From assembly GCA_021822495.1 (NCBI GenBank), contig JAKAQO010000001.1, positions 514,808-578,807 on the forward strand: a stretch of 64,000 bases of DNA, read 5' to 3'. The notes beneath the pieces are model-generated. The model did not search any database. It was not told where the DNA came from and worked only from the letters and a program-made list of their open reading frames with translations. The position numbers were made by a program, and so were the translations under genes. Source of the stretch: a bacterium. GTDB taxonomy: Bacteria; Elusimicrobiota; Elusimicrobia; UBA1565; UBA9628. Below, piece by piece: positions 1 through 64,000 of the stretch; the first letter of the stretch is position 1, and every line of letters begins with the position of its first letter.

Positions 1-369
1 ATTATTAGCGAAATAATGATAGTAGTGCCGTTGTCCTAAAGCGAGGAAACCGGCGAAAAGGCCCAAAACAAAAAGAATGCCGGCAAAACTCTGAATATCA
101 TTGGCCCAAAAGAGAACTCCACCAATAATCAAAAAAAACGCGATCCCCATTCCGATCCAGGAAACCCCGGTCTCTTCGTCCGGAGTTTTGACTTTAAAGC
201 CAATGGGAGAACTCATTGGGTCAGGAGCGGGTTGAGAAATCTGGGGAGACCCCGAAGTCGAGGCATTAGGCGCCGTTTTTTTCTGAGCGGCCTGCGCCTT
301 TGAGAGAGACACCGCGAAAACAACGAAAAGAAGCCCGGCCGCTTTAAAAATTTTTCCTAAAACTTTCAT
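1..369 (-). CDS. Partial membrane protein with signal peptide, cut by left edge
   Basis: An open frame starts at an ATG at 369 and runs off the window without a stop, giving the first 123 residues. It opens with a typical signal peptide (charged MKVLGKIFK, then a hydrophobic stretch and an Ala-rich end), followed by a Thr/Ser/Pro-rich linker, then two hydrophobic segments near residues 70-83 and 90-105. The start overlaps the stop of the upstream ferredoxin gene by four bases (ATGA), so the two are probably translationally coupled. It would be exported with two membrane passes. I do not recognise the family, and the missing C-terminus prevents a functional call. Confidence 0.7.
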   Translation of the reverse strand, partial: MKVLGKIFKAAGLLFVVFAVSLSKAQAAQKKTAPNASTSGSPQISQPAPDPMSSPIGFKVKTPDEETGVSWIGMGIAFFLIIGGVLFWANDIQSFAGILFVLGLFAGFLALGQRHYYHYFANN

Positions 370-971
370 TTCACAATCTTAATCCCAATCGCTTGGGCCG
401 GACATATTTCAGCACAAAGCCCGCAACCAACGCAAGTTTTTACGTCTATGGAGACCTTGTTGACAGCCTGATCCACAAAAACGGATTTAAATTCCTTGGG
501 ACACGCTTTTTCGCATTCGCGGCAGGGTTGATTGTCCTTTAAAATGCAACAGCTCTCATCGACAAAAGCCGTCCCCAAACGCGGGATTTTTTCTCCCTCA
601 CGAAGGAGAGCTCCTTCGGGGCAAGAAGTTATGCAAGGAAAATCCACGCACATCAAACACGCCCCTTGCCGTGGCCACAAAGCGGGAGTTCCTTCTTTGT
701 CGTCTCCCCACTCAGGTCCCAGCGCGCGCAAAACCAAGGGCGGACAGGCTTTAAGACAATCACCGCAACGAGTGCAGACTTCTAAAAAAGATTTTTCTTC
801 AAGGGCCCCTGGAGGCCTTATCCAATCGGACTTAGCGTCGCCCAAAAAATTTTTTTCTTCTTTTTTTCCGCGAACTTCACGCAAGGCATCTAAAAATGAG
901 CGGGCTAGATCAAGCGCTTTCCGGCCCGAATGGGAAAAAAATTCCCGCCTTGTTATCTCTGTTTCATCCAC
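366..971 (-). CDS. NapF-like 4Fe-4S ferredoxin
   Basis: The 201-residue product has several cysteine clusters of the 4Fe-4S ferredoxin type: CTRCGDCLKACP, a middle cluster CLMCVDFPC..CP, a CRECEKACP-like cluster, and a classical C-terminal CVGCGLCAEICP. This layout is like NapF/NapG-type electron-transfer proteins. It has no signal peptide or membrane span, so it should act in the cytoplasm as an electron carrier or assembly factor. No nitrate reductase or other redox enzyme lies in the window, so its partner is unknown. It is 16 bases downstream of a lipoprotein gene and overlaps the next membrane protein gene, so it sits inside an operon of envelope proteins, an unusual setting. Confidence 0.8.
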   Translation of the reverse strand: MDETEITRREFFSHSGRKALDLARSFLDALREVRGKKEEKNFLGDAKSDWIRPPGALEEKSFLEVCTRCGDCLKACPPLVLRALGPEWGDDKEGTPALWPRQGACLMCVDFPCITSCPEGALLREGEKIPRLGTAFVDESCCILKDNQPCRECEKACPKEFKSVFVDQAVNKVSIDVKTCVGCGLCAEICPAQAIGIKIVK

Positions 972-987
972 AAGGGAATTTTATCAG

Positions 988-1623
988 TTATTGCGGCGGC
1001 AAAGGAGCAGGGAGGACTTGTCCGTTTTTCTGAATCCAATTCCAAAAGTCAGGACTGAGACGATAGTAATCCGGCCATAAGGCGGGCTCGGAGACGCGCT
1101 TAAATTCGCGCACAAAAGCGCTTATGTTTTTTATATCCCCCGCCGCGAGAGAGGAATCCGCGAAATAAAGCGGGGTGATGCGTTCAAGATTCTCATAAAG
1201 AAGGCTTTTCCCTCTATAATAAGAAACCATCGACAAGCCCGAAGGGACGGCCCTTCCTAAAATTTTTACTTTTTGGTCTGTCGTCGCAGTGCAGTGATCC
1301 GGAACGGAACCGTCGAGCGAAAAAATTCCCTCGACAAAAGGAGAAGCCGCCATGGAGGGGGCTTGAGATTCCGTCGTAACAGGATAAAATAGAACCTTAA
1401 AACCCATTTCTCCCGTTTTTTTGATTTTAAAAGGAATGGGAATCGAATGCGCGAATTCTTCCGGAATAACGTGAGAACAACCGGAATCAAAACGCAGTTT
1501 ATTTTCCGCCCGGCTGAGCTTTGTCGCATCCAGGCGGTCCATCCAATAACCACTATTTTTACAAGCCCCTAAACACAAAACACAGACTAGAAGATATAGA
1601 AATTTATTTTTTGGGTTTTTCAT
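988..1623 (-). CDS. Predicted lipoprotein, family unknown
   Basis: I place the start at the ATG at 1623 rather than the upstream in-frame codon at 1686, because this gives a clean lipoprotein signal: MKNPKNKF, a hydrophobic core, and lipobox LGAC. The mature part is about 190 residues with three further cysteines and no recognised domain. The start overlaps the end of the C39-like peptidase gene by 20 bases, and the ferredoxin gene follows after 16 bases. It may be a partner or inhibitor of the neighbouring secreted peptidase; that is inference from position only. Confidence 0.65.
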   Translation of the reverse strand: MKNPKNKFLYLLVCVLCLGACKNSGYWMDRLDATKLSRAENKLRFDSGCSHVIPEEFAHSIPIPFKIKKTGEMGFKVLFYPVTTESQAPSMAASPFVEGIFSLDGSVPDHCTATTDQKVKILGRAVPSGLSMVSYYRGKSLLYENLERITPLYFADSSLAAGDIKNISAFVREFKRVSEPALWPDYYRLSPDFWNWIQKNGQVLPAPLPPQ

Positions 1624-3112
1624 GAAACAAAACCATTTCATATCCATCGGCGCGCCAAGCGCGGTCAAAATCTCTTTTAGAAACAAAACGCGCGGCTTCC
1701 CCCGTTCCGGTATCGTTGATATAATAGCCTAAAACCTCGCCGTTTTTGTTGGAGACTTCTTCTCCTGTGACGAAAACTTCATGCGCTCCGGAAACATCAG
1801 GCAAATGCCACAAGCGCCCTGCTTCAACCCCCACAAGCGCCCCGCCATCTTTCTTAATGGCCTTATCTAAATTTTTCGTGCGAGTTGGATCCTTATCCGT
1901 TGGATCGAAAGCGGAAATGTCAAATCCATGATCCCGAAGCAATTTCCCCTCATCATCCAAAAAAGTCCATCCTGTCGAATCTCCCGATTTAAGTTCCGGC
2001 TCGGCGTAATAGCCTTTTTTGAGAGCCTCTTCGGCCAAACCTTTCGGGGTTACGTTTTGTCCGTAGGATTTTAAAACTTCGTATTGCGCCTCGACCGCGC
2101 AAGTTCCGCCTTTCTGATAAATAATATTTTTAGCTTTCCCTTGAGGGTCTCCCACGGTATGACTGAGCCCCAAGGAATGGGACAAACTTAAAAGAGCGTC
2201 ATCTTTGAGACGTTCCATTCCTGCGGCATACCCACGGTTAAAATATCCGCGTTGACGATATTCGGCATCCGATAAAGGATGAGGGCTTGGAGGAGGAGCG
2301 GATTTCTGATCCAAAACAAAATGACGCGCTAAAGCGGGCAACTCTTGTTGATTTTGATTTCCTCTAAACTCTAAGCCTGAAGACAAAGCCCAGGCCTTGA
2401 CGGAGTTTTGGGCTACGGAGACGCTTCCCGTTTTGAATCCATGAATTTTGGACAATAGAGTCTGAACCTTTTTTTGCGATTTTGCGACCTCCCCCGATTG
2501 AAGTTCTTGAACCTTTTTGTTCAAAATACCCCAACGCTCATAAAACGGCTTCATGCAAGGACGCCAGGTCTTAAGCCAATTTCCATTGGTTTTACGCAAA
2601 TAAGAATCTTCTTGGGCTTTGGGCCATAGAAATGGCTGGCACGCTTTCTTTCCGTCTTTGAGAACTGTATGCTCCATCTTCATCATGGTTTTTAGTTTAA
2701 GCTCTGAAGAAGCTTGGGATGGAATATTCTTTGGGTTATTACGGCCCAAGATCGCTTTTTCTTTTTTTTCTAGGCGCGAGAACGCGCTCGCCGCCGACAC
2801 TGAAACGTTCCGCAAAAACTCTTTTTGGGCCGCTTCAGTGGGAAGACGATTAAACTGGGAGACGGGGGTTTTTAAATTGGCCAACATATAATAACAGACG
2901 GCGACATTCTCATTATCCGAAACCCCATCTTTGTATTTGAAAACGCAGGGTTTCTTTTCCGAGAATTTCCAAATGATTTTCCCATGATCGGGAAGCGCGA
3001 AGGAAGCGCAAGGGAGAAAACTCAAAAACAAAGTCGCGATGATTTTTATTCTTTTCAAAGGAAGCACGCATTTAGTGTAAAGGGAAAGCTGGATATTGTC
3101 AAGGGCCTCCAC
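1604..3112 (-). CDS. Secreted C39/papain-like cysteine peptidase candidate
   Basis: The open frame is 502 residues from a GTG at 3112. A TTG at 3058 would instead begin MKRIKIIATLFLSF, a better signal peptide, and neither has a clear ribosome site. The N-terminal 300 residues are helical and charged with no recognised fold. The C-terminal part has a plausible papain-like triad in the right order: Cys338 in GGTCAVEAQ, His444 in GAHEVFVTG, and Asn466/Asp467 in YYINDTG, spaced as in C39-type double-glycine peptidases. It probably acts in the periplasm or outside the cell. The peptidase call rests on these motifs alone; an inactive relative is possible. Confidence 0.6.
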   Translation of the reverse strand: MEALDNIQLSLYTKCVLPLKRIKIIATLFLSFLPCASFALPDHGKIIWKFSEKKPCVFKYKDGVSDNENVAVCYYMLANLKTPVSQFNRLPTEAAQKEFLRNVSVSAASAFSRLEKKEKAILGRNNPKNIPSQASSELKLKTMMKMEHTVLKDGKKACQPFLWPKAQEDSYLRKTNGNWLKTWRPCMKPFYERWGILNKKVQELQSGEVAKSQKKVQTLLSKIHGFKTGSVSVAQNSVKAWALSSGLEFRGNQNQQELPALARHFVLDQKSAPPPSPHPLSDAEYRQRGYFNRGYAAGMERLKDDALLSLSHSLGLSHTVGDPQGKAKNIIYQKGGTCAVEAQYEVLKSYGQNVTPKGLAEEALKKGYYAEPELKSGDSTGWTFLDDEGKLLRDHGFDISAFDPTDKDPTRTKNLDKAIKKDGGALVGVEAGRLWHLPDVSGAHEVFVTGEEVSNKNGEVLGYYINDTGTGEAARFVSKRDFDRAWRADGYEMVLFHEKPKK

Positions 3113-3140
3113 CGCGGCTTTTGTCGCGAGCTCAACACTC

Positions 3141-3170
3141 TTGACAACCTCTAAAATTTGCCGCTATAAT
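3141..3170 (+). promoter_or_regulatory. Sigma70-type promoter of the heat-shock operon
   Basis: A perfect -35 TTGACA (3141-3146) and perfect -10 TATAAT (3165-3170) are separated by 18 bases. The predicted start point near 3177 falls in the left arm of the CIRCE-like operator, so a bound HrcA would block initiation. Confidence 0.9.
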
Positions 3171-3174
3171 ATTA

Positions 3175-3201
3175 TTAGCAGTCAGTAACATAAACTGCTA
3201 A
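3175..3201 (+). promoter_or_regulatory. CIRCE-like HrcA operator (diverged)
   Basis: TTAGCAGTC, nine bases, AACTGCTAA. The classical CIRCE element is TTAGCACTC-N9-GAGTGCTAA. Spacing and outer six bases are conserved. The inner C of the left arm has become G and the matching G of the right arm has become C, so symmetry is kept, with one further mismatch at the inner edge. It sits 8 bases before the hrcA start codon. Confidence 0.88.
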
Positions 3202-3208
3202 TTTAGCC

Positions 3209-4303
3209 ATGAGACAATTACAGCCGAAAGTTGCCGAGAAGAGAAAAAGAGACCTCTTGCAATGGATTGTTCATTATTACATCAAAAATTCTAAACCCGT
3301 CTCTTCTTCTGTTATAGCGAAAGAATCCGGAATCAGTCTTTCCAGCGCAACCGTACGCAACATCCTTCAAGAACTGGAAGATGAGGGTTTTCTCAAGCAA
3401 CCCCACTCTTCCTCGGGCCGGGAACCCACTGATAAAGGCTACCGTTTTTATGTTGATTATTTAGTCGAAATCCAACGCCTGGCTTCTTCTGAAAAAGAGA
3501 GAATTGAAAAAGAATACAGTCGCCGCACGGCGGAGCTGGACACTCTTCTCATCGAAACCTCCAAGCTTTTGTCCCACATTTCGCAAGGCGCCGGGTTTGT
3601 TCTCTCCGCTCCAGCCCAAGAACTGACTCTCAAGCGTTTGGAGCTGGTTCCCATGGGCGGCCCCAACGTTTTAGGAATCATGGTTTCAGACGCGGGGTTT
3701 GTCCGCCATTGGCCAATCCGAATTTCATTTGAGCCCACGGAAAACCAATTATCCCTGATCAATCAGTTTTTAAACGAACGAGCGCGCGGACTTAAAATTA
3801 AGGACGCCCAAAAGACTGTTCTGGGGGAACTCAGGCGCCTGGAAAAAAATTTAGAAGATATGCGTTCGGTGGTCGCCGGGCTCTTTGACCGGGTTGCATC
3901 CTTAAACGGACCCGATAACCTCTATGTTAACGGCGTTGACCAAATGCTGACCCACGCCTCTGACATCGGAGATATCCCCACTCTCCAACGCCTGATGAGA
4001 ATGTTAACCGAGAAAAAAACCTTCGCTGCTCTTTTGGAAAGGGAAATGGACAGGGAAGATACGGAAAACCTCTCTCGCTCACTCACCAGACCAAGAGTAA
4101 AAATCGGAGATGAGACGGGAATTCCAGAACTCTCGGGACTAAGCCTCATTACCCAAACCTATGATTATCGCGGACGCCCGGTTGGAGTCTTGGGAATTTT
4201 GGGATCCAAGCGCATGGAATATCCGAAGATGATGAGCCTGGTTGATTACCTCAGCGAACGAATTTCTTCCTATTTAAAAGCCTGGGAGGAGATAGAATCA
4301 TGA
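3209..4303 (+). CDS. hrcA: Heat-inducible transcription repressor HrcA
   Basis: The 364-residue product is the repressor of the CIRCE regulon. The N-terminal winged helix (about residues 5-75) carries the family stretch SSATVRNILQELEDEGFL followed by SSGREPTDKGYRFYVDYL. The C-terminal GAF-like dimerisation domain ends with a conserved TYDYRGRPVGVLGILG segment. It is first in the operon directly behind a CIRCE-like site, so it represses its own transcription together with grpE, dnaK and dnaJ. The stop overlaps grpE by four bases (ATGA). Length and order are typical. Confidence 0.97.
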   Translation: MRQLQPKVAEKRKRDLLQWIVHYYIKNSKPVSSSVIAKESGISLSSATVRNILQELEDEGFLKQPHSSSGREPTDKGYRFYVDYLVEIQRLASSEKERIEKEYSRRTAELDTLLIETSKLLSHISQGAGFVLSAPAQELTLKRLELVPMGGPNVLGIMVSDAGFVRHWPIRISFEPTENQLSLINQFLNERARGLKIKDAQKTVLGELRRLEKNLEDMRSVVAGLFDRVASLNGPDNLYVNGVDQMLTHASDIGDIPTLQRLMRMLTEKKTFAALLEREMDREDTENLSRSLTRPRVKIGDETGIPELSGLSLITQTYDYRGRPVGVLGILGSKRMEYPKMMSLVDYLSERISSYLKAWEEIES

Positions 4304-4824
4304 ACGAACCCGTTTCACCCGAAGAAATGAAAATCGAAGACGCAAAAAAGTCGGAAGCGGCTACTGCGGCGGAAACCCCTAATTATTATGATCAGATGCT
4401 TAAAATTCGCGCTGAATTTGACAATTACCGAAAGCGCGTCGACCGCGAAAAGCCGGAACTCTATAAATTGGGACGCATGGACGTCATTTCGCGCTTTATC
4501 CCGCTTTATGATCTTTTAAAGAAGGCTCATGAGGAAATACAAGCCTCTCACGCCGAGTCGGAATTGGCCAAGGGGATGGAAGGAATATTTAAGGAATTTG
4601 AAAAAATTTTTAAGGAAGAAGGCGTCAGCGTGATTGAAGCCTTAAACAAACCTTTTGATCCGCTGGCGCACGAAGTGTTGGGAACTGTTGAAAAACCGGA
4701 CGTTGAAGATGGAATTGTTGTAGAAGTTTTTGAACCGGGTTATCTCATCGCCGGACGCGTTTTGCGAACGGCTAAAGTGCGCATTGCGCGAAACCCTAAA
4801 AAAGAAGAAGTTAAGGAGAAATAA
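4300..4824 (+). CDS. grpE: Nucleotide exchange factor GrpE
   Basis: The 174-residue product has the long N-terminal helix that forms the GrpE dimer coiled coil (about residues 25-100, including the family stretch [14 protein letters not shown]) and the C-terminal beta domain with [10 protein letters not shown] and [17 protein letters not shown]. GrpE releases ADP from DnaK. The gene overlaps hrcA by four bases, and dnaK follows after one base. It is slightly shorter than the E. coli protein (197 residues), mostly at the disordered N-terminus. Confidence 0.96.
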
Positions 4825-4825
4825 T

Positions 4826-6673
4826 ATGGCAAAAATTATTGGAATTGATTTAGGAACCTCAAACACGGCCGCGGCCGTGACCGAAGGCGGAAAAGCCACC
4901 ATCATTCCATCTGCGGAAGGCACCTCCGTCGGAGGAAAAGCGTTTCCGTCCTATGTCGCTTTCGCGAAAGACGGTCAACTCTTGATTGGAGAACCCGCCC
5001 GCAGGCAAGCGGTGGCCAACCCCGAAGGAACCTTCATGGCCTTTAAGAGGAAAATGGGAACCGATCACAAATACAAGGCTCCGGACGGAAAGGAATACAC
5101 CCCGCAGCAGCTGTCGGCCTTTCTTTTACAAAAGGTAAAAAGAGACGCGGAGGCGTTTCTCGGCGACAAGGTTGAAAAAGCCGTCATCACCGTTCCGGCT
5201 TATTTTAACGACAACCAAAGACAAGCGACGAAAGACGCCGGAACGATCGCGGGTCTTGAAGTTGTTCGCATCATCAACGAGCCGACGGCGGCTTGTCTTG
5301 CTTATGGAGTCGACAAAAAAGGAAAAGACGAAAAAATCATGGTGTTTGACCTGGGAGGCGGAACGCTGGATGTCACCATCATGGACTTCGGCGGAGGCGT
5401 TTTTGAAGTTGTTTCAACCTCAGGCGACACCCAGCTTGGCGGAACCGACATGGACAATGCCCTCATCGAATACATTGCCGGGGAATTTAAGAAAGAAACC
5501 GGCTTTGACTTCAGAAAAGATCCAATGGCCATTCAAAGAGTTCGGGAAGCGGCCGAAAAAGCGAAGATTGAACTGTCGAGCACATTTGAAACTGACATCA
5601 ACCTCCCTTATTTAACCGCCGTGGACAATACGCCGAAGCATTTGGCGATGAAACTGACGCGCTCAAAGCTTGAGTCCTTGGTTGACCCCATCGTTAAGCG
5701 CTGCAAACAATCCGTTGACCAAGCCCTAAACGACGGGAAACTCAAGACTTCAGACATCACCCGCATTATTTTGGTTGGAGGACCGACCCGAATGCCCATA
5801 GTCCAAAAATTCGTCGAGGACTATGTCGGCAGAAAAGTCGAACATGGAGTAGACCCGATGGAATGCGTGGCGACCGGCGCCGCGGTCCAAGCCGCGGTTT
5901 TAACCGGAGATGTCAAAGACGTTCTTCTTTTGGACGTCACGCCCTTAACCTTAGGCATCGAGACCTTGGGCGGCGTCATGACGCCTTTAATCGAAAGAAA
6001 CACGACAATCCCGGTAGAGAAATCCCAGGTTTTTTCGACCGCCGCCGACAATCAGCCGGCCGTCACCGTCCATGTTCTTCAAGGCGAACGCCCCAAGGCG
6101 GACAATAACGTTTCCCTGGGGAAATTCGACTTGGACGGAATTCCGCCGGCCCCCAGAGGAGTTCCGCAAATTAAAGTCAGCTTCTCAATCGACGCTAACG
6201 GCATCTTAAACGTCAAGGCCGAGGACTTGGGGACGAAAAAGGCGCATCACATCACGATCTCGGCCCCAAACAAACTCTCGAAAGAGGATATCGAAAAATT
6301 CGTCAAGCAAGCCGAGCAATTCTCCGATGAAGACAAAAAATTCAAGGAGAAGGTGCAGGCCAAAAACGAAGCGGACTCCGTTCTTTTCTCGGCGGAAAAA
6401 GCTTTGAAAGAGCACGGAGACAAGGTCTCTCAAGAAGAAAGAACGGCCATTGACCGCGCAATATCGGAACTCAAGGAAGCTCTCAAATCCGAGGACTTAG
6501 ACAGAATCAACAAGGCCAAAGACGAAACGCTCAAGGTTTCGCATAAACTGGCGGAGGAGATTTACAAGTCCGAAGCCTCCCAAAAAGCCGCGCCCTCGGA
6601 GCCCTCTGATTCCAAAAACTCGGATAAGAAAGATGAGGTTGTCGATGCCGAAGTCGTTGAGGACAAAAAATAA
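4826..6673 (+). CDS. dnaK: Hsp70 chaperone DnaK
   Basis: I start at the ATG at 4826 ([13 protein letters not shown]), which has the ribosome site AAGGAGA just upstream. A longer open frame from 4730 would run through grpE. The 615-residue product has the nucleotide-binding domain with the phosphate-1 loop DLGTSN (8-13), [12 protein letters not shown] and [10 protein letters not shown], the linker [15 protein letters not shown], and the substrate-binding domain and lid. The C-terminal tail is charged and ends [13 protein letters not shown]. It works with DnaJ and GrpE on unfolded proteins. Codon use and length are ordinary. Confidence 0.98.
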
Positions 6674-6691
6674 ATATTAACGGAAAAAGTC

Positions 6692-7843
6692 ATGGCTGAA
6701 GATTATTACGAAACTCTCGGAGTCGCCCGAAACGCATCAGAAGCGGAAATTAAATCCGCCTTCAGAAAGTTGGCGATGAAATACCACCCGGATAAAAACC
6801 CGGGAAGCAAAGAATCCGAGGAAAAGTTTCGGAAAATCAATGCCGCCTATGAGACCCTGTCTAGCCCCGAGAAACGCTCGCTTTATGACCGCTTTGGAGA
6901 GGCGGGCGTTTCCGGGGCGCCGGGAGGGGGTCACGCCGGCAATCCTTTCGGAGGCGCCGGGGTCGACGTCAACGAAGTTTTTGGCGATCTCTTTGAGAAT
7001 CTATTTAGTAGTGGTGGAGGTTCGGGAAAACAAAGAAGACGCGGCGGAGATTTAAAATACGAAGTTCACATTGACTTAGAAGAAGCCTTCTCCGGAACTC
7101 AGATTCCCCTTGAGTTCGAGCGCGCGGAGAATTGCGCCTCCTGTCGCGGCACCGGCGCCAAGGGCGGAGCGTCTGGAACCAGAAAATGCTCCCAATGCCG
7201 GGGGTCGGGATATGTTCAATTTTCACAGGGATTTTTTTCGATGCGCCAACCCTGTCCCGCCTGCGGCGGAGAAGGACAAGTCATCGAGCATCCCTGCCCT
7301 GAATGCCGCGGTTCCGGTAAAATCCACAAGCACGCAAACCTTAAAGTTAAAATTCCTCCCGGAATTTATGACGGGGCCACGCTTCGGATCAGCGGGGAAG
7401 GAGAAGCCGGAAACCGAGGCTCAGACCCAGGAGACCTTTACGTTTTAGTCCGCGTCAAACCCGACCCTAGATTTGAGCGAAATGAGGATGACCTCACCAC
7501 CGAACGCGTCTTGGGAATCGCCGAAGCCTCCCTTGGAACAACAGCAGAAGTCGCCACTATAGACGGCGAAAAAACAAAAATTAAAATCCCCGCCGGAACC
7601 CAACACGGAGCAACCTTTCGAGTTAGGGAAAAAGGAATGCCCAAACTCCACGGCCGAGGCCGCGGGGACTTGCTCGTTAAAATTAAAATCGAGATTCCGC
7701 GCCATTTAAGCGCAAGGCAACAAGAGCTTTTAGAAGAGTTTCAAAAGACTGAGAATTCCCAGGACGGTTCCTCCGGTTCAAAAGGACCGGATTCCGGAGA
7801 AGGTTCAAGCGGCGGAATCTTTAAAGGTTTTTTCAAGCATTAA
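6692..7843 (+). CDS. dnaJ: Hsp40 co-chaperone DnaJ
   Basis: The 383-residue protein is a complete type I J-protein. The J domain has HPD at residues 32-34. A Gly/Phe-rich linker follows (about 72-115). Four CxxCxGxG zinc-binding repeats are visible ([32 protein letters not shown]), then the C-terminal substrate-binding domains. It delivers clients to DnaK and stimulates its ATPase. The gene is 18 bases after dnaK. The C-terminal 35 residues are Ser/Gly-rich, an ordinary variable tail. Confidence 0.97.
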
Positions 7844-7846
7844 AAA

Positions 7847-8644
7847 ATGCCGCAATTTCGGCTCGGAAATAAAATTTCTCCCGAGGATAAAACCTTCACT
7901 CTCGTCGGCCCTGATGCCGCCCACGCCTTAAGAGTTCTTCGCTATAAAATTGGAGATAAAATCCTGTGTTTAGATCCTGCGGGGACAAAAATTGAAGGCC
8001 GCATTGAACAAGTCGCGCGTGATTCGATTTTAGGCTCCATTCTCAAGCGCTGGCCGTTTAAAACCCCAGGGCTCAAGATGAATCTTTATTCCGCCCTGCT
8101 CAAAAACCAGGCCTGGGAAGAAGTTCTTGAAAAAGGAACCGAAATCGGGGTCAATCAGTTTATTCCCGTTTTAACCGCTTACAGCGCGGTGGCCCTAAAG
8201 AAAGAAGATTATCCTCGAAAACTGTCCCGCTGGGAAAAAATTATCGCGGGCGCGGTCAAACAATCGGAAAGAACCATCGCCCCCTCTATTTCCGCTCCAA
8301 AGACGCTTCAAGAAATATTAAAAGAAATCCCCAACGCCCATGCGTCTTTATTTGCCTGGGAAGAGGCGCGGGAAAACAGAAAAAACGCCTTTTTAATTTC
8401 TGAAATTTTCAAAGCGATCAACCCGAACGAAACTTTTTTGGTCAATATTTGGATTGGCCCCGAAGGGGGATTTTCGGATGAAGAAGCCCAGCTTCTTCTC
8501 AAAAAAGACGTTCGCCCCATTTCTCTCGGAGAAAATATTCTAAGGGCCGAAACGGCGGCCCTGGTTTCCTGCGCGCTCATCCAATACGAATACCAAAACG
8601 CCTTATCGAAGAACGCCTTCAGCCAGAGACACGACATTTCTTAA
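7847..8644 (+). CDS. rsmE: 16S rRNA m3U1498 methyltransferase RsmE
   Basis: The 265-residue product matches the RsmE family: an N-terminal PUA-like domain (HALRVLRYKIGDKIL) and a C-terminal SPOUT knot with the SAM-binding motifs IGPEGGFSDEEA and LGENILRAETAAL. It methylates N3 of U1498 in 16S rRNA. It starts three bases after dnaJ and is the last gene of the heat-shock operon, a common arrangement in several phyla. Its last 42 bases overlap the 3' end of the convergent folD gene, so no intergenic terminator exists there. Confidence 0.93.
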   Translation: MPQFRLGNKISPEDKTFTLVGPDAAHALRVLRYKIGDKILCLDPAGTKIEGRIEQVARDSILGSILKRWPFKTPGLKMNLYSALLKNQAWEEVLEKGTEIGVNQFIPVLTAYSAVALKKEDYPRKLSRWEKIIAGAVKQSERTIAPSISAPKTLQEILKEIPNAHASLFAWEEARENRKNAFLISEIFKAINPNETFLVNIWIGPEGGFSDEEAQLLLKKDVRPISLGENILRAETAALVSCALIQYEYQNALSKNAFSQRHDIS

Positions 8645-9475
8645 AAGGAGAGCCGTCGTCACAGGTCCAACGCCCCCCGGAACCGGGGTAATCCACAAGG
8701 CTTGTTTAAGCGCTCCTTTAAAATCGACATCTCCCGTTATTTTCCCATGGAGATGACTCGTTCCGGCGTCGATGACCACGGCTCCTTTTTTAATCCAGGA
8801 GCCGGCAATCAAGTTCGGATGTCCAACGGCGGAAATCACAAGATCGGCGTTTTGAACTTCTTGCTTGAGATTTCTGGTTTTTGAATGGGCCACGGTGACC
8901 GTCATATCCATCATCATCAAAAGGTGCGCGGTCGGTTTCCCCACGACATTAGACCGGCCGATGACTAAAGCCCTCTTACCTTTGAGCGGAGAGCCCAGTT
9001 TTTTCGCGATCTCAGCGCACGCCAGAGCGGTCGCAGGAACGATCGTATTTTTTCTTTTTATCTCCTCAAGACCCCGAGCCTTAAAAAGCCGCCCGAAATG
9101 AAATGGGTTTAAGCCTTCCGCATCTTTAATGGAACCCACAAGAGCCTCCAATTTTTCAAAGTCCACTTTTTTGGGGAAAGGCTTGACCAAAATCAGCGCA
9201 TGAATTTTTTTATCCTTGAGCGCTTGCTCAACAGTCTCAATATAGGCCTTTTCTCCGCTGAGCGGGCTCATGGGAAAAACGGCGCAGGAAACCCCTGTTT
9301 TCATAGAAGCCCTGATTTTAGCGCGCACATAGGATTCGGCCGCGGGAATTCCTTTCCCATAAATCACCGCAAGACCGGGGACAATTCCCCGTTCCTTGAG
9401 TTTGCGGACGCGAGACCTAAGATTCTTATAAATTTCTTCCGCGAAAGCGGTTCCATCAAACACCTTTACTGACAT
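8603..9475 (-). CDS. folD: FolD-family methylenetetrahydrofolate dehydrogenase/cyclohydrolase, divergent
   Basis: The 290-residue product has the FolD layout: the YVxxK signature with Tyr49 and Lys53 (SYVRAKIRAS), a Rossmann domain with VIGRSNVVGKPTAHLL, and the C-terminal PGGVGPVTTALL. FolD interconverts 5,10-methylene- and 10-formyl-tetrahydrofolate with NADP. One key region is unusual: the family motif VQLPLP, whose Gln helps catalysis, reads VKPFP here (Lys98, one residue shorter), and DVDG reads DAEG. Dehydrogenase or cyclohydrolase activity could therefore be altered. The start overlaps the end of the upstream reductase gene by 20 bases, and the 3' end overlaps rsmE by 42 bases. Confidence 0.85.
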   Translation of the reverse strand: MSVKVFDGTAFAEEIYKNLRSRVRKLKERGIVPGLAVIYGKGIPAAESYVRAKIRASMKTGVSCAVFPMSPLSGEKAYIETVEQALKDKKIHALILVKPFPKKVDFEKLEALVGSIKDAEGLNPFHFGRLFKARGLEEIKRKNTIVPATALACAEIAKKLGSPLKGKRALVIGRSNVVGKPTAHLLMMMDMTVTVAHSKTRNLKQEVQNADLVISAVGHPNLIAGSWIKKGAVVIDAGTSHLHGKITGDVDFKGALKQALWITPVPGGVGPVTTALLLRNVVSLAEGVLR

Positions 9476-10391
9476 AGTCCTCCAATTTAAAAATCATTTT
9501 GGCAATCCGTCTTAAAACCGGTATTTTAATACTACGCTTTTTCGCCTCCGTGAGAATCGGGTTTAAGATTTCCCTGATTTCGGTTTTCTTTCTTTTTTCA
9601 ATATCTTGAAGGGTAGAATTTTTTTGCCTTGAATCTGGCCGACAGACCTTAAAGAAAAGTCTCTCTAGTTCTTTTCTTGAAACCTTGACCCCGCAAGCCT
9701 TAGCGACGGAAATGGTCTCTTCCATTATTTTGGAAGAAATCGCCTTAAGCTCTGCAATAGACGCGATTTCTCCGTTGGTCGCTTTCGTCAAGGCGCCTAA
9801 AGGGTTTACGGAAGCGTTCAGACATAATTTAGTCCACAACATTTTTTCTTCGTCCTCTGTGATAGAAACATCCCAACCATCTTCCGCAAGCAAAGAAAAA
9901 GTTTTCTTAATCGCCGTTTTGTTTTCTTGATTTTGAGCCAATATCAGGGCGTTTCCGCCGCGGTGAATCACCATTCCATCTTCGGTTCTCTCCGCCGCCG
10001 CATAACACGTTCCAATGACGACCTCTTGAGTCTTAAAGATATCGCGCGCAAACGCGGGATGAGTAAGGCCATTTTGAAAAAAGACTACCGGCGTATCGAG
10101 GGAAACGTATTTGGAAGCAGTCTTAATGCTGGAAGAGACATCCCCATTTTTAACGCAAACAAAAGTAGCGGAAACGGGAAGAGGAGACTCAAAATCTCTC
10201 GCGCAAAAAATACCGTTTCGAATTTTCAATGTTTGGCCGGAAGTTTCTTGAAATCGAATTCCACTACGGAGAAGTTTTTTATCGGACTCAAGACTCCGCC
10301 CTAAAATATAGACCTGTTTTCCCCGCCGTGACGCATAAGCGGCTAAAAGAGACCCCACCGCGCCAGGGCCAATGACCAGAACCGCTCTCAT
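9456..10391 (-). CDS. Ketopantoate reductase family protein (ApbA/PanE-like)
   Basis: The 311-residue protein starts with the NADP-binding Rossmann motif IGPGAVGSLLAAY (GxGxxG) and has a C-terminal helical domain with KLCLNASVNPLGALTKATNGEI, which is diagnostic for 2-dehydropantoate 2-reductases; the Lys and Asn there are substrate contacts in the family. The expected role is reduction of ketopantoate to pantoate for coenzyme A synthesis. Other family members act on different 2-oxo acids, so specificity is not certain. It is coupled to folD by a 20-base overlap; folate supplies the one-carbon unit for ketopantoate, which makes the pairing sensible. Confidence 0.88.
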   Translation of the reverse strand: MRAVLVIGPGAVGSLLAAYASRRGKQVYILGRSLESDKKLLRSGIRFQETSGQTLKIRNGIFCARDFESPLPVSATFVCVKNGDVSSSIKTASKYVSLDTPVVFFQNGLTHPAFARDIFKTQEVVIGTCYAAAERTEDGMVIHRGGNALILAQNQENKTAIKKTFSLLAEDGWDVSITEDEEKMLWTKLCLNASVNPLGALTKATNGEIASIAELKAISSKIMEETISVAKACGVKVSRKELERLFFKVCRPDSRQKNSTLQDIEKRKKTEIREILNPILTEAKKRSIKIPVLRRIAKMIFKLEDYVSKGV

Positions 10392-10403
10392 CCGAACACC
10401 TTA

Positions 10404-10440
10404 CAAAAAAAGAAGCCTCGACAAAAATGCCGAGGCTTCT
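10404..10440 (-). terminator. Rho-independent terminator of the small repeat-protein gene
   Basis: Read on the minus strand, a 10-bp stem AGAAGCCTCG / CGAGGCTTCT with a 10-base loop is followed by seven T residues. It lies 26 bases after the stop of the 73-residue protein gene and just before the reductase start, so it separates the two transcription units. Confidence 0.9.
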
Positions 10441-10465
10441 TCTACGGCGAAAAATGACCCTCGCC

Positions 10466-10687
10466 TTAGGCGTTGACCATTTTTGCGCGGGAGACATCTC
10501 CCTTCTTGTCCAAGAAATAAAGGTATCCGCTCTCTTTCTTGATGCCCACTTTCTGAACTTTCTCGGCTTTTCCGCCTTTCTTGCCGCCGCGGGCCATTTT
10601 CGCGCGGGAAATATCCCCTTGTTTGTCGATGTAGTAGAGGTATCCCTCGGCGCGTTGAATTCCGACTTTCTGCAGTTTTTCAGCCAT
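10466..10687 (-). CDS. Small basic protein of two tandem 26-residue motifs
   Basis: The 73-residue product consists of two copies of one motif, residues 6-31 and 45-70, exactly 39 residues apart. The shared pattern is QKVGI..(A/S)GYLY(Y/F)(I/L)DK(Q/K)GD(I/V)SRAKM. A Gly/Lys-rich linker (RGGKKGGK) joins them. The protein is very basic and has no signal or membrane segment, so it is probably cytoplasmic and may bind nucleic acid. The start has a strong ribosome site (AAAGGAG) and the gene has its own terminator, so it is a stand-alone, probably well-expressed unit. I recall similar GYLYxxDKxGDxSR peptides in other bacteria but know of no assigned function. Confidence 0.85.
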   Translation of the reverse strand: MAEKLQKVGIQRAEGYLYYIDKQGDISRAKMARGGKKGGKAEKVQKVGIKKESGYLYFLDKKGDVSRAKMVNA

Positions 10688-10827
10688 TTTAATTCTCCTT
10701 TCGACGGGCTCTAGTTTTTACCGACGACGTCCCGTCCTAAGTTCAATCTACAATATATCGAAACGTCAAGCAAGAAATTTTTTGGATAATCTGGAATTTT
10801 AAGATTTTACGCAAAACCCAAGGCGAG

Positions 10828-11199
10828 TCAAGAAATGGCGGAACGCATCTTGGAGATTATTTCTTCAAATTCAAATGGTTTTGAAAAAATATCATTGGCC
10901 CCCAAAAGCTTGACATCTTGGCGCGCGTCTTCCGACCCGTATCCGGTGATCGCAAAGACGGGGGCCTGGGTCATGTCTTTTAGAAAATTAATAACGCTGT
11001 AACCGCTCACTCCAGGCAAAACCAAATCCACCAGTATAACGTCAAAATTCTCCATTCCCACCCAAAAAGCCGCCTCATCCGAATTATAGGCGTTCCAAAC
11101 TTCAAACCCCTTATTTCTTAATTCCCTTGACAAAACCCCAGCTACGGCCGAATCGTCGTCCACAATGAGAACCTTGGGGCGCCATTCCTTGGCGATCAT
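10828..11199 (-). CDS. Single-domain response regulator (CheY-like receiver)
   Basis: The 123-residue product is one receiver domain: acidic pocket DDD at 14-16, phospho-acceptor Asp58 in VILVDLVLPG, switch Thr85, and Lys107 in SKPFEF. It has no output domain, so it must act by protein contact, for example as a phosphorelay intermediate between the two hybrid kinases nearby. It follows the kinase gene but has a strong ribosome site (AAGGAGG) and its own upstream control region holding three 7-bp direct repeats at 11-bp period, so it is probably transcribed separately. Confidence 0.9.
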   Translation of the reverse strand: MIAKEWRPKVLIVDDDSAVAGVLSRELRNKGFEVWNAYNSDEAAFWVGMENFDVILVDLVLPGVSGYSVINFLKDMTQAPVFAITGYGSEDARQDVKLLGANDIFSKPFEFEEIISKMRSAIS

Positions 11200-11246
11200 G
11201 AAACCTCCTTGCGACAGGAGAAAGATAACAGAGAAAGAAAAAAATA

Positions 11247-11275
11247 TTCTTAATAGAGGCTTAAGACGGGCTTAA
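11247..11275 (-). promoter_or_regulatory. Triple direct repeat, probable response-regulator binding site
   Basis: On the minus strand TTAAGCC, TTAAGCC and TTAAGAA occur with starts exactly 11 bases apart (plus-strand positions 69-75, 58-64 and 47-53 after 11200). Seven-base repeats with four-base spacers on one face of the helix are the usual site form for OmpR/PhoB-family regulators. The same repeat occurs at 13215-13232 and 15790-15807. Confidence 0.65.
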
Positions 11276-11278
11276 ATT

Positions 11279-13189
11279 TTAAGAACGCGCCGGATGGTCC
11301 AAAATCTCTCGAAGCTTGGCGGCTAGAATTTCATAAGTAAACGGTTTTTCTAAAAAAGGAACATCCGCATTCAAAATTCCGGCGCCGCTGATCTGATCGC
11401 CCGTATATCCCGACATAAAGAGAACCTTAAGATTAGGGGAGTGTTTGCGGATTTCTTTCGCCATATCCTTGCCGCTCATTTTGGGCATGATGATGTCGGT
11501 TAAAAGCAAATCGATGGGGGGAATGGGGTTTTCGGCGAACATTTTAAGGGCCTCATCCGGGTAGGCCGCTGAAAGCGCTTGATAACCCAAGCGCTTAAGG
11601 GAAGACTCGACAAAGCGGCGGACCATGGAGTCATCCTCAACCAAGAGAATTCTCTCGCGGCCGCCGACAACGACGCCCGCGGGAGTTTCAGGAATAACTT
11701 TTTCCGCCCGTTCATAAATTCTGGGAAGGTAAATTCTAAAAGTCGTGCCTTGCCCTTCTTCGCTATAACACGAGAGATGCCCCTTATGTTGTTTGATGAT
11801 GCCGTAGCAGGTCGCAAGCCCAAGCCCCGTGCCTTTACCCAAACCCTTGGTCGTAAAAAAAGGCTCGAAGATATGGGCTTTCACTTCCGGGGTCATGCCG
11901 GCCCCGGTATCGCTAATAGAAATCACGATATAGTCTCCGGGATCAACTTCAATATGGGAATCCGCATACGCTTGGTCTAACTTAACGTTATGGGCATGGA
12001 TAATCAACTTCCCACCATTTGGCATCGCGTCCCGAGCGTTGACCGCGAGATTGAGAAGCACCTGTTCTATCTGATGGGGGTCGACATGGACGAGGCCCAG
12101 CTCCGGCGAGGCGACGACGGCAACCTCGATGTTTTCCATCAAGACCGGACGAAGCATTTTTTGAAACCCCATCAATGTATCCGATAAATTGACCACGCGG
12201 GGTTGAATCAATTGTTTACGTGAAAAAGCCAAGAGTTGTTTGACCAAGGAGGCCGCTCTCTGCCCAGCTTTAATAATTTCTTGGACATCGGAATAAATGG
12301 CTGACTCCTTATCCGCGGCCTTATAAATGAAATCGGCATAACCTTGAATCGTAACCAGAAGGTTGTTGAAATCATGGGCGATGCCGCCAGCCAGTTGACC
12401 TATCGGCTCCATTTTTTGAGCCTGCGCCAATTGGGCTTGAAGTTCGCTTTCTTTCGTGACGTCTCTGCCAATGGCGACGAAATGAGCGATCTCTCCCTGC
12501 TTGTTTTTGATCGGAGTAACGGTTTGACTTTCATGAAAAAGAGCCCCGTCTTTCCTCTTATTGACAAAAATCATCCGGAAAACCTTTCCCGCCAAGATGA
12601 CTTTCCAAAAATGTTCATAGAGTTTCGGATCGTGTTTCCCGGATTTTAAAATTCTTGGGGTTTTCCCAAGAACTTCCTCCGCCGAGTAACCCGTAATCTG
12701 TTCAAAAGCGCGGTTGACCCGCAAAATATTTCCTTGAATATCGGTAATCACGACGCTGTCGGCCATCTGTTCTAAAACCGTGATCATCTGCCAGTTGACT
12801 TCTTCTTCTTTTTTGTATTGACTGACGTCCTTAAACGTGCTGAGAAAAAAAATCTTTCCGCCAACAACCAAGGGAGCCAAGGAAACTTCGACGTCAATTT
12901 CGCAGCCATCCTTGCGCAAAGCGCGAAGCTCCGGCCTTGAACTCATGACTCTTACTTCCGGGGACTTTTGGTAATTTTGATAATGAGTTTTATGCGCCTC
13001 TCGAAATCTTTCGGGCATTAAATCGTCAATCAGAAGTCCCGTCAATTCGCCGCGGCCATAGCCAAAAATTTCTTCAGCCCGCGCGTTGGCGGTTTGTATT
13101 TTTCTATCGGAGTCGGAGATAATCACCGCGTTGGGCGTCATCTGAAACATTTGCTTATAGGTTTCAGGGCGATCAAAAAAAGAATCCAT
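11279..13189 (-). CDS. Hybrid sensor histidine kinase (PAS-PAS-HisKA-HATPase-REC)
   Basis: I place the start at the ATG at 13189 (MDSFFDRPE); numbers here count from the TTG one codon earlier. Two PAS domains (about 12-125 and 135-250; second with VTDIQGNILRVNRAFEQITGYS) are followed by a HisKA domain with His273 in GGIAHDFNNLL, an ATPase domain with the N box NLAVNARDAM, G1 DTGAGM and G2 GTGLGLA, and a C-terminal receiver with Asp566 in LLLTDIIMP. There is no membrane segment, so it senses a cytoplasmic signal. A TATAAT box ends only six bases before the ATG, suggesting a leaderless mRNA. Confidence 0.93.
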   Translation of the reverse strand: MDSFFDRPETYKQMFQMTPNAVIISDSDRKIQTANARAEEIFGYGRGELTGLLIDDLMPERFREAHKTHYQNYQKSPEVRVMSSRPELRALRKDGCEIDVEVSLAPLVVGGKIFFLSTFKDVSQYKKEEEVNWQMITVLEQMADSVVITDIQGNILRVNRAFEQITGYSAEEVLGKTPRILKSGKHDPKLYEHFWKVILAGKVFRMIFVNKRKDGALFHESQTVTPIKNKQGEIAHFVAIGRDVTKESELQAQLAQAQKMEPIGQLAGGIAHDFNNLLVTIQGYADFIYKAADKESAIYSDVQEIIKAGQRAASLVKQLLAFSRKQLIQPRVVNLSDTLMGFQKMLRPVLMENIEVAVVASPELGLVHVDPHQIEQVLLNLAVNARDAMPNGGKLIIHAHNVKLDQAYADSHIEVDPGDYIVISISDTGAGMTPEVKAHIFEPFFTTKGLGKGTGLGLATCYGIIKQHKGHLSCYSEEGQGTTFRIYLPRIYERAEKVIPETPAGVVVGGRERILLVEDDSMVRRFVESSLKRLGYQALSAAYPDEALKMFAENPIPPIDLLLTDIIMPKMSGKDMAKEIRKHSPNLKVLFMSGYTGDQISGAGILNADVPFLEKPFTYEILAAKLREILDHPARS

Positions 13190-13195
13190 CAAACG

Positions 13196-13232
13196 ATTAT
13201 ACCAAATCCAAAACTTAAGGCGGTTTTAAGAA
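13196..13232. promoter_or_regulatory. Divergent control region: TATAAT plus paired TTAAG repeats
   Basis: A minus-strand TATAAT (13196-13201) sits just before the kinase start and lacks a -35 box. In its place are TTAAGGC (13215-13221) and TTAAGAA (13226-13232), starts 11 bases apart. An activator bound to the repeats could drive the kinase gene, the CsgG-like gene on the plus strand, or both. Confidence 0.6.
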
Positions 13233-13292
13233 CCCGATAGGAATTTCACAAGCCCCGGAGATTACACTGGAAATGGGATAGGGGAGGGGACC

Positions 13293-14192
13293 ATGAAAAC
13301 AAAAATCAAAATCGCGCTCCAAAGTCTGTTTTTCCTCTTTATCAGTATTCCGTGCTCGGCCGGGCCTTTCATGGGAATCGCCAAGGACATTTCGGAACAA
13401 GCTCTCCATCTTGGAGTCAAGAGAATCGCGATTTTGCCGTTTGAGGCTGTTGACGGCAGCAATTTAGACGAAGGGCGAGAGATATCAGAGAAAGTGACGA
13501 CTCGTTTTGTGCGTCTGGGAAAAATTGCCGTCATCGAAAGGCCTCTACTCAAAAAAGTCCTTGATGAACAAGCCTTGTCGGACACTGGGGCCGTCAACCC
13601 CGAGCAACTTAAGGCCATCGGCCGTATCGCATCCGTGGATGCGATTATGACCGGAAGCTACGAATCCGATGGTGAGACCTTGACCATGGACGCGCGCCTA
13701 ATTAATACAGAAACCGGAGTAATCATGGCGGCCTCTGAAAAAAAGGCCCCCTACAAAGCCCGGCCGGCTGGCGAATTCGCCGACCGGCCGGGCCAATCGT
13801 TGTGGATTCCGGCTCCGACGCTTGATGTTCCTGTGCCGACTATTTTTTCTGCCGATGACCCTGATGTCAGGGATTCCTTGGCCGACGTCGACCCCAACGC
13901 CCACAATGGATGTTACAAGGCCTCAAAACGGGTTGATGACCTGGAGAGCCAAATCATCGATCTTAAAGCCCGCTACTGGGCGAGAAGACTGAAAGCAGGG
14001 TTCTCTTTTTCCAGTCTGACCCATAACCCAGGTTCTGAAATCACTGACCAAAATCTTAAGAGAAAATTTTACGCCCTTCTCAGAAACTGGTACGAGCGAC
14101 CAAAAATCCCCGCCCTGACAAGGTCCGAACTTCAGCTTTTCGCCAGCATGGATTCAAAAGCGATTCAGATTCACGACGATTGTGGGATTTGA
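13293..14192 (+). CDS. Exported CsgG/LpoB-like protein
   Basis: The 299-residue protein has a signal peptide (MKTKIKIALQSLFFLF...CSAG) and a strong ribosome site (GGAGG). Residues 40-155 look like the CsgG/FlgO/LpoB fold: RIAILPFEAVDG, then TRFVRLGKIAVIERPLLKKV, IASVDAIMTGSY and MDARLINTETGVIMAAS. Such proteins act in the periplasm in curli secretion, flagellar assembly or activation of peptidoglycan synthases. The C-terminal half contains a helical region with no recognised domain. It lacks a clear lipobox. Position between two kinase genes and a shared TTAAG repeat upstream suggest it is controlled by the local two-component system. Confidence 0.75.
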   Translation: MKTKIKIALQSLFFLFISIPCSAGPFMGIAKDISEQALHLGVKRIAILPFEAVDGSNLDEGREISEKVTTRFVRLGKIAVIERPLLKKVLDEQALSDTGAVNPEQLKAIGRIASVDAIMTGSYESDGETLTMDARLINTETGVIMAASEKKAPYKARPAGEFADRPGQSLWIPAPTLDVPVPTIFSADDPDVRDSLADVDPNAHNGCYKASKRVDDLESQIIDLKARYWARRLKAGFSFSSLTHNPGSEITDQNLKRKFYALLRNWYERPKIPALTRSELQLFASMDSKAIQIHDDCGI

Positions 14193-14210
14193 GTCTAAAA
14201 GAAATGAAGA

Positions 14211-15755
14211 CTAAAGAACTTGCGAAATTTTCTTAAGCAACTCATCTTGGTTGAAAGGTTTTTGAAGAAAAGCGACCTTCTCATCAATCTTAAAGTCTCC
14301 AAATGGTCGGTCCAGATACCCCGACATCAAGAGCACCTTGAGATGAGGATAAAGAGAACTAATGGACTTCGCGAAGTCCATCCCATTTTGATCGGGAAGG
14401 ACCACATCGCTAAGAAGGATTTGCGGACTTTCTTTGGCCGTCTCCAGAATTTTCTTTGCCTCGGAAGTGGAACCTGCCTCCAAAACAAAATATCCCGCCA
14501 TTTTAAGCATTCGCGCCGTCAATTGACGAACGCTTTTCTCATCGTCCACAAGCAAAATAGTCTTATTTTCGGACCGGGAAGAAACCTCAGGCTTATTTCT
14601 TTCTTCTCCTAAAGCCCCGGAATCGGTTCGAGGAAAGTAAATACGGAAGATGGATCCTTGGCCGAGAGCGCTCTCGCATTCGATAAACCCGCCGTTCTGC
14701 TTGACGATGCCGTAAACGGTGGCGAGCCCCAGCCCAGTTTCTATTTTACGGTCCTTGCTCGCAAAGAAGGGCTCAAAAATATGGGCCCGAAGCTCTTCCT
14801 CCATTCCAGTGCCGGTATCGGAAACCGTTATTAAGACATAATCGCCTTTAGGAATTCCGAAATTTCCTCGAAGAAACTCCGTCTTCAATTCAAAATTCTC
14901 CGTGCGAATCGTCAAGGTTCCGCCCTTGGGCATCGCGTCCTTGGAATTAACCGCCAAACTCATCAGCACCTGCTGAATATGGCCGGGATCAGCGAACACA
15001 AAATAAAGATTAGGAGTCAGATTAATTTGGAGATGAATGTCTTCTCCAATCGTTCGTCCAAGAACTTTTTCGATATTTTTAACTTCGGAGTTTAAATCCA
15101 ATGCCTTGGGCTGAAAGACTTGCCGACGGGTAAAAGCCAGAAGCTGGCTGGTCAACGAAGCCGCCCTTTGGGCCGCTTTCTTAATCTCCTCAAGGTCTTC
15201 TTTCCAGTTCGGATTTTTTTCAGAACCTGCCATTAAAAAGCTGACATTCCCCAAAATGGTAGTCAGTAAGTTATTGAAATCATGAGCTACGCCTCCAACC
15301 AAGCGCCCTAACACTTCCATCTTCTCCGCCTGGCGGCATTGTTGTTCAAACTGCCGAGCCTTTTTTCTATTTTCCGCTTCTTCTATTTCCCTCTCAATCG
15401 CCGGGAGAAGACGAGACGCTCCTTCCTTAGTGATGCAGTCCTTGGCCCCCGCTTTCATGACTTTGGAAATATTTTCTTCCTTCAATTCATCGCAAAAAAC
15501 AATCAGGGGAATATCCAAATCGCGATCTTTAATTTCCCGAAGAGCTTCCATCAATCCAAAATGAGAACCAACATTCTCGCCAATGACGGCATCCCAGGTC
15601 GAATCGGTCAAAGCCTCCTTGAGCGTCACGGCACTATCCACTTGTTGCAAATGAACGGGTCGGGAAGAAGCTTTGAGTTTTTCAAGAAGAATGGAATTAT
15701 CCGCTGCGGTCTTAATGACTAATAAAATACGCCAAGGAGAATCTTCCATAGACAT
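14211..15755 (-). CDS. Hybrid histidine kinase with N-terminal pseudo-receiver
   Basis: The 514-residue product has receiver-like domain (about 8-125), HisKA with His158 in GGVAHDFNNLL, HATPase with DTGTGM and TGLGLATVYG, and a C-terminal receiver with Asp450 in ILLSDVVLPDQNG. The N-terminal receiver has Glu60 (VIGEN) where the phospho-acceptor Asp is expected, so it probably does not take phosphate; Glu can mimic the phosphorylated state. No membrane segment is present. The kinase core and C-terminal receiver closely resemble the other hybrid kinase at 11279-13189, suggesting duplication. It is divergent from the lipoprotein operon, with paired TTAAGCG repeats between them. Confidence 0.92.
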   Translation of the reverse strand: MSMEDSPWRILLVIKTAADNSILLEKLKASSRPVHLQQVDSAVTLKEALTDSTWDAVIGENVGSHFGLMEALREIKDRDLDIPLIVFCDELKEENISKVMKAGAKDCITKEGASRLLPAIEREIEEAENRKKARQFEQQCRQAEKMEVLGRLVGGVAHDFNNLLTTILGNVSFLMAGSEKNPNWKEDLEEIKKAAQRAASLTSQLLAFTRRQVFQPKALDLNSEVKNIEKVLGRTIGEDIHLQINLTPNLYFVFADPGHIQQVLMSLAVNSKDAMPKGGTLTIRTENFELKTEFLRGNFGIPKGDYVLITVSDTGTGMEEELRAHIFEPFFASKDRKIETGLGLATVYGIVKQNGGFIECESALGQGSIFRIYFPRTDSGALGEERNKPEVSSRSENKTILLVDDEKSVRQLTARMLKMAGYFVLEAGSTSEAKKILETAKESPQILLSDVVLPDQNGMDFAKSISSLYPHLKVLLMSGYLDRPFGDFKIDEKVAFLQKPFNQDELLKKISQVL

Positions 15756-15778
15756 TCTATTGAAGCATTTTAACGGAT

Positions 15779-15821
15779 TTCAGTTCCTGTTAAGCGTCGC
15801 TTAAGCGAAGTCGGATACAAT
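15779..15821 (+). promoter_or_regulatory. TTAAGCG tandem repeats and -10 box upstream of lipoprotein operon
   Basis: TTAAGCG at 15790-15796 and again at 15801-15807, starts 11 bases apart, with a weaker copy TTCAGTT at 15779-15785 in the same register. A -10 like TACAAT lies at 15816-15821, eight bases after the last repeat, and no good -35 box is present. This is the layout of a promoter activated by an OmpR/PhoB-family protein that replaces the -35 contact. Confidence 0.65.
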
Positions 15822-15846
15822 TTTACTAGAAGCAAAGGAGGGGGCC

Positions 15847-16290
15847 ATGAAAAATAATTGGAGAAAAGTCGCGTGGACCATCATTATGACGTTATCGGGT
15901 TGCGGAACCGTCGCCAATCAAGTCAAAAATGGGAAAATTCCAAACACCATTAATCAAGAAGCGGAAAAAGAAAAATATTTTGAATCTATCGGAATTGGAG
16001 CGGCAGATCCTAGCATTCCCACTGAAACGCAAAGAAAGGCTTTGGCTCGAGACGCTGCAATTGTTAAAGCCCAATACGAAATGCTGACACTTATTGAAGG
16101 AGTGAAAATCACGGGCGGTATCACGGTCAAAAAAGCGATGGAATCGGACTCCAACATTAAAACGGAAGTCAATGCGATCATTAAAGGCGCCGAAGTCGTA
16201 AAAAGCGAATTCACCTCCGACAACGGCTGCGTAGTCACCTTAAGACTTCCGAAAAACCGCTTATCCGATATGTTGGAGGCCAGGCTTTAA
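15847..16290 (+). CDS. LPP20-like lipoprotein
   Basis: The 147-residue product has a lipoprotein signal with lipobox LSGC (Cys19) and a ribosome site AAGGAGG. The mature part has the alternating pattern seen in LPP20/FlgT-N domains: RDAAIVKAQYEMLTLIEGVKI, then a segment of charged helices, and a C-terminal strand VTLRLPKNRLSDML. Proteins of this type sit on the outer membrane and in some bacteria link to flagella or secretion apparatus. It is joined to the next lipoprotein gene by TAATG and is probably expressed with it under the upstream TTAAGCG repeats. Confidence 0.7.
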   Translation: MKNNWRKVAWTIIMTLSGCGTVANQVKNGKIPNTINQEAEKEKYFESIGIGAADPSIPTETQRKALARDAAIVKAQYEMLTLIEGVKITGGITVKKAMESDSNIKTEVNAIIKGAEVVKSEFTSDNGCVVTLRLPKNRLSDMLEARL

Positions 16291-17087
16291 TGAAAAACAA
16301 AAACGTCCTCTGGGCCGCCCTGACAATTATCTGGGGCGGATGCGCGACAATGAAAAATCAAGCACGTCCGCAAACAGTGACAGCCAGCGGAGAAGCCCGC
16401 TTGAATCCACGCAACAAACCCTTGAGCCGCGCCAAGGCCTTGGCGAGAGCGGAAAAAGCCGCGATTGAAAAAGCCTTGGGAGTGCGAATTTCCGAGGCTA
16501 CGGAACTCAGCGCCGCTGTCGTCACCCACGAAGCCATTGACGCGGAATCTTCCGGTTTTATCAATCGCTACGCCATCCTAAAAGAAAGAGAAAACGGAAA
16601 CGTCTACTCTGTTAAAATTAAGGCGACGGTGTCGCCGTTGCCGCTCGGCGGAAAGCCGCGGGTCTCTCTTTTTTCAAAAGCGCCGCCCAACTCTCAATTC
16701 TTGACGCTTCTCTTGGATGAAAAAGTTAAGAAAAACGCCTGGTCCAAATTAGCTCTCGCCAAAGTAGAAGAAGGCTTTAAAAGCCGGGGGTTTTCTTTCA
16801 ACTTGCCCCAAAATCAATCGGGACGATTCGTTGTGGCTATTCGGGGGCTTTCATCCAAATTCATTGATTCTCCCCTCCTCGGAAATCTTAAATCCTGCCG
16901 GGCCAAAATTGATATTCAAATTGAAGACACTCTTAAAAACCAGGTCATTGTTGACCGATGGGTTGAAGCCGCAGGAGTGGGCGGAAGCGAGAACTTAGCT
17001 TTTGAACGAGCCCTCTCAATGGCCAGCAAACAAGCCGGAACTAAATCCGCTACGGAATTAGCTCAAAATCTCTGGGCTCAATTATAA
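16290..17087 (+). CDS. Lipoprotein with FlgT/LPP20-like N-terminal domain
   Basis: The 265-residue protein has a signal ending in lipobox WGGC (Cys18). Residues 30-125 resemble the first domain of FlgT or LPP20: ASGEARLNPRNKPLSRAKALARAEKAA, then NGNVYSVKIKATVSP. The second half (about 130-265) may be a further CsgG-like alpha/beta unit. It directly follows another LPP20-like gene (TAATG overlap). Together with the CsgG-like protein at 13293 this gives three related envelope proteins in one signalling cluster, perhaps forming a complex. No flagellar or curli genes are in the window. Confidence 0.7.
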   Translation: MKNKNVLWAALTIIWGGCATMKNQARPQTVTASGEARLNPRNKPLSRAKALARAEKAAIEKALGVRISEATELSAAVVTHEAIDAESSGFINRYAILKERENGNVYSVKIKATVSPLPLGGKPRVSLFSKAPPNSQFLTLLLDEKVKKNAWSKLALAKVEEGFKSRGFSFNLPQNQSGRFVVAIRGLSSKFIDSPLLGNLKSCRAKIDIQIEDTLKNQVIVDRWVEAAGVGGSENLAFERALSMASKQAGTKSATELAQNLWAQL

Positions 17088-17090
17088 GGT

Positions 17091-17783
17091 TTAAGACTCG
17101 AATTTATAGCCGTGTCCCAACACGTTGACAATATATTTGGCGGCCTTGTGCCCCAACTTTTTCCGCAGATGGGAGATGTGAACTTCGACGGTCCTGTGGT
17201 CGTTGTAATTGGCGGGATCATAACCCCAAACCGTTTCCAGCAAATAATTCACGCTCAAAACCCTCCCTGCTTTTTCCATTAAGACACACAAAAGATCGAA
17301 TTCCTTGCGGGTCAGCGAAAGCGCTTTCCCATCCACGGAAGCCGTTCGAGATTCTTGATTGAGCTCAATTCCCGCGCGGCTTAAAATTTCCCCATTTTGT
17401 TGGCCGGCAGGTTGAGCGCGCTTTAAAACCGCCTGGATGCGGGCTTTGAGAACCGGCAGAACAAAGGGTTTCGCCACATAATCATCCACGCCGACGTCAA
17501 AACCGGAAAGAACGTCCTTGTCTGATTTTCGCTCGCCTGACATGATGATAATCGGAGTTGATTTGACCGCCTCCTCTTTTTTAATCAAACGGCAAACCGA
17601 ATAACCGTCAAGCCCCGGCATTTCGGCATCGGCTAAAATAATATCCGGATGGGATTCCCGCGCCATAAGCAGCGCCTCGGAGCCGTCATTGGTCGCAAGA
17701 ACGACATAGCCTTCGGCTTTAAGATATCTTTTGAGAACACTGAGAAGCGCATTATCGTCATCTACAATCAAAATTTTAGCCAT
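17091..17783 (-). CDS. OmpR/PhoB-family response regulator
   Basis: The 230-residue protein has an N-terminal receiver (Asp52 in IILADAEMPG; Lys in AKPFVLP) and a C-terminal winged helix with LSLTRKEFDLLCVLM, VLSVNYLLETVWGY and the recognition region YNDHRTVEVHISHLRKKLG. It binds DNA as a tandem dimer on direct repeats, so it is the natural candidate for binding the 11-bp-period TTAAG repeats in this cluster; that link is inference. The start has ribosome site GGAGG. It ends four bases from the convergent lipoprotein gene. Confidence 0.95.
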   Translation of the reverse strand: MAKILIVDDDNALLSVLKRYLKAEGYVVLATNDGSEALLMARESHPDIILADAEMPGLDGYSVCRLIKKEEAVKSTPIIIMSGERKSDKDVLSGFDVGVDDYVAKPFVLPVLKARIQAVLKRAQPAGQQNGEILSRAGIELNQESRTASVDGKALSLTRKEFDLLCVLMEKAGRVLSVNYLLETVWGYDPANYNDHRTVEVHISHLRKKLGHKAAKYIVNVLGHGYKFES

Positions 17784-17859
17784 TCAGCCTCCAATCAAAA
17801 AATACTCTCAATATAAGATATCACCTTTTGGCCGTTTCTGAAAATGCCATAATCGAAAC

Positions 17860-18840
17860 GTGCCGGGTGATTTGAAGTCGTTAAACGATTCCCCTTTCAT
17901 TGAAGTCCCCTTTGAGGTTCAAAAACCCCAGGATGATCTTCGCCTGGACCTTTTTCTCGCGTTGCGCCTAAAAAACTATTCCCGCGCCCGCGTTCAGGAG
18001 ATCATTCAAGAAGGCCGCGTGTTTGTTCATGGACGATTAGCCAAGGCTTCTCTTCGGGTGCGCTCAGGAAACACGGTCCTCATTCGGTATCCAAAAAAGA
18101 TAGAGCCTGAATGCCCTTTCAAGTCTCTCCCTATTCTTTATGAGGACGAGGATTTAGTCGCGGTCAATAAGCCCGCAGGGCTCTTAAGCCATCCCAGCGA
18201 TAAATCCGTCAAAAATACGGCGACCGAGATTTTAAAACAGCAATTTCCCACGCTTAAACTTCGTCCCGTTCACCGCCTCGACAGGGAAACCAGCGGCGTT
18301 TTTCTTTTGGAAAAATCAAGCGAAATGGCCAAATCCCTTGGAGAAATATTTTCCCATCATCAACTCAAAAAAGAGTATCACGCCATTGTGCTTGGAAAAT
18401 TTCCATGGAAAAAAAAGAGCGTCGAAGTTGCCATTGGCCGCGAAAATGCCGCCATTTACTCCCGGCAAACGACCGGAAAAGGCGCCTGGGCGAAAACAGA
18501 ATTTGAGCTTTTAGATTCAGACTCGACTTTTTCTCTTCTTGCCGCGCGTCCACAAACCGGGCGTCTGCATCAAATCCGCGTCCACCTGGCTTATTTAGGA
18601 TATCCCGTCGCGGGAGATAAACTCTACATCAATGGCGGCAAGGCTTATTTAAAGGCCGTTGAAAAAACCATCACGGATTCGGATTTAAAAGAATTGGGAG
18701 CGCCGAGACAAATGCTTCACGCTTTTGAGTTATCTCTTAAACATCCACGCACCCATCGCCCGCTGAATATTCGCGCCGATTGGCCGGAAGATTTTAAACG
18801 ATTTACTTCTTCTTTAAACCTGAAGTTTGTAATCCGCTAA
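17860..18840 (+). CDS. RluA-family 23S rRNA pseudouridine synthase
   Basis: The product is 326 residues from a GTG at 17860; no clear ribosome site is visible and a TTG at 17872 is an alternative. It has an S4 RNA-binding domain (LFLALRLKNYSRARVQEIIQEGRVFVHG) and the catalytic RluA domain with PVHRLDRETSGVFLLEKS, where the Asp is the nucleophile, and GRLHQIRVHLAYLGYPVAGD. It isomerises uridines in 23S rRNA. RluC and RluD targets cannot be told apart from sequence alone. Its last four bases overlap the end of the convergent small gene. Confidence 0.93.
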   Translation: MPGDLKSLNDSPFIEVPFEVQKPQDDLRLDLFLALRLKNYSRARVQEIIQEGRVFVHGRLAKASLRVRSGNTVLIRYPKKIEPECPFKSLPILYEDEDLVAVNKPAGLLSHPSDKSVKNTATEILKQQFPTLKLRPVHRLDRETSGVFLLEKSSEMAKSLGEIFSHHQLKKEYHAIVLGKFPWKKKSVEVAIGRENAAIYSRQTTGKGAWAKTEFELLDSDSTFSLLAARPQTGRLHQIRVHLAYLGYPVAGDKLYINGGKAYLKAVEKTITDSDLKELGAPRQMLHAFELSLKHPRTHRPLNIRADWPEDFKRFTSSLNLKFVIR

Positions 18841-19046
18841 TCCGCGCATCCGCCCTGACCGCGACAACACTGGGCTTTTCCGCAAGACGGCTCAAAATCG
18901 CCTCCAGAGGATTTGCCTTTCGCGGAAACGCCGGGAATGCGTTCAGAAAGCTGAATTACCTGACCCGATTTTTCGTCGTAAACATAGGTTCCGGCTTTGG
19001 TCTCTGAAATTTGAGATTTTGATGGTTTCTTTGTCGTGGTATTCAT
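18837..19046 (-). CDS. Small protein with Cys-rich C-terminus, function unknown
   Basis: The 69-residue product starts at an ATG with ribosome site GGGAGA. A lysine- and serine-rich N-terminus is followed by GTYVYDEKSGQVIQLSERIPG, a beta-rich segment I have seen in other short bacterial proteins without assigned function. The tail has four cysteines in the pattern SCGKAQCCRGQGGC, suggesting metal or Fe-S binding. It has no signal peptide. The gene stands alone, convergent with the pseudouridine synthase gene. Confidence 0.65.
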   Translation of the reverse strand: MNTTTKKPSKSQISETKAGTYVYDEKSGQVIQLSERIPGVSAKGKSSGGDFEPSCGKAQCCRGQGGCAD

Positions 19047-19184
19047 AAATATCTCCCAATCAACACCAACCTTATTTTACAAAACTGAACGTTCAACAGT
19101 GAAAGGGAAATAACCAGGTTTCAGCCCTGAGAACCAGTTTGTGCAATAGTTTTTAGGCTTTGCTAAAATATCCCAAAGGCCTCC

Positions 19185-20411
19185 TTGAAAAATAAGACTC
19201 TCTTCTCTCTTCCTTTAGAAAAAATTCTACCGCCGATGGTTCTCCAGTTTTTCATGAGCGGTGGTTATGCGCTTTCATTTCCGTATCTCGCCATCTACCT
19301 TAAAAAAGAGCGCCATATTCCCTTTTGGATTGTGGGAATTTTTTTAACGACCAGCCTTTTTCTCGCCGCGGCCGGACGTCTTTTTGGCGGCTCTTTTTCC
19401 GATAAATTCGGGCGTCGCCCGCTTTTAAGCTGGGGCATTGTCCTAAGAACGCTTTGCGTGTTTTCAATTGGGCTTTCCATCGCCTTTAAAGCGGCGTTTC
19501 CGGTCATTGTCTTGATCGATTTTATCGGGGCTCTCGCGGCCGGAAGTTTTAACGCGACCCTCATGACGTGGGTTTCCGATCATTTTGAGGAGGGCTTGCG
19601 CGTTAAAGCCTACAGCGCGATGAGAACCACCGCCAATCTGGGCTGGGCCGTGGGACCGGCCATTGCGGGGCTTGCGGTTGGAAATGGATATGCCCTTCTC
19701 TTTTTGGGAACCGCCGCCGTTTATTTTTTATGCGCTCTCGGAGTTCTTTTTTTTCTGAAAGAAAGCCATCCCTTAATTCTCAAGGGCGAAAAAGTAGATC
19801 ACCAAGTCTTTTCCTCAGCCTTCTCCATTTTGCGCCAGAAAAAATTATTCCATTTTTTTATTGGAACTTTTCTCATCGGCGCGGTCATGGGGCATCTCAT
19901 CGTTCCGATGTCTCTTTATGCCTCGGAAACTCTCGGAATTTCGCCTAAGGGAATTGGGCTTCTTTTTTCGCTCAACGGCGGCATGGTGGTTCTTTTTCAA
20001 GTGTGGCTGATTCATTCTCTCAGGCGCCGACGTCTTTCCCATATTCTCGTCTGGGGGGCTCTCGCCTATGCCGCGGGATACGCTTCTCTTGCCTGGGCGT
20101 TAGGCCTTAAATCCCTGGAACTTGCGGTCGCCGTTATCACTTTAGGAGAAATGGCCATTGCCCCTTCTTTATCAGCCTTGGCCTCTAATCTCAGTTCTCC
20201 CAAAGAAAGGGGCCGCGCCCTGGGCGCGACTGGTTTTTTTCATCAGATGGGCTACGCTTTAAGCCCCTTAATTGGAGGACTTGGCCTTCAGTTTTTCTCA
20301 AAATTTCACCCCTGCCCCTATTGGTTTTTTGTCGCCGGGGTGGCGGTTTTAGCGGCCTTGGCTTTTTACCAAATTCAGGAACCCCAAAGCGCTACGCCGC
20401 TTCATTCATAA
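19185..20411 (+). CDS. MFS transporter (12 membrane segments, DHA1-like)
   Basis: The 408-residue protein begins at a TTG (MKNKTLFSLPLEKILPPMV). It has about 12 hydrophobic segments and the MFS motif A between segments 2 and 3 (GGSFSDKFGRRPLLSWG), so it is a proton-driven carrier of the major facilitator superfamily, probably exporting small molecules. Substrate cannot be predicted. Its 3' end overlaps the convergent DUF302 gene by 20 bases. Confidence 0.88.
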   Translation: MKNKTLFSLPLEKILPPMVLQFFMSGGYALSFPYLAIYLKKERHIPFWIVGIFLTTSLFLAAAGRLFGGSFSDKFGRRPLLSWGIVLRTLCVFSIGLSIAFKAAFPVIVLIDFIGALAAGSFNATLMTWVSDHFEEGLRVKAYSAMRTTANLGWAVGPAIAGLAVGNGYALLFLGTAAVYFLCALGVLFFLKESHPLILKGEKVDHQVFSSAFSILRQKKLFHFFIGTFLIGAVMGHLIVPMSLYASETLGISPKGIGLLFSLNGGMVVLFQVWLIHSLRRRRLSHILVWGALAYAAGYASLAWALGLKSLELAVAVITLGEMAIAPSLSALASNLSSPKERGRALGATGFFHQMGYALSPLIGGLGLQFFSKFHPCPYWFFVAGVAVLAALAFYQIQEPQSATPLHS

Positions 20412-20772
20412 TCACGACAAGGGTTTTTTCCACATCCTCAGCGATTTTTTGAAGCTCGGGATTGGGAAACATCGCAAGAAGAGCCGTGGGCTTAATGGTC
20501 GAAAGAACCGTCTTTCCATCCTTTTTATAGACCGAAATGCGGCAGGGAAGAAGGGTTGAAATATCCATATTGCCTTCAAGAATTTTTTTGGCCTGTTTAG
20601 GATTACAAACCTCGAAAATAAGGCAATCTCTCTCAAAAGGAACGCCCTTTTCGTTCATTTTTGCTTTTAAATTATGAACCGTCAGAAGCCCAAATTGATG
20701 CCGGGCGGAAACCTCCCCCAGCGAATTTTCAATCTGAGAAACGCTTTTTTGGCTCTCTACTTGATAAAGCAT
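20392..20772 (-). CDS. DUF302 family protein
   Basis: The 126-residue product matches the DUF302 pattern: a ferredoxin-like alpha/beta fold with FGLLTVHNLKAKMNEKGVPF, CLIFEVCNPKQAKKILEGN and LLPCRISVYKKDGKTVLSTIKP. The family is widespread in sulfur-metabolising and metal-stressed bacteria; no biochemical role is known to me. The Cys of FEVCNP and the Cys of LLPCRI are conserved positions. It is the last gene of the TolC-RND-DUF2892-DUF302 operon, nine bases after the DUF2892 gene. Confidence 0.85.
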   Translation of the reverse strand: MLYQVESQKSVSQIENSLGEVSARHQFGLLTVHNLKAKMNEKGVPFERDCLIFEVCNPKQAKKILEGNMDISTLLPCRISVYKKDGKTVLSTIKPTALLAMFPNPELQKIAEDVEKTLVVIMNEAA

Positions 20773-20781
20773 AATTTCTCC

Positions 20782-20997
20782 CTAACAACATTTTTTTGAA
20801 GAATCTTTCGGATCTCCCAAGCCCACGCTCCTCAAAATATCCTCCATCAAACACCAGCGCGTGATGGAAGACTGGAGAAGATTAGCCCCGACAAAGGCGG
20901 TCAGCCACAAAAATTTAAGGCTCACCCAATAGGCCAAGGCAAGACTTATCAAAATAAAACTTCCCGCGATCATTCGTATTTTACGTTCCAAGCTCAT
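20782..20997 (-). CDS. DUF2892 small membrane protein
   Basis: I start at the second ATG (20997, MSLERKIRMI), which is six bases after the ribosome site AGGAGG; the first ATG at 21003 directly abuts it. The 71-residue product has two membrane helices (about 9-25 and 28-45) and ends with SLGDPKDSSKKCC, a paired-cysteine tail. It resembles DUF2892 (YgaP C-terminal domain-like) proteins, often linked to rhodanese or sulfur genes. It lies between the RND permease and DUF302 genes. Confidence 0.78.
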   Translation of the reverse strand: MSLERKIRMIAGSFILISLALAYWVSLKFLWLTAFVGANLLQSSITRWCLMEDILRSVGLGDPKDSSKKCC

Positions 20998-21018
20998 AAA
21001 CATCCTCCTTTTAATATA

Positions 21019-24000
21019 TCACTTCTCGTTTGCGCGACCGCGCATCAATAAATAATAAAGAATGGGCACCGTGGGAACGGATAGGAAAGCCGCCGCGACT
21101 CCCCCGGCCATCAAAGATAAAGCCAAACCCTGAAAGATAGGGTCAAACAAAATCACCACCGCGCCCAAAACGACGGCGGCGGCGGTCAGCAAAATGGGCC
21201 GAAAGCGAACAGCTCCGGCATCTATGACCGCTTCTTTAAGCGGCAGTCCTTGCTTTAATCTCAACTCGATAAAATCAACCAGGATAATTGAATTCCGGAC
21301 CACGATGCCGGCTCCGGCGATAAAGCCGATGACGGAAGTCGCGGTAAAAAAGGCGTGCATGAGCCAATGAGCCGGAATAATGCCGATGAGGCTCAGCGGG
21401 ATCGGAGTCATGATGATGAGGGGAACCAAGAAAGACTCAAACCAGCCAACAACCAAAATATAGATAAGGACCAAGACCAAGGCGAAGGCCAGCCCCAGAT
21501 CGCGAAAGACCTCGTAAGTGATTTGCCACTCCCCGTCCCATTTAAGCGCGTAATGCCGGGAATCGGGAGGCAAGGACGCGTAATACTCCTGAAGAGAAAT
21601 CCCCATTTCTTTTGCCGCATCTTGAACCGGTTTTTCCAGTTTCAAAATGGCGTAAACCGGACTCTCTTCGCCGCCCGCGACATCCGCAATCACATAACTC
21701 ACGTTTCGAAGATTCTTATGATAAATAGGCTCCTCCACTTTTCCGGAAACAGAACGCACTAATTTCCCCAGGGAAATCACCGTGCCGTTCCGGGATAAGA
21801 GAGGAATCTGGAAAAGAGAGCGCCCGTCTTTTCTTTCGGAAGAAGCGAGTCGAATCCGAATTTTGACGGGCTCTTTTTCGTTGGGAATATGCGCCAACCC
21901 CAGGGTTTCCCCGTGAAGCGCCATTCGAGCCAAGCGCGCGATTTCAGCGGGAATGATTCCGTTAAGGGTCGCTTTTTTGCGGCGAATGAGAATACGGTTA
22001 AGTTTTTTGTCTTGAACCGGAAAATAGCTGTCCACGTCTACGATCCCCTTTGTCTTTTTAAGAATTCCTTCAATCTTACGAGCGAGTTCGTCTCTTTTTT
22101 GGGGGTTAGGTCCGTAGAACTCAAAGACCAGGGTGGACAAAACTGGCGGCCCAGGCGGAACCTCGGCCACCTGAATCCGCGCCTGATAGCGATCGGCGAT
22201 GGGAAGCAAAAGGTTTCGAACTTCCTGGGCGATTTCGTGACTCGTCTTTTTGCGGTCTTTAAAATGGGTCAGTTTTACCGCGATATCGGCCCCATCCGGA
22301 GATTGTCTAAGGAAATAGTGCCGGACAAGTCCATTGAAATTATACGGAGCGGCCATGCCGACATAATCAGCAACGTCTTTAACCTCGGGAATCGTCTGCA
22401 AAGCCTTAGACATTTGAAGAGCGGCTTTTTGGGTTAATTCCAGCGAACTTCCCTCCGGCATATTGAGGATGACTTCAAATTCGTCTTTATTATCAAACGG
22501 AAGCATCTTGACGATCACTGATTTTGACGCGATTAAGTAGACCGCCCCAAAAAGAAGCGCTCCCACAATGAGCAAGAACCCGGCGGTATTAGTCCCTTTG
22601 TTTAAAATCCAGCCCATGATCTTGCGGTAAATTCGGTCTATCCAGGATTGAGAAACGGCATGTTCTTCTTCTCCAGGTTTCCAAAGTTGAAGAATATGGG
22701 AAAAAGCCCAGGGAGAGACGATAAAGGCGATCGCAATAGAAAAAAGCATCGCAAAAGACGCGCCGACCGGAATCGGGCGCATATAAGGACCCATCAGCCC
22801 CCGCACAAAAGCCATGGGCAACACGGCCGCGATCACTGCCCAAGTGGCCAATAAGGTAGGATTTCCCACCTCATCGGTCGCCTCCACCGACAACCGCCAG
22901 ATGGAACGGCCGTCTTTTAGCTGATAATGCCGGTGAATATTTTCGACCACGACAATCGCGTCATCCACCAGGATTCCGATAGAAAATATCAAGGCAAAGA
23001 GAGTGATGCGGTTGAGCGTATATCCCGCCAGGAAATAAACCAGAAGCGTTAAGGATAGTGTCACTGGAATCGCGATTAAAACGACCAAAGATTCCCGCAC
23101 GCCCAAGGTCAAGGCGATTAAGAGAGTGACCGCAATCGTGGCTAAGACCATGTGAAAAAGAAGCTCATCTGATTTCTCTTTAGCCGTTTTTCCATAATCT
23201 CTCATCACCGTCACCTGGGTTCCCTCCGGAAGAAGGTTTTTCCGAACCCGTTTAAGCCTTGAGAGAATTTTTTCGGCAACCACCGTCGCATTCGCGCCTT
23301 TTCTTTTAGAGATAGCCAAGGTCACCGCTGGATAGACGACATTTCCGCTTTCCGATTTGGGAAAAAAAAGAAGTTCTTTTTCCGGGTGGGAAGGCCCGTC
23401 AACAATTCGAGACACATCTCCTAATAAAATAGGACGTCCCCCGGACACGCCCACGACTATCCGCTTAAGGTCCAAAGAAGAGCGAATCAAAGAATCGGCA
23501 TCCACGGTCGTATTTTCACTTGTTCCATTATAATGCCCTGCCGGAACGCGGAGGTTTGAGCCTTCGATGATCCCCGCTAAATCCAGCGGGGTCAACCGAT
23601 GTTTTTTTAAGGCCTTCACATCAAAATGAACGGCTAAGCGCCGTCTTTCTCCGCCGATAATTTTAATTTGGGAAATATCCGTAATGGAACTAAACTCTCG
23701 CCGCAAGGCGGCGGCGGCGCGGCGAAGGGCGTAACCGTCTAAGTTTTTTCCCCAAAGGGTTAAAACCAGAATTGGAACATCGTCAATAGAACGAGGCTTG
23801 ATGATCGGTTTTCCCGCGCCGGGCGGCAAGAGATTTTCGTTAGAAAAAGTTTTTGTATAGAGCAAGGTCATCGCCTTTTGAAAAGGCGTTCCCACCTTAA
23901 AGCGCACGATAAACATCGCCTCATTGGGCTCGGCGGTTGAATAAATGTATTCCACGCCCGGAATTTCCCATAATTTTCTTTCCCCAACATTGATGATGCG

Positions 24001-24213
24001 CTCTTCCACTTCGCGAGGGCTGGCTCCGGGAAAAGGAACGAAAACGTCAAACACAGGAACTTTGATTTGAGGGTCTTCTTCCCGCGGAAGTTTTAAGACG
24101 GCCAGGGCCCCAAGAAGAAGCGAGGTAAAAATCACCAGGACCGTCAATTTTGATTGGATAAAGGTTTGAGCAATTTTTCCGGCAAGGCCGAGGTTTTCTG
24201 ATTCGTGTTTCAT
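21019..24213 (-). CDS. RND-family efflux permease
   Basis: The 1064-residue protein is a full-length RND pump with 12 membrane segments and two large periplasmic loops. The proton-relay pair is present in segment 4 (GILVDDAIVVVENI), and both halves contain the expected docking and porter domains. It exports substrates using the proton gradient. It follows the TolC gene with a four-base overlap, but no periplasmic adaptor (HlyD/AcrA type) is encoded nearby, although such pumps normally need one. Substrate class is uncertain; DUF302 and DUF2892 neighbours hint at sulfur or metal stress. Confidence 0.93.
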   Translation of the reverse strand: MKHESENLGLAGKIAQTFIQSKLTVLVIFTSLLLGALAVLKLPREEDPQIKVPVFDVFVPFPGASPREVEERIINVGERKLWEIPGVEYIYSTAEPNEAMFIVRFKVGTPFQKAMTLLYTKTFSNENLLPPGAGKPIIKPRSIDDVPILVLTLWGKNLDGYALRRAAAALRREFSSITDISQIKIIGGERRRLAVHFDVKALKKHRLTPLDLAGIIEGSNLRVPAGHYNGTSENTTVDADSLIRSSLDLKRIVVGVSGGRPILLGDVSRIVDGPSHPEKELLFFPKSESGNVVYPAVTLAISKRKGANATVVAEKILSRLKRVRKNLLPEGTQVTVMRDYGKTAKEKSDELLFHMVLATIAVTLLIALTLGVRESLVVLIAIPVTLSLTLLVYFLAGYTLNRITLFALIFSIGILVDDAIVVVENIHRHYQLKDGRSIWRLSVEATDEVGNPTLLATWAVIAAVLPMAFVRGLMGPYMRPIPVGASFAMLFSIAIAFIVSPWAFSHILQLWKPGEEEHAVSQSWIDRIYRKIMGWILNKGTNTAGFLLIVGALLFGAVYLIASKSVIVKMLPFDNKDEFEVILNMPEGSSLELTQKAALQMSKALQTIPEVKDVADYVGMAAPYNFNGLVRHYFLRQSPDGADIAVKLTHFKDRKKTSHEIAQEVRNLLLPIADRYQARIQVAEVPPGPPVLSTLVFEFYGPNPQKRDELARKIEGILKKTKGIVDVDSYFPVQDKKLNRILIRRKKATLNGIIPAEIARLARMALHGETLGLAHIPNEKEPVKIRIRLASSERKDGRSLFQIPLLSRNGTVISLGKLVRSVSGKVEEPIYHKNLRNVSYVIADVAGGEESPVYAILKLEKPVQDAAKEMGISLQEYYASLPPDSRHYALKWDGEWQITYEVFRDLGLAFALVLVLIYILVVGWFESFLVPLIIMTPIPLSLIGIIPAHWLMHAFFTATSVIGFIAGAGIVVRNSIILVDFIELRLKQGLPLKEAVIDAGAVRFRPILLTAAAVVLGAVVILFDPIFQGLALSLMAGGVAAAFLSVPTVPILYYLLMRGRANEK

Positions 24214-25583
24214 TTATTTTCCGTCTCCAGGCGCCGTTCAATTTCTTCAATTCCGGAGGCTTTGAGATCTCCCACCGAAAGAAGGATACGGGCATATCCC
24301 GCATGAACTCCAAAAGAATCTTGAAGAAGAGCTTTTTGGGCCAACGTTTCCCCTTCTTCCGCCCGCAAGGCTTCGACGATACTTTGTCTTCCTTCGCGAT
24401 AAAGCGGCCCCACCAACTTCAAGGCCTTTTGTGCCCGCTTTAGGGTTTGAGTTAAAACCGGCAAGGCCAAGGCCGCGCCTTGATAGCCTTCAAAAGTCTC
24501 AATGACCTGGGCATGAATTTTTCGCTCAAGGCTTTTTTCCTGGGAAGAAGCTTCCTGAACTTTAGCCAAAGCGACGGATTTCCGGGCAAAATAAGAAGGA
24601 TCGGCAATAGGAAACTGCGCGGCAAGACCCATCATTTTGTCCGAGGCCAGGGGCCCGGCGCCGCTGGTGTTACTGTCTAATGTCGCAAAAGCCTGAACCT
24701 GGGGAAGGAGACTCATTTTTTCTTTCTGATGCAAAACCTCCGCAATCGAACGCCCTAAGCGCGCGCCTTGAAGCTCCGGGCGATGATTCAAGGCCTCTTC
24801 AAAAAGTTGAATCGGGTTTTCAACGACGTAGACCGTAGGCGTTAATTCTCCTTTTAAATCCCAATTTTCTTGATCGGTGGCCATGAGATTCATCAACTGC
24901 CAGCGCGCTTCTTCAAGGAGCTTCTGGGATTGAATAAGCCGCGCCTCAAGGCCTCCTTCAATGGCCTCTGCCGCGTAAAAATCAGAACCCAAAATTAAGC
25001 CCTTGTTTTTGAGGCTTTTGGAATCTGCTATCTTTTTTTCGGAAGATTTGACGCGAAGAGAGAGTTCTTTCAACATCTGCCGATCCAGAAGAATTTGAAG
25101 ATAACCCTCAACCGCTTCAAAGCGCAGGTTTTGTGCCAAGGCCTCTTTTTGTCTTTGACTAAGTTTGAGTCCCAATTTCCCAGCCCGTTTCATGCTTTCA
25201 ATTTGAAAACCGCTAAAGACCGGAACGCTGAGCTGAAGGGCCGTGTCAATATTATTGACATAGCCCGGATAATTCAAAGCTCCCAGATTAAAGTCCTGCG
25301 CGGTAAAAGCGCGTTGATTAAGAAGAGAACCGAAGGCATAGACCGGATCATTTCCCCGGGTCATTAAGCTCGTGGCGCTCAGATTAGGAAGGTCCTGGGC
25401 TTTCGCTTCGTTTTCAGAACCCCGAGCCGCCGCGATTTTGGCGTTGGCGCCTTCAAGCTCCGGGCTCGCTTTCAAAACCGCCTGAACGACCGCGGGGAGA
25501 TTGAGAACTTCGGTTTCTCCCGCGCGAACATAAACGCTCGTCAGTAAAGAGAACAAAAACAAAATCACTTTTTTATTTCGCAT
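24210..25583 (-). CDS. TolC-family outer-membrane efflux channel
   Basis: The 457-residue product has a signal peptide (MRNKKVILFLFSLLTSVYVRAGE) and two OEP repeats rich in long amphipathic helices. It forms the trimeric outer-membrane exit duct for the RND pump encoded directly downstream (four-base overlap). It is the first gene of the operon that continues with RND permease, DUF2892 and DUF302. Confidence 0.9.
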   Translation of the reverse strand: MRNKKVILFLFSLLTSVYVRAGETEVLNLPAVVQAVLKASPELEGANAKIAAARGSENEAKAQDLPNLSATSLMTRGNDPVYAFGSLLNQRAFTAQDFNLGALNYPGYVNNIDTALQLSVPVFSGFQIESMKRAGKLGLKLSQRQKEALAQNLRFEAVEGYLQILLDRQMLKELSLRVKSSEKKIADSKSLKNKGLILGSDFYAAEAIEGGLEARLIQSQKLLEEARWQLMNLMATDQENWDLKGELTPTVYVVENPIQLFEEALNHRPELQGARLGRSIAEVLHQKEKMSLLPQVQAFATLDSNTSGAGPLASDKMMGLAAQFPIADPSYFARKSVALAKVQEASSQEKSLERKIHAQVIETFEGYQGAALALPVLTQTLKRAQKALKLVGPLYREGRQSIVEALRAEEGETLAQKALLQDSFGVHAGYARILLSVGDLKASGIEEIERRLETENK

Positions 25584-25668
25584 GAACCTTAAAATCCTCC
25601 GTGTTTATTAGATGTAAAAACGGAAAAAAGGATTCAGGCCAAAAACAAGAAGCGATATTCTTTAGAAA

Positions 25669-27012
25669 TCACTTATTGGGGCGAATTAAATCCATCATAT
25701 CCGTAGACGCCAAAAATTCAAATGTTCGTCCTGACCTAGTGTAAGTCAATAGCTTTTTCTCAACTAAACCAAACAGGTCGTTGCGAGCGGTCTGATAAGA
25801 TACCTGGTGAGTTCGCTGGTGAGCATAGATGGTATAGATTCTGTTCGCTTTTTTTAATGCATCCAGCAACAGCTCTTTTTGCCTACTATTGAGTCCTTTC
25901 ACGTTTCGCAACAAAACCGCTGATTGACGAATTTCACTCTGCTTATTGGCGATATATTTTCGAACCTCCTGCAATGCAAGGTCTATAGCCTGCAGATTGA
26001 ACATAATAAAATACGTCACGTCATTATTGCCGCGCTCTGAGTAAAGATAGGCTCTCTTATACTGTCCGGCGGCTCGAAGAACCATTCGAGAAAGAGAAAT
26101 GAACTCAAAAAGCCAATACCCCTTCCTTAACAAATACCAGTAGAATACGGCCCGCGCGGTCCGCCCATTGCCATCTATATACGGATGGTCATATCCAATC
26201 CAGAAATGGAGAAGGATGGCTTTTATAACTGGATGGATAAACGGGCTTGCATCTACGTCATTGGCAAATGCCAGAAATTTTTCCATTCTTTCGGGCAGTT
26301 CTTTCCCTTTTGGAGGTCGATGTAGGATATTTTGGTCGGCGTCATAAACATTGATGTCATCATCTTCAGGGCTTTTCCGAAATCTGCCCGACTCCGACGG
26401 ATCGTCTAAAGTTCCCTCCGTCAAAATAGCATGAAGCTCGTGCAAAATATCCAATGTCATCGGCGAATCTTTAAGCATTCGCAACCGCTCCATGGCGCGA
26501 TAGTTATTGAGGATCATTCTCTCGGATTTATCCTCCGGGGAGCGTCCAGTCCGCAACATTTCTTTTGCAACTCGTCTTGTTGTTGCCGCGCCCTCAATCT
26601 GACTTGAGGCAATAGCCTCTTCCATCAGAGAACTCGCAATATAGCGATCTCTTGCCTGAGTTGACGGCGACCCATCGTCAACAAGCAGTTGGCCGGGAGC
26701 GTTTCTATCAATCTGGTAAAGCAGTTCCTGCGCCGAATCCGGCAACCAATATGAAAATGGCTTGCCGGAGATATCTAACAAGGAAATGCTATTGCGTTTC
26801 CCAATAGCGGCAATCTCGCGAAAAGCCCAGGCCATTTCTGGCGTAACTCCTTCCGGCATTGGCCAATATTTCAGCTTATCCCAATATGGGTAGTGTTTTA
26901 GGATTTTATTCAATAATGCCTGCGTGGCGGGCAATTCAATCGCCTTCATTAGAGCTTCGGGATTTTTTTTTAAGACTTCACTCAAATTGGGCGGTTCTTG
27001 CGGTATTTTCAT
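25669..27012 (-). CDS. Fic-domain protein with inhibitory helix and C-terminal winged helix
   Basis: The 447-residue protein has the Fic active site HPYIDGNGRTAR beginning at His276 (consensus HPFx[D/E]GNGR), so it can probably transfer AMP from ATP to a protein hydroxyl. The inhibitory motif SxxxEG is present in the N-terminal part (Ser136, Glu140, Gly141), the class II arrangement in which the helix blocks ATP binding. The C-terminal 80 residues (RNDLFGLVEKKLLTYTRSGR) look like a winged helix, as in Fic proteins that act on DNA-linked targets. Ribosome site AGGAG precedes the ATG. Its promoter is covered by two palindromes. Confidence 0.9.
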   Translation of the reverse strand: MKIPQEPPNLSEVLKKNPEALMKAIELPATQALLNKILKHYPYWDKLKYWPMPEGVTPEMAWAFREIAAIGKRNSISLLDISGKPFSYWLPDSAQELLYQIDRNAPGQLLVDDGSPSTQARDRYIASSLMEEAIASSQIEGAATTRRVAKEMLRTGRSPEDKSERMILNNYRAMERLRMLKDSPMTLDILHELHAILTEGTLDDPSESGRFRKSPEDDDINVYDADQNILHRPPKGKELPERMEKFLAFANDVDASPFIHPVIKAILLHFWIGYDHPYIDGNGRTARAVFYWYLLRKGYWLFEFISLSRMVLRAAGQYKRAYLYSERGNNDVTYFIMFNLQAIDLALQEVRKYIANKQSEIRQSAVLLRNVKGLNSRQKELLLDALKKANRIYTIYAHQRTHQVSYQTARNDLFGLVEKKLLTYTRSGRTFEFLASTDMMDLIRPNK

Positions 27013-27025
27013 CTCAAAACTCCTA

Positions 27026-27096
27026 TGTTATCCTAATTTATTATAGATTAGGATAACATAAAACTTCAATATCCTAATTTATTATAAATTAGGATA
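27026..27096 (-). promoter_or_regulatory. Fic promoter with twin palindromic operators
   Basis: Site 1 (27026-27058) is TGTTATCCTAAT, nine bases, ATTAGGATAACA, a perfect inverted repeat. Site 2 (27070-27096) has the core TATCCTAAT, nine bases, ATTAGGATA. The cores are 41 bases apart, about four helical turns. On the minus strand a -10 TATAAT (27040-27045) lies inside site 1, and a -35 like TTGAAG (27064-27069) abuts site 2 with an 18-base spacer, so occupancy would repress the Fic gene. Confidence 0.8.
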
Positions 27097-27138
27097 CATT
27101 AGGAATTACAATGTCGCTCTAGGATACGACCACCTCTT

Positions 27139-28692
27139 TTATTCAACCAACTCGACATGCGCGGGCGGCGCGGCTTTCTTGAATAAAAAAACGGCTAGAA
27201 TACACAAAACCGCCGCTTCGGCCATCCAACGGAAAACATCCATGAAGGAGAGAAGAGTGGCCTGTTGGATGAGAAGTTGATAGACCGTACCGCGAGCGGC
27301 CGCAAACGCCGCGCCGTGACTGCCGCCCATGGAATGAACGACCTTCTGGATGAAATTCCGATAATTGGGATTCCAGGAATACAGATGGGCCGATAGATAG
27401 ACCTGGTGGGCCTGAGCGGAACGGTCTTGCATCGCAATCAGGGCCGAAATGCCGATAGAAGCCCCGATATTTCGCATTAGATTATAAATTCCGGTCGCTT
27501 GAAAAATAGACTCCTGCTTTAAAGTCGCGTATCCCACGACCGTCAATGGAACAAAAATAAACCCATTGGCAAAACCGTTGAGAATAAGAGCAATTTGAAT
27601 ATTGGACGGGGCAATCTCCAAATTAAGGCGGCTAAGGATTAGGGATGTCCAAGCGATGACTCCAAAGCCAACGATAATGAGAAGCCGCGCGTCCACTTTT
27701 TTCACGATTCTCCCGACCACGATCATGGAAAGTAAGGATCCAATACCGCGCGGGGTCATGACTAGACCGCTGATAAAAGCGGTGTAGCCCATAAGCCCCT
27801 GAAGCATGATCGGAATCGTGGCCGTGCTGCCATAGAGAATCGCGCCTAAAATAGCCACAAGAAAAGTGGCCACCGCGAAATTCCGGTCTTTAAGCACGCG
27901 CAAATTGACAATGGGATGCTTTTCCCGGAGTTCATGCCAAACAAAAAGAACTAAAGACACGGCGACGATGACTGAACTGTAGCGAATCCAGCGCGCGGAG
28001 AACCAATCGCATTCTTGGCCCTTGTCAAGAATAATTTGCAAAAGCCCCACGCCGATCGCCATAAATCCAAAGCCGATATAGTCGATTTTCGGGGCCTTGG
28101 CGGCCTTAATGTAAGGAGGATCCTCCACGAAAATATCCTGCATGATAAGCCCCGCAAGACCAATGGGAATATTGATATAGAAAATCCATCTCCAGGAATA
28201 GCTGTCGGTCAGCCATCCCCCCAAGGTGGGGCCTAGAATGGGAGCGACGACAATTCCCATCCCATAGGCGGCCATGGCAGGACCCCGTTCTTCCGGGGAA
28301 AAACTTTCAAGAAGAATGGCTTGGGACAAGGGTTGGAGCCCGCCGCCTCCGATTCCTTGAAGAATCCGGGCGACCACAATTTGGCCAAGGCTATGGGCCA
28401 TGCCGCAAAGGGCCGAAGAAATCACAAATAAGATAACTGAAAAAGCCAAATAATTTTTTCGGCCAAAATAACTGCTCAGCCACCCGGTCGCGGACAAAAT
28501 AATGGCGTTGGCGACCAAGTAACTCGTCAAAACCCAGGTGGCTTCCGAAACCGAGGCGGAAAGGCTACCGGCAATATGGGGCAAGGCGACATTGGCAATG
28601 GAAGTGTCCAAGACTTCCATAAAGGTCGCAAGCAAAACCGAAAACGCAATCAGCCAAGGATTATGCCTTGGCTTCCAAGCTTGAGGAGGCAT
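27139..28692 (-). CDS. EmrB/QacA-type MFS drug exporter (DHA2)
   Basis: The 517-residue protein has about 14 membrane segments and typical DHA2 motifs: LDTSIANVALPHIAGSL in segment 1 and GWLSSYFGRKNYLAFS (motif A). It is the inner-membrane pump of a tripartite exporter with the adjacent EmrA-like adaptor and a TolC channel. It is the last gene of the TetR-TolC-RND-TolC-EmrA-EmrB operon, six bases after emrA. Confidence 0.93.
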   Translation of the reverse strand: MPPQAWKPRHNPWLIAFSVLLATFMEVLDTSIANVALPHIAGSLSASVSEATWVLTSYLVANAIILSATGWLSSYFGRKNYLAFSVILFVISSALCGMAHSLGQIVVARILQGIGGGGLQPLSQAILLESFSPEERGPAMAAYGMGIVVAPILGPTLGGWLTDSYSWRWIFYINIPIGLAGLIMQDIFVEDPPYIKAAKAPKIDYIGFGFMAIGVGLLQIILDKGQECDWFSARWIRYSSVIVAVSLVLFVWHELREKHPIVNLRVLKDRNFAVATFLVAILGAILYGSTATIPIMLQGLMGYTAFISGLVMTPRGIGSLLSMIVVGRIVKKVDARLLIIVGFGVIAWTSLILSRLNLEIAPSNIQIALILNGFANGFIFVPLTVVGYATLKQESIFQATGIYNLMRNIGASIGISALIAMQDRSAQAHQVYLSAHLYSWNPNYRNFIQKVVHSMGGSHGAAFAAARGTVYQLLIQQATLLSFMDVFRWMAEAAVLCILAVFLFKKAAPPAHVELVE

Positions 28693-28698
28693 TTTAAA

Positions 28699-29622
28699 TT
28701 AGAATTTGACGATTGGAATAACCGACATTCCCGGCGCCAAAAAGGGACGGGAAGAGGCCGGCCCGTCAAAAACAATTTTAACCGGAATTCTTTGAACCAC
28801 TTTCACATAATTGCCGGTCGCATTTTCCGGAGGAAATAGGCTAAAACGCGCGCCGCTTCCGGCTTGAATGGAATCAATATGAGCCTTAAAAACCTTTCCA
28901 GGATAAGCGTCCACTGTCACCTCAACCGGGTCGCCTTTTTTCATTCCCCGGAGTTCGGTTTCTTTAAAATTAGCGGTCACCCACACGTTAGGACTCACAA
29001 TGGCCATGAGGGCTTGGCCCGCGTCCTCGTAATCTTGAAGCTCCACCGTTTTTTTCGTCACGTAACCGTCCGAAGGCGAAACGATTTTGGTATAGGACAA
29101 ATGCAAAGCGGCGATAGCTTCCTTTTTAAGGTCCAACTTAAGTTGGGCTTTGGCGACGTCCACCGCGGAACGAGCATGATCATAGGTCTGTTGAGAGATT
29201 TGATTTTCGTGATAGAGCTTTGCATAGCGGGCTAAATCTAATTCCGTCTGGTGGGCCGAGGCAGAGGAAGAAGCTACTTCCGCCTGGGCTTGATTGAGGC
29301 GAGCTTCATATTCCCGCGGATCAATGTCGACCAAGGGATCGCCTTTCTTGACGAATTGGTTATCATCCACATAAATTTTAATCACCGGGCCTGGAACGCT
29401 CGGGCTAATCATGTAAATATGGCCATCAATAAAGGAGTCATCGGTGTCTTGGTGATAGGTCCAATAAACGTAATACCAAATTCCAAAAATGGCGAGCATT
29501 CCGCCCAAAACCCCGGCGACTAAAAATAGTCTTTTCTGATGGCGGCTCTCTCCCACTTTACTCTTAAAATGAGCGGAAGCGCTCTGAGCGGCTCCTTGCA
29601 TATTTTCTTTAGTTGTTTCCAT
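28699..29622 (-). CDS. EmrA/HlyD-type periplasmic adaptor
   Basis: I start at the ATG at 29622 (METTKENMQG), five bases after the ribosome site GGGAG; a GTG two codons earlier overlaps that site. The 307-residue product has one N-terminal membrane helix (about 35-55), the lipoyl/HlyD half motif (DGHIYMISPSVPGPVIKIYV and VDIDPREYEARLNQA), a short coiled coil, and the beta-barrel. It links the EmrB-like pump to a TolC channel and may also serve the RND pump of the operon, which has no other adaptor. Confidence 0.9.
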   Translation of the reverse strand: METTKENMQGAAQSASAHFKSKVGESRHQKRLFLVAGVLGGMLAIFGIWYYVYWTYHQDTDDSFIDGHIYMISPSVPGPVIKIYVDDNQFVKKGDPLVDIDPREYEARLNQAQAEVASSSASAHQTELDLARYAKLYHENQISQQTYDHARSAVDVAKAQLKLDLKKEAIAALHLSYTKIVSPSDGYVTKKTVELQDYEDAGQALMAIVSPNVWVTANFKETELRGMKKGDPVEVTVDAYPGKVFKAHIDSIQAGSGARFSLFPPENATGNYVKVVQRIPVKIVFDGPASSRPFLAPGMSVIPIVKF

Positions 29623-30967
29623 TTTCACTCCCTAAAATTTTTTTAAAATCAAAATTTTCCGCGCGGCCCAAGGCCAAAAACAAATTCACCCAGGCGTCAT
29701 TGTCGGAGGCCAGGGCCATAACGACCGAGTTTCGGGCGTTGGCCATTTCATCTTGAGCCTCAACGAGTTCCTGATTGTCCCCGACTCCCGCTTTAAAGCG
29801 GCTTTCGGCGAGCTCAAGTTCCAACCCCGCGAGTTTAAGAGTCTGAGAGCTGGTTTGAATTTCCTGCTCCGCGGCGTTAAGCTCTAAAACCGAAGTTCGA
29901 ACGTCTTGTTCTACTTGAACCTGAATGTCTTCGAGTTGAGCTTTTGCGCTTTCAATTTGAGACAAAGCCTGTTCGGCTTGGCCGCGAATTTGCCCGCCGG
30001 TAAAAAACCGCCAGCTAAGACCCGCTCCCAAATCGCCGGTTTGAATATCGTCTTTGGTCGGAGTAATACCGCTGAGTCCATAATCGCCGCTAATGGAAAC
30101 CACGGGAACCCGGGCCAAATGGGCGGCGCTTAAAGTCAATTCCGCCCCTTCAACACTTTTCTCTTCAATTTTAATTTCAAGTCTCTTAGACAAAGCTGTT
30201 TTTAAGGAGGGATTTAGCTCTACTGAATGCCCCAAAACGGCTTTCAAGCTATCGGTTAAAACCAAGGGATTCCCCAAGGGAACGCCAATAATATGCTTCA
30301 GATTCATGTCCGCTTTTTGAGCGGTTAAATTGGCGGTAATAACCCGCAAATGAGCCTCTGAACGGCTGGTTTTGGCGCGCGCAAGATCAATGGGGTCGGA
30401 GGTTCCCGCGTTGACCTTATCCAAGGCGAGTTTCAAAAGCTCGATAGCCAGTTTTTCATCGGCCTCGGAAGCAACAATTTCTTTTTGGGCGCGGAGATCC
30501 TCAATGTAGGCCAAGGCCGCCGCAGCGGCCACTTGTTGAGCGGCTAAAGATTCTCCTAAAATGGCCATCTGGTTTTGGGCGTGAGCCGCTCTTAAACTTT
30601 GGGTCGCGCTTAAATTGAGGATATTATCCACCAAATGAAGTCTTGCGTCAAAAACGTTATATGGGCCCAGGGCATTCGGAAATCCCGGAGCCGAACCCGG
30701 GTCAAATCCCAAAGCCGCAAGGTTAAGCTTATAAGTTCTATTTTCCGACATCGTTCCAATCACTTGTGGCAAAAGAGCGGAAGCGCTTTGCAGAACCTGA
30801 CTGCGAGACTGATGGGTAGCGGCTTTTGAAAGTTTAATCGTTAAGTTATTTTTAATCGCCATTACAATCGCGTCTTTAATTGAAAGAGGGCGGGGATTAG
30901 ACTCTTCCGCGCGCAAGACTGGAAAAGCGAAAATAAAAATGAGCGTAAATAAAATCAGTCTTCTCAT
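29609..30967 (-). CDS. TolC-family outer-membrane channel (second of operon)
   Basis: The 452-residue product has a signal peptide (MRRLILFTLIFIFAFPVLRAEE) and two OEP domains. Its start overlaps the RND permease stop by one base and its end overlaps the EmrA-like gene by 14 bases, so it is translationally linked to both. It is more likely the partner of EmrAB, with the other TolC-like protein (34164-35525) serving the RND pump. Confidence 0.88.
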   Translation of the reverse strand: MRRLILFTLIFIFAFPVLRAEESNPRPLSIKDAIVMAIKNNLTIKLSKAATHQSRSQVLQSASALLPQVIGTMSENRTYKLNLAALGFDPGSAPGFPNALGPYNVFDARLHLVDNILNLSATQSLRAAHAQNQMAILGESLAAQQVAAAAALAYIEDLRAQKEIVASEADEKLAIELLKLALDKVNAGTSDPIDLARAKTSRSEAHLRVITANLTAQKADMNLKHIIGVPLGNPLVLTDSLKAVLGHSVELNPSLKTALSKRLEIKIEEKSVEGAELTLSAAHLARVPVVSISGDYGLSGITPTKDDIQTGDLGAGLSWRFFTGGQIRGQAEQALSQIESAKAQLEDIQVQVEQDVRTSVLELNAAEQEIQTSSQTLKLAGLELELAESRFKAGVGDNQELVEAQDEMANARNSVVMALASDNDAWVNLFLALGRAENFDFKKILGSENGNN

Positions 30968-33900
30968 TAAGCCGCCGCCTTCTCTTCTTTAATTTCTCCC
31001 AAAAGTCGCATTGCGTCTTTGAGTTCATTGTCATGTTTATGACTTTCAAAACGGGACAGAACCAGATACCAGGCAGGGCAGACATAAAGGCTCATTAATG
31101 TCGAGACTAAAACTCCCCCAAAAACAACGACTCCCATCGGACGAATGGTCTCTTCTCCGGCGCCGGAGGCAAAAACCGCCGGAGCGGCGCCGGCCAGGGT
31201 CGCCAAAGAGGTCATTAAAATTGGGCGCAAGCGAATTGGACCCGCGTCCAACAAAGCTTCTCGAACGCTTTTGCCTTGTCTTCGTCTTTGGTTAGTGAAA
31301 TCCACAATCAGGATGGTGTTTTTCTTGACAATTCCCATCACTAAGATAAGCCCGATGAGACTGTAGATGTTTAAGGACACCCCGGCGATTCTCATCGCGA
31401 AAAAAGACCCCGCCACGGCCGATGGAAGACTGATCATGATGACCATGGGGTGAATAAAGCTCCTAAACTGAGTTCCCAAAATCATATAGGCGGCAAAAAG
31501 GCCAAGAATCAAGGCGACAATGAGGCTCTGAAAAGATTCTTTGAATGCTTTCATGTTTCCCGACAACATAATATGGTATCCGGCTGGAAGCATGGCCTTG
31601 GCCGTTTTCTTGATGAAGTCAATTGCATCTGCCGCTGATTTTCCTTGTTTGATGTTGGCAAAAATAGTCACCGCGCGCTCACGGTTGTAGCGGGTCACCT
31701 GAAGGAGCGTTTTATCTTTGATAATGTCCACCACTCTTTTAAGAGGAACAATTTCTCCCTGATTATTGCGAATCCAAAGTTTGCCGATGTCGGCTGGAAC
31801 ATCGTTATCCTGGTCCACGAGCTTAATCTGAATATCATCCCGGTGCCCCTCGGCGTCGGTGTATTTGGCGAAGCGAAGACCCCCCACCGCGGCGTTTAAG
31901 GTCTGCGCAATATCGGCGACATTGACGCCGTGAGCCGCCGCTTTTGCGCGGTTAGGAATCACGCGAATTTCCGGCATTCCGGGCTCATAGTCGCTGGTGA
32001 TGCTGGTCATAAGGCCCGAAGCCTTCATTTTATTCATCAACTGATCTGATAAAGACGCAATTTTATCCCAGTCCGGACCTTGAACGGCGAATTCAATCGG
32101 GTATCCCCTTTGGGCGGAAAAACCAGTCAAGGATAGGTCGAGAACAGACACAGTCCACACTCCCGGCAATTTTTGAATGAATTGGCGCAAAAACGGCTGA
32201 AATTGCTGTTGAGTGGGAACTTTTTTAAAAGGAGAAGCGAAAAGCCGAACCGGCGGGTCTTTCATCGTAATAAACATCATCGCCTGGTTGACCAGCCCGC
32301 CTTGAAAACCGCCTATCGCCGCATAATAATCTTTAATCTCAGGCCGATTCTTAAGAAAATTTTCCACTTTTCGGACCACCTTATCCGTAAATTCCATGGA
32401 AGACCCAATCGGGGTTTGAATTTGAACCATGAAGCGGCTTTGATCCTGCGGAGGAATAAATTCCTTTCGCACTTTTTTAAGCGCGATAAAAGAAAGTCCA
32501 AAAATAGTCCAGGCCAAGGCGATCATCCAATAGGGGTGGTCCAGGGCTTTTTGAAGAGAATTCCGGTATATATTTCTTAGGTATTCGACCACCGTTTCTA
32601 TGGCCTGATCTAGTTTTGAATCCTTGGATTTAGGAGAAAGAAACTGGGAACATCGCATGGGAGTTAAAGTTAAGGCCTCTAAGAGTGAAAAGAGAACCGC
32701 GACCGACATCGTGACGCCAAATTGATAGAAGAATCTTCCGATGATTCCCTGCATGAAAACGACCGGAACAAACACCGCGAAGATGGCAAGAGAGGCCGCC
32801 ACTGCGGCGCCGGTAATTTCCCGAGCCCCTACAATCGAGGCCTGAACCCGGCCCATTCCGCTATCCACATAGCGAACGATGTTTTCCAAAACCATGATCG
32901 CATCGTCTACCACGATTCCCACCGAGAGAGACAAAGCCAGCATCGTAAAACTATTAATCGTAAATCCCATGAAATAGAGAACGATGAAAGTTCCCAACAG
33001 AGCGGTCGGAATGGCGAGCAAAATATTAAAGGCAGAAGCGAAACTCGCCAAAAAGACCAGACAGACAACGGAAGTTGTTATACAAGATTCCGTCAATGTC
33101 CTAAGAAGTTGGTGGACAGCCTGCTCAATAAAGACGGTTGTATCCGTCACGATTTTAACGGTAATGCCGTTGGGAAGACGCTTGGCCAATTCTTTAACCT
33201 TGGCTTTGACTTCATGACCCACCTCAACCGCGTTTGCTCCCGGGGTTTTAAGGACGCCGACTCCGACCGCGGGAATCCCGTCCATGCGTGAAATGCGGCG
33301 GATGTCATCGGTTCCTTCTTCCACATCGGCAACGTCTTTTAGTTTAAGTGGGCGCCATACCGGAACTCCGTTTCGCGTTGGCATCACCAAGTTTCTCATC
33401 ATGGAGACAGTATTAGCTTCCGTGATTGCGCGAACGTTTGATTCCACGGGGCCTTTGTCCATATAACCTGAAGGCGCAAGCATATGCTCCAGGTTAACCG
33501 CATTCATGACATCCATCGGCGTCATTTCAATCTTGCGTAGTTTCTCGGTATGAATCCAGAGCCGCATGACCGGCAGGATATATCCGCCTAAAAACACGCT
33601 TCCGACTCCAGGCAAGGAGGTAATGTAGTCTTGATAATGATCCCGCAAAGTGAGCATCAGCGGCCTTAAAACCGGACCGGCTTTATAAGTGGAATAGAAA
33701 TCCACATTTTTTGCCGAGGGTTCCATTAAAGCGGTCCACAAAATCGGCTGACTATTGGCGTTAAACTGAGCGATCACAGGAGGATCCATACCGCCTTCTC
33801 CGATTGGAGGAAGATAGCGTTGCGCGGCGGAAATCGCGTTTTGAACCTGCACCATCGCCCCATTAATATCGGTACCTAATGTAAATTGGAGGGTGATATT

Positions 33901-34167
33901 GGATTGTCCTTCCTGAGTCGTTGATTGAACGAGTTCCAGTCCCGGAATCGTCATGAACTGGTTTTCTAAGACGTCGGTGACCGCGGATTCCATCGTCATC
34001 GGATCGGTGCCTTCCCAGGTCGCGGTAACCGTCAAAACCGGGAAATCCACATCCGGCATCTGGCTGACCCCCATGCGGGAAAACCCAATCATTCCAAAGA
34101 CGATCAAGGCTGTCATCAAACACCAGGCGAAAACGGGGTTTTTAATGGAATAATCGGAAATGGTCAT
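30967..34167 (-). CDS. RND-family efflux permease (MdtB/AcrB-like)
   Basis: The 1066-residue pump has the full RND architecture with the N-terminal IKNPVFAWCLMTALIVFG, segment-4 pair VGIVVDDAIMVLENIVRYV, and C-terminal segments ending LMSLYVCPAWYLVLSRF. It should export hydrophobic or cationic compounds. No dedicated AcrA-type adaptor is present; the only HlyD-type gene of the operon is EmrA-like. It overlaps the upstream TolC gene by four bases and the downstream one by one base, so the whole operon is tightly coupled and controlled by the TetR repressor. Confidence 0.94.
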   Translation of the reverse strand: MTISDYSIKNPVFAWCLMTALIVFGMIGFSRMGVSQMPDVDFPVLTVTATWEGTDPMTMESAVTDVLENQFMTIPGLELVQSTTQEGQSNITLQFTLGTDINGAMVQVQNAISAAQRYLPPIGEGGMDPPVIAQFNANSQPILWTALMEPSAKNVDFYSTYKAGPVLRPLMLTLRDHYQDYITSLPGVGSVFLGGYILPVMRLWIHTEKLRKIEMTPMDVMNAVNLEHMLAPSGYMDKGPVESNVRAITEANTVSMMRNLVMPTRNGVPVWRPLKLKDVADVEEGTDDIRRISRMDGIPAVGVGVLKTPGANAVEVGHEVKAKVKELAKRLPNGITVKIVTDTTVFIEQAVHQLLRTLTESCITTSVVCLVFLASFASAFNILLAIPTALLGTFIVLYFMGFTINSFTMLALSLSVGIVVDDAIMVLENIVRYVDSGMGRVQASIVGAREITGAAVAASLAIFAVFVPVVFMQGIIGRFFYQFGVTMSVAVLFSLLEALTLTPMRCSQFLSPKSKDSKLDQAIETVVEYLRNIYRNSLQKALDHPYWMIALAWTIFGLSFIALKKVRKEFIPPQDQSRFMVQIQTPIGSSMEFTDKVVRKVENFLKNRPEIKDYYAAIGGFQGGLVNQAMMFITMKDPPVRLFASPFKKVPTQQQFQPFLRQFIQKLPGVWTVSVLDLSLTGFSAQRGYPIEFAVQGPDWDKIASLSDQLMNKMKASGLMTSITSDYEPGMPEIRVIPNRAKAAAHGVNVADIAQTLNAAVGGLRFAKYTDAEGHRDDIQIKLVDQDNDVPADIGKLWIRNNQGEIVPLKRVVDIIKDKTLLQVTRYNRERAVTIFANIKQGKSAADAIDFIKKTAKAMLPAGYHIMLSGNMKAFKESFQSLIVALILGLFAAYMILGTQFRSFIHPMVIMISLPSAVAGSFFAMRIAGVSLNIYSLIGLILVMGIVKKNTILIVDFTNQRRRQGKSVREALLDAGPIRLRPILMTSLATLAGAAPAVFASGAGEETIRPMGVVVFGGVLVSTLMSLYVCPAWYLVLSRFESHKHDNELKDAMRLLGEIKEEKAAA

Positions 34168-35525
34168 GGCTTTTCCTTGGACGAGTTTTCTTCCAGAGCG
34201 GCTTTTAATTCTTCTTTCTTATTGGAAGGACCGCCGACCGCGACATCCAACTGAGCCTCGGAATAAATCGCTTGCTCCCGGTTTTGGTTTTGAACAAGGC
34301 GATCGCTGAGAAGAGTCGTGATGCTGGTCAAAACATCTAAATTGGTGACAAGGCCTTTCTTATAATCTGATTTTTCTGCCTCTACATTTTGAGCCGCGAG
34401 CTTAACTGTTTTATCCAAGGATTGAACCGCCCGCAAGGTCCAAATAAGAGAGTCATAGGCGGTGTTGACATCGTTTCGGGCCGTTCTCTCGGTAAGTGAA
34501 AGAGCTTGAACGGCGCTTTTCTCCGCAGACCGAGCTTGATTGATTTGACCCGAAATCATTCCGCCGTCAAAAATTGGCATACTGAGCGCGAAATTTCCAT
34601 CGTAATGGGTGTTGCCGGAAAAAGGAATGTTGTTGAGAAAATAATCTCCCCCCGCCGTGACCATTGGAAGGCGGCTTCGGCGGTAAATGGAGACTTGATC
34701 TTTAGCCGCTTCCAAATTGGCGCGGGCCGCTTCCACGTCTTCCCGACTATTGGCTTGATCTAAAAAAGTTTGGCGCTCGGAAGTTAAAACGGGCAACGGA
34801 ATATCTTCCGGAATAAAGCGCGCATCGTCTCCCGTTAAAAATCTCATCAAATCCTGGCTGGCGGACTCCTGCCCCCGGGTTAATTCCAACTGCGATTCAA
34901 ATTGCGCGAGTTGAGACGCCGCCGACAAAACATCAGAATCGCGGGCGCGCCCAATTCTTTTCCAATATTTAAGAAAAGCGACCTGATCCTTCATGGTTTG
35001 AATCGTGTCTTTTTGAATTTTAATTTGCCTCTGAAACATAAGCAAATTCGTATAGGCCTCAGCCACGCTTTGATAAAGAAGAGATTCCGCCCGCGCCTTG
35101 CTTAAACGCGCGGATTTGACGCCTAATTTCCCTTCCCGATAAGCCAGATAATCCCTAAAACCGTCGAAGATGGTCTGGGACGCGCTAAAAGATTCCATGT
35201 GATAATTGGTGATATCAATGAAGGAGAAGCCTGGAATATTGGGACTTTCCTGTAAAAATTGAGTCGCTCCAAAGGAAACATGGGGCATCAAAGCGGAAAT
35301 CAACTGTTCCACCTGGGCCAGGGAGCTTTTGACGGCTTCCTTGGATTCCGCCAAGGTTTCACTGCGTTTTAAGGTCAAGCGATAAGCTTCTTGAATGGTC
35401 AAGGGGCGAGCCGGAAAAGTCGAATTGTCATCGATGAGGCCAAGAGTGGTTGAGGTTGAAGTTTGGGCGCTACAATAAGCGCCCAGCAAAATCAGACTAA
35501 AACAAAGCGCAACCATCTTTTTCAC
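34164..35525 (-). CDS. TolC-family outer-membrane channel (first of operon)
   Basis: The 453-residue protein has a signal peptide (MKKMVALCFSLILLGAYCSAQ) and two OEP repeats (RSARLSKARAESLLYQSVAEAYTNLL region). It is coupled to the TetR gene by a one-base overlap and to the RND permease by four bases. Presumed outer-membrane duct of the RND pump. Confidence 0.9.
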   Translation of the reverse strand: MKKMVALCFSLILLGAYCSAQTSTSTTLGLIDDNSTFPARPLTIQEAYRLTLKRSETLAESKEAVKSSLAQVEQLISALMPHVSFGATQFLQESPNIPGFSFIDITNYHMESFSASQTIFDGFRDYLAYREGKLGVKSARLSKARAESLLYQSVAEAYTNLLMFQRQIKIQKDTIQTMKDQVAFLKYWKRIGRARDSDVLSAASQLAQFESQLELTRGQESASQDLMRFLTGDDARFIPEDIPLPVLTSERQTFLDQANSREDVEAARANLEAAKDQVSIYRRSRLPMVTAGGDYFLNNIPFSGNTHYDGNFALSMPIFDGGMISGQINQARSAEKSAVQALSLTERTARNDVNTAYDSLIWTLRAVQSLDKTVKLAAQNVEAEKSDYKKGLVTNLDVLTSITTLLSDRLVQNQNREQAIYSEAQLDVAVGGPSNKKEELKAALEENSSKEKP

Positions 35526-36109
35526 TAGTTCACGACTCCGTTTAGGAAAACATGAACGACTTTTTTGGCCCGGGATTTAAGGCTTTCTCCTTTATGAACG
35601 AAAATACGGTAAAGGAGAGACGCCCGGCACATCCCGAAGAAAAAACAAGCGGAACGGGGAATATCCCGAATGGAAGAGGGTGAGGACTTGGAGAAACGAA
35701 CCAATATTTTTTGAAGCTGTCCCATATCGCCGGCGATTTTGCTGGCGAGTTCCCGGCAAAATTTAGGGCCGCATCCCGGAAAGCGATCCGGGCCGATTTG
35801 GAGGAGAAAGTCGCTATGGGTATCAAGATAAGAAAGAATCGCCTCCGCCGTTTTTTCTAAAAGGGCTTGCCCTTTAAGATTTGAGTCTTCTATTTTTTTA
35901 AGAGCCGCTTCCAGGGAATAGGCCAAATCAAGGTAAGCGGACCTTAAAAGTTCTTCTTTACTTTTATAATGAAGAAAAAGAGTGCCCTTGGCGACGCCAG
36001 CCTTTTTGGCGACCTCATCCAGGGTGAGGTTCTGAATACCGCGGCCAACCAGCAAATCCCGGGCAGAATCAAGAATCCGGCGTTTCGTCAACTCAAGATT
36101 GGAAGACAT
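35525..36109 (-). CDS. TetR/AcrR-family repressor of the efflux operon
   Basis: The 194-residue product has the TetR N-terminal HTH (ILDSARDLLVGRGIQNLTLDEVAKKAGVAKGTLFLHYKS region, residues 11-50) and a C-terminal ligand-binding helical domain with several cysteines. It heads the operon and starts inside its own operator, a 14-bp-arm palindrome, so it should repress itself and the downstream pumps until an effector binds. Confidence 0.93.
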   Translation of the reverse strand: MSSNLELTKRRILDSARDLLVGRGIQNLTLDEVAKKAGVAKGTLFLHYKSKEELLRSAYLDLAYSLEAALKKIEDSNLKGQALLEKTAEAILSYLDTHSDFLLQIGPDRFPGCGPKFCRELASKIAGDMGQLQKILVRFSKSSPSSIRDIPRSACFFFGMCRASLLYRIFVHKGESLKSRAKKVVHVFLNGVVN

Positions 36110-36145
36110 AATAAATGACTGACCAGTCAGTCATTTATTATTATA
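36109..36145 (-). promoter_or_regulatory. TetR operator and -10 box of the efflux operon
   Basis: A perfect palindrome with 14-base arms TAATAAATGACTGA / TCAGTCATTTATTA and a 4-base centre spans 36109-36140. Its core TGACTGACCAGTCAGTCA is the form used by many TetR-family efflux repressors. A minus-strand TATAAT (36140-36145) abuts it, so the operator covers the predicted transcription start and reaches the tetR start codon. Confidence 0.88.
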
Positions 36146-36156
36146 GCACAAAAATC

Positions 36157-36999
36157 CTAGTTAAAAAAATTCTTAAGGACAAATAGGAGATTTTCTTTTC
36201 TTTCCCTCAAGCGCCGGTAAAAATAAGGAAACCAATGCGTCCCGTAAGGAATATAAATGCGAACGGTATGGCCTTTCGCTCGCAACTCATCCCAGCGCTT
36301 GGCTCTCAAACCGTAGAGCATTTGAATTTCATAGCGGTCTTTTGAAATCCCCGCCTTCTCGGCGGCGACAACGACGGCCTCGATGCGCTCGTCGTCATGG
36401 GTCGCGAAAGCGGGAAGCGGCGCCTTTAAAAGTATTTGAGCCAGATGGTCATAACTTAAGTTCACGTCTTTTTTGTCCGGAAAAGCGATGGAGTCCGGCT
36501 CTTTATACGCCCCCTTACACAGGCGAACGCGCGCCCCCAGAGAAACCAGTTCCCGAATGTCTTTTTCGCTGCGCCTAAGATAAGCTTGAATGACGATTCC
36601 CACGTTTTTTCGTTTTGAAAAAACGTCTTTGAACAGGTCGAGGGTTTTTTGGGTCAAGGCCGAACCCTCCATATCAATGCGAACGAAGTTGTCATGTTGG
36701 GCGGCTTCATCCAAAATTTTTTCTAAGAGTTCGCGGGCGAGCTTCTCGTCAAAACCAAACCCTAATTGGCTTAGTTTTAAGCTGACATTGGAATCAACGC
36801 TACTCTCGGCGATTTTTTGAAGAAGCGTAATGCACTCCTCGCAAGAACGCCGGGCATCAGCCTCCCGGGAGCAGTCTTCTCCCAGATAATCAAGAGTGGC
36901 CTTGATTCCTTTGGAGTTGAGATTTTTGACGACTTCAAGAGCTTCCTTAATCGTATCTCCGGCGACAAAACGGCGGGCAAGAAAAGTGAAAGGTTTCAT
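36157..36999 (-). CDS. Proline dehydrogenase (monofunctional PRODH)
   Basis: The 280-residue protein matches the PRODH beta/alpha barrel: VSLKLSQLGF, VRIDMEGSA, IVIQAYLRRSEKDI, RVRLCKGAYKEP, FATHDDERI, YEIQMLYGLR and the C-terminal RIYIPYGTHWFPYFYRRLRER, which contains the FAD/proline-binding arginines. It oxidises proline to pyrroline-5-carboxylate, passing electrons to FAD and quinone. No P5C dehydrogenase gene is in the window. It is 12 bases after the SPFH protein gene and last in that run. Confidence 0.92.
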   Translation of the reverse strand: MKPFTFLARRFVAGDTIKEALEVVKNLNSKGIKATLDYLGEDCSREADARRSCEECITLLQKIAESSVDSNVSLKLSQLGFGFDEKLARELLEKILDEAAQHDNFVRIDMEGSALTQKTLDLFKDVFSKRKNVGIVIQAYLRRSEKDIRELVSLGARVRLCKGAYKEPDSIAFPDKKDVNLSYDHLAQILLKAPLPAFATHDDERIEAVVVAAEKAGISKDRYEIQMLYGLRAKRWDELRAKGHTVRIYIPYGTHWFPYFYRRLRERKENLLFVLKNFFN

Positions 37000-37011
37000 A
37001 AGGTCCCTAAA

Positions 37012-38151
37012 TCAATGGAGCGCCGTTCCACAAGCTAGACAAAATTTAGCCGTCGGCGAATTAGGCGCATGGCATTGCGGGCAAAGGGATTGGACCAATT
37101 TTTTTCCACAGCTGGAACAAAATTGCGCTCCGGCTGGAACATCCGCCCCGCAAGACGGGCAATGGGCCGTGGCTAAAATGACGGGGCTCCCGCACGCTCC
37201 GCAAAATTTGCTGGTTGGGGATATTTGGGCATGACAATGGGGACACACGGCGGTTTGAGCCGGCATGACCGCCGCGCCGCCTCCCATATTTTGAGACATA
37301 GCCTGGGCCATGGGGCCGCCAAAACCAAAACCCGCCCCCATTCCGAGTCCCATCCCGACCATTCCGCCCATGGTTCCAGTATTTTTCGCGGCGTCTTCCA
37401 TAGCGTTAAAGCTTCGCACCGTCTTATAGGACTGATCTCCCAAAATCTGGACTTCCGCTTTCTCCGCCAAAGCCTTTTTAAGGCTCACAACCGATGGATC
37501 ATCGTCTGGAACGTTTATGGAATTAAGATAAAAAGTTTCCAGGGAAACCCCAAAACGCGCGAAATCATCCTTGAGTTTAGAGGCAATCGCCGACGACAAA
37601 ACTTCTAACGATGCGCTGATTTCAAGCAGGGATATTTTTTCCTTGATGAGCGATTGGGCGATGGAATCTTTGGCCTTGGTGATGAGAGCCCCGCGAAAAT
37701 AGTCATTGACCGTTTGAGCGGTGAATTCCTTAAGCGTTCCGGCCAGTTGAACGATAAAACGCTTGGAATCGGCCACCCTAATGCCGAACTGGCCGAAAGC
37801 CCGAACCGGCAAAAAAACGTTATATTTTGGGTCAAGAATCGGAATCGGCTCTTGCGTCCCCCATTTTAAATTGAGGACGGAAACCTTGTTGACGTAATAA
37901 ACCTCGGCCGCAAAGGGGGTTTTGCTTCCGAAAGGCACATTGACCAAAACCCTTAAAATAGGAAGATTCGCCGTTTCCAGCGTATGGGTTCCGGGTCCCA
38001 AGACGTCCAAGGCCCGTCCCCCTTTAAAAAACACCGCCTCTTGGGATTCGTTGACAATCACCTGGGTTCCCCAGCTGAGATTGTCGGAAGGAAATTTCCA
38101 GACCAGAAGATTTGGATCGCCGTCAAATTTGACTACATCAATAATCGCCAT
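37012..38151 (-). CDS. SPFH-domain protein with C-terminal zinc ribbons
   Basis: The 379-residue product has an SPFH/band-7-like domain (about 20-240; RFIVQLAGTLKEFTAQTVND, ARFGVSLETFYLNSINVPDD), a Gly/Met-rich linker, then three paired-cysteine zinc ribbons (CPHC..CGAC, CPSC..CSSC, CPQC..CLAC) from about residue 302. It belongs to the YdjI/virion-core-like SPFH group, which forms membrane-linked scaffolds with phage-shock-like or stress roles. It lies 26 bases after the Tim44-like zinc-ribbon protein gene; shared zinc ribbons suggest a common partner. Confidence 0.88.
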   Translation of the reverse strand: MAIIDVVKFDGDPNLLVWKFPSDNLSWGTQVIVNESQEAVFFKGGRALDVLGPGTHTLETANLPILRVLVNVPFGSKTPFAAEVYYVNKVSVLNLKWGTQEPIPILDPKYNVFLPVRAFGQFGIRVADSKRFIVQLAGTLKEFTAQTVNDYFRGALITKAKDSIAQSLIKEKISLLEISASLEVLSSAIASKLKDDFARFGVSLETFYLNSINVPDDDPSVVSLKKALAEKAEVQILGDQSYKTVRSFNAMEDAAKNTGTMGGMVGMGLGMGAGFGFGGPMAQAMSQNMGGGAAVMPAQTAVCPHCHAQISPTSKFCGACGSPVILATAHCPSCGADVPAGAQFCSSCGKKLVQSLCPQCHAPNSPTAKFCLACGTALH

Positions 38152-38177
38152 AAATTGTCTCCTCTCGTTAAGTTAAA

Positions 38178-40103
38178 CTACGCGAACGCCTCTTTTCTCG
38201 CTTTCTCGTAAAGATTAGATTTTTCTTCATTGAGAATCAAATCAATATCGGCCTTCTGAAAGTTAAAACGAGATCCAAAAACCTCAAGCGCTTTTTCCCC
38301 GTTTCCTTTTCCGCTTCCAGTCAACGCCAAAACCGCCATCGCTTTTAAATATCGCCGCGCCGTTTTTTGATCTTGGGGCAAAGCGATTTCCAATTTACCA
38401 GATTTAGCCGCGTCCACGCAATGAAGCACAAAGTCCATCGAAACATTGGCGCGTAAAGCCAAATGCGAAATAGCCTGCATCTCCGCTGGGTCAAGCCCGT
38501 CGGCCGCCAAAACGGCGACTAAGACTTTAATGAGAGTTTGAGAGTCAATTCCGGAGTTCATGATTTCATAAAGCTCTTGCTCAGAAGCCGGAGCTTCCTC
38601 AATCGAAGGCCTCCATTGCGAATGCGGAACAACCGCATCCAACACCCAATCATAAGAGCCGTCGTTTAAAACCCGTCCACAATATTGGCAAACGGGAGAA
38701 TCCCCGTCCGAGAGAGCGGCCCCGCAACCTTGGCAATGAAAAGATCCAAAGGAATTCAGCGCGGTTTTGATATTGCTTTGCGTTCCATTCTTACGCTTAA
38801 CGGTAAAAACCCAATCCCGGAAAACCTTGCCCTGCGGATCATAACGTTTGGCGCTTGGATTCCACAAAAACTCATCTCCCATCCAGCGAATGGAGGCATG
38901 GGCGTATTCAAAATCAGATTTTCTTTCAAGCTCCAGAATTTCGACGGATCCCACGGCCTCATTGAAATAAGATTCTGGAATGACAGAAGCAATTTCCTTC
39001 TTAAAACCCTCCAGATAGAAATTATCGGCAAAGCGGGAAACCACATCCGCATTTTTAAGATGATAGGCTTGCCTCGTTTTCCAAAAAATAAGCGAGACCC
39101 GGTCTTGAAGAGAGATCAAATCAATGCCCGAATCTAAATTTTTGAAATTCTCCCAGCCGGTAATGTGGGATTCGGGCTTGACCATGCGCCATTCGGCGTC
39201 TTGAGTAATCAAGGCCAGCACCCAGTCATTTTCCCCGCTGTTAAGGAAAGAACCGCAGGCCTCGCATTGAACGCGGCTGTTTTTTTGAACCGCGCCGCAG
39301 TTGGGGCACACGCCGTCAATAGAACCTTGTTCCAGTGTTTTAGATCCCTTGCGCCGGACAAAAGACCAAACCTCCGAAAATTCTTGAGGGCTGGTATCTC
39401 CATCAAAATGAAGACCGGTATCCGCATAGACCTTGTAGTTGACGCAAGAGGCGGTAAAGGAAACGTGGAGAATATTAAAAAATGCGGTTTCATCCACGGC
39501 TAAGATGGATTGTTTGATGACGCGGAGGTTCTCCATGATTTCTTTAATTTTGTTGGATTTCTGAAGCGAAAGTTGAGCGGAAAATCGAATAAAGATTCCG
39601 TCAGAGATTAGGGCGCGAACAGGCGACATATCCTGAGCAGCCCACGCGGATTGGATTTTGACGAAGGCATTTTGAGAGCGGTCTAAAAAATCTTTCTCAT
39701 TAAAACGCGAGTCCGTCGCCTGGATGGCGGCCAACTTATCTTTATAGACATTGTCCTTGGATTTGAGAACCCCTGTTTGAATCGTCGAGGAAATTCGGCG
39801 ATCGCGAAGAGCCCCGCCTCCGTTTGAAGAACAAATATAAACCGCGAAAAGAACCAAAATATCCGTAGGAATTCCCAAGGCCGGGTTATTGAGATTGAGA
39901 AGAAAAAGCAAATTGAGAATATCCCCAAGACCTTGAGAGCCGCCGCTAAATCCAGAACCCCCGAAACCGCCTCCCCCTGAATAGCCATAACCTTCCCCGC
40001 CGCCGGCGCGGGCATGAGATGTACGAGACAAAAACAAAATCAAAAGCGGCGAGAAAAGAATACCCCCAAGAAAAATTCGTCTAAAAAGTAAAGAACGTTT
40101 CAT
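38178..40103 (-). CDS. Tim44-like, TerB-like membrane protein with two zinc ribbons
   Basis: The 641-residue product has an N-terminal membrane helix (about 8-26), a Gly-rich segment (32-60), a second hydrophobic region (60-92), a Tim44-like domain (about 120-260), a zinc ribbon (CPNC and CEAC, 266-283), a second Tim44-like region (about 325-445), another ribbon (CQGC and CQYC, 457-475) and a TerB-like helical domain (about 512-641). Tim44-like domains bind membranes or unfolded protein. It overlaps the carbonic anhydrase gene by four bases. The domain combination recurs with SPFH zinc-ribbon proteins, but its function is not known to me. Confidence 0.8.
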   Translation of the reverse strand: MKRSLLFRRIFLGGILFSPLLILFLSRTSHARAGGGEGYGYSGGGGFGGSGFSGGSQGLGDILNLLFLLNLNNPALGIPTDILVLFAVYICSSNGGGALRDRRISSTIQTGVLKSKDNVYKDKLAAIQATDSRFNEKDFLDRSQNAFVKIQSAWAAQDMSPVRALISDGIFIRFSAQLSLQKSNKIKEIMENLRVIKQSILAVDETAFFNILHVSFTASCVNYKVYADTGLHFDGDTSPQEFSEVWSFVRRKGSKTLEQGSIDGVCPNCGAVQKNSRVQCEACGSFLNSGENDWVLALITQDAEWRMVKPESHITGWENFKNLDSGIDLISLQDRVSLIFWKTRQAYHLKNADVVSRFADNFYLEGFKKEIASVIPESYFNEAVGSVEILELERKSDFEYAHASIRWMGDEFLWNPSAKRYDPQGKVFRDWVFTVKRKNGTQSNIKTALNSFGSFHCQGCGAALSDGDSPVCQYCGRVLNDGSYDWVLDAVVPHSQWRPSIEEAPASEQELYEIMNSGIDSQTLIKVLVAVLAADGLDPAEMQAISHLALRANVSMDFVLHCVDAAKSGKLEIALPQDQKTARRYLKAMAVLALTGSGKGNGEKALEVFGSRFNFQKADIDLILNEEKSNLYEKARKEAFA

Positions 40104-40639
40104 TCCTTTAACACCGCCACACGGTTGTCCTCGATGCGGTAAAGAAGCGGCGCGACAATCACCTTTGGGTACAAGGCGCGAAGGCGCCGCGCTTCCGCTC
40201 GGATAAAATTCCCCTCCGGACCAATCTCATGTTGAGGAGACAAGGTGTCAAAATGTTTTTCCGCGGCCTCTCTTGTCCAGCCAACCTCGATAAGGCCTTT
40301 GATAAAAATCTCCCTTCGAGAAATCAGGCCGGACATGCCGCACTGGGTGTGTCCCATAAGAGCAATGGCGCGCACGCCGCCGACCGCAATCGCGTAAGAA
40401 ACGCGAAATTCGCTGAGTTTTAAATTGGCCCCTCCGGTGCGAAGAATAAAGGCGAAATTATCCGGAATTCTCAAATGCTTGCGGCTGTCCATGCACATGC
40501 CGATGAGAAGTTCCGGCTTGTCCGCCCGCGGAGGAAGGGGCGCGTTTAAATTGTGGTAGCGCAAAAGACTCCCAATCGGCGTTTGGCGCCAGACAATGGG
40601 AATGTCTTCTTCAGAGCGAATATCAATAAAATTATGCAC
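40100..40639 (-). CDS. Beta-class carbonic anhydrase family protein
   Basis: I place the start at the GTG at 40639 (MHNFIDIRSEEDIP); the frame is open to 40702 but a TATAAT box at 40649-40654 lies inside that extension, and relatives I recall begin near here. The 179-residue product has the zinc ligands Cys49 (with Asp51 and Arg53 in CMDSRKHLRIP), His97 and Cys100 (GHTQCG). Beta carbonic anhydrases interconvert CO2 and bicarbonate. The divergent hsdR gene starts 80 bases away. It overlaps the Tim44-like gene by four bases. Confidence 0.85.
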   Translation of the reverse strand: MHNFIDIRSEEDIPIVWRQTPIGSLLRYHNLNAPLPPRADKPELLIGMCMDSRKHLRIPDNFAFILRTGGANLKLSEFRVSYAIAVGGVRAIALMGHTQCGMSGLISRREIFIKGLIEVGWTREAAEKHFDTLSPQHEIGPEGNFIRAEARRLRALYPKVIVAPLLYRIEDNRVAVLKE

Positions 40640-40648
40640 TGCGTTAAA

Positions 40649-40654
40649 ATTATA
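40649..40654 (-). promoter_or_regulatory. -10 box of the carbonic anhydrase operon
   Basis: A perfect TATAAT on the minus strand ends nine bases before the GTG at 40639, so the transcript would have almost no leader. No good -35 box is visible. Confidence 0.5.
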
Positions 40655-40719
40655 CAATAGCGCTTGCTTATAGACGATGATCAATCTCACTCCCTCAACC
40701 AAAACTCCGGAGCTTGCGC

Positions 40720-43074
40720 GTGCCCCTTAACGAAGCCGATACTCGCGCCAAGCTCATTGATCCCGCCATCCACTCCAAAGGTTGGACCGAGGATTTAATC
40801 AGCCGCGAGGAAACTGCCGGTGCCATCGAAGTCATTGATGGAAAACCCCGCAAGCGCTCTACTGGCCGCGTTGATTACGTCCTCCGTTTCAAGGCGGATT
40901 CCGAAGCCCAACCTGTTGCCGTCGCCTTGATGGAGGCCAAGGCCGAGAACCTACCGCCAACCGATGGTCTTGAGCAAGTCAAATTCTATGCCGCATGCAA
41001 CCGCTTCAATGTTTGTTTCTGTTTTTCCAGCAACGGCCATATGTTTGTGGAATACGACCGCCTCACGGGACTCACGACCAATCCCGCTCCGCTCAGCAAT
41101 TTCCCAACACCAGGAAATCTTCGCCGGCGCTATGAAGAGGCTATGGGTTTTAGCTTGGAAGACGCGGCGGCCAAGCCGCTTTTGTCGCGATACGCGGGCG
41201 GCGAAGGAGGGCGCCGCTACTATCAAGACGCCTCAATCCGCGCGGTGCTGGAAAAAATCGCCCGCTGTGAAAAAGAGAAAAAACCAAGGCGCGCGCTTCT
41301 ATCCCTGGCGACGGGAGCGGGCAAAACTTTCATCGCGGTCAATTTGCTTAAACGCATCGCTGACGCGGGACAGTTGCATCGGGCGCTTTTTGTTTGCGAT
41401 CGCGATGAGTTGCGCAGCCAGGGTTCGGCGGCGTTTCAAAATATTTTCGGCTCGGATGCCGCTTCCGTCTCCGCGGGAAAACCCCAGAAAAACGCCCGCG
41501 TTCTCATCGCGACTTATCAAACATTGGATGTGGACAGCGAAAACGCCGATGCTAATTTTTTAACCCAAAACTATCCCGAGAATTATTTTAGCCATGTCAT
41601 TATTGATGAGTGCCACCGTTCGGCCTGGGGCAAATGGTCACAGGTTCTCCTGCGAAACCCGGAAGCCGTACAAATCGGCCTGACCGCCACGCCGCGCAAG
41701 CTGAATTTATCCTCAACCCAGAAAGAAGCCTCTGAGGACGCCAAAATCACGGCCGACAACGTCAAGCACTTTGGAGAACCGGTCTACGAATATGACCTCG
41801 GACAAGGCATCGAGGACGGTTATTTGGCCGCTTGCGACATCCAGAAAGGGCGCGTCAATCTCGACGCCACGGGCGTTGATATTGAAGACATCCTCGCGCG
41901 CCATCCCATTGACTCCGTGACCGGCCGGGCGTTGGACGAAACGCAAGTGAGGGAACATTACGAAAAAACCAGCTTCGAGCGTCAAATCTTGTTGCCGGAC
42001 CGCGTCGTGGCCATGAGCGCGGATCTTTTCAAATATCTGTTGGACTCCGGAGGACCCGAGCAGAAAACCATCATATTTTGCGCCACAGATCGCCATGCCG
42101 ATGATGTGGCGGCTCAGATGAACAATCTTTACGCCCAGTGGAGCAGGGAACGTGGCCAAGAACTTTTGCATCCCTACGCTTTTAAATGCACGGCTTCGGT
42201 GGGGGGCGGGGATTATCTGGCGGATTTGCGGGGAGCCTCGCGCTCTCATTTCATCGCGACGACGGTCGATCTTTTGAGCACCGGAGTCGATGTTCCCGTG
42301 GTCAGAAACATCGTTTTTTTCAAATACGTCAACTCCCCGATTTCTTTTTACCAAATGATCGGCCGCGGAACGCGCATTGACGTGGAGGCGAACAAATTAA
42401 TGTTTACGGTTTATGACTACACAAATGCGACTAGGCTGTTCAATCAGGATTTCATCACTCGCCTTAAGCCTTCCGGCCAAGGCCGGGCGGAACCGCGCCC
42501 CAAGGAGACGACCCTGCAAGTCGAGGGTTTTGACGTGCGCGTCACCGAAGCAGGGCGATATATCCTGGCTTTGATAAACGGAAAAACCCAGCCGGTCACG
42601 GTCGAGGAATACAAGGCGATTTTAGCGAAAAATCTGACTCAAGAGGCTCCGACCCTGGAAGCCTTCCGCGCGCATTGGAGCTCTCCCAAGGAGCGCCGGG
42701 ATTTGCTCGGGCATTTGCCCAACTCAGGGCGTTCCGCCGCGTTGATCCGCGGCCTTGAACACATGGAGGCTTATGATCTCTACGACGTTTTAGGCGAATT
42801 AGGCTACGGCATGGCGCCCAAGACCCGCTCAGACCGCGTCGAGGCTTTTGGCTATAAGCACAAGAATTGGCTTTCGGCTCTTCCCGTGGAAACAGCGGCA
42901 ACTCTCAGGGCTGTCGCGAATCAGTTTGTTTCAGGCGGAACCGAGGGGCTGGAGAGCCCTTCTATTTTTGATACCCCTGAAGTCCGGAAATCCGGAGGCC
43001 TTGCCGCCCTCAAGGCCCTGGGAAACCCTCCCGACATCTTGCGCGAGGCCAAGATTCGGATTTTCGCGGCATAA
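40720..43074 (+). CDS. hsdR: Type I restriction enzyme, R subunit (EcoEI-like)
   Basis: I choose the GTG at 40720, seven bases after GGAG; a TTG at 40714 is too close to that site. The 784-residue product has the N-terminal nuclease motif (Asp52, then Glu72-x-Lys74 in ALMEAKAE), the helicase core with Walker A ATGAGKTF (about 198-205), DECH in VIIDECHRS (about 296-299), TATPRK, and helicase C with STGVDVPVVRN and QMIGRGTRID. It translocates DNA and cleaves it when the MTase complex meets unmodified sites. hsdS is 3.2 kb and hsdM 6.4 kb downstream, an unusual separation. Confidence 0.95.
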   Translation: MPLNEADTRAKLIDPAIHSKGWTEDLISREETAGAIEVIDGKPRKRSTGRVDYVLRFKADSEAQPVAVALMEAKAENLPPTDGLEQVKFYAACNRFNVCFCFSSNGHMFVEYDRLTGLTTNPAPLSNFPTPGNLRRRYEEAMGFSLEDAAAKPLLSRYAGGEGGRRYYQDASIRAVLEKIARCEKEKKPRRALLSLATGAGKTFIAVNLLKRIADAGQLHRALFVCDRDELRSQGSAAFQNIFGSDAASVSAGKPQKNARVLIATYQTLDVDSENADANFLTQNYPENYFSHVIIDECHRSAWGKWSQVLLRNPEAVQIGLTATPRKLNLSSTQKEASEDAKITADNVKHFGEPVYEYDLGQGIEDGYLAACDIQKGRVNLDATGVDIEDILARHPIDSVTGRALDETQVREHYEKTSFERQILLPDRVVAMSADLFKYLLDSGGPEQKTIIFCATDRHADDVAAQMNNLYAQWSRERGQELLHPYAFKCTASVGGGDYLADLRGASRSHFIATTVDLLSTGVDVPVVRNIVFFKYVNSPISFYQMIGRGTRIDVEANKLMFTVYDYTNATRLFNQDFITRLKPSGQGRAEPRPKETTLQVEGFDVRVTEAGRYILALINGKTQPVTVEEYKAILAKNLTQEAPTLEAFRAHWSSPKERRDLLGHLPNSGRSAALIRGLEHMEAYDLYDVLGELGYGMAPKTRSDRVEAFGYKHKNWLSALPVETAATLRAVANQFVSGGTEGLESPSIFDTPEVRKSGGLAALKALGNPPDILREAKIRIFAA

Positions 43075-43133
43075 TCGCGGCGCGCGGCTATTGTTTTAAA
43101 ATAAACTGAAATTCCAGAAAATAAAACATTCTA

Positions 43134-43175
43134 TTGAGAGATTATCTCAAATAACTCTTTTTTCCTTTGTATAAT
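43134..43175 (+). promoter_or_regulatory. Inverted repeat and -10 box upstream of the 43182 gene
   Basis: TTGAGA, five bases, TCTCAA (43134-43150) forms a small palindrome. A perfect TATAAT (43170-43175) ends six bases before the ATG at 43182, implying a leaderless transcript; the palindrome covers the -35 region. Confidence 0.5.
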
Positions 43176-43181
43176 TATCTT

Positions 43182-43490
43182 ATGGCGCACGAGAATACAC
43201 CAAAGGAAAAGAATGCCGCTTATTTCCATCGGGAGGCATCAAAGTTTCTGGCAGATCCTTTATTAAAGAATAAATTTGTCGTTATTCAATCCGAAAAAAT
43301 TCAAGCGAGTTTCGACACCTTTTCCGCGGCGCTCGAATTTGCGGTTTCAAAATTTCCCCCTGAAGAATTCATCATTCGGCAGGTAATCAACGAGAAAGAA
43401 CAAATCAATTTCCTCATCGGCCGAGATATATTGTCCCATTGGAGTCTGACTTGGCACGGCCCAACCTCTACCGTGCTTATATCCGATTAA
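43182..43490 (+). CDS. Small hybrid protein: DUF5678-like front, retropepsin-like tail
   Basis: I start at ATG 43182 (MAHENTPKEK) instead of the TTG at 43167, which overlaps the TATAAT box. The 102-residue product begins with FVVIQSEKIQASFDTFSAAL..FPPEEFIIRQV, a pattern of short DUF5678-type proteins, and ends with LIGRDILSHWSLTWHGP, which looks like the last strand and helix of a clan AA (retropepsin-like) aspartic protease. The catalytic Asp-Thr/Ser-Gly part is absent. I infer an in-frame deletion that fused two adjacent genes, so this is probably a remnant. Confidence 0.5.
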   Translation: MAHENTPKEKNAAYFHREASKFLADPLLKNKFVVIQSEKIQASFDTFSAALEFAVSKFPPEEFIIRQVINEKEQINFLIGRDILSHWSLTWHGPTSTVLISD

Positions 43491-43497
43491 GGAAACG

Positions 43498-43638
43498 GTG
43501 AACCCATGGCGGGCTCAACCGGAAAAAGAAAAAGGCAATGCGGAAAAGGAAATCGAGTACGAATCTGTTTTTTACAGAACCCCCGATTACTCCGTCAGGG
43601 ATTACGGTGACATTCAAAAAAATCGGAAGGCTTCCTGA
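43498..43638 (+). CDS. Short ORF, possible antitoxin remnant
   Basis: A 46-codon frame opens at a GTG with the ribosome site AAGGA a few bases before it. It encodes an acidic, tyrosine-rich peptide (EYESVFYRTPDYSVRDYG) and its 3' end overlaps the start of the truncated toxin-like frame, as antitoxin genes often do. No family is recognised; it could be chance coding in a decayed stretch. Confidence 0.3.
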   Translation: MNPWRAQPEKEKGNAEKEIEYESVFYRTPDYSVRDYGDIQKNRKAS

Positions 43639-43708
43639 TTTTGAAAAAGATTTTAAGAGGCTTTTAAAAAGGTTTAGGACTCTTGATGAGGATTTTGAGG
43701 CTGTATAA
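43607..43708 (+). pseudogene. Truncated RelE/ParE-like toxin remnant
   Basis: A GTG-initiated frame encodes 33 residues (MTFKKIGRLPDFEKDFKRL, then LKRFRTLDEDFEAV) ended by TAA. This resembles the opening of a RelE/ParE-family toxin group that I recall starting FPxFEKDxKxLxKKxRTLEED, but the remaining 80 or so residues with the catalytic core are missing. The reading is from memory of the family, so moderate confidence only. Confidence 0.42.
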
Positions 43709-43778
43709 AAAAGAAAGGCCCTAGAGACAACAATCGTGACAATATCATTTAAACTTATGGTGGGAGGCACAAACAATC

Positions 43779-44486
43779 ATGGCGAGAGAAATTATTTCTG
43801 AAATCAGGCAATCAGTATTTGCAGTAATAATCGAGCGTGTTAATCCACAACAAGGAGAGCAGCGGGCGCAGGTTGCCGGTACGGGTTTCTTTGTATCGAA
43901 CGATGGATATTTTGTCACTGCGGATCACGTTATAAATCTCGATCATGGACGGCCTGCCGGAAGATTGCGTGAGATTAAGGACAAAATTATGATCGCACAA
44001 ATTCAGCCGGATGGGCGTAGCGTTTCGGTTGTTGGCCCAATGCAAGTTGTCGTTGAAAACAGGACGAAAGATTACGCTATTCTTAAAGCTCCAGATACGC
44101 TTCCAAAAGTTCAAAAGTATTTGGACATTGATTTAACTGCTCGATTTGAAGGCGAAGAGGTTTCAATTTGTGGCTACCCCTTAGCATCTTCGAATCAAGA
44201 TCCCCAGAGTGGACAAATTCTTCTTGATATTTATATTCGAGTATCCGCTGGCATTCTTATGTGCCAGCGTTTAGATAATCTAACACAGATTTTAGAGGTC
44301 GATTTTCCGATCTTGCCGGGAAATAGCGGCGGACCGTTAATAGCAACTACTTCGCGACGAGTTCTTGGACTTGCTACGGCGACAAATACGGTACCAGGAC
44401 CCAATGGTACGCCTATGGGAATGTTTGGTATTTGCACAGATATTCGTGAATTGCAGGAAGATTTGAGGAATAAAGGAATAATTTAA
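43779..44486 (+). CDS. Cytoplasmic trypsin-like serine protease
   Basis: The 235-residue product has a complete S1-type triad: His50 (FVTADHVI), Asp98 (TKDYAILKA) and Ser183 (LPGNSGGPL). There is no signal peptide, membrane segment or PDZ domain, so unlike HtrA/DegP it should act in the cytoplasm. A ribosome site GGGAGG precedes the ATG. It lies between hsdR and the SIR2 gene (92-base gap). Trypsin-like proteases are known effector or processing enzymes in bacterial conflict systems; here it may process or be activated by the SIR2 protein. The gene is A/T-rich compared with hsdR and hsdM. Confidence 0.9.
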   Translation: MAREIISEIRQSVFAVIIERVNPQQGEQRAQVAGTGFFVSNDGYFVTADHVINLDHGRPAGRLREIKDKIMIAQIQPDGRSVSVVGPMQVVVENRTKDYAILKAPDTLPKVQKYLDIDLTARFEGEEVSICGYPLASSNQDPQSGQILLDIYIRVSAGILMCQRLDNLTQILEVDFPILPGNSGGPLIATTSRRVLGLATATNTVPGPNGTPMGMFGICTDIRELQEDLRNKGII

Positions 44487-44578
44487 AATATTGCTATATG
44501 GTTCTCAGTGCAAAGAGCTATGGTCGTTCGAGAAAACTCGTCAGATAGACTCGGCAGAAAATTTTTGAAAGTTAATTT

Positions 44579-46306
44579 ATGGCAAATGTAACCCTCCCAA
44601 ACAGAAGTCCACAACAAGAAGGAAAAATTATTTTCTTCTTGGGCGCGGGCGCTTCAATACCTGCCAACGTACCAGATACCATGGGACTAGTCCAAGGATT
44701 TGAGAAGGAGGTTGAATCCAAGCAAGAAACCAAAGAATTAGACTCAGACTTAAAAAAATTGCTTAAAGTTCTTGGCAAAGAAAATCATCCCGTTGATATT
44801 GAAGCTCTCTTGGAGGCATTGGACTTAACCGAGCCGGATGATCACCCCGCGCCCGAAGCATTTCGAGCCATTGAAAAACAAAAGGAATTAACGGACATTA
44901 ATGTAAAAAAACTTAGGGACGCATTGAGAAAATATATTGTTCGGCAAGTGATTGTTAGAGAATCCAATATCGTCTACCTCAATCCACTTTTAGGGTTCAT
45001 AACAGGGTCAAGTCCGCTGGATATTTTTTCGGTCAACTATGACACCTGCATCGAGCTGTTCTGCCACACTAGAAGAATTCCCTTTACGGATGGATTTGGA
45101 GTCAATTGGCGGCCGGAAGAGTTCGAACGCAAAGATGTCAAGGTCCGGCTTTTCAAACTTCACGGCTCTGTTCTTTGGCACGAAACAACAAAAAAAGATT
45201 ACCTTCGCATTCCGGTTCTGCCTCAACCTGATCAAACGTTGACCTTGTTTACCCATGATGAGGCGCGGCCTCTTATTCTTTATCCCGCCAGAAAATGGGA
45301 TTACTCCGCGCCGCTTCTCCACAATCTTAATCAACTCCGGGAGAGATTGCTCGATCCATCCGTCCAGAACGTTATTGTCGTTGGATATTCTTTTCGAGAC
45401 GAACATATAAAGAGATTGTTCTGGGATGCTTTGCGGGCAAATGAAAATCTTATTCTGACGCTTATTGATCCCCAAGCGTGGAAAATTTACGACAACAAGC
45501 TTCGATTTTATAATTCCGACTCAACCGTTCCGACAGGGCTGGATGAACGCGTCGTGTGTCTTCCTTATAAATTTGAAGCGATTTTCCCAAGACTAAAAAG
45601 TCACCAGTATATCGATAACATCGGCTTCGCTTTTCAAGAAAAGCAACGACAAGACGAAGCGACGATAAACGGTTACCACACAGAATGGAATAAGGTCCTC
45701 GAATCATCCTTAAAATCGGAGTTCTTGGGCCTCTGCCGCTACGCGCTCAGCAAACTCGACTGTTCAAGACTGAACTCCGATAAAATCCTGGAGTATTATT
45801 TCAATCTTCGAGTATTGGAAGAGATTCATGGATGTCTGCTCGTGAATACGGATTTCCGCGATCGAACAGCGCAAGTATTTAAGCGGATTCAAGCTGAAAT
45901 TTCAGGCCCACATCCGAGCCTTAATTTTGATTATCGCCCACAAAAAAATTCTCAAGGCGGCGTTATTAGCGCAAGCTATATTTCAGATTCAGAGGTCTTG
46001 CGAATTGTTCAAGATGCCCTTAAAAAAGCGGAAGATATGCGCGGGCTTGGTGTTGTTCCGGAACAGCTAAAAATCATCGGACAATTACAATCTATCGAAA
46101 AACAATTAACCTTGCTTCAACAATCAGGAATTGCTGATTATCTTGCGAAAACAAAAGGCTCTTATCGTGACGCTGCATTCTATTTAAAAATCGACAATTT
46201 CCACAAAAAATACACAAATATCGCTCAAAATGATGTGAAAGAATTAATCCTTGAGTTCAACCAAGTTGAACAATGTATATTTTGTAGTTTGCTTGGATTT
46301 CAATGA
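44579..46306 (+). CDS. SIR2-domain NADase-like protein with unknown C-terminal domain
   Basis: Of 575 residues, about 1-290 form a SIR2-like domain: FFLGAGASIPAN (22-26 GAGAS), FSVNYDT with Asn153 and Asp155, KLHGSVLWH with His195, and NVIVVGYSFRDEHIKRLFW (near 265-280). The Asn and His are the NAD-cleaving residues in SIR2 defence proteins such as ThsA and DSR-type proteins. The C-terminal 285 residues are helical and unrecognised, probably the sensor or oligomerisation part. Its stop overlaps the hsdS start by four bases (ATGA), tying it to the restriction system. I infer an abortive-infection effector. Confidence 0.85.
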   Translation: MANVTLPNRSPQQEGKIIFFLGAGASIPANVPDTMGLVQGFEKEVESKQETKELDSDLKKLLKVLGKENHPVDIEALLEALDLTEPDDHPAPEAFRAIEKQKELTDINVKKLRDALRKYIVRQVIVRESNIVYLNPLLGFITGSSPLDIFSVNYDTCIELFCHTRRIPFTDGFGVNWRPEEFERKDVKVRLFKLHGSVLWHETTKKDYLRIPVLPQPDQTLTLFTHDEARPLILYPARKWDYSAPLLHNLNQLRERLLDPSVQNVIVVGYSFRDEHIKRLFWDALRANENLILTLIDPQAWKIYDNKLRFYNSDSTVPTGLDERVVCLPYKFEAIFPRLKSHQYIDNIGFAFQEKQRQDEATINGYHTEWNKVLESSLKSEFLGLCRYALSKLDCSRLNSDKILEYYFNLRVLEEIHGCLLVNTDFRDRTAQVFKRIQAEISGPHPSLNFDYRPQKNSQGGVISASYISDSEVLRIVQDALKKAEDMRGLGVVPEQLKIIGQLQSIEKQLTLLQQSGIADYLAKTKGSYRDAAFYLKIDNFHKKYTNIAQNDVKELILEFNQVEQCIFCSLLGFQ

Positions 46307-47517
46307 TGAAAGCAGGAATTCAAACAACAGAAAAAATCCCCTCGTTGCCTTCAGGATGGAGGTTGGTTAGGCTGGATAGAGTCTGCGAGATCATTGCAGG
46401 GCAATCTCCTCCTGGTGATACTTATCGGAATTCGCCTGTTGGGCTTCCGTTCTTTCAGGGGAAAGCTGATTTCGGGCTACGCCACCCAATTGCACGCGTG
46501 TGGTGTACGGCACCGACTAAAATTGCGAAGCCTGGCGATATATTGATTTCAGTTCGTGCACCCGTAGGGCCGACAAATGTGGCAGATGCAGAATGTTGCA
46601 TCGGCCGAGGACTTGCCGCTATACGTCCAGGCAACGATGCAAGTGGAGATTTCGTTCTTGCCGCACTACGTTATAAAGAACGTGAACTTGTCTGTCTTGC
46701 CAATGGAAGCACTTTTACCGCTATAACCCGCGAACATCTTGCGTCTTTCCAACTGCCCCTCCCACCCCTTCCCGAGCAAAAGCGCATCGTGGCCAAGCTA
46801 AGCGAGCAGATGGCGGCGATTGAAAAAGCGCGGGCGGCGGCCGAGGCGCAGCTTGCGGCGGCGAAAGCTTTGCCCGCGGCATTTTTAAGGGAAATATTTC
46901 CCAAGCCCGGTTCAAAGTTGCCCTCGGGGTGGCGGTGGATGTCATTGGAAAATATTTGCGATGATCAAATTGGTAAGAAAGATCCGCGCTTAACCCCGCT
47001 ACATCCGTTTTTCTATGTAGATATCTCAAGCATTGATAATGAGAATAAATGTGTTGCGGACGCAAAAACCTTTTTAGGTAATAAGGCTCCCAGCCGAGCC
47101 CGACAAGTAATCCGGGAAAACGACGTTGTTGTCTCGACTACGCGGCCAAATCTTAATGCCGTTGCTATCGTGTCAAAAAGACTTGATGGGGAAATTTGCA
47201 GTACTGGTTTCTGTGTTTTGCGGCCAACGCCGAGCGTGCACCCAAAATTATTATTTGCTTATGTTCAGTCTCCATATTTCGTTCAAACTCTCAGCGAGTT
47301 AGTGAGAGGAGCGCTGTATCCCGCCGTAACCGATAAGCATGTCCGCGCGCAGTTGATTCCCCTTCCACCCCTTTCCGACCAAAAACATATTGTCGACAAG
47401 ATTAATGAAAAGCTAATGATAGCGAAACGCGTGCTAATCACAATAGAAGAAGTAAATGGCGAGATTGGACAAATACCTGCCGCGCTTCTACGAAAGGCAT
47501 TTATGCGTAATAAGTAA
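46303..47517 (+). CDS. hsdS: Type I restriction-modification specificity subunit
   Basis: The 404-residue product has two target-recognition domains, each followed by a conserved helical spacer: IPSLPSGWRLVRLDRVCEI...PLPPLPEQKRIVAKLSEQ and KLPSGWRWMSLENIC...PLPPLSDQKHIVDKINEK. It sets the bipartite DNA target of the complex with HsdM and HsdR. The first spacer (about 46741-46935) is strikingly G+C-rich and Ala-rich (KARAAAEAQLAAAKALPAAF) compared with the A/T-rich recognition domains, consistent with domain swapping. It is translationally coupled to the SIR2 gene and separated from hsdM by 2 kb. Confidence 0.93.
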   Translation: MMKAGIQTTEKIPSLPSGWRLVRLDRVCEIIAGQSPPGDTYRNSPVGLPFFQGKADFGLRHPIARVWCTAPTKIAKPGDILISVRAPVGPTNVADAECCIGRGLAAIRPGNDASGDFVLAALRYKERELVCLANGSTFTAITREHLASFQLPLPPLPEQKRIVAKLSEQMAAIEKARAAAEAQLAAAKALPAAFLREIFPKPGSKLPSGWRWMSLENICDDQIGKKDPRLTPLHPFFYVDISSIDNENKCVADAKTFLGNKAPSRARQVIRENDVVVSTTRPNLNAVAIVSKRLDGEICSTGFCVLRPTPSVHPKLLFAYVQSPYFVQTLSELVRGALYPAVTDKHVRAQLIPLPPLSDQKHIVDKINEKLMIAKRVLITIEEVNGEIGQIPAALLRKAFMRNK

Positions 47518-47566
47518 TCAGCCTTGAAATCTTATATGCCACAGCACGATTAAAGGAGATGAAAAT

Positions 47567-48661
47567 ATGAATAGCGAACGACTTAACGCACTTGCACTCA
47601 TCATTCAAACAGAAATGAATTCTGCAAATATATTGGGGAAACTCCAGAATGTGCTTGCTGGCCTCCAGAATATAGTCAACCAGCCTCAGGTGCCTCAACA
47701 CCAGCAAAACCTTTCCAAGTCTCTCAAAGAATTATACCCGTCATTGGAAAATGCAAAAAGCGAAAGTTTAAGTCCTGCTTGGAAAGAAATGTTAAAAGAA
47801 ATTGGTGGAGCGGACTTACTTGGAATAAATTTAAGACATCGAATCGAGGGGATATTCTCCAGGAACCAGATAACCAATGCCATTGCGCTTGAGGAAATGC
47901 GCATGATCCACAATCAATTCTCTGACTTTAAGACAGGAATAGACCAAGTAGTAACTGGGCTCAGCAAACTCCGTATCGGCGTCGATAAACTGGAACCCGG
48001 AGAATGTGAGTTGGGCTTATTCATACCAAGAACGGCCGTGGAAGATAATTTTGGCGTGTTCGCTGAAGAGTTGAGCGAGTTTAGTTTTATCTTCAGTACA
48101 TTTTCGGAAGTAATTACTGGTAAAAAGGATGATCTAAAAATCAAAACTTTATCATCAAGTGAGTTGTTAATTTTCTTGAAACCCGCAATAAAAGTGGCAG
48201 CCGAGATCGCTACAACCGTAGCAGCTCTAATTTCTGCTTACAAGAATCTACTAGACATCAAAAAACATCGAGAAGGGCTGAAGGCGCAGAATTTGCCTGA
48301 AGAAAATCTCACCGGTATTGATGAATATATAAATTCTGTTATAGATAATGCGGTTGAGAATATTATGGATAATATTATGCAGAAATGGGGACAGAATATT
48401 TCTGATCAAAATCGCCGTAATGAAATGAAAAATGGTATCCGACTATCTCTTAAGAAGATTGTGTCGCGAATTGATCGCGGCTATCATATTGAAGTGCGGG
48501 TTGAACCATTATCCGAATCCAAGACAGACTCCGCTCCGACAGAAAATAACGAAACAAAAAATTACATTCAGACAATCCAGGAAGCGGTAAAAAATCTGGA
48601 GTATATAAAACTGGTTGGCGCCCCAGTCCTCAAGCTTCCAGAAAAAATAAAGGGCAATTGA
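47567..48661 (+). CDS. Unknown 364-residue helical protein between hsdS and vapB
   Basis: The start has a strong ribosome site (AAAGGAG). The product is mostly alpha-helical with predicted coiled coil (about 1-60 and 230-300), and one weakly hydrophobic stretch near residues 203-227 (LLIFLKPAIKVAAEIATTVA) that may be an amphipathic or membrane helix. It has no enzyme motif I recognise. It follows hsdS by 49 bases, shares the A/T-rich composition of the protease-SIR2-hsdS block and probably travels with it. A structural or sensor role in the defence module is possible but unproven. Confidence 0.6.
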   Translation: MNSERLNALALIIQTEMNSANILGKLQNVLAGLQNIVNQPQVPQHQQNLSKSLKELYPSLENAKSESLSPAWKEMLKEIGGADLLGINLRHRIEGIFSRNQITNAIALEEMRMIHNQFSDFKTGIDQVVTGLSKLRIGVDKLEPGECELGLFIPRTAVEDNFGVFAEELSEFSFIFSTFSEVITGKKDDLKIKTLSSSELLIFLKPAIKVAAEIATTVAALISAYKNLLDIKKHREGLKAQNLPEENLTGIDEYINSVIDNAVENIMDNIMQKWGQNISDQNRRNEMKNGIRLSLKKIVSRIDRGYHIEVRVEPLSESKTDSAPTENNETKNYIQTIQEAVKNLEYIKLVGAPVLKLPEKIKGN

Positions 48662-48709
48662 CTATCCGGATCTGCAATTCCTAAACACTATTGTCAAGAG
48701 CGTTTATGA

Positions 48710-48817
48710 TGCCGTGCGTTGAGCGAGAGGACGCGGGCGGCGGTCGCGGAGCAGTTAGACGATATTCGCGCGTTGCCCGCAAGGCTTTTAGACGCCGCGT
48801 TTTCCGGGAAGTTATAG
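48710..48817 (+). pseudogene. C-terminal remnant of an hsdS gene
   Basis: The frame ending in TAG at 48815-48817 reads ALSERTRAAVAEQLDD, IRALPARLLDAAFSGKL: exactly the form of the last helix and tail of HsdS subunits (compare ALPAAFLREIF and IPAALLRKAF in the intact hsdS). It has no start and is closed upstream by a stop at 48707. It sits directly before the vapB-vapC-hsdM unit. It implies that an earlier hsdS stood next to this unit and was replaced. Confidence 0.7.
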
Positions 48818-48860
48818 GTAATCGCGGCAATGCGTTTACATGCTAAATTATAAAAATAGC

Positions 48861-48889
48861 TTGACAAAATATATTTTTGCTGTTAAACT
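48861..48889 (+). promoter_or_regulatory. Promoter of vapB-vapC-hsdM
   Basis: -35 TTGACA (48861-48866), 17-base spacer, -10 TAAACT (48884-48889). The predicted start point coincides with the vapB ATG at 48896 and no ribosome site is present, so the mRNA is probably leaderless. Confidence 0.75.
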
Positions 48890-48895
48890 AAACTT

Positions 48896-49120
48896 ATGGA
48901 AACAACTTTGACGGAAAGAGGCCAAACCGCCGTGCCGGCGCGCATCCGCAGGGATTTTCATCTCAAGTCGGGGCAAAAACTGGAATGGAGCGAGGCCGGA
49001 GGCGTCATTTGCATCCTGCCCGTCCCCAAGGACCCCATCAAGGCTTTCCGGGGCTCTTCCAAAACCAAGCGTCTGGGCTCGGCGCTTTTGAAATATAGGC
49101 GTCAGGATGCCCGCCGCTAA
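48896..49120 (+). CDS. vapB: AbrB/MazE-type antitoxin (VapB)
   Basis: The 74-residue product has a SpoVT/AbrB swapped-hairpin DNA-binding domain (TLTERGQTAVPARIRRDFHLKSGQKLEW) and a basic C-terminal tail (KTKRLGSALLKYRRQDARR) that would bind the toxin. It overlaps the toxin gene by 14 bases. VapB proteins neutralise VapC and, with it, repress their own promoter; because hsdM follows in the same unit, that loop may also set methylase expression. Confidence 0.85.
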   Translation: METTLTERGQTAVPARIRRDFHLKSGQKLEWSEAGGVICILPVPKDPIKAFRGSSKTKRLGSALLKYRRQDARR

Positions 49121-49526
49121 GACTTGGGCGCTGGACACCTCGGCTCTTTTCTGCCTCAAGGAAAACGAGCCGGGCGCGGACGCGGTGGAGAGGATTCTTC
49201 GCGAAGGCGGCCCTCACGGACATGTGTTTATTTCCTTTATCTCCTTGATGGAGTATTACTACATTTTAAGCCAGGAAGAGGGAGAAGACGCCGCACGGCA
49301 CGGATATCTGGAACTCAAGCAACTTCCCCTGCGGGTCATGGACAACGACGAAGAATTGGGAATAACAGCGGCGCGCATTAAAGCGACCTCAAGGCTCTCT
49401 GTTGCGGACGCTTGGGTGGCCGCGACCGCAAAGCGTTTGGGAGCCGTACTCATCCACAAGGACCCCGAGTTTGAGCCGCTCAAGGGGCAAATCGCTCTCT
49501 ACCCCCTGCCGTACAAATCCCGATGA
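49107..49526 (+). CDS. vapC: PIN-domain ribonuclease toxin (VapC)
   Basis: The 139-residue product is a PIN domain with the acidic residues expected for metal binding: Asp10 (ALDTSALF), Glu in SLMEYYY, Asp in SVADAWVAATA and Asp in IHKDPEF. VapC toxins cut tRNA or rRNA when freed from VapB. Its stop overlaps the hsdM start by four bases (ATGA), so methyltransferase and toxin are translationally coupled. The gene composition matches hsdM rather than the upstream A/T-rich block. Confidence 0.88.
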   Translation: MPAAKTWALDTSALFCLKENEPGADAVERILREGGPHGHVFISFISLMEYYYILSQEEGEDAARHGYLELKQLPLRVMDNDEELGITAARIKATSRLSVADAWVAATAKRLGAVLIHKDPEFEPLKGQIALYPLPYKSR

Positions 49527-51037
49527 GTCCCGGAGTCAAGCGTCATCCGACCCCCCAGTCCTTAAACGGCGCAATCAAATCCATTTGCGACATCATGCGG
49601 CGTTCCAACTGCGCGGGGGCGCTGCAATACGTGCCGGAGTTGACCTGGATTTTGTTTCTGCGCATTTTAGATGAACGAGAGGCGAAAGAAGCCGAGCGCG
49701 CGGAAGCCGTTGGCGCGGATTTTTCTCCCGCGCTTAAGAGCCCCTACCGCTGGCGGGATTGGGCGGCGCCCGAGGGCGCAACCCGCAAAAAGCTTCAAAA
49801 CGGCAATATGGGCGCGGTCTTTTCTTTCGTCCACGCGGATCTTTTGCCCCATCTGCGGGGCTTAAAAAACAAGCCGGGCGCCACGGCGCGGCAAAAGGTC
49901 TTAAGCGAGATTTTCTCCGGCATCGAGAAAACCCGCATCGACACGGAGAAAAATTTTCTCGATATCCTCGACAAGGTTCATGAAATCAGCGCCGAAACCG
50001 TGGACCCAACGCATGTTTTCACCGTCTCCCAGGTCTATGAGAGCCTTCTCCTCAAAATGGGCGAGAAAGGCAACGACGGCGGGCAATTTTTCACGCCGCG
50101 AGAAATCATCCGCGCCGTGGTTAAGGTGATCGATCCGAAAATTGGAGAAACGGTTTATGATCCCGGCTGCGGCACCGGAGGCTTTTTGGCCCAGGCCTAT
50201 GAGCATATGGCCGGCCCTGAAAACGCGAACATCAAATCCCCGGATATGCTTGAAGCCCTGAAGCTTAGGACTTTTTACGGGCGCGAAAAAGACAACGCGA
50301 TTTATCCCATTGCTCTTGCCAATCTCGTTCTTCATGGGATTGACGAGCCGCATCTCTGGCATGGAAACACTTTGACCGGAGCCGAGGCCTATGGCGGCCT
50401 TTTTACCAATGCCCCCGCGCTTTATGACGTCGTCTTGATGAACCCGCCCTTTGGCGGCAAGGAAGGAAAGGAAGCGCAAACCCATTTCGCTTATAAAACA
50501 GGCTCGACCCAGGCGCTGTTTTTGCAGCATGTCTTGTCCCGCTTAAAGCCTGGCGGCCGCTGCGGACTGGTCTTGGATGAAGGAGTTCTCTTTAAGACCA
50601 ATGAGACGGCGTTTGTCCAGACCAAGCGCAAGTTGCTTGATGACTGCGATCTGTGGTGCATCGTAAGTCTTCCGAGCGGAATCTTTACCGCCGCGGGCGC
50701 GGGAGTCAAGACCAATCTTCTGTTTTTTACCAAAGGAAAACCCACGCAAAAGATCTGGTATTACGATTTCTCGGACATCAAAGTTGGAAAGAGAACTCCC
50801 TTCACGCTCGACAAGTTCTCGGAATTTTTCAAACTCCTGCCCAAACGCGAGGACAGCGAACGCAGCTGGACAGTGACGAGAAAGCAAATCGAGGATAGGG
50901 GTTTGGACCTTAAGGCCGTCAACCCCAACGCCAAGAATACCGAGGATACGCGCACGCCCAAGGAGTTGATTGACCTCATCGAGGTTAAGGGTCAGGAAAT
51001 GGCGGAGGCATTAGCCAGGCTCCGCGCATCCCTCTAA
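49523..51037 (+). CDS. hsdM: Type I restriction-modification DNA methyltransferase subunit
   Basis: The 504-residue product has the HsdM N-terminal helical domain (about 10-160), then the N6-adenine methyltransferase core with GQFFTPREII (188-197), SAM motif DPGCGTGGFL (213-222) and catalytic NPPF (307-310, VLMNPPFGG). It methylates adenine at sites chosen by HsdS and forms the restriction complex with HsdR. It overlaps vapC by four bases and lies in the vapB-promoted unit. A terminator follows. Confidence 0.95.
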   Translation: MSPGVKRHPTPQSLNGAIKSICDIMRRSNCAGALQYVPELTWILFLRILDEREAKEAERAEAVGADFSPALKSPYRWRDWAAPEGATRKKLQNGNMGAVFSFVHADLLPHLRGLKNKPGATARQKVLSEIFSGIEKTRIDTEKNFLDILDKVHEISAETVDPTHVFTVSQVYESLLLKMGEKGNDGGQFFTPREIIRAVVKVIDPKIGETVYDPGCGTGGFLAQAYEHMAGPENANIKSPDMLEALKLRTFYGREKDNAIYPIALANLVLHGIDEPHLWHGNTLTGAEAYGGLFTNAPALYDVVLMNPPFGGKEGKEAQTHFAYKTGSTQALFLQHVLSRLKPGGRCGLVLDEGVLFKTNETAFVQTKRKLLDDCDLWCIVSLPSGIFTAAGAGVKTNLLFFTKGKPTQKIWYYDFSDIKVGKRTPFTLDKFSEFFKLLPKREDSERSWTVTRKQIEDRGLDLKAVNPNAKNTEDTRTPKELIDLIEVKGQEMAEALARLRASL

Positions 51038-51069
51038 ATCATGCCTGACCCTCTTAGAGGGCCGTTCAA

Positions 51070-51096
51070 CCCGTCTTCCGGCGGGCCGATTTTTTT
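51070..51096 (+). terminator. Rho-independent terminator after hsdM
   Basis: CCCGTC, loop TTCC, GGCGGG forms a six-pair stem (one G-T pair), followed three bases later by a run of seven T (51090-51096). It closes the vapB-vapC-hsdM unit. Confidence 0.65.
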
Positions 51097-51143
51097 ATTT
51101 CTGCTATTTCTCAAGATTGATTATTAATAATTTACCATAGTTT

Positions 51144-51163
51144 ATAATTTATCTATAAATTAT
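51144..51163. promoter_or_regulatory. Palindrome upstream of the AAA ATPase gene
   Basis: ATAATTTAT, two bases, ATAAATTAT is a perfect inverted repeat inside a very A/T-rich stretch 16 bases before the ATG at 51180. It is a likely operator; no ribosome site is visible before the gene. Confidence 0.5.
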
Positions 51164-51179
51164 GATAAAATGATTATAA

Positions 51180-52364
51180 ATGGATCCAAGGCAAAATCCC
51201 TACTCTCCCGGCGCGGGCGCGCCGCCGCCTGAATTGGCCGGAAGAAAAGATATTTTAAATCGAGCGAGTATCATGTTGGACCGCATCCGCTCCGGCCTCT
51301 CGGCGCGCGGCTTTGTTTTTTACGGTTTGCGCGGCGTCGGCAAAACAGTGCTTCTTAACGAGATTCGCCGAAGCGCCGAGAGGGACGGATTTCTTTGCGT
51401 CCAGATGGAAGCCCCCGAGACCCGCTCTTTGCCGGCCCTCTTGGCGCCGCCCCTGCGCGCCGCGCTCATCAAATTAAGCGCGGGAGAAGCCCTGCGTTCT
51501 GGAATTAAAAAAGCCTTGACGGCGCTGGCTGGGTTTGCCAACGCCATGAAGCTCAAATATAAGGATCTTGAACTCGCCATGGATATCGAGCCCCGGCGCG
51601 GCGTCGCGGACAGCGGAGATATTGAATCCGATCTCACGGAACTCCTTGAGAATGTCGGCGCGGCCGCCGCGGAACGCAAGACAGCGGCCGTTCTCTTCAT
51701 CGATGAAATCCAATATGTCAAGGAAAACGAGCTTGCTGCGCTGATTATGGCGCTGCACCGCGCAAGCCAAAACCAAGTCCCCCTCACCATGATCTCCGCG
51801 GGCCTGCCTCAAATTATTTCTCAAATGGGACAGGCAAAATCTTATGCCGAACGGCTTTTTGAGTTCCTCTATATTGACCGTCTGGATGAGCGCTCCGCTC
51901 GCGACGCGTTATGCGTCCCCGCCCGAAAGGAAGGAGTCAAATACGCCGAAGATGCAGTCGCCGCGATACTCCGGGAAACGAAAGGCTATCCCTATTTTCT
52001 CCAGGAATGGGGAAAGCATGGCTGGGATATCGCCGCGGCTTCGCCGATCCGGATCGAGGATGCCCAAAAAGCGACAAAAGCGGCATTGGCGGAGCTCGAC
52101 AATAGTTTTTTTCGGGTCAGGTTCGACCGCCTCACCCCATCGGAGAAAACGTATATGCGCGCCATGGCTGAACTTGGCCCGGGACCGCATCGTTCCGGGG
52201 ATATCGCAAATCTGCTTCACAGAGCCGTAACCTCGGCAGCGCCTACGAGGAACGCTTTAATTTCCAAGGGCATGATCTACAGCCCCACGCACGGAGACAC
52301 CGCGTTTACCGTTCCGCTCTTTGATAATTTCATGAAGCGCATCATGCCGACGCTCAAAAAATAA
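51180..52364 (+). CDS. AAA-type ATPase with C-terminal winged helix
   Basis: The 394-residue product has Walker A GLRGVGKT (49-56), Walker B VLFIDEIQ (171-178), sensor-like TMISAGLPQI, and a C-terminal winged helix (about 310-390; TPSEKTYMRAMAEL and PTRNALISKGMIYS). It belongs to the Orc1/STAND-like ATP-binding proteins (pfam13191 type), which act in plasmid or prophage maintenance and some defence systems. It has its own A/T-rich promoter region with a palindrome, and follows the hsdM terminator. Whether it is part of the restriction island or a separate element is unclear. Confidence 0.82.
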   Translation: MDPRQNPYSPGAGAPPPELAGRKDILNRASIMLDRIRSGLSARGFVFYGLRGVGKTVLLNEIRRSAERDGFLCVQMEAPETRSLPALLAPPLRAALIKLSAGEALRSGIKKALTALAGFANAMKLKYKDLELAMDIEPRRGVADSGDIESDLTELLENVGAAAAERKTAAVLFIDEIQYVKENELAALIMALHRASQNQVPLTMISAGLPQIISQMGQAKSYAERLFEFLYIDRLDERSARDALCVPARKEGVKYAEDAVAAILRETKGYPYFLQEWGKHGWDIAAASPIRIEDAQKATKAALAELDNSFFRVRFDRLTPSEKTYMRAMAELGPGPHRSGDIANLLHRAVTSAAPTRNALISKGMIYSPTHGDTAFTVPLFDNFMKRIMPTLKK

Positions 52365-52455
52365 AGCGTCGCCAAGCAAAACCTCCAATGGCGCGGACGG
52401 ATTCTCTCAAACAGCAATGATATAATACAAGGGTCGCGTCTCAAAGGAGGAATTC

Positions 52456-52725
52456 ATGGAATCTAATCAAGAAGAAAAATCAGGTGGTTGTGGATGTGGA
52501 AAAGGCGGTTGCGGGAAAAAGCATTGCTGTGGATGCAAGGGCATCGCGGTTCTTCTCATTCTGCTCTTGGGAGGAGTGATCGGTTATCTGCTCGCGGGAC
52601 ATCACTGCGGCAAGCATCACTGCGCTTTTGCCGCGGCAGATCCCTGTCCATTTCATAGCATGGGGATGATGAATCAAATGCCGCCCATGCCTGGTGGACC
52701 CATGGTTCACAAAAAAGGCAAATAA
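52456..52725 (+). CDS. Cys/His/Met-rich small membrane protein
   Basis: The 89-residue product has an N-terminal cysteine-rich segment (GCGCGKGGCGKKHCCGC), one membrane helix (GIAVLLILLLGGVIGYLLAG), a second metal-binding-like stretch (HHCGKHHCAF) and a Met/Pro-rich tail (MGMMNQMPPMPGGPM). The pattern suggests binding of soft metals such as copper on both sides of the membrane. Ribosome site AAAGGAGG and a TATAAT at 52421-52426 precede it and a strong terminator follows, so it is a single-gene unit. No named family is recognised. Confidence 0.8.
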   Translation: MESNQEEKSGGCGCGKGGCGKKHCCGCKGIAVLLILLLGGVIGYLLAGHHCGKHHCAFAAADPCPFHSMGMMNQMPPMPGGPMVHKKGK

Positions 52726-52737
52726 AGCCGCCTTTTG

Positions 52738-52773
52738 AAAACCGCCGGGGCGTTCAAAGCCCGGCGGTTTTTT
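52738..52773 (+). terminator. Rho-independent terminator
   Basis: An 11-bp stem AAACCGCCGGG / CCCGGCGGTTT with a short loop is followed by a run of T, 13 bases after the stop of the Cys-rich membrane protein gene and 8 bases before the ABC-F start. Confidence 0.92.
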
Positions 52774-52780
52774 AATCCCA

Positions 52781-54529
52781 ATGATCACGCTCAAAGACGT
52801 CTACAAATCCTTCGGACAGCAAACCCTCCTTGAGGGCGCGTCTCTTCAAATCAACCAAGGCGACCGCTTTGTCTTGGTCGGCCCCAACGGCGCGGGCAAA
52901 TCCACTCTCTTTAAGATGCTCTTGGGACGCGAAGAGCCGGATCAAGGTGAAGTGAGTATTAAAAAAGGCGCGGTGGTGGGATATCTCCCACAGGAAAACG
53001 CTCCGGTCTCGGATGAGGAAATTTTAAACTACGCCCTGTCTGAATTTGAGGACCCCGACGCGAGGCTGGCTTCCAAGGCTAAAGCGATTTTGATGGGCCT
53101 GGGGTTTAAGGTTTCGGATTTTAGCCGAAAAATGAACGCCTTAAGCGGCGGCTGGGCGATGAGAGTGGCTTTAGCCAAACTTCTTCTTTTAGAGCCCGAT
53201 TTACTTTTGTTGGATGAACCCACCAATCATTTGGATATTGATTCTCTTTTTTGGTTTCAAAAATATTTAAAGTCCTACCCCGGGGCGATTTTTTTAATCT
53301 CGCATGACCGCGCGTTTATTAACGCCGTCTGCCGCGCCATCATCAGCCTTCAGGACAAGACCCTTAAAATTTACCACGGGGATTACGAACATTTTATTTC
53401 GGAAAGACGCGCGGAAAAAGAGCGTTTGGAATCGGCCTATCGCCGCCAACAAGAAGAAATAGAAAAGATGCAGGAATTTATCGACCGCAACCGCGCGAGG
53501 GCTTCTACCGCTTCTCGCGCGCAGAGCATGATTAAAAGGCTTGAAAAACTAGAACGCATCGAGCTTCCGCCCGAGGCCAAAACGGTCCGCATCAGGTTTC
53601 CACAGCCTCCCCGCGTTGGGCTAAGAGTACTTTCGCTAAAAAATGTCTCCAAATCCTACGGAAGTGTTCAAGTCTACCGCGATCTTAATTTTGATCTGGA
53701 GCGCGGCTGGAAAATGGCTTTTGTCGGACATAACGGCGCGGGAAAATCGACCCTCCTTAAAATGCTGGCCGGGGTCATTCCCTTTGAATCGGGGCAAAGA
53801 ATTATCGGCCACGACATCCAGGTAGGATATTTTTCCCAACACCGGGAAGGCCAGCTTGATTTTGAAAAAACCGTTTTTCAAGAGGCTTTAAGCTCTAACC
53901 GCGAAAGCTCAGAACAAATCGTGCGCTCGGTTTTAGGCTCTTTTCTTTTTCCTGGGGACTCCATTCACAAAAAAGTCTCGGTCCTAAGCGGAGGAGAAAA
54001 AAGCCGATTGTCCCTGGTCAAGCTTCTTTTGAATCCGCCGAACGTTCTTTTGATGGATGAGCCCACCACCCATCTCGACATGGCCTCAGTCGATGGCCTG
54101 ATTGAGGCCCTTAAGGGTTTTGAAGGAACCCTTTGCGTGATCAGCCACGATCTTTATTTCTTGAACGCCCTGGCCGATCACGTCGTCCACATTGATGGAG
54201 GGAAAATTACGGTTTACCCCGGCGATTATGAATATTTTAAGCGCCGGCAAGCCCAGTGGCATGAGGAAAACCCACAAGCCGTTGAAGTTCCTGCCATTGA
54301 AAAAACCTCCAAACCCGCGGAGGTAGACCCTAAAAAACTCGCCCGTAGAGCGGCCAAATTGGGAGAGGAATTGTCCGTCCTTCACGCGAAACTCGAAGAA
54401 CTCGCCGCCCTCTTATCAAACCCGGAACTTTATTCCGATTATTCCCGGGTTCAAGAAATCGGCTCTGAGATGGAAAAAGTCCAGGAACTGATCCAGAGCA
54501 AGGAAGCGGAACTCTCGACTTCGCGCTAG
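52781..54529 (+). CDS. ABC-F family ATPase (Uup/EttA-like)
   Basis: The 582-residue product has two ATP-binding cassettes without membrane segments: Walker A GPNGAGKST and GHNGAGKST, signatures LSGGWAMRVALAK and LSGGEKSRLSLVK, and Walker B LLLLDEPTNHLD and VLLMDEPTTHLD. The interdomain linker is the P-site tRNA interaction motif of ABC-F proteins (about 205-260, Arg-rich). A C-terminal coiled coil (about 520-582) resembles the Uup/YdiF DNA- or ribosome-binding tail. It acts on the ribosome, in translation control or antibiotic protection. It follows a terminator and has little leader. Confidence 0.92.
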   Translation: MITLKDVYKSFGQQTLLEGASLQINQGDRFVLVGPNGAGKSTLFKMLLGREEPDQGEVSIKKGAVVGYLPQENAPVSDEEILNYALSEFEDPDARLASKAKAILMGLGFKVSDFSRKMNALSGGWAMRVALAKLLLLEPDLLLLDEPTNHLDIDSLFWFQKYLKSYPGAIFLISHDRAFINAVCRAIISLQDKTLKIYHGDYEHFISERRAEKERLESAYRRQQEEIEKMQEFIDRNRARASTASRAQSMIKRLEKLERIELPPEAKTVRIRFPQPPRVGLRVLSLKNVSKSYGSVQVYRDLNFDLERGWKMAFVGHNGAGKSTLLKMLAGVIPFESGQRIIGHDIQVGYFSQHREGQLDFEKTVFQEALSSNRESSEQIVRSVLGSFLFPGDSIHKKVSVLSGGEKSRLSLVKLLLNPPNVLLMDEPTTHLDMASVDGLIEALKGFEGTLCVISHDLYFLNALADHVVHIDGGKITVYPGDYEYFKRRQAQWHEENPQAVEVPAIEKTSKPAEVDPKKLARRAAKLGEELSVLHAKLEELAALLSNPELYSDYSRVQEIGSEMEKVQELIQSKEAELSTSR

Positions 54530-54548
54530 AATCCTACTCCGGAAATTC

Positions 54549-54950
54549 TTACGCCCAGAGAGAAAATCCGGCGCTTTTAAAATGGCGGTCGAAGGAAAAA
54601 ACCCGCTCGATGCGCGAGCGGCGCATCAAGACAAACGAAATACAATCGGTAAAGCTGACGTTTTGATCGGCGTATTTCTCGAATAACTCCAAGGCCTCCA
54701 GCTCCTCGTCTTTTTCTGGGCGCAGGATTCTCAAGGCCTTGGAAAACAAAATATTGCGCGCTTTTTCGGCCGCGAAGCGATATCCCGCGCGGCGCCCGAG
54801 AAGAGTGAAGGCCTCATCCAGAACGAAGTTGCTGGTCAGAAGCCGCTCCCGGGCTTTGATTATTCGCTCCCAGAGGGAAACGGCGGCTTCGTGGTGTTGA
54901 TCCAAAGGAAGATATCGGGCTATGAAAGGGCCGGTATCGATGAAAATCAC
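54549..54950 (-). CDS. PIN-domain toxin of a second VapBC-like pair
   Basis: The 133-residue product has the PIN acidic set: Asp5 (MIFIDTGPFI), Glu in FVLDEAFTLL, Asp in VSFTDCISF and Asp in VFSFDRHF. It is a likely RNase toxin, neutralised by the RHH-type antitoxin encoded upstream (four-base overlap, ATGA). The pair is convergent with the ABC-F gene. Confidence 0.87.
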   Translation of the reverse strand: MIFIDTGPFIARYLPLDQHHEAAVSLWERIIKARERLLTSNFVLDEAFTLLGRRAGYRFAAEKARNILFSKALRILRPEKDEELEALELFEKYADQNVSFTDCISFVLMRRSRIERVFSFDRHFKSAGFSLWA

Positions 54951-55195
54951 GGCAAATCCGAGCCGTAAAGATACTGGTCGTGCTTGGCGGAGACGTCTTT
55001 GGGGGTTTTTCCTTTAAACGTTTCGTCATCCGACAAAAAAGAATCCGCGTCCTCGAGACTTTCCCTCCGCGACGTTTCCAAATAGGCGGACATGGATTCG
55101 CGAACCATCTCCCCGAGAGAAATGCCGCGTTTCCGCGCGGAACGCAGAGCGCGCCCGCGCAATTCCTCCGGCAACATGATGGTCGTCCTTTTCAT
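54947..55195 (-). CDS. RHH-type antitoxin partner of the PIN toxin
   Basis: I start at the ATG at 55195 (MKRTTIMLPEEL); the longer frame from 55219 runs through the promoter and cannot be translated. The 82-residue product has a ribbon-helix-helix fold (TTIMLPEELRGRALRSARKR and ISLGEMVRESMSAYL) that would bind DNA as a dimer and an acidic C-terminal toxin-binding tail. The leader would be only about five bases. Confidence 0.83.
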   Translation of the reverse strand: MKRTTIMLPEELRGRALRSARKRGISLGEMVRESMSAYLETSRRESLEDADSFLSDDETFKGKTPKDVSAKHDQYLYGSDLP

Positions 55196-55203
55196 ATACC
55201 TAC

Positions 55204-55232
55204 ATAATAGCGCATACATATTGCTTTGTCAA
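55204..55232 (-). promoter_or_regulatory. Promoter of the second toxin-antitoxin pair
   Basis: On the minus strand -35 TTGACA (55227-55232), 17-base spacer, -10 TATTAT (55204-55209), nearly ideal. The -10 box ends eight bases before the antitoxin ATG. Confidence 0.85.
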
Positions 55233-55299
55233 GGGGAACTTTTTAGTCCAAATACGGAATCCCGGCGCGGCATCCGCGCGCGTCTAGCCAATTGCGCTT

Positions 55300-56805
55300 T
55301 TAACGGGACTTGGAAATAATTCGGCGTTTTTTGGGGCTTGAGAGAGATCTCTCCGCGCATTGGGCAAAAACATCTCGCACCAAAACTGGTTCAACGGAAG
55401 AGTTTCTTCCGTGAATAAATGTCTTGTAGCCATCTCCGCCCTGGGCTAAGAAATTCAAGGTCGCTACGCTGTAGGAAGAGCTTGAAACCAGGGGCTGATT
55501 GTCAATCCAGACATCTCGAACGCGTTTTTGAGCGGGGGCCTTGGGATCATAGTCAAAGCGAATTCCGCTGACCTGAATGATTCCCTGGTTTCCGCTCACT
55601 CCCCATTCTAAAATTTCCCGAATTTGCGCGCCACTCAAACTCATGGTTGCAACGTAATTGTCAAAAGGCATCACATCGAAAATATCTCTCCAGGTTACGG
55701 GACCCCTGGGCAAATCCGCCCGCAAGCCGCCGCTATTTTGAAAAGCGACATCGGTTTTAGCCCATAAGCGCAAACAATCCGCCGCCCAATCTCCAATAGC
55801 CGATTCGCGGTCAAATTTTCTCTTAAATGTTCGTGGAGATTGCCCCAGGACCTGATTCATTTTTTTCCCCACTTCCTGTTGATAACGGGCAAGAATTTTT
55901 TTAATTTGGGGATCGGAACCCATTTTTTGAGGATTAATTTTAATCACGCGCGCTTTGGAGCGAACAACTTTTTTAGTCAGCGGATTAATCCATAAAGTGA
56001 CCTTGCCGACATGGGTGAGATAGCTTCCGGTTTGAACAATCAGGGTGTGATGAACCGAATCGCGAACCCCTTTAGGCAAAAGAGTATGAGAGTGCCCACC
56101 GACGATGAGATCAATACCCGCGACGTGAGAGGCGATAAAACGATCGTCTTCAAACGGAGCGCTTTTGGGGGTTTGAATTCCAACATGGGTCACGGCGATA
56201 ATAACGGTCGCGCCCTTTCCCTTTAAAATCCTGACCTCATCTTTGGCCTCGTCAATCTCGCGCCGGAATTTAAGCCCGCGGATGTTTTTATGGAAAGTTA
56301 AATTCGGCATATTCGTCGTCAAAAGCCCGAAGACTCCGATTTTGATTCCAGCGAGATTTTTAATCACGAAAGGCTTAAGATAGGGAACCCTTTTCCCGGT
56401 TTTGAGCGAATAAACATTAGCTCCCAACACCGGCATATGAAGGGAATGGACGAGCTTTTCAAGCTGCGCTTGCCCAAAATCGAAATCATGGTTTCCCACT
56501 TCGATGACATCATACGGGACGGCATTGAAAAAGGAAACAAGGGCTTTCCCTTTCGTCAAACTCCCCTCCGGAGTTCCTTGAAACCAATCTCCGGCGTCAA
56601 TTAAAAGTTTCGGCCCTGGGGCCTCCCTAAAATAGCGGGCTAAAACATCCGCGCCGCCGACAAGCTTTTTGCGCTTATTGGGCCGGGTCAAAATCCAGCC
56701 GTGGATGTCGTTGGTGTGATAGATGAAAATGCGGATATCCTTGGCTGAAAGCGGCGCGGGCGACGCCAAAAAGAAAACCCAAACAGCAATCAAATATTTT
56801 TTCAA
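55300..56805 (-). CDS. Secreted UshA-like 5'-nucleotidase / metallophosphatase
   Basis: I start at the TTG at 56805 (MKKYLIAVWVFFLASP), which sits after the ribosome site AGAGGGGG and gives a clean signal peptide; an ATG at 56835 would add ten residues. The metallophosphatase domain has HTNDIHGW, DAGDWFQGTPE, VGNHDFDFG and GGHSHTLLP, binding two metal ions. The C-terminal 5'-nucleotidase domain has ESAIGDWAADCLR and NSGGLRADLPRGPVTWRDIFDVMPFDN. It should hydrolyse nucleotides in the periplasm. Confidence 0.92.
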   Translation of the reverse strand: MKKYLIAVWVFFLASPAPLSAKDIRIFIYHTNDIHGWILTRPNKRKKLVGGADVLARYFREAPGPKLLIDAGDWFQGTPEGSLTKGKALVSFFNAVPYDVIEVGNHDFDFGQAQLEKLVHSLHMPVLGANVYSLKTGKRVPYLKPFVIKNLAGIKIGVFGLLTTNMPNLTFHKNIRGLKFRREIDEAKDEVRILKGKGATVIIAVTHVGIQTPKSAPFEDDRFIASHVAGIDLIVGGHSHTLLPKGVRDSVHHTLIVQTGSYLTHVGKVTLWINPLTKKVVRSKARVIKINPQKMGSDPQIKKILARYQQEVGKKMNQVLGQSPRTFKRKFDRESAIGDWAADCLRLWAKTDVAFQNSGGLRADLPRGPVTWRDIFDVMPFDNYVATMSLSGAQIREILEWGVSGNQGIIQVSGIRFDYDPKAPAQKRVRDVWIDNQPLVSSSSYSVATLNFLAQGGDGYKTFIHGRNSSVEPVLVRDVFAQCAERSLSSPKKRRIISKSR

Positions 56806-56844
56806 AAAGCCCCCTCTTTTTTCGTAATTTAACATTGAGCCGTT

Positions 56845-57717
56845 TTAATCCGCCAAAAAGCCGAATTTGCCGCTGTTAAAATCCTCAATAGCCTGATTGA
56901 TTTCATCCACGGAATTCATTACGAACGGACCATAATGAACCAGGGGTTCCTCGATGGGAGCCCCGCTTAAAAAAAGAAGCGTGGACGGTTCTTTCGATTC
57001 GATGAGAATTTCATCTCCGTCATTTTTAAACAAGACAAATTCGCCCGGGGAAATTTCCCGGGAACCGTTGGTCTTAATCGAGCCTTCCAAGGTCAGAAGA
57101 GCGGCGTTGAAGTCCTTGAAAGCGGTCAGCCGCGCCTGGACATGGGGATTGAGCCGAATATCCAGCATGTGGACCGGGGTAAAAGTCAGAGCCGGGCCTT
57201 GAACGCCTTCATAAGACCCGGAAACAATTCGAATCTTTCCCGCGTTATCAGGCAAAAGAACTTCGCGTATCTCTTGTTGAGTCAGCGGTTGGTATTTGGG
57301 AGAAACGAGTTTATCTTTTTTAGGAAGATTGACCCAGATTTGAATCATATGCAGAATACCGCCCGCCTTCAAAAAATTTTCCTCGTGATATTCGTTGTGA
57401 AGAACTCCGCCGCCTGCCGTCATCCATTGGACTTCTCCGGGATGAATGATGCCGCCGTTTCCCGCGCTGTCGTGATGGGCAATAGAGCCTTGATAGGCGA
57501 GAGTGACGGTTTCAAAACCCCGATGGGGATGGGTTCCCACGCCGCGACGCCGGGTGGTGGAAGAATATTTCTCCGGTTTCTGATAATCTAAAAGAAAAAA
57601 TGGGCTCATTCTTTTTTCAAAATCAGTCGCAGAGGGAAAATAATTGCTCACATGAAAACCGTTGCCCACCCAGTGCTCCGGCGCCCCGCGAAAAATTCTC
57701 TCAATTGTTCTTTGCAT
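56845..57717 (-). CDS. Pirin-family protein
   Basis: I start at the ATG at 57717 (MQRTIERIF), eight bases after GGGGG; the longer frame to 57786 lies inside the dioxygenase gene. The 290-residue bicupin has the pirin metal site (THPHRGFETVT and GGGVLHNEYHEE; His-x-His and His-x-Glu). Pirins bind iron and in some bacteria have quercetinase activity. It overlaps the end of the extradiol dioxygenase gene by 17 bases, a sensible pairing of two aromatic-ring oxygenase-like proteins. Confidence 0.92.
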   Translation of the reverse strand: MQRTIERIFRGAPEHWVGNGFHVSNYFPSATDFEKRMSPFFLLDYQKPEKYSSTTRRRGVGTHPHRGFETVTLAYQGSIAHHDSAGNGGIIHPGEVQWMTAGGGVLHNEYHEENFLKAGGILHMIQIWVNLPKKDKLVSPKYQPLTQQEIREVLLPDNAGKIRIVSGSYEGVQGPALTFTPVHMLDIRLNPHVQARLTAFKDFNAALLTLEGSIKTNGSREISPGEFVLFKNDGDEILIESKEPSTLLFLSGAPIEEPLVHYGPFVMNSVDEINQAIEDFNSGKFGFLAD

Positions 57718-58540
57718 GATTGTCCCCCAAATTGTGTCCGATGCTTGCGATAAACAAGAGCCCGTTTCCATAATAGATGGAATCAAAATGAATGTTCGAC
57801 TTCTCTCTCATTCCCGCTCCCAAAAAGAAAAAGAGCGGGTCAAAATGCTCGGGGCTGGGGGCGGCCAGGCGCGCATGAGGCGCCTTTTCAAGGAAATGGC
57901 TCAAATCATCGGTATTGGACGCAAGAAATTTTTCTTTAAGCCATTGATAAAACTCGCTTGCCCAATCATCCGGAGGATCATCTTTGCCGAAAAAATGGAC
58001 CTGGCCTAAATTATGAATGAGGGCTCCGCAGGCGAGAAGCAAAATATTTTCTTCTCGCAAGGGCGATAAAATTTCTCCAATCTGGATGATTTTATGCGGG
58101 TCTTGGCCCGCAGGAACTGAAAGCTCAACGACAGGGACATCCGCCTCGGGATAAAGCCGGGAAAGGGGAACCCAGACGCCGTGATCAAGCCCCCTCGTAT
58201 CGTTTAAACGAATCTCAAAGCCTTGTTGATTTAAATGATCTCTGACGCGACGGGCAAGCGCGGGAGATCCTGGACAGGAATAAGCCTTTTGATAAAATTC
58301 TCTGGGAAATCCCGAGTAATCATGAATCGTTTCCGGATGGGAAGATGCGGAGACTTCCAAGGCCAACGAGCCCGTATCCCAATGTCCGGACATGGCGATA
58401 ATGGCTTTGGGTTTTCCCAATTTCTTTCCCCAAAAACCCAGGGCCTTGGTATAGTCGTCTTCCTCAAAAGCCGGCATGGGGCCAAAATCGCTGACAAAAA
58501 AGGCGGGCAATTTTTGAGGCATATTGATATGGTAGCTCAT
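57701..58540 (-). CDS. DODA-type extradiol dioxygenase family protein
   Basis: The 279-residue product matches the LigB/YgiD group of class III extradiol dioxygenases: MSGHWDTGSLALEVS (His53), RGLDHGVWVPL (His120), SVPAGQDPHKIIQIGEIL and GALIHNLGQV (His176). One position is unusual: the family motif SHGSP near the N-terminus reads SDFGP here, with Asp18 where a metal-binding His is expected. Zn/Fe binding could be altered or use the Asp. It precedes the pirin gene (17-base overlap). Substrate is not predictable. Confidence 0.88.
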   Translation of the reverse strand: MSYHINMPQKLPAFFVSDFGPMPAFEEDDYTKALGFWGKKLGKPKAIIAMSGHWDTGSLALEVSASSHPETIHDYSGFPREFYQKAYSCPGSPALARRVRDHLNQQGFEIRLNDTRGLDHGVWVPLSRLYPEADVPVVELSVPAGQDPHKIIQIGEILSPLREENILLLACGALIHNLGQVHFFGKDDPPDDWASEFYQWLKEKFLASNTDDLSHFLEKAPHARLAAPSPEHFDPLFFFLGAGMREKSNIHFDSIYYGNGLLFIASIGHNLGDNHAKNN

Positions 58541-58586
58541 TTAAAATATGATAAAAGAGTCGTTTTAAAATAAATGGAGGGAATCT

Positions 58587-58865
58587 ATGCCTAAAGCAAA
58601 AGCGCGTCATATCCTGGTTTCAACAAAAGAGCAATGCGAGGAAATTAAAAAACAAATCGAGGCGGGCGCGGATTTCGCCGAAATGGCGAAAAAACATTCT
58701 TCCTGTCCCTCCAATAAACAAGGCGGAAATCTCGGAGAATTCGGCCCCGGCGAGATGGTTCCGGAATTTGACAAAGTGGTTTTTAGCGCGGAAATCGGCA
58801 AGGTTCAAGGCCCAGTGAAAACCCAATTCGGATATCATTTGGTTGAGGTCACCCACCGAAGTTAA
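58587..58865 (+). CDS. Parvulin-type peptidyl-prolyl isomerase
   Basis: The 92-residue protein is a single PpiC/parvulin domain: KARHILVSTKEQCEEIKKQI, GADFAEMAKKHSSCPS, GGNLGEFGPGEMVPEFDKVVF and QFGYHLVEVTHRS. It has no signal peptide, so it acts in the cytoplasm as a folding helper. The size matches E. coli PpiC (93 residues). The ribosome site GGAGG precedes the ATG. Confidence 0.93.
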   Translation: MPKAKARHILVSTKEQCEEIKKQIEAGADFAEMAKKHSSCPSNKQGGNLGEFGPGEMVPEFDKVVFSAEIGKVQGPVKTQFGYHLVEVTHRS

Positions 58866-58872
58866 TTTTTTG

Positions 58873-59361
58873 ATGAACCTCCGTCCTTTGGCCGTCGTCT
58901 TGGCGGTTTTGACTTTCGCCGGGTGTTCCCATTCGCGCTCAATCATCAAACGCGATGATGAAGCGGGGTTTGGAGGGTACCGGGCCATCGGCGTTCCCGC
59001 CTTTGTAGACCCCCAGGGACAAGGACAAAAAATCGCGGATGCCATTAATCACGATTTAGCGGCCTTAACCTACAACCCCGTGAACGGCAAGCTCATCGCC
59101 AAAATTCTCTCGCTTCATAAGCCCAGCAAGGATTTTGGGTATAGCTTAGAGACCCTGGAACTCATCCGCAATCAGACCTCGGCGGATGCCGTCATTATCG
59201 GGCGAATGTCTCCCAATTGGGACGCCGCCTTCATCATGATGTTTGAGACCAATATGGGAGAGCAAGTTCTTCGCGGGATCATTCGCCCCCCCGGAAGGAA
59301 AAAGGTTTTCAAGAATCCGGATGAAGTCGCGTTGGCGGTCGTTAAGGCAGTCACGAAATAA
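58873..59361 (+). CDS. Predicted lipoprotein (GNA1162/CsgG-like region)
   Basis: I start at the ATG at 58873 (MNLRPLAVVLAVL), eight bases after the parvulin stop; an earlier in-frame ATG at 58843 lies inside that gene. The product has a signal with lipobox FAGC and a mature part beginning YRAIGVPAFVDPQGQGQKIADAINHDL, a pattern seen in CsgG- and GNA1162-like lipoproteins, ending in an alpha/beta region. About 162 residues. Function unknown. Confidence 0.72.
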   Translation: MNLRPLAVVLAVLTFAGCSHSRSIIKRDDEAGFGGYRAIGVPAFVDPQGQGQKIADAINHDLAALTYNPVNGKLIAKILSLHKPSKDFGYSLETLELIRNQTSADAVIIGRMSPNWDAAFIMMFETNMGEQVLRGIIRPPGRKKVFKNPDEVALAVVKAVTK

Positions 59362-59367
59362 GACCTG

Positions 59368-59760
59368 ATGCCGCGTTCTTCGCGAACTTTTGTTATAGAC
59401 GGCGCGAATGCGGTTTACGCTGTTTTCGGTCCTTGGCCGGAAACCCTTGAAGAACAAAATCGTTGCGCCTCGGACTTTATCTCTTCTCTGGATGAGCGCC
59501 TGCGCTTAGCGCCGGAATTTTCAATCGAGGTGGTTTTTGACGGGTTTCACCGCGCGGTTCCATCCGTCAACCGAGAACGCCTCCGGATTATTTTCTCAGA
59601 TGAGGAAACAGCCGACTCCGTTATTTTAGAGCGCGTCCGGTCCCTGGTTTACTTTAAGGAAAAAGTAACCGTCGTCACCCGGGATCGCGATCTGGCTAAT
59701 GAGGCCCGGCGTGAGAACGCGAAAACATTGGATCCCCAAAAATTTTGGGGAATGTTTTAA
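59368..59760 (+). CDS. NYN-domain RNase-like protein (YacP type)
   Basis: The 130-residue product has the PIN-like NYN/YacP fold: TFVIDGANAVYAVFG with the first catalytic Asp, SIEVVFDGFHRAVPS, IIFSDEETADSVILERV and VTVVTRDRDLANEARREN. It probably cleaves RNA; YacP (Rae1) of Bacillus subtilis cuts mRNA at the ribosome. It starts six bases after the lipoprotein gene. Confidence 0.85.
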   Translation: MPRSSRTFVIDGANAVYAVFGPWPETLEEQNRCASDFISSLDERLRLAPEFSIEVVFDGFHRAVPSVNRERLRIIFSDEETADSVILERVRSLVYFKEKVTVVTRDRDLANEARRENAKTLDPQKFWGMF

Positions 59761-59765
59761 GGGCG

Positions 59766-60701
59766 ATGAAATCCGAAAAATCTAAAGCGCTGATTGCGAG
59801 CCTGCTCATATTGAGCTCTCCAGCCCTTAAAGCCGCGAATCGCTCCGTTCAAAGCGAGATTGATGAAATCAATCGCCTCGTCCTTCAGGAAAAAGGCCAA
59901 AATTCAATCAAGGTTGATTGGCTGGATAAAAAAATAGAGAAATTAGGAAAAAAAGTTATCCATGAAAAGAGCGAAGCCCTTAAGCCTTTAGGGGATGTCG
60001 TTTTAAATTCCCATGCGCCGCTTAAAACCAGAATTTTCTGCATCAACTTCTTGGGGCTCATCAACGATCCCGGAGCTTTCACGACTTTATCCCAGGTTCT
60101 TCTTGACTCTTCCCAACCGGATGCGCTACGCTCCGAAGCGGCTTCCTTAATTTCCCAATCTCCCGTCTCCATCAGCGCGAGAAGACAGGTCTTGTGCCGA
60201 AATTTAGCCCAAAAAAATTTGCCGGAATTAACCTTAAGCCAGACCTTATTTGAAATATCAAGGTTGGGATGTCCGCAAACCCATTTGCTTTTAAAGCAAG
60301 CTCAAGGTTTTGGGAACAACCCTTCGGGCAAAAATAAGGTTTTGGCAATCCTGGTCATTAAGGCCCTGGGAGAATCGTTTTCTCTCAACGCCTCGAAGAC
60401 TCTATGGAGGCTGTTTGATTTCTACTCTCCGGGTTCTCTCTTGAGAAAAGAAGTTCTCAAAGCGCTTTTAAAACAATCCCGGCGCAGACTGCCGAGCTCT
60501 TTTATATCTTTGTCTCAATCCCGGGAAGCGGTCTCAGCGGAATCCAGATTTCCTGAAAACGAGACATTGGCGCTTGAAATTTTAGCGCGCCTTGGCGGCA
60601 AGAAGGCGATACCGGATATCCAAAGAGAACTTAAAAATCCAAATCCAGCCGTTCGAGAGGCCGCGCAAAAGGCGCTGGAACAAGCCCGCCAAGCCCCATA
60701 A
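59766..60701 (+). CDS. Exported HEAT-repeat protein
   Basis: I start at the ATG at 59766 (MKSEKSKALIASLLILSSP), after the NYN stop; an upstream in-frame ATG at 59745 lies inside that gene. A signal peptide-like segment is followed by several HEAT/Armadillo-type helical repeats (ILARLGGKKAIPDIQRELKNPNPAVREAAQKAL at the C-terminus is a clear unit). Such proteins are scaffolds. About 311 residues. Convergent with queF. Confidence 0.72.
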   Translation: MKSEKSKALIASLLILSSPALKAANRSVQSEIDEINRLVLQEKGQNSIKVDWLDKKIEKLGKKVIHEKSEALKPLGDVVLNSHAPLKTRIFCINFLGLINDPGAFTTLSQVLLDSSQPDALRSEAASLISQSPVSISARRQVLCRNLAQKNLPELTLSQTLFEISRLGCPQTHLLLKQAQGFGNNPSGKNKVLAILVIKALGESFSLNASKTLWRLFDFYSPGSLLRKEVLKALLKQSRRRLPSSFISLSQSREAVSAESRFPENETLALEILARLGGKKAIPDIQRELKNPNPAVREAAQKALEQARQAP

Positions 60702-60714
60702 TTTCCGGGGGATA

Positions 60715-61122
60715 TTATTTTTTGCGCGGATACCTGGCCGTAATGGTCGAATGCATGCCGCCGCGAGAGGTAAAAGTTCCTTCCAATACGGCCCAGCGGG
60801 GACGGGCGGCCTTGACGATGTCGTCTAAAATTCGGTTGACCGCGTTTTCGTAGAAAATGCCCATATTTCGATAGGCAAGGAGATAGTATTTGAACGATTT
60901 GAGTTCAATGCACAGGCGGTCGGGAAGATAGGTCAGCGTCAATTTTCCAAAGTCAGGAAGTTTGGTTTTAGGGCACACCGACGTAAATTCCGGACATTCG
61001 ATTTTAATCTCATAGCCCTGATATTGATTGGGCCAGGTTTCCAGGGACGGCAAGACTTCGGATTTCCCTGAAAAGGCGAGATTTTCCCCGTAGCCATAGA
61101 CGGAAGTCTTGAGTTTAGGCAT
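60715..61122 (-). CDS. queF: NADPH-dependent 7-cyano-7-deazaguanine reductase QueF
   Basis: The 135-residue product has the type I QueF motif PEFTSVCPKTKLPDFG with Cys50 (forms the thioimide with preQ0) and Asp57, the NADPH-side stretch IELKSFKYYLLAYRNMGIFYENAVNRI, and GTFTSRGGMHSTI. It reduces preQ0 to preQ1 in queuosine synthesis. Its start overlaps the P-type ATPase stop by eight bases. No other queuosine gene or preQ1 riboswitch is seen in the window. Confidence 0.95.
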   Translation of the reverse strand: MPKLKTSVYGYGENLAFSGKSEVLPSLETWPNQYQGYEIKIECPEFTSVCPKTKLPDFGKLTLTYLPDRLCIELKSFKYYLLAYRNMGIFYENAVNRILDDIVKAARPRWAVLEGTFTSRGGMHSTITARYPRKK

Positions 61123-63136
61123 GAATTCTTCTCCTCAGTGAATTAATGATAATCGCGATAAGACCTAAAAACCCCGCGGAAACAGCCTCCGGCGCGGTTA
61201 AAAGAAGACCGTACTTTTCATACAAGAATCCGCACCCAATGGGAATCAGGAAAAGGCTGGGCAAAAAAACGAGAATGAGGTTTTGATGGATCGTCTCTTG
61301 AAGCGATTTTGTGCGCTCAAGAGCCTTTAAAACCTGGGATAAATCAGTGTTGGAGACGACGATATCGGAAGCCGTTTGAGCAATTGCGTTACCGGATTCC
61401 CAAGACAGCCCGATATCCGCCAAGGAAAGGGCCTCGGCGTCGTAAAAAGACGAAGCAAGAAGAGCCACTTTTTTCCCCTCGCTTTTGAGCCTTGAGATGA
61501 TGGCGGTTTTTTCTCCCGGCGGCGCTTCCGCGAACACATGTCTGATATCCACTCTTTCCGCCAGATGATGGGCGGATTGATTGCGGTCCCCGGAAACAAG
61601 AATGGGAGTAATCCCCATCTCTCTGATTTTGTTCACGGTTTCCTTTGCGTTCGGCCGCAAAGTATCCTTAATCACAAAGTACCCCAAAAGCCTTAAATCC
61701 CGGGCGATGCCGATAAATGAAATGATGTCTTCGGAAGACTCCGTTGGAATGGACGGAAGACTACAACCCGATTCCTTGAGCCAGTAAAGATTTCCCGCAC
61801 GGATTTCTCCCGCTTTTCCTTTCAATATAATTCCTTTACCGGGAAAACTTTCCAGGGAATCGGAAGCGGGAAGAGGTTTGGCTCCCAGATTTCTAACATA
61901 GAGAGTCACGGCTTGAGCGGACAGGTGCGGGGAATTCTGAAGAGCCGCCAAAGCCATGCTGAAAAATTCCTCTTTTGATTCTCCTATTAAGGTTGCGGAA
62001 ACAACTTCAAGGCTGCCTTCCGTTAAAACCCCGGTCTTATCGAATAGCAAGGTGTCTATGGTCCTTGCTCCGGAAATCAAATTAGTGTTAAGAACTTGAA
62101 TTCCTTCTTCTCTCATTTTGCGCAAACCGAAAAATATCGCGAGCGGCCTGGCTAAAGTCAGAGCTGGCGGACAGGAGAGTATCCACAGAGCGGCGAGTGA
62201 GGAAAGAGATAAAAACATCCGGTGAGAAGAGGCTTCCATGGCCCAAAAAATTGAAATTCCGGCGGCAGAAATGATGCTTAAAGCCGTAGCCAAGGTTGCG
62301 GCGTTATCAACGCAATTTTCTTTCTCAAATTTATTACCTGCATTTTTAATGATGGAAGATATCGCAAGAGAGAAAAGAGAGTCAGCCCCATTAGCCGTCA
62401 TTGAAAAAGAGGAGGATTGGACAAAAGATCCGGCGCAAATCCTGCATCCCTTGGTTTTTGGAGAAGGAGCCCTTCGGTCATTGAGGAGAAATTCATCTAT
62501 AATTGCGGAACTTTGAGCCATACCATCAACGGGAATCTCTTCGCCTTTTTTAACGACAATCTTATCCTGGGGCTGAACATCGGAACGGGAAATAAAAAAC
62601 TCATTTCCATCTTTTGACAAGCGGGCGGAACGGGGAATTTTACGACGAAGAGACTGGAGGTTTGTCCGGTAAAAATTTTTAAAATGAATATCCCAATACT
62701 CCCCAATGGTCACTAAGATGATCATCTCCGCGATCAAAGAGGCATAGAAATGACGGTAAACCTCGGAAATTGTATTGGGAGTGAAAACGGCGTAGGCCCC
62801 CAGAAAAAAAGCGGACCACAGGCTTAAAGAGACAAGCGTATTGAGCGCCCCTTTTCGGGCTCGAATCTCTTTTTTAAAGCCGCGAATGAAATGCCTTCCG
62901 CCAAATAAAATTAATAAAAGAGACAGAAGAATCTGGGTATAAAAAGATAAGTTAATATCTTTGCCCAAGAGGAGAATGAGAGTTAAAATGCAGGCGATAA
63001 GAAAGTTTTTAACTAGAAACTTCGCCGAAGACGGCTCTCCCTCCAAGGCAGACAATAAGTCAGAGGGAAGGGCGACAGGGTTCTCCGGCTTCAAACCCAC
63101 GGACGCGGTTTGAGGAAGTGAAATTTCGCTATCCAC
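61115..63136 (-). CDS. P-type (P1B-like) ATPase lacking several catalytic motifs
   Basis: The 673-residue product has the P1B membrane layout and the phosphorylation site DKTGV with Asp366, but key motifs are changed. The ion-binding CPC of P1B pumps reads CPP (322-324). The A-domain TGE loop reads NDR (219-221). The HP motif in the N-domain reads HL (404-405). The hinge GDGxND reads ASSFYD (561-566). There is no N-terminal metal-binding CxxC. It may still bind nucleotide and phosphorylate, but normal transport seems unlikely. It sits between a peptidase-like lipoprotein and QueF, with overlaps on both sides. Confidence 0.85.
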   Translation of the reverse strand: MDSEISLPQTASVGLKPENPVALPSDLLSALEGEPSSAKFLVKNFLIACILTLILLLGKDINLSFYTQILLSLLLILFGGRHFIRGFKKEIRARKGALNTLVSLSLWSAFFLGAYAVFTPNTISEVYRHFYASLIAEMIILVTIGEYWDIHFKNFYRTNLQSLRRKIPRSARLSKDGNEFFISRSDVQPQDKIVVKKGEEIPVDGMAQSSAIIDEFLLNDRRAPSPKTKGCRICAGSFVQSSSFSMTANGADSLFSLAISSIIKNAGNKFEKENCVDNAATLATALSIISAAGISIFWAMEASSHRMFLSLSSLAALWILSCPPALTLARPLAIFFGLRKMREEGIQVLNTNLISGARTIDTLLFDKTGVLTEGSLEVVSATLIGESKEEFFSMALAALQNSPHLSAQAVTLYVRNLGAKPLPASDSLESFPGKGIILKGKAGEIRAGNLYWLKESGCSLPSIPTESSEDIISFIGIARDLRLLGYFVIKDTLRPNAKETVNKIREMGITPILVSGDRNQSAHHLAERVDIRHVFAEAPPGEKTAIISRLKSEGKKVALLASSFYDAEALSLADIGLSWESGNAIAQTASDIVVSNTDLSQVLKALERTKSLQETIHQNLILVFLPSLFLIPIGCGFLYEKYGLLLTAPEAVSAGFLGLIAIIINSLRRRIHA

Positions 63137-63947
63137 GCTGTTGCCAGGCTTGATAGAAGGAATTAAGTCCCGACCATTTCCCAGTAAAGGCTTGGCCGAT
63201 GGCGGAACTTAAGTCTTCATTGCCTTGAAGATTGGCCAAGAATTGGCCGAACTCCGAATTTCCGGCTTGGGAAATCATGAAATTCATCATGGATTCGGCC
63301 TCGCAATCCCAGGCGCTTGAAGAAACGGATTCGTCATCCGGCGGCGCCATGTTGATGAGCTGAGACATCGGACTTGGGTTTTGACGCATTTGCGCTCTGA
63401 CCAGGGCGAAAAGATCTTGCTGATTTCCGGCAAGCTGCATGGTCTTCATTTCTTCATAGGCGGCGAGTCCATTTTTTACCCAAATCCAATCGGGATTAGG
63501 ACGATGGATGTAATTGGATAGAACCAATTGCGTGATCTCATAGGAAAGCCGGTTATTCAGCATGGGGTCAATATAGGTGTAGAGAGATCCCCGATAAATG
63601 ACTCCCCGGGAACCGGCAGGCTGACTCGTGGCCTTTTGAAATTGAGTTTGATTTGGATAGAGGATAATCTTCATTGGGCTTGAAGGCTGATAATTCATGA
63701 TTCCGGCGTCAATCATGAGACGGTTATAAAGATTTTCGGCGGTATTAGCGTATTGCGTCGCCGCGTTTTGGCCTATGGCCTCAACAAAAAAATGCTGGGT
63801 TTGGGCGTTGGAGGCGCCTTTAAGAGGGGCGAAGGAACTTCGAGTTAAGGCTTGCGGATGATAGACGGCCGAGCGCATTCCCGGATAGGGAACGCAACTG
63901 GACAAGAACATCGCCGCTAGAATTAAAAGAGGAGATAGTTTTTTCAT
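63129..63947 (-). CDS. Lipoprotein resembling an inactivated MA-clan peptidase
   Basis: The 272-residue product has a lipoprotein signal (LSSC, Cys18). The centre resembles gluzincin (peptidase MA) proteins: the helix that normally holds HExxH reads YEITQ (136-140), and the downstream Glu motif is kept (NGLAAYEE, 159-166). Both catalytic histidines are therefore missing, so it is probably a non-enzymatic relative. Ribosome site AGGA lies upstream. The start of the P-type ATPase gene overlaps its stop by eight bases. Confidence 0.65.
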   Translation of the reverse strand: MKKLSPLLILAAMFLSSCVPYPGMRSAVYHPQALTRSSFAPLKGASNAQTQHFFVEAIGQNAATQYANTAENLYNRLMIDAGIMNYQPSSPMKIILYPNQTQFQKATSQPAGSRGVIYRGSLYTYIDPMLNNRLSYEITQLVLSNYIHRPNPDWIWVKNGLAAYEEMKTMQLAGNQQDLFALVRAQMRQNPSPMSQLINMAPPDDESVSSSAWDCEAESMMNFMISQAGNSEFGQFLANLQGNEDLSSAIGQAFTGKWSGLNSFYQAWQQRG

Positions 63948-63964
63948 GATGGTTTTTCCTTTTT

Positions 63965-64000
63965 TTATTGATACTTGACGGCGATTCCCTTGACTGCGGT
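63965..64000 (-). CDS. C-terminal tail of an upstream gene, cut by right edge
   Basis: Twelve codons (TAVKGIAVKYQ then TAA) enter the window on the minus strand, ending 18 bases before the lipoprotein start. It is probably the end of the previous gene in the same operon. Too short to identify. Confidence 0.35.
   Translation of the reverse strand, partial: TAVKGIAVKYQ

What the first reader, a model, noticed from the sequence alone, without database searches (positions are those of the whole stretch)
43779..46306. Trypsin-like protease and SIR2 protein embedded inside a split type I R-M locus
Between hsdR and hsdS lie a cytoplasmic serine protease with intact triad (His50/Asp98/Ser183) and a SIR2-domain protein with intact NAD-cleaving residues (Asn153, His195) and a 285-residue unknown C-terminal half. 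SIR2 domains are established NAD-depleting effectors (ThsA, DSR-type, Avs and short-Argonaute partners), and trypsin-like proteases are known in conflict systems, but this pairing nested in a restriction operon is not one I know. I infer a layered system: restriction first, NAD depletion as back-up, with the protease releasing or processing the effector.
Basis: partly seen in the sequence, partly recalled or inferred. Interest (0 to 1): 0.85.

Follow-up and report, generated by a model that had tools for sequence, protein, structure and literature searches.

The report
SIR2 NADase inside restriction locus
A bacterial restriction locus carries an inserted gene for a predicted NAD-destroying SIR2 enzyme, tied to the DNA-recognition gene and probably a fallback suicide defence of an already described kind; the protease beside it is real, but it is found next to SIR2 in no other genome examined.

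Summary
Between hsdR and hsdS lie a trypsin-fold protease (43779-44486; His50/Asp98/Ser183) and a SIR2 protein (44579-46306; Asn153/His195) whose core folds like the SIR2 NADase of SIR2-HerA, plus a divergent helical C-terminus of about 230 residues. The coupling that recurs is SIR2 with hsdS, not SIR2 with the protease. SIR2 overlaps hsdS by 4 bp here and in two related loci (Elusimicrobia, Aminicenantes) built on an unrelated type I R-M backbone. No protease adjoins SIR2 in the Elusimicrobia locus, in any solo relative, or in the annotated plasmid SIR2 loci I opened. The Aminicenantes locus carries a different protease, the subtilase of a nested known system (ietAS). A cargo-free version of this R-M (hsdM 84% identical) exists in the same family, and the cargo is AT-rich, so it is an insertion. 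SIR2 genes inside type I R-M loci, proposed as fallback toxins, were published in 2012; PrrC is the proven model. Best reading: a new variant of that kind, a SIR2 NADase probably restrained by the Hsd complex and released when restriction fails. Protease activation is possible (trypsin-activated pro-nucleases are known) but has no comparative support here.

The parts
40714..43074 (+). hsdR, type I restriction subunit (786 aa, EcoEI-like)
   Evidence: Pfam ResIII 5.7e-32, EcoEI_R_C 2.1e-6; PADLOC REase_I 2.5e-80
43167..43490 (+). orf107, small protein of unknown function in the AT-rich insert
   Evidence: PHROG_34696 4e-7 over 32 residues only; no Pfam family over cut-off
43779..44486 (+). trypsin-fold serine protease, 235 aa, triad H50/D98/S183, no obvious signal peptide
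   Evidence: Pfam Trypsin_2 4.2e-16; triad read from the translation; nearest PADLOC models RT-Protease_XI and PDC-M35A
44579..46306 (+). SIR2 protein, 575 aa: SIR2 core about 12-345, helical C-terminal region about 346-575; N153/H195
   Evidence: Pfam SIR2_2, PADLOC Aga_SIR2 1.9e-34; AlphaFold core resembles PsSIR2 8w9l, Z 24.5, rmsd 3.0 over 294 residues
46303..47517 (+). hsdS, two target-recognition halves; start overlaps SIR2 stop by 4 bp
   Evidence: Pfam Methylase_S 1e-24, two stretches; junction CAATGATG
47567..48661 (+). u364, orphan, predicted mostly helical protein in the second AT-rich segment
   Evidence: no family over cut-off; no plasmid match; one weak match in 150 genomes of the phylum
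48719..48817 (+). remnant of the former hsdS 3' end (LSERTRAAVAEQLDDIRALPARLLDAAFSGKL*)
   Evidence: aligns with the G277 HsdS C-terminus, score 53 against a shuffle maximum of 42; 23-bp repeat with the hsdS linker
48896..49120 (+). AbrB/MazE-type antitoxin
   Evidence: TIGR01439 6e-7
49107..49526 (+). PIN-domain (VapC-like) toxin, overlaps hsdM by 4 bp
   Evidence: Pfam PIN 1.2e-18
49523..51037 (+). hsdM, type I N6-adenine methyltransferase subunit
   Evidence: Pfam N6_Mtase 5.6e-55; PADLOC MTase_I 3.4e-188

Best explanation
A SIR2-family NADase gene has been inserted into a type I R-M locus and is co-translated with hsdS. [quoted passage not shown] Shown here: intact SIR2 fold and active-site residues, translational overlap with hsdS recurring on two unrelated type I backbones, and insertion into a locus whose cargo-free version exists in a relative. 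Inferred: NADase activity, silencing by Hsd, and the trigger. The adjacent protease is treated as an optional accessory of unknown target.
For: SIR2 core matches the NADase SIR2 of SIR2-HerA by fold (Z 20-24) and by sequence profile (1.5e-15); catalytic positions are invariant in the 10 aligned family members. SIR2 lies immediately upstream of hsdS with the same 8-bp junction CAATGATG in the window, in G249/L013 (Elusimicrobia) and in L060 (Aminicenantes). The last two have a different R-M backbone: window and G249 HsdR show no significant similarity and HsdM is 26% over 280 aa. Between G249 and L060, SIR2 (91%) is better conserved than hsdM (81%), hsdR (83%) or hsdS (67%), so it is kept under constraint. 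In L060 SIR2 also overlaps hsdM by 4 bp. A Shewanella plasmid has hsdM-hsdS-SIR2 with another SIR2 branch. G277 carries the same R-M (hsdM 84%) with 322 bp between hsdR and hsdS and no cargo. Literature: SIR2 linked to type I R-M as a proposed fallback toxin (PMC3506569); PrrC silenced by EcoprrI and released by Stp (PMC2610378).
Against: Several relatives of this SIR2 (Methanophagales, Planctomycetota, Halothermothrix) stand alone without R-M, so the protein may not need Hsd proteins. The three hsdS-coupled cases are only two independent ones, because G249 and L060 share one system. The C-terminus shows no detectable homology between window and relatives, so no shared Hsd-binding part is visible. 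A 4-bp ATGA overlap is common in operons. No activity is demonstrated.
Confidence: 0.5

Rival explanations
1. Independent cargo: a self-sufficient SIR2 abortive-infection gene and an unrelated protease gene were deposited in a defence hotspot formed by the R-M locus, with no functional link to restriction or to each other.
For: Most relatives of the SIR2 are solo genes. The insert is AT-rich (GC3 34-45% against 62-66% for hsdR and hsdM) and also holds orf107; a second insert holds u364, and a vapBC pair lies next to hsdM. In L060 a complete known system, ietAS, is nested in the R-M locus.
Against: Position of SIR2 directly before hsdS with a 4-bp overlap recurs on an unrelated R-M backbone, which random deposition would not readily give.
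Confidence: 0.32
2. Protease-gated NADase: the trypsin-fold protease senses infection or R-M failure and cleaves the SIR2 protein, releasing its NADase activity.
For: The two genes are adjacent, same strand, 92 bp apart, in one AT-rich insert with similar composition. Trypsin-activated pro-effectors are proven in Hachiman and AVAST, where the effector is an MBL nuclease (PMC12799240). The nearest PADLOC models of this protease are defence proteases.
Against: The pair occurs only here: no trypsin next to SIR2 in any relative, and G249 has the SIR2-hsdS arrangement with no protease. No window-specific inserted loop stands out in the SIR2 core alignment. In the proven trypsin systems the protease is fused to another defence protein; this one is not.
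Confidence: 0.13
3. The protease and SIR2 protein are not defensive: a housekeeping quality-control protease and a sirtuin-like protein acting on ordinary substrates, carried in the R-M locus by chance.
For: The protease resembles HtrA/DegP proteases weakly.
Against: The SIR2 core is of the anti-phage SIR2_2 class, closer to SIR2-HerA than to deacetylases (Z 24.5 against about 15), and plasmid relatives sit with HerA, Argonaute or R-M genes.
Confidence: 0.05

Closest known systems
SIR2 proteins linked to type I R-M systems (Makarova et al. 2012, PMC3506569)
   Same: SIR2-family gene within a type I R-M operon, proposed as a toxin released when immunity fails
   Different: That paper does not mention a protease (0 occurrences); the direct overlap with hsdS and the trypsin gene are specific to what is described here
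PrrC/EcoprrI
   Same: Effector gene embedded in a type I R-M locus, working as a second line of defence
   Different: PrrC is an ABC-ATPase anticodon nuclease; this is a SIR2 protein and no anti-restriction trigger is known
SIR2-HerA (Nezha)
   Same: Closest solved fold of the SIR2 core (8w9l, 8sub, 8j4u)
   Different: No HerA gene in the locus; extra C-terminal region of about 230 residues
SPARSA (SIR2 with short Argonaute)
   Same: Best PADLOC profile (Aga_SIR2 class II, 1.9e-34)
   Different: No Argonaute among the genes around the locus
Nuclease-protease pairs of Hachiman/AVAST/Lamassu (PMC12799240)
   Same: Trypsin-like protease encoded next to a potential toxic effector inside a defence locus
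   Different: There the effector is an MBL nuclease and the protease is fused to a defence protein; here a stand-alone protease sits next to SIR2
rlo genes (restriction-linked ORFs) of Campylobacter type I loci
   Same: Variable cargo genes inserted in hsd loci (described in PMC2610378)
   Different: Other gene families (RloC is a PrrC homologue)

Membership tests
Anti-phage SIR2 (SIR2_2) NADase family | SIR2_2 fold with GAGxS motif and catalytic Asn and His | tested here: met
   Pfam 6.2e-10; fold Z 24.5 to PsSIR2; N153 and H195 invariant in the 10 aligned family members
Anti-phage SIR2 (SIR2_2) NADase family | NAD+ hydrolysis | not testable with these tools
   needs an assay
Type I R-M system | hsdR, hsdM and hsdS all present and open | tested here: met
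SIR2 embedded in type I R-M (2012 proposal) | SIR2 gene inside a type I R-M locus | tested here: met
   SIR2 between hsdR and hsdS, overlapping hsdS by 4 bp
PrrC-like R-M-guarding effector | silenced by the Hsd complex and released by anti-restriction factors | not testable with these tools
   only gene order supports it
PrrC-like R-M-guarding effector | recurrent linkage to type I R-M | tested here: inconclusive
   3 of about 10 family loci are R-M linked, from 2 independent systems
SIR2-HerA (Nezha) | HerA ATPase gene downstream of SIR2 | tested here: not met
   the gene downstream is hsdS
SPARSA | short Argonaute gene adjacent to SIR2 | tested here: not met
   the neighbours from hsdR to hsdM include no Argonaute
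Dsr1/Dsr2 | large protein of about 1000-1270 aa with sensor C-terminus | tested here: not met
   575 aa; NCBIfam Dsr1 19.8 bits against cut-off 1400
Trypsin-MBL nuclease pair | MBL-fold nuclease gene upstream of a protease fused to a defence protein | tested here: not met
   no MBL domain in neighbours; protease is 235 aa, single domain
Named protease-SIR2 system | recurrent co-occurrence of both genes | tested here: not met
   found only in this genome among those sampled

The most novel reading that the evidence does not exclude
A three-tier system in which the type I R-M complex restrains a cytoplasmic trypsin-fold protease and a SIR2 pro-NADase, and failure of restriction lets the protease cut the SIR2 C-terminus and release NAD depletion: proteolytic activation of an NADase, not yet described in the papers I could search.
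Probability: 0.08. Interest if true: 0.75.

Novelty: new variant of a known kind. Interest (0 to 1): 0.4.

Why it matters
It adds a concrete, testable case to the 2012 proposal that SIR2 toxins inside restriction loci are fallback effectors: the SIR2-hsdS gene pair recurs on unrelated R-M backbones in different phyla and points to HsdS as the partner to test. If the protease proved to act on the SIR2 protein, proteolytic activation would extend from pro-nucleases to NADases.

Tried and rejected
Viral contigs with the SIR2 protein and with alignment A1: no confirmed relative. Phage records: one weak SIR2 match. Trypsin against plasmids: two Sinorhizobium serine proteases, no SIR2 in the one context opened. 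Trypsin in own phylum: mostly longer frames of DegP/HtrA-like size; the one similar-sized stand-alone protease (G041, L044) has no SIR2 or hsd gene beside it. Rejected SIR2-HerA, SPARSA and Dsr membership because defining partners or size are missing. The protease-SIR2 unit was rejected as an established pair because it does not recur. Structure of u364 from a single sequence failed (mean pLDDT 42). The SIR2 C-terminus is low confidence and no fold is claimed for it; one search covers only residues 11-345. Promoter and terminator scans were at chance level. Paper searches for trypsin with SIR2 or hsd genes gave nothing on this pair; preprints were not searchable. A first fetch of regions failed on a length limit and was repeated.

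Full report
What is there. The window lies on a 779-kb contig of a 2.2-Mb genome; a genome of the same family carries the title Elusimicrobia. The locus reads hsdR (40714-43074), orf107, trypsin-fold protease (43779-44486), SIR2 (44579-46306), hsdS (46303-47517), u364 (47567-48661), an hsdS remnant (48719-48817), AbrB/PIN pair, hsdM (49523-51037). All three R-M subunits are open frames with the expected domains.

The SIR2 protein. Profile searches place it among anti-phage SIR2 proteins: PADLOC Aga_SIR2 1.9e-34, SIR2 4.1e-28. An AlphaFold model from a 10-sequence alignment has a good core and a poor C-terminus (mean pLDDT 66; mostly 70-92 up to about residue 310, mostly below 55 after about 410). 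The core aligns with PsSIR2 of SIR2-HerA at Z 24.5, rmsd 3.0 over 294 residues, well above true deacetylases at about Z 15. N153, D155, H195 and the GAGxS motif are invariant across the ten aligned family members. NAD cleavage is therefore likely but not shown. After about residue 380 the window protein has no detectable homology to its relatives, so the C-terminus is the variable part, as expected of a sensor or partner-binding region (inference).

What recurs. A scan of 84,980 species genomes with the two-sequence alignment A1 (window and G249) found eight relatives, one of them the G249 locus already known. Two relatives besides the window are in type I loci: G249 (Elusimicrobia) has hsdM-SIR2-hsdS-hsdR, and L060 (Aminicenantes) has hsdM-SIR2-hsdS ... 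hsdR. In all three SIR2 ends in a Gln codon and TGA inside the sequence CAATGATG, the ATGATG being the hsdS start. G249 and L060 are one system in two phyla: SIR2 91%, hsdR 83%, hsdM 81%, hsdS 67% identical. Their R-M backbone differs from the window's: HsdR shows no significant similarity and HsdM 26% over 280 residues. So the SIR2-hsdS coupling is seen on two backbones. The other relatives (Methanotrichaceae, Methanophagales, two Planctomycetota loci, Halothermothrix, and G747 found) are solo as far as the contigs show; L057 ends soon after SIR2, so its context is incomplete. A more distant SIR2 branch on a Shewanella plasmid follows hsdM-hsdS directly.

What does not recur. The trypsin gene. 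In 295 genomes of the phylum most matches are longer frames of DegP/HtrA-like size; 297 genomes of the L060 phylum and 294 of the L059 phylum gave seven matches in longer frames (355-751 aa), none beside a SIR2 gene. The genomes of five relatives hold no stand-alone homologue. Of sixteen SIR2 plasmid regions opened, fifteen are annotated; their partners are HerA-like ATPases, Argonaute, hsdM-hsdS, or an HsdR-N-terminal-domain gene, or none obvious, never a trypsin (the record has no annotation). L060 does contain a protease, but it is the S8 subtilase of an ietAS system, a known defence system nested in that R-M locus. These are samples, so a rare second case cannot be excluded.

How the locus was built. 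In G277 (same family) the same R-M exists with hsdM 84% identical and 322 bp between a degraded hsdR and hsdS, and with no trypsin, SIR2, u364 or vapBC in the locus. The window cargo is AT-rich: orf107, protease, SIR2 and u364 have 40-43% GC and GC3 34-45%, against 54-55% GC and GC3 62-66% for hsdR and hsdM. The fine profile shows two AT-rich blocks, about 43050-46350 and 46950-48600, separated by an R-M-like segment of hsdS (51-61% GC). The second block probably replaced the second half of hsdS and left its old 3' end behind, as suggested by the remnant's alignment score (53, shuffle maximum 42) and a 23-bp repeat shared with the hsdS linker. The protease and SIR2 thus share one block but need not have arrived together.

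Mechanism. The most economical reading is a fallback effector. PrrC is the experimental model: an anticodon nuclease in a type I locus, silenced by EcoprrI and released by the phage peptide Stp (PMC2610378). Makarova et al. 2012 listed SIR2 proteins linked to type I R-M among predicted toxins acting when immunity fails (PMC3506569). The hsdS overlap fits a SIR2 made in step with the specificity subunit. Steps shown: fold (predicted), active site, coupling, insertion. Steps inferred: NADase activity, silencing by Hsd, trigger. The protease could gate SIR2, as trypsin-fold proteases gate MBL nucleases in Hachiman and AVAST (PMC12799240), but G249 has the SIR2-hsdS unit without it, so it is at most an accessory.

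Verdict. New variant of a known kind, interest 0.4.

Noticed in passing
L103 (G000:C6:12000-31000), 5382-8783: The same genome has a second SIR2 gene (330 aa) directly after a type II R-M pair (N6_N4 methylase and a 383-aa restriction enzyme, PADLOC REase_II 1.3e-154), lying between a glycine-cleavage-like gene cluster and a ligase-like gene.
   Followed up: partly
L060, 9443-12922: A complete ietAS pair (AAA ATPase and S8 subtilase) is nested inside a type I R-M locus that also carries the SIR2-hsdS unit.
   Followed up: partly
window 47567-48661: Orphan 364-aa protein, predicted mostly helical, in the segment that replaced the 3' half of hsdS; no family over cut-off and no convincing relative found.
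   Followed up: partly
window 48896-49526: AbrB/MazE-type antitoxin and PIN toxin pair placed directly before hsdM, the toxin overlapping hsdM by 4 bp; absent from the related G277 locus.
   Followed up: partly
window 43538-43708: A 56-aa open frame upstream of the protease that resembles, by eye, the start of a RelE/ParE-type toxin; no Pfam or NCBIfam match.
   Followed up: partly
L079, L080 and L081 (G190, G277, G262): hsdR of close relatives is decaying: interrupted by stops (G190), internally deleted (G277) or truncated (G262), while the window copy is intact.
   Followed up: no
L096, L097, L098: In the L060 phylum, SIR2 followed by a HerA-like ATPase-sized gene sits beside genes resembling type III or type I R-M, a recurrent nesting of SIR2 systems with R-M; partner genes identified by eye only.
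   Followed up: no

Follow-up and report, generated by a model that had tools for sequence, protein, structure and literature searches.

An Elusimicrobiota MAG encodes a protein with the predicted fold of a copper-exporting P1B-type ATPase which, judged by its sequence, has lost the copper route as well as the dephosphorylation and Mg2+ chemistry of such a pump and is kept by selection despite these losses. The lost residues, the strict selection and at least three inactivations in relatives make it probable that the protein now has a non-pumping job in the window genus, the window being the whole stretch of 64,000 nucleotides that was analysed. The reading we favor, with a probability of roughly 60%, is that a former copper pump was supplanted by a second CopA and persists as a non-transporting, perhaps nucleotide-binding, docking pseudo-pump. 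Genomes, genera, families and loci are labelled G, g, f and L, respectively. The pump gene and its two neighbours are located as follows:

60715 to 61122, minus strand: QueF (NADPH-dependent 7-cyano-7-deazaguanine reductase), intact, with SVCPKT, ELKS and YEN
61115 to 63136, minus strand: pseudo-P1B-type ATPase, 673 amino acids, GTG start; layout TM1-2, A domain, TM3-4, P/N domains, TM5-6, HMA domain absent
63129 to 63947, minus strand: peptidase-MA-like lipoprotein, 272 amino acids, zinc site lost (HEMTH to YEITQ, WVNEG to WVKNG)

Homology and predicted fold of the pump

The open reading frame of the pump shares 8 nt with the upstream lipoprotein gene and 8 nt with the downstream queF gene. 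The N-terminal HMA metal-binding domain is missing from the protein, nor is there space for one, given the overlap with the lipoprotein gene. Two Pfam models scored well above their cut-offs (E1-E2_ATPase, 73 bits; HAD hydrolase, 64 bits), and the top NCBIfam model was TIGR01525 (heavy-metal P-type ATPase) with 307.6 bits, which is below the cut-off of 346.25, as expected for a divergent member. A sequence search of the PDB identified the protein as a P1B-type ATPase homologue with 25% identity to LpCopA. The AlphaFold model, which was built with 50 orthologues, contained the entire P1B fold (pLDDT 84, pTM 0.81), and its closest fold was that of LpCopA (3rfu; Z 39.9 over 632 residues). Homology and predicted fold together place the protein in the P-type ATPase superfamily, with A, N and P domains and a six-helix P1B core.

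Motifs lost and retained

The motifs were mapped by alignment to LpCopA and 49 canonical orthologues; the alignment itself was computed, and the functional residues are named as in LpCopA. Five sites carry the main changes (coordinates computed from the residue numbers):

62474 to 62482, minus strand: A-domain dephosphorylation loop, residues 219-221, TGE changed to NDR
62165 to 62173, minus strand: TM4 ion site, residues 322-324, CPC changed to CPP
62027 to 62041, minus strand: residues 366-370, DKTGT changed to DKTGV; Asp366 kept, Thr370 replaced by Val
61922 to 61933, minus strand: N-domain SEHP changed to SPHL, residues 402-405; His404 kept
61439 to 61456, minus strand: P-domain hinge GDGxND changed to ASSFYD, residues 561-566; Asp566 kept

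TGE was present in 49/49 aligned canonical sequences, whereas each of the five genomes of the window genus has NDR together with the phosphorylatable Asp366. Across the genus the hinge G(D/E)GxND reads (A/S)SSFYD, the final Asp being the sole survivor, and the Mg2+ acid D624 of the hinge is Ser, not Glu. Further replacements affect the copper-entry Met (M148 to L98), the YN copper ligands of TM5 (Y688/N689 to P626/S627) and the TM6 motif MxxSS, which has become GxxGL (M717/S721 to G655/L659). Retained are Lys367, Thr368, His404, GxG (433-435), SGD (515-517, including D517), Lys543 and Asp566. In the N domain, SEHP has thus lost its Glu and Pro, and His404 and GxG remain. The Glu five residues ahead of the SEHP His helps adenine binding in P1B pumps; it is Leu in the window genus.

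The initial annotation had described the TGE, CPC, HP and GDGxND motifs as missing and Asp366 as kept within DKTGV. Alignment against P1B pumps confirmed that the changes in TGE, CPC and GDGxND are genuine and free of register shifts, and that Asp366 is retained. The HP claim stood in part, as the Pro is lost, whereas His404 of the adenine site is retained. Misalignment or sequencing error as the cause of the losses was ruled out, since five genomes agree and the flanks are in register.

Selection on the pump gene

All five genomes of the window genus carry an intact frame with 74-82% identity and the same motif losses, so that the gene is not absent from relatives; two of them are represented by contigs JAJZCM010000016.1 and DAHZHT010000003.1, and a genome-wide contig scan for close relatives yielded nothing beyond these two genus members. 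Invariant within the genus are NDR, CPP, DKTGVLTEG, NSPH, SGDRNQS and SSFYDAEAL. The pump shows a dN/dS of 0.09-0.13 (mean 0.105; Nei-Gojobori, dS 0.5-1.5), which is about equal to or below the values of four genera with catalytic orthologues (0.10-0.21; g8 0.187, g11 0.174, g9 0.103, g10 0.206), with all these values being safe to an order of magnitude, because G+C differs between genera and dS is partly saturated. Within the protein, constraint is highest in the P and A domains and lowest in TM5-6, the part that carries the ion ligands. A raised dN/dS of 0.30-0.33 was found in the f2 genera g14 and g17. A recent pseudogene was ruled out by the dN/dS values and the unbroken frames, and the earlier proposal that selection has kept the gene is borne out by the five genomes, their shared losses, the low dN/dS and the full predicted fold.

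The same question arises for a conceivable slowly decaying relic whose frame is kept only through translational coupling between two needed genes: the 8-nt overlap with each neighbour, the raised dN/dS in g14 and g17 and the long stem branch of the window genus would suit it, but coupling protects the frame and not the amino acids, dN/dS is as in catalytic orthologues and the residues that replaced the lost motifs do not vary within the genus, which leaves this idea very improbable.

Canonical orthologues and parallel inactivation in the same slot

The order peptidase-MA lipoprotein, pump, QueF was found in about 55 loci of the families f1, f2, f3, f4, f10 and f14, and this synteny establishes the orthology of the window pump with canonical P1B-1 pumps. 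In most genera the slot of the trio is occupied by a canonical pump with HMA, TGE, CPC, DKTGT, SEHP, G(E/D)GFND, YN and MxxSS. No pump was detected in G221, G224 and G231, where contigs are fragmented. The GDGxND hinge is near-universal; otherwise canonical pumps of f1 and f3 have a GEGFND hinge (L032-L036, L054-L067, L072-L075), that is, an Asp-to-Glu exchange at the Mg2+ ligand. One orthologue (L059, genome G214) contains a single internal TAG and is either a recent pseudogene or affected by a sequence error. The queF gene is a constant class-wide neighbour of the copper pump and the lipoprotein peptidase in no fewer than five families, and we know of no functional link between them. A search for a preQ1 riboswitch or other Rfam RNAs in nine trio loci yielded two tRNAs only.

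Three further lineages contain degenerate pumps in this slot. In g5 (L069, L070), TGE is changed to HNS and DKTG to GKT(S/G), so that the catalytic Asp is Gly. In all eight f2 genomes (L037, L076-L082), TG is followed by a residue other than Glu and CPC is changed to (C/T/V)PW; in the f2 genera g14 and g13 the catalytic Asp is Gly or Asn. The orthologue of G005 (g2; L027, 6147-7445, minus strand) matches only residues 28-187, 271-349 and 579-670; in-frame deletions have removed the greater part of the A domain and almost the entire N and P domains, leaving the membrane helices and CPC in place. A tree of the flanking genes required four changes (bootstrap 3-4), and a shared origin of the losses in the window genus and g5 is compatible with the flanking-gene data (p-AU 0.42). 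These sequence comparisons indicate that the trio pump was inactivated at least three times, probably four, namely in the window genus, g5, f2 and G005.

To describe the losses, 94 alignment columns were taken as conserved, the threshold being 95% conservation or more among canonical orthologues. Of these, 31 are uniformly changed in the window genus, 32 in g5 and 10 in f2. Seven of the 94 are changed in each of the three pseudo lineages with full-length pumps, compared to 1.1 expected (0/10,000 permutations): M98 (entry Met), E221 (TGE), N565 (hinge), Y626 (TM5), M655 and S659 (TM6), and S661. In the window genus, 6/9 copper-path sites but 0/12 nucleotide/phosphate sites were lost (Fisher p=0.0015); f2 behaves as the window genus and g5 lost 5/9 versus 1/12, and because the site lists were picked after seeing the data, such p values are descriptive.

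The lipoprotein neighbour

Most lipoprotein orthologues keep the gluzincin zinc site HEMTH...NEG, whereas the window genus has YEITQ...KNG and thus lacks both HExxH and the distal Glu. Both dead proteins are constrained in this genus, with a dN/dS of 0.02-0.13 for pump and lipoprotein. Elsewhere, the zinc motif is intact beside the dead pumps of g5, f2 and G005 and has been broken independently in G222, G234 and G014/G233 beside canonical pumps (L064, L054, L033, L056), which indicates that one inactivation can occur without the other. These cases ruled out a general rule by which pump and lipoprotein peptidase decay together. The tie to the inactive lipoprotein proposed in the initial annotation is therefore supported by the class-wide gene order and by the inactivity of both proteins in the genus, but weakened by their uncoupled decay in other lineages.

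A second CopA

The source genome contains a second canonical CopA (L001, 490-2781, minus strand; G000 C4:696202-698490) with a CPMHPEV-type N-terminal segment instead of HMA. When a second CopA was defined as an unlinked canonical pump at least 40% identical to that of L001, it was found in 13/16 genomes with a pseudo-pump versus 3/29 genomes with a canonical trio pump, a correlation which is a lead whose significance is unreachable once phylogeny is counted, as only 2-4 independent contrasts are left. A heme-copper oxidase does not separate the two groups, since nearly all genomes of both have one.

Comparison with known systems

The closest known systems are the P1B-1 pumps of the CopA type, such as LpCopA (PDB 3rfu) and ATP7B, whose canonical members include the trio orthologues of the sister genera. 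The window pump shares with them the fold, the domain order, the Asp of DKTG, the His of SEHP, GxG, SGD and the second hinge Asp. In contrast to them, it is devoid of HMA, TGE, the second Cys of CPC, YN, MxxSS and the entry Met and has the hinge SSFYD, which argues against a working CopA.

Pseudo-enzymes are well studied among kinases and proteases. Among P-type pumps, almost no such cases are described in the open-access literature, where we found no bacterial P-type pseudo-ATPase; the terms 'pseudoenzyme' and 'P-type ATPase', with or without copper, retrieved no paper. The degenerate P-type ATPases known to us are all eukaryotic. One of them is human TMEM94, a P-type ATPase relative which, like the window pump, lacks the dephosphorylation motif (TGES). 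Its 2025 structure contained no bound nucleotide or Mg2+, and it was argued not to be a P-type ATPase (PMC12134183); a 2026 paper on ERMA argues for an ATPase function (PMC13322241). TMEM94 differs from the window pump in being eukaryotic, not of the P1B type and confined to one lineage, whereas the slot described here has seen several parallel bacterial inactivations. In PfGC-beta, a degenerate P-type ATPase domain is kept in a conserved apicomplexan fusion of P4-ATPase and guanylate cyclase (PMC6592433). This protein differs in its P4 type, its fusion to a cyclase, the lack of a copper ancestry and the fact that no parallel loss has been shown.

Possible function of the pseudo-pump

With its losses, the window pump would neither transport copper nor complete an ATP/phosphorylation cycle, and the designation as a pseudo-pump is well supported by the motif losses under constraint. 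Its predecessor would have been a copper-exporting P1B-1 ATPase in an ancient class-wide trio. Copper export may then have passed to the unlinked canonical second CopA, and the old pump would have been retained as a membrane-anchored pseudo-ATPase. Most likely it would dock to partner proteins, either constitutively or depending on nucleotide, and might in this way scaffold or regulate the adjoining lipoprotein or the remaining CopA. Docking is likelier than pumping given that the fold is kept together with the greater part of the nucleotide pocket (His404, GxG, K367/T368, D517, K543).

A role as nucleotide-responsive scaffold or regulator is plausible, and nucleotide sensing, which had been suggested at the outset together with metal sensing, is possible from the N-domain His, GxG and the P-domain Asp and Lys, although the Glu before the His is lost. 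Against this reading, the glycines and the His may have been kept to maintain the fold, and the loss of the nucleotide domains in G005 shows that nucleotide binding is dispensable in some lineage. Metal sensing is unlikely, because the protein retains none of HMA, the entry Met, the second CPC Cys, YN or MxxSS.

The strongest competitor, to which we assign a rather low but appreciable probability, is a pure structural scaffold, that is, a folded membrane partner of the lipoprotein in which the residues of the nucleotide pocket survive as fold support. The class-wide gene order with the lipoprotein, the constraint on both dead proteins in the window genus, the tightest constraint lying on the P and A domains and the ability of G005 to do without nucleotide domains are all consistent with it. 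However, pump and peptidase decay are uncorrelated in other lineages, no purely structural role is evident for His404 and GxG, QueF is an equally close neighbour, and gene order alone proves no interaction.

An active transporter with altered chemistry, in which another substrate is moved and other residues replace TGE and GDGxND, appears unlikely. The window genus retains Asp366, K367, T368, D517, K543 and D566, the predicted fold is intact and the canonical f1 and f3 relatives tolerate GEGFND in place of GDGxND. Yet the Glu of TGE, invariant in canonical orthologues, is Arg and D624 is Ser; constraint is weakest in TM5-6, which bears the ion ligands; and the parallel lineages have lost the catalytic Asp (Gly in g5, Gly or Asn in part of f2) or the catalytic part (G005).

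Beyond the window genus, we tentatively consider, as an idea that is doubtful in this general form, a recurrent switch by which the P1B-1 pumps of this slot may have become nucleotide-binding membrane regulators three to four times in the class after arrival of a second CopA. If true, it would define a class of P-type pseudo-ATPases undescribed for bacteria in the literature searched. Annotation as a P-type ATPase does not imply transport. The sister genera with canonical pumps at the same locus form a natural before/after series, including excised catalytic domains, and the role of a pump that no longer pumps becomes testable.
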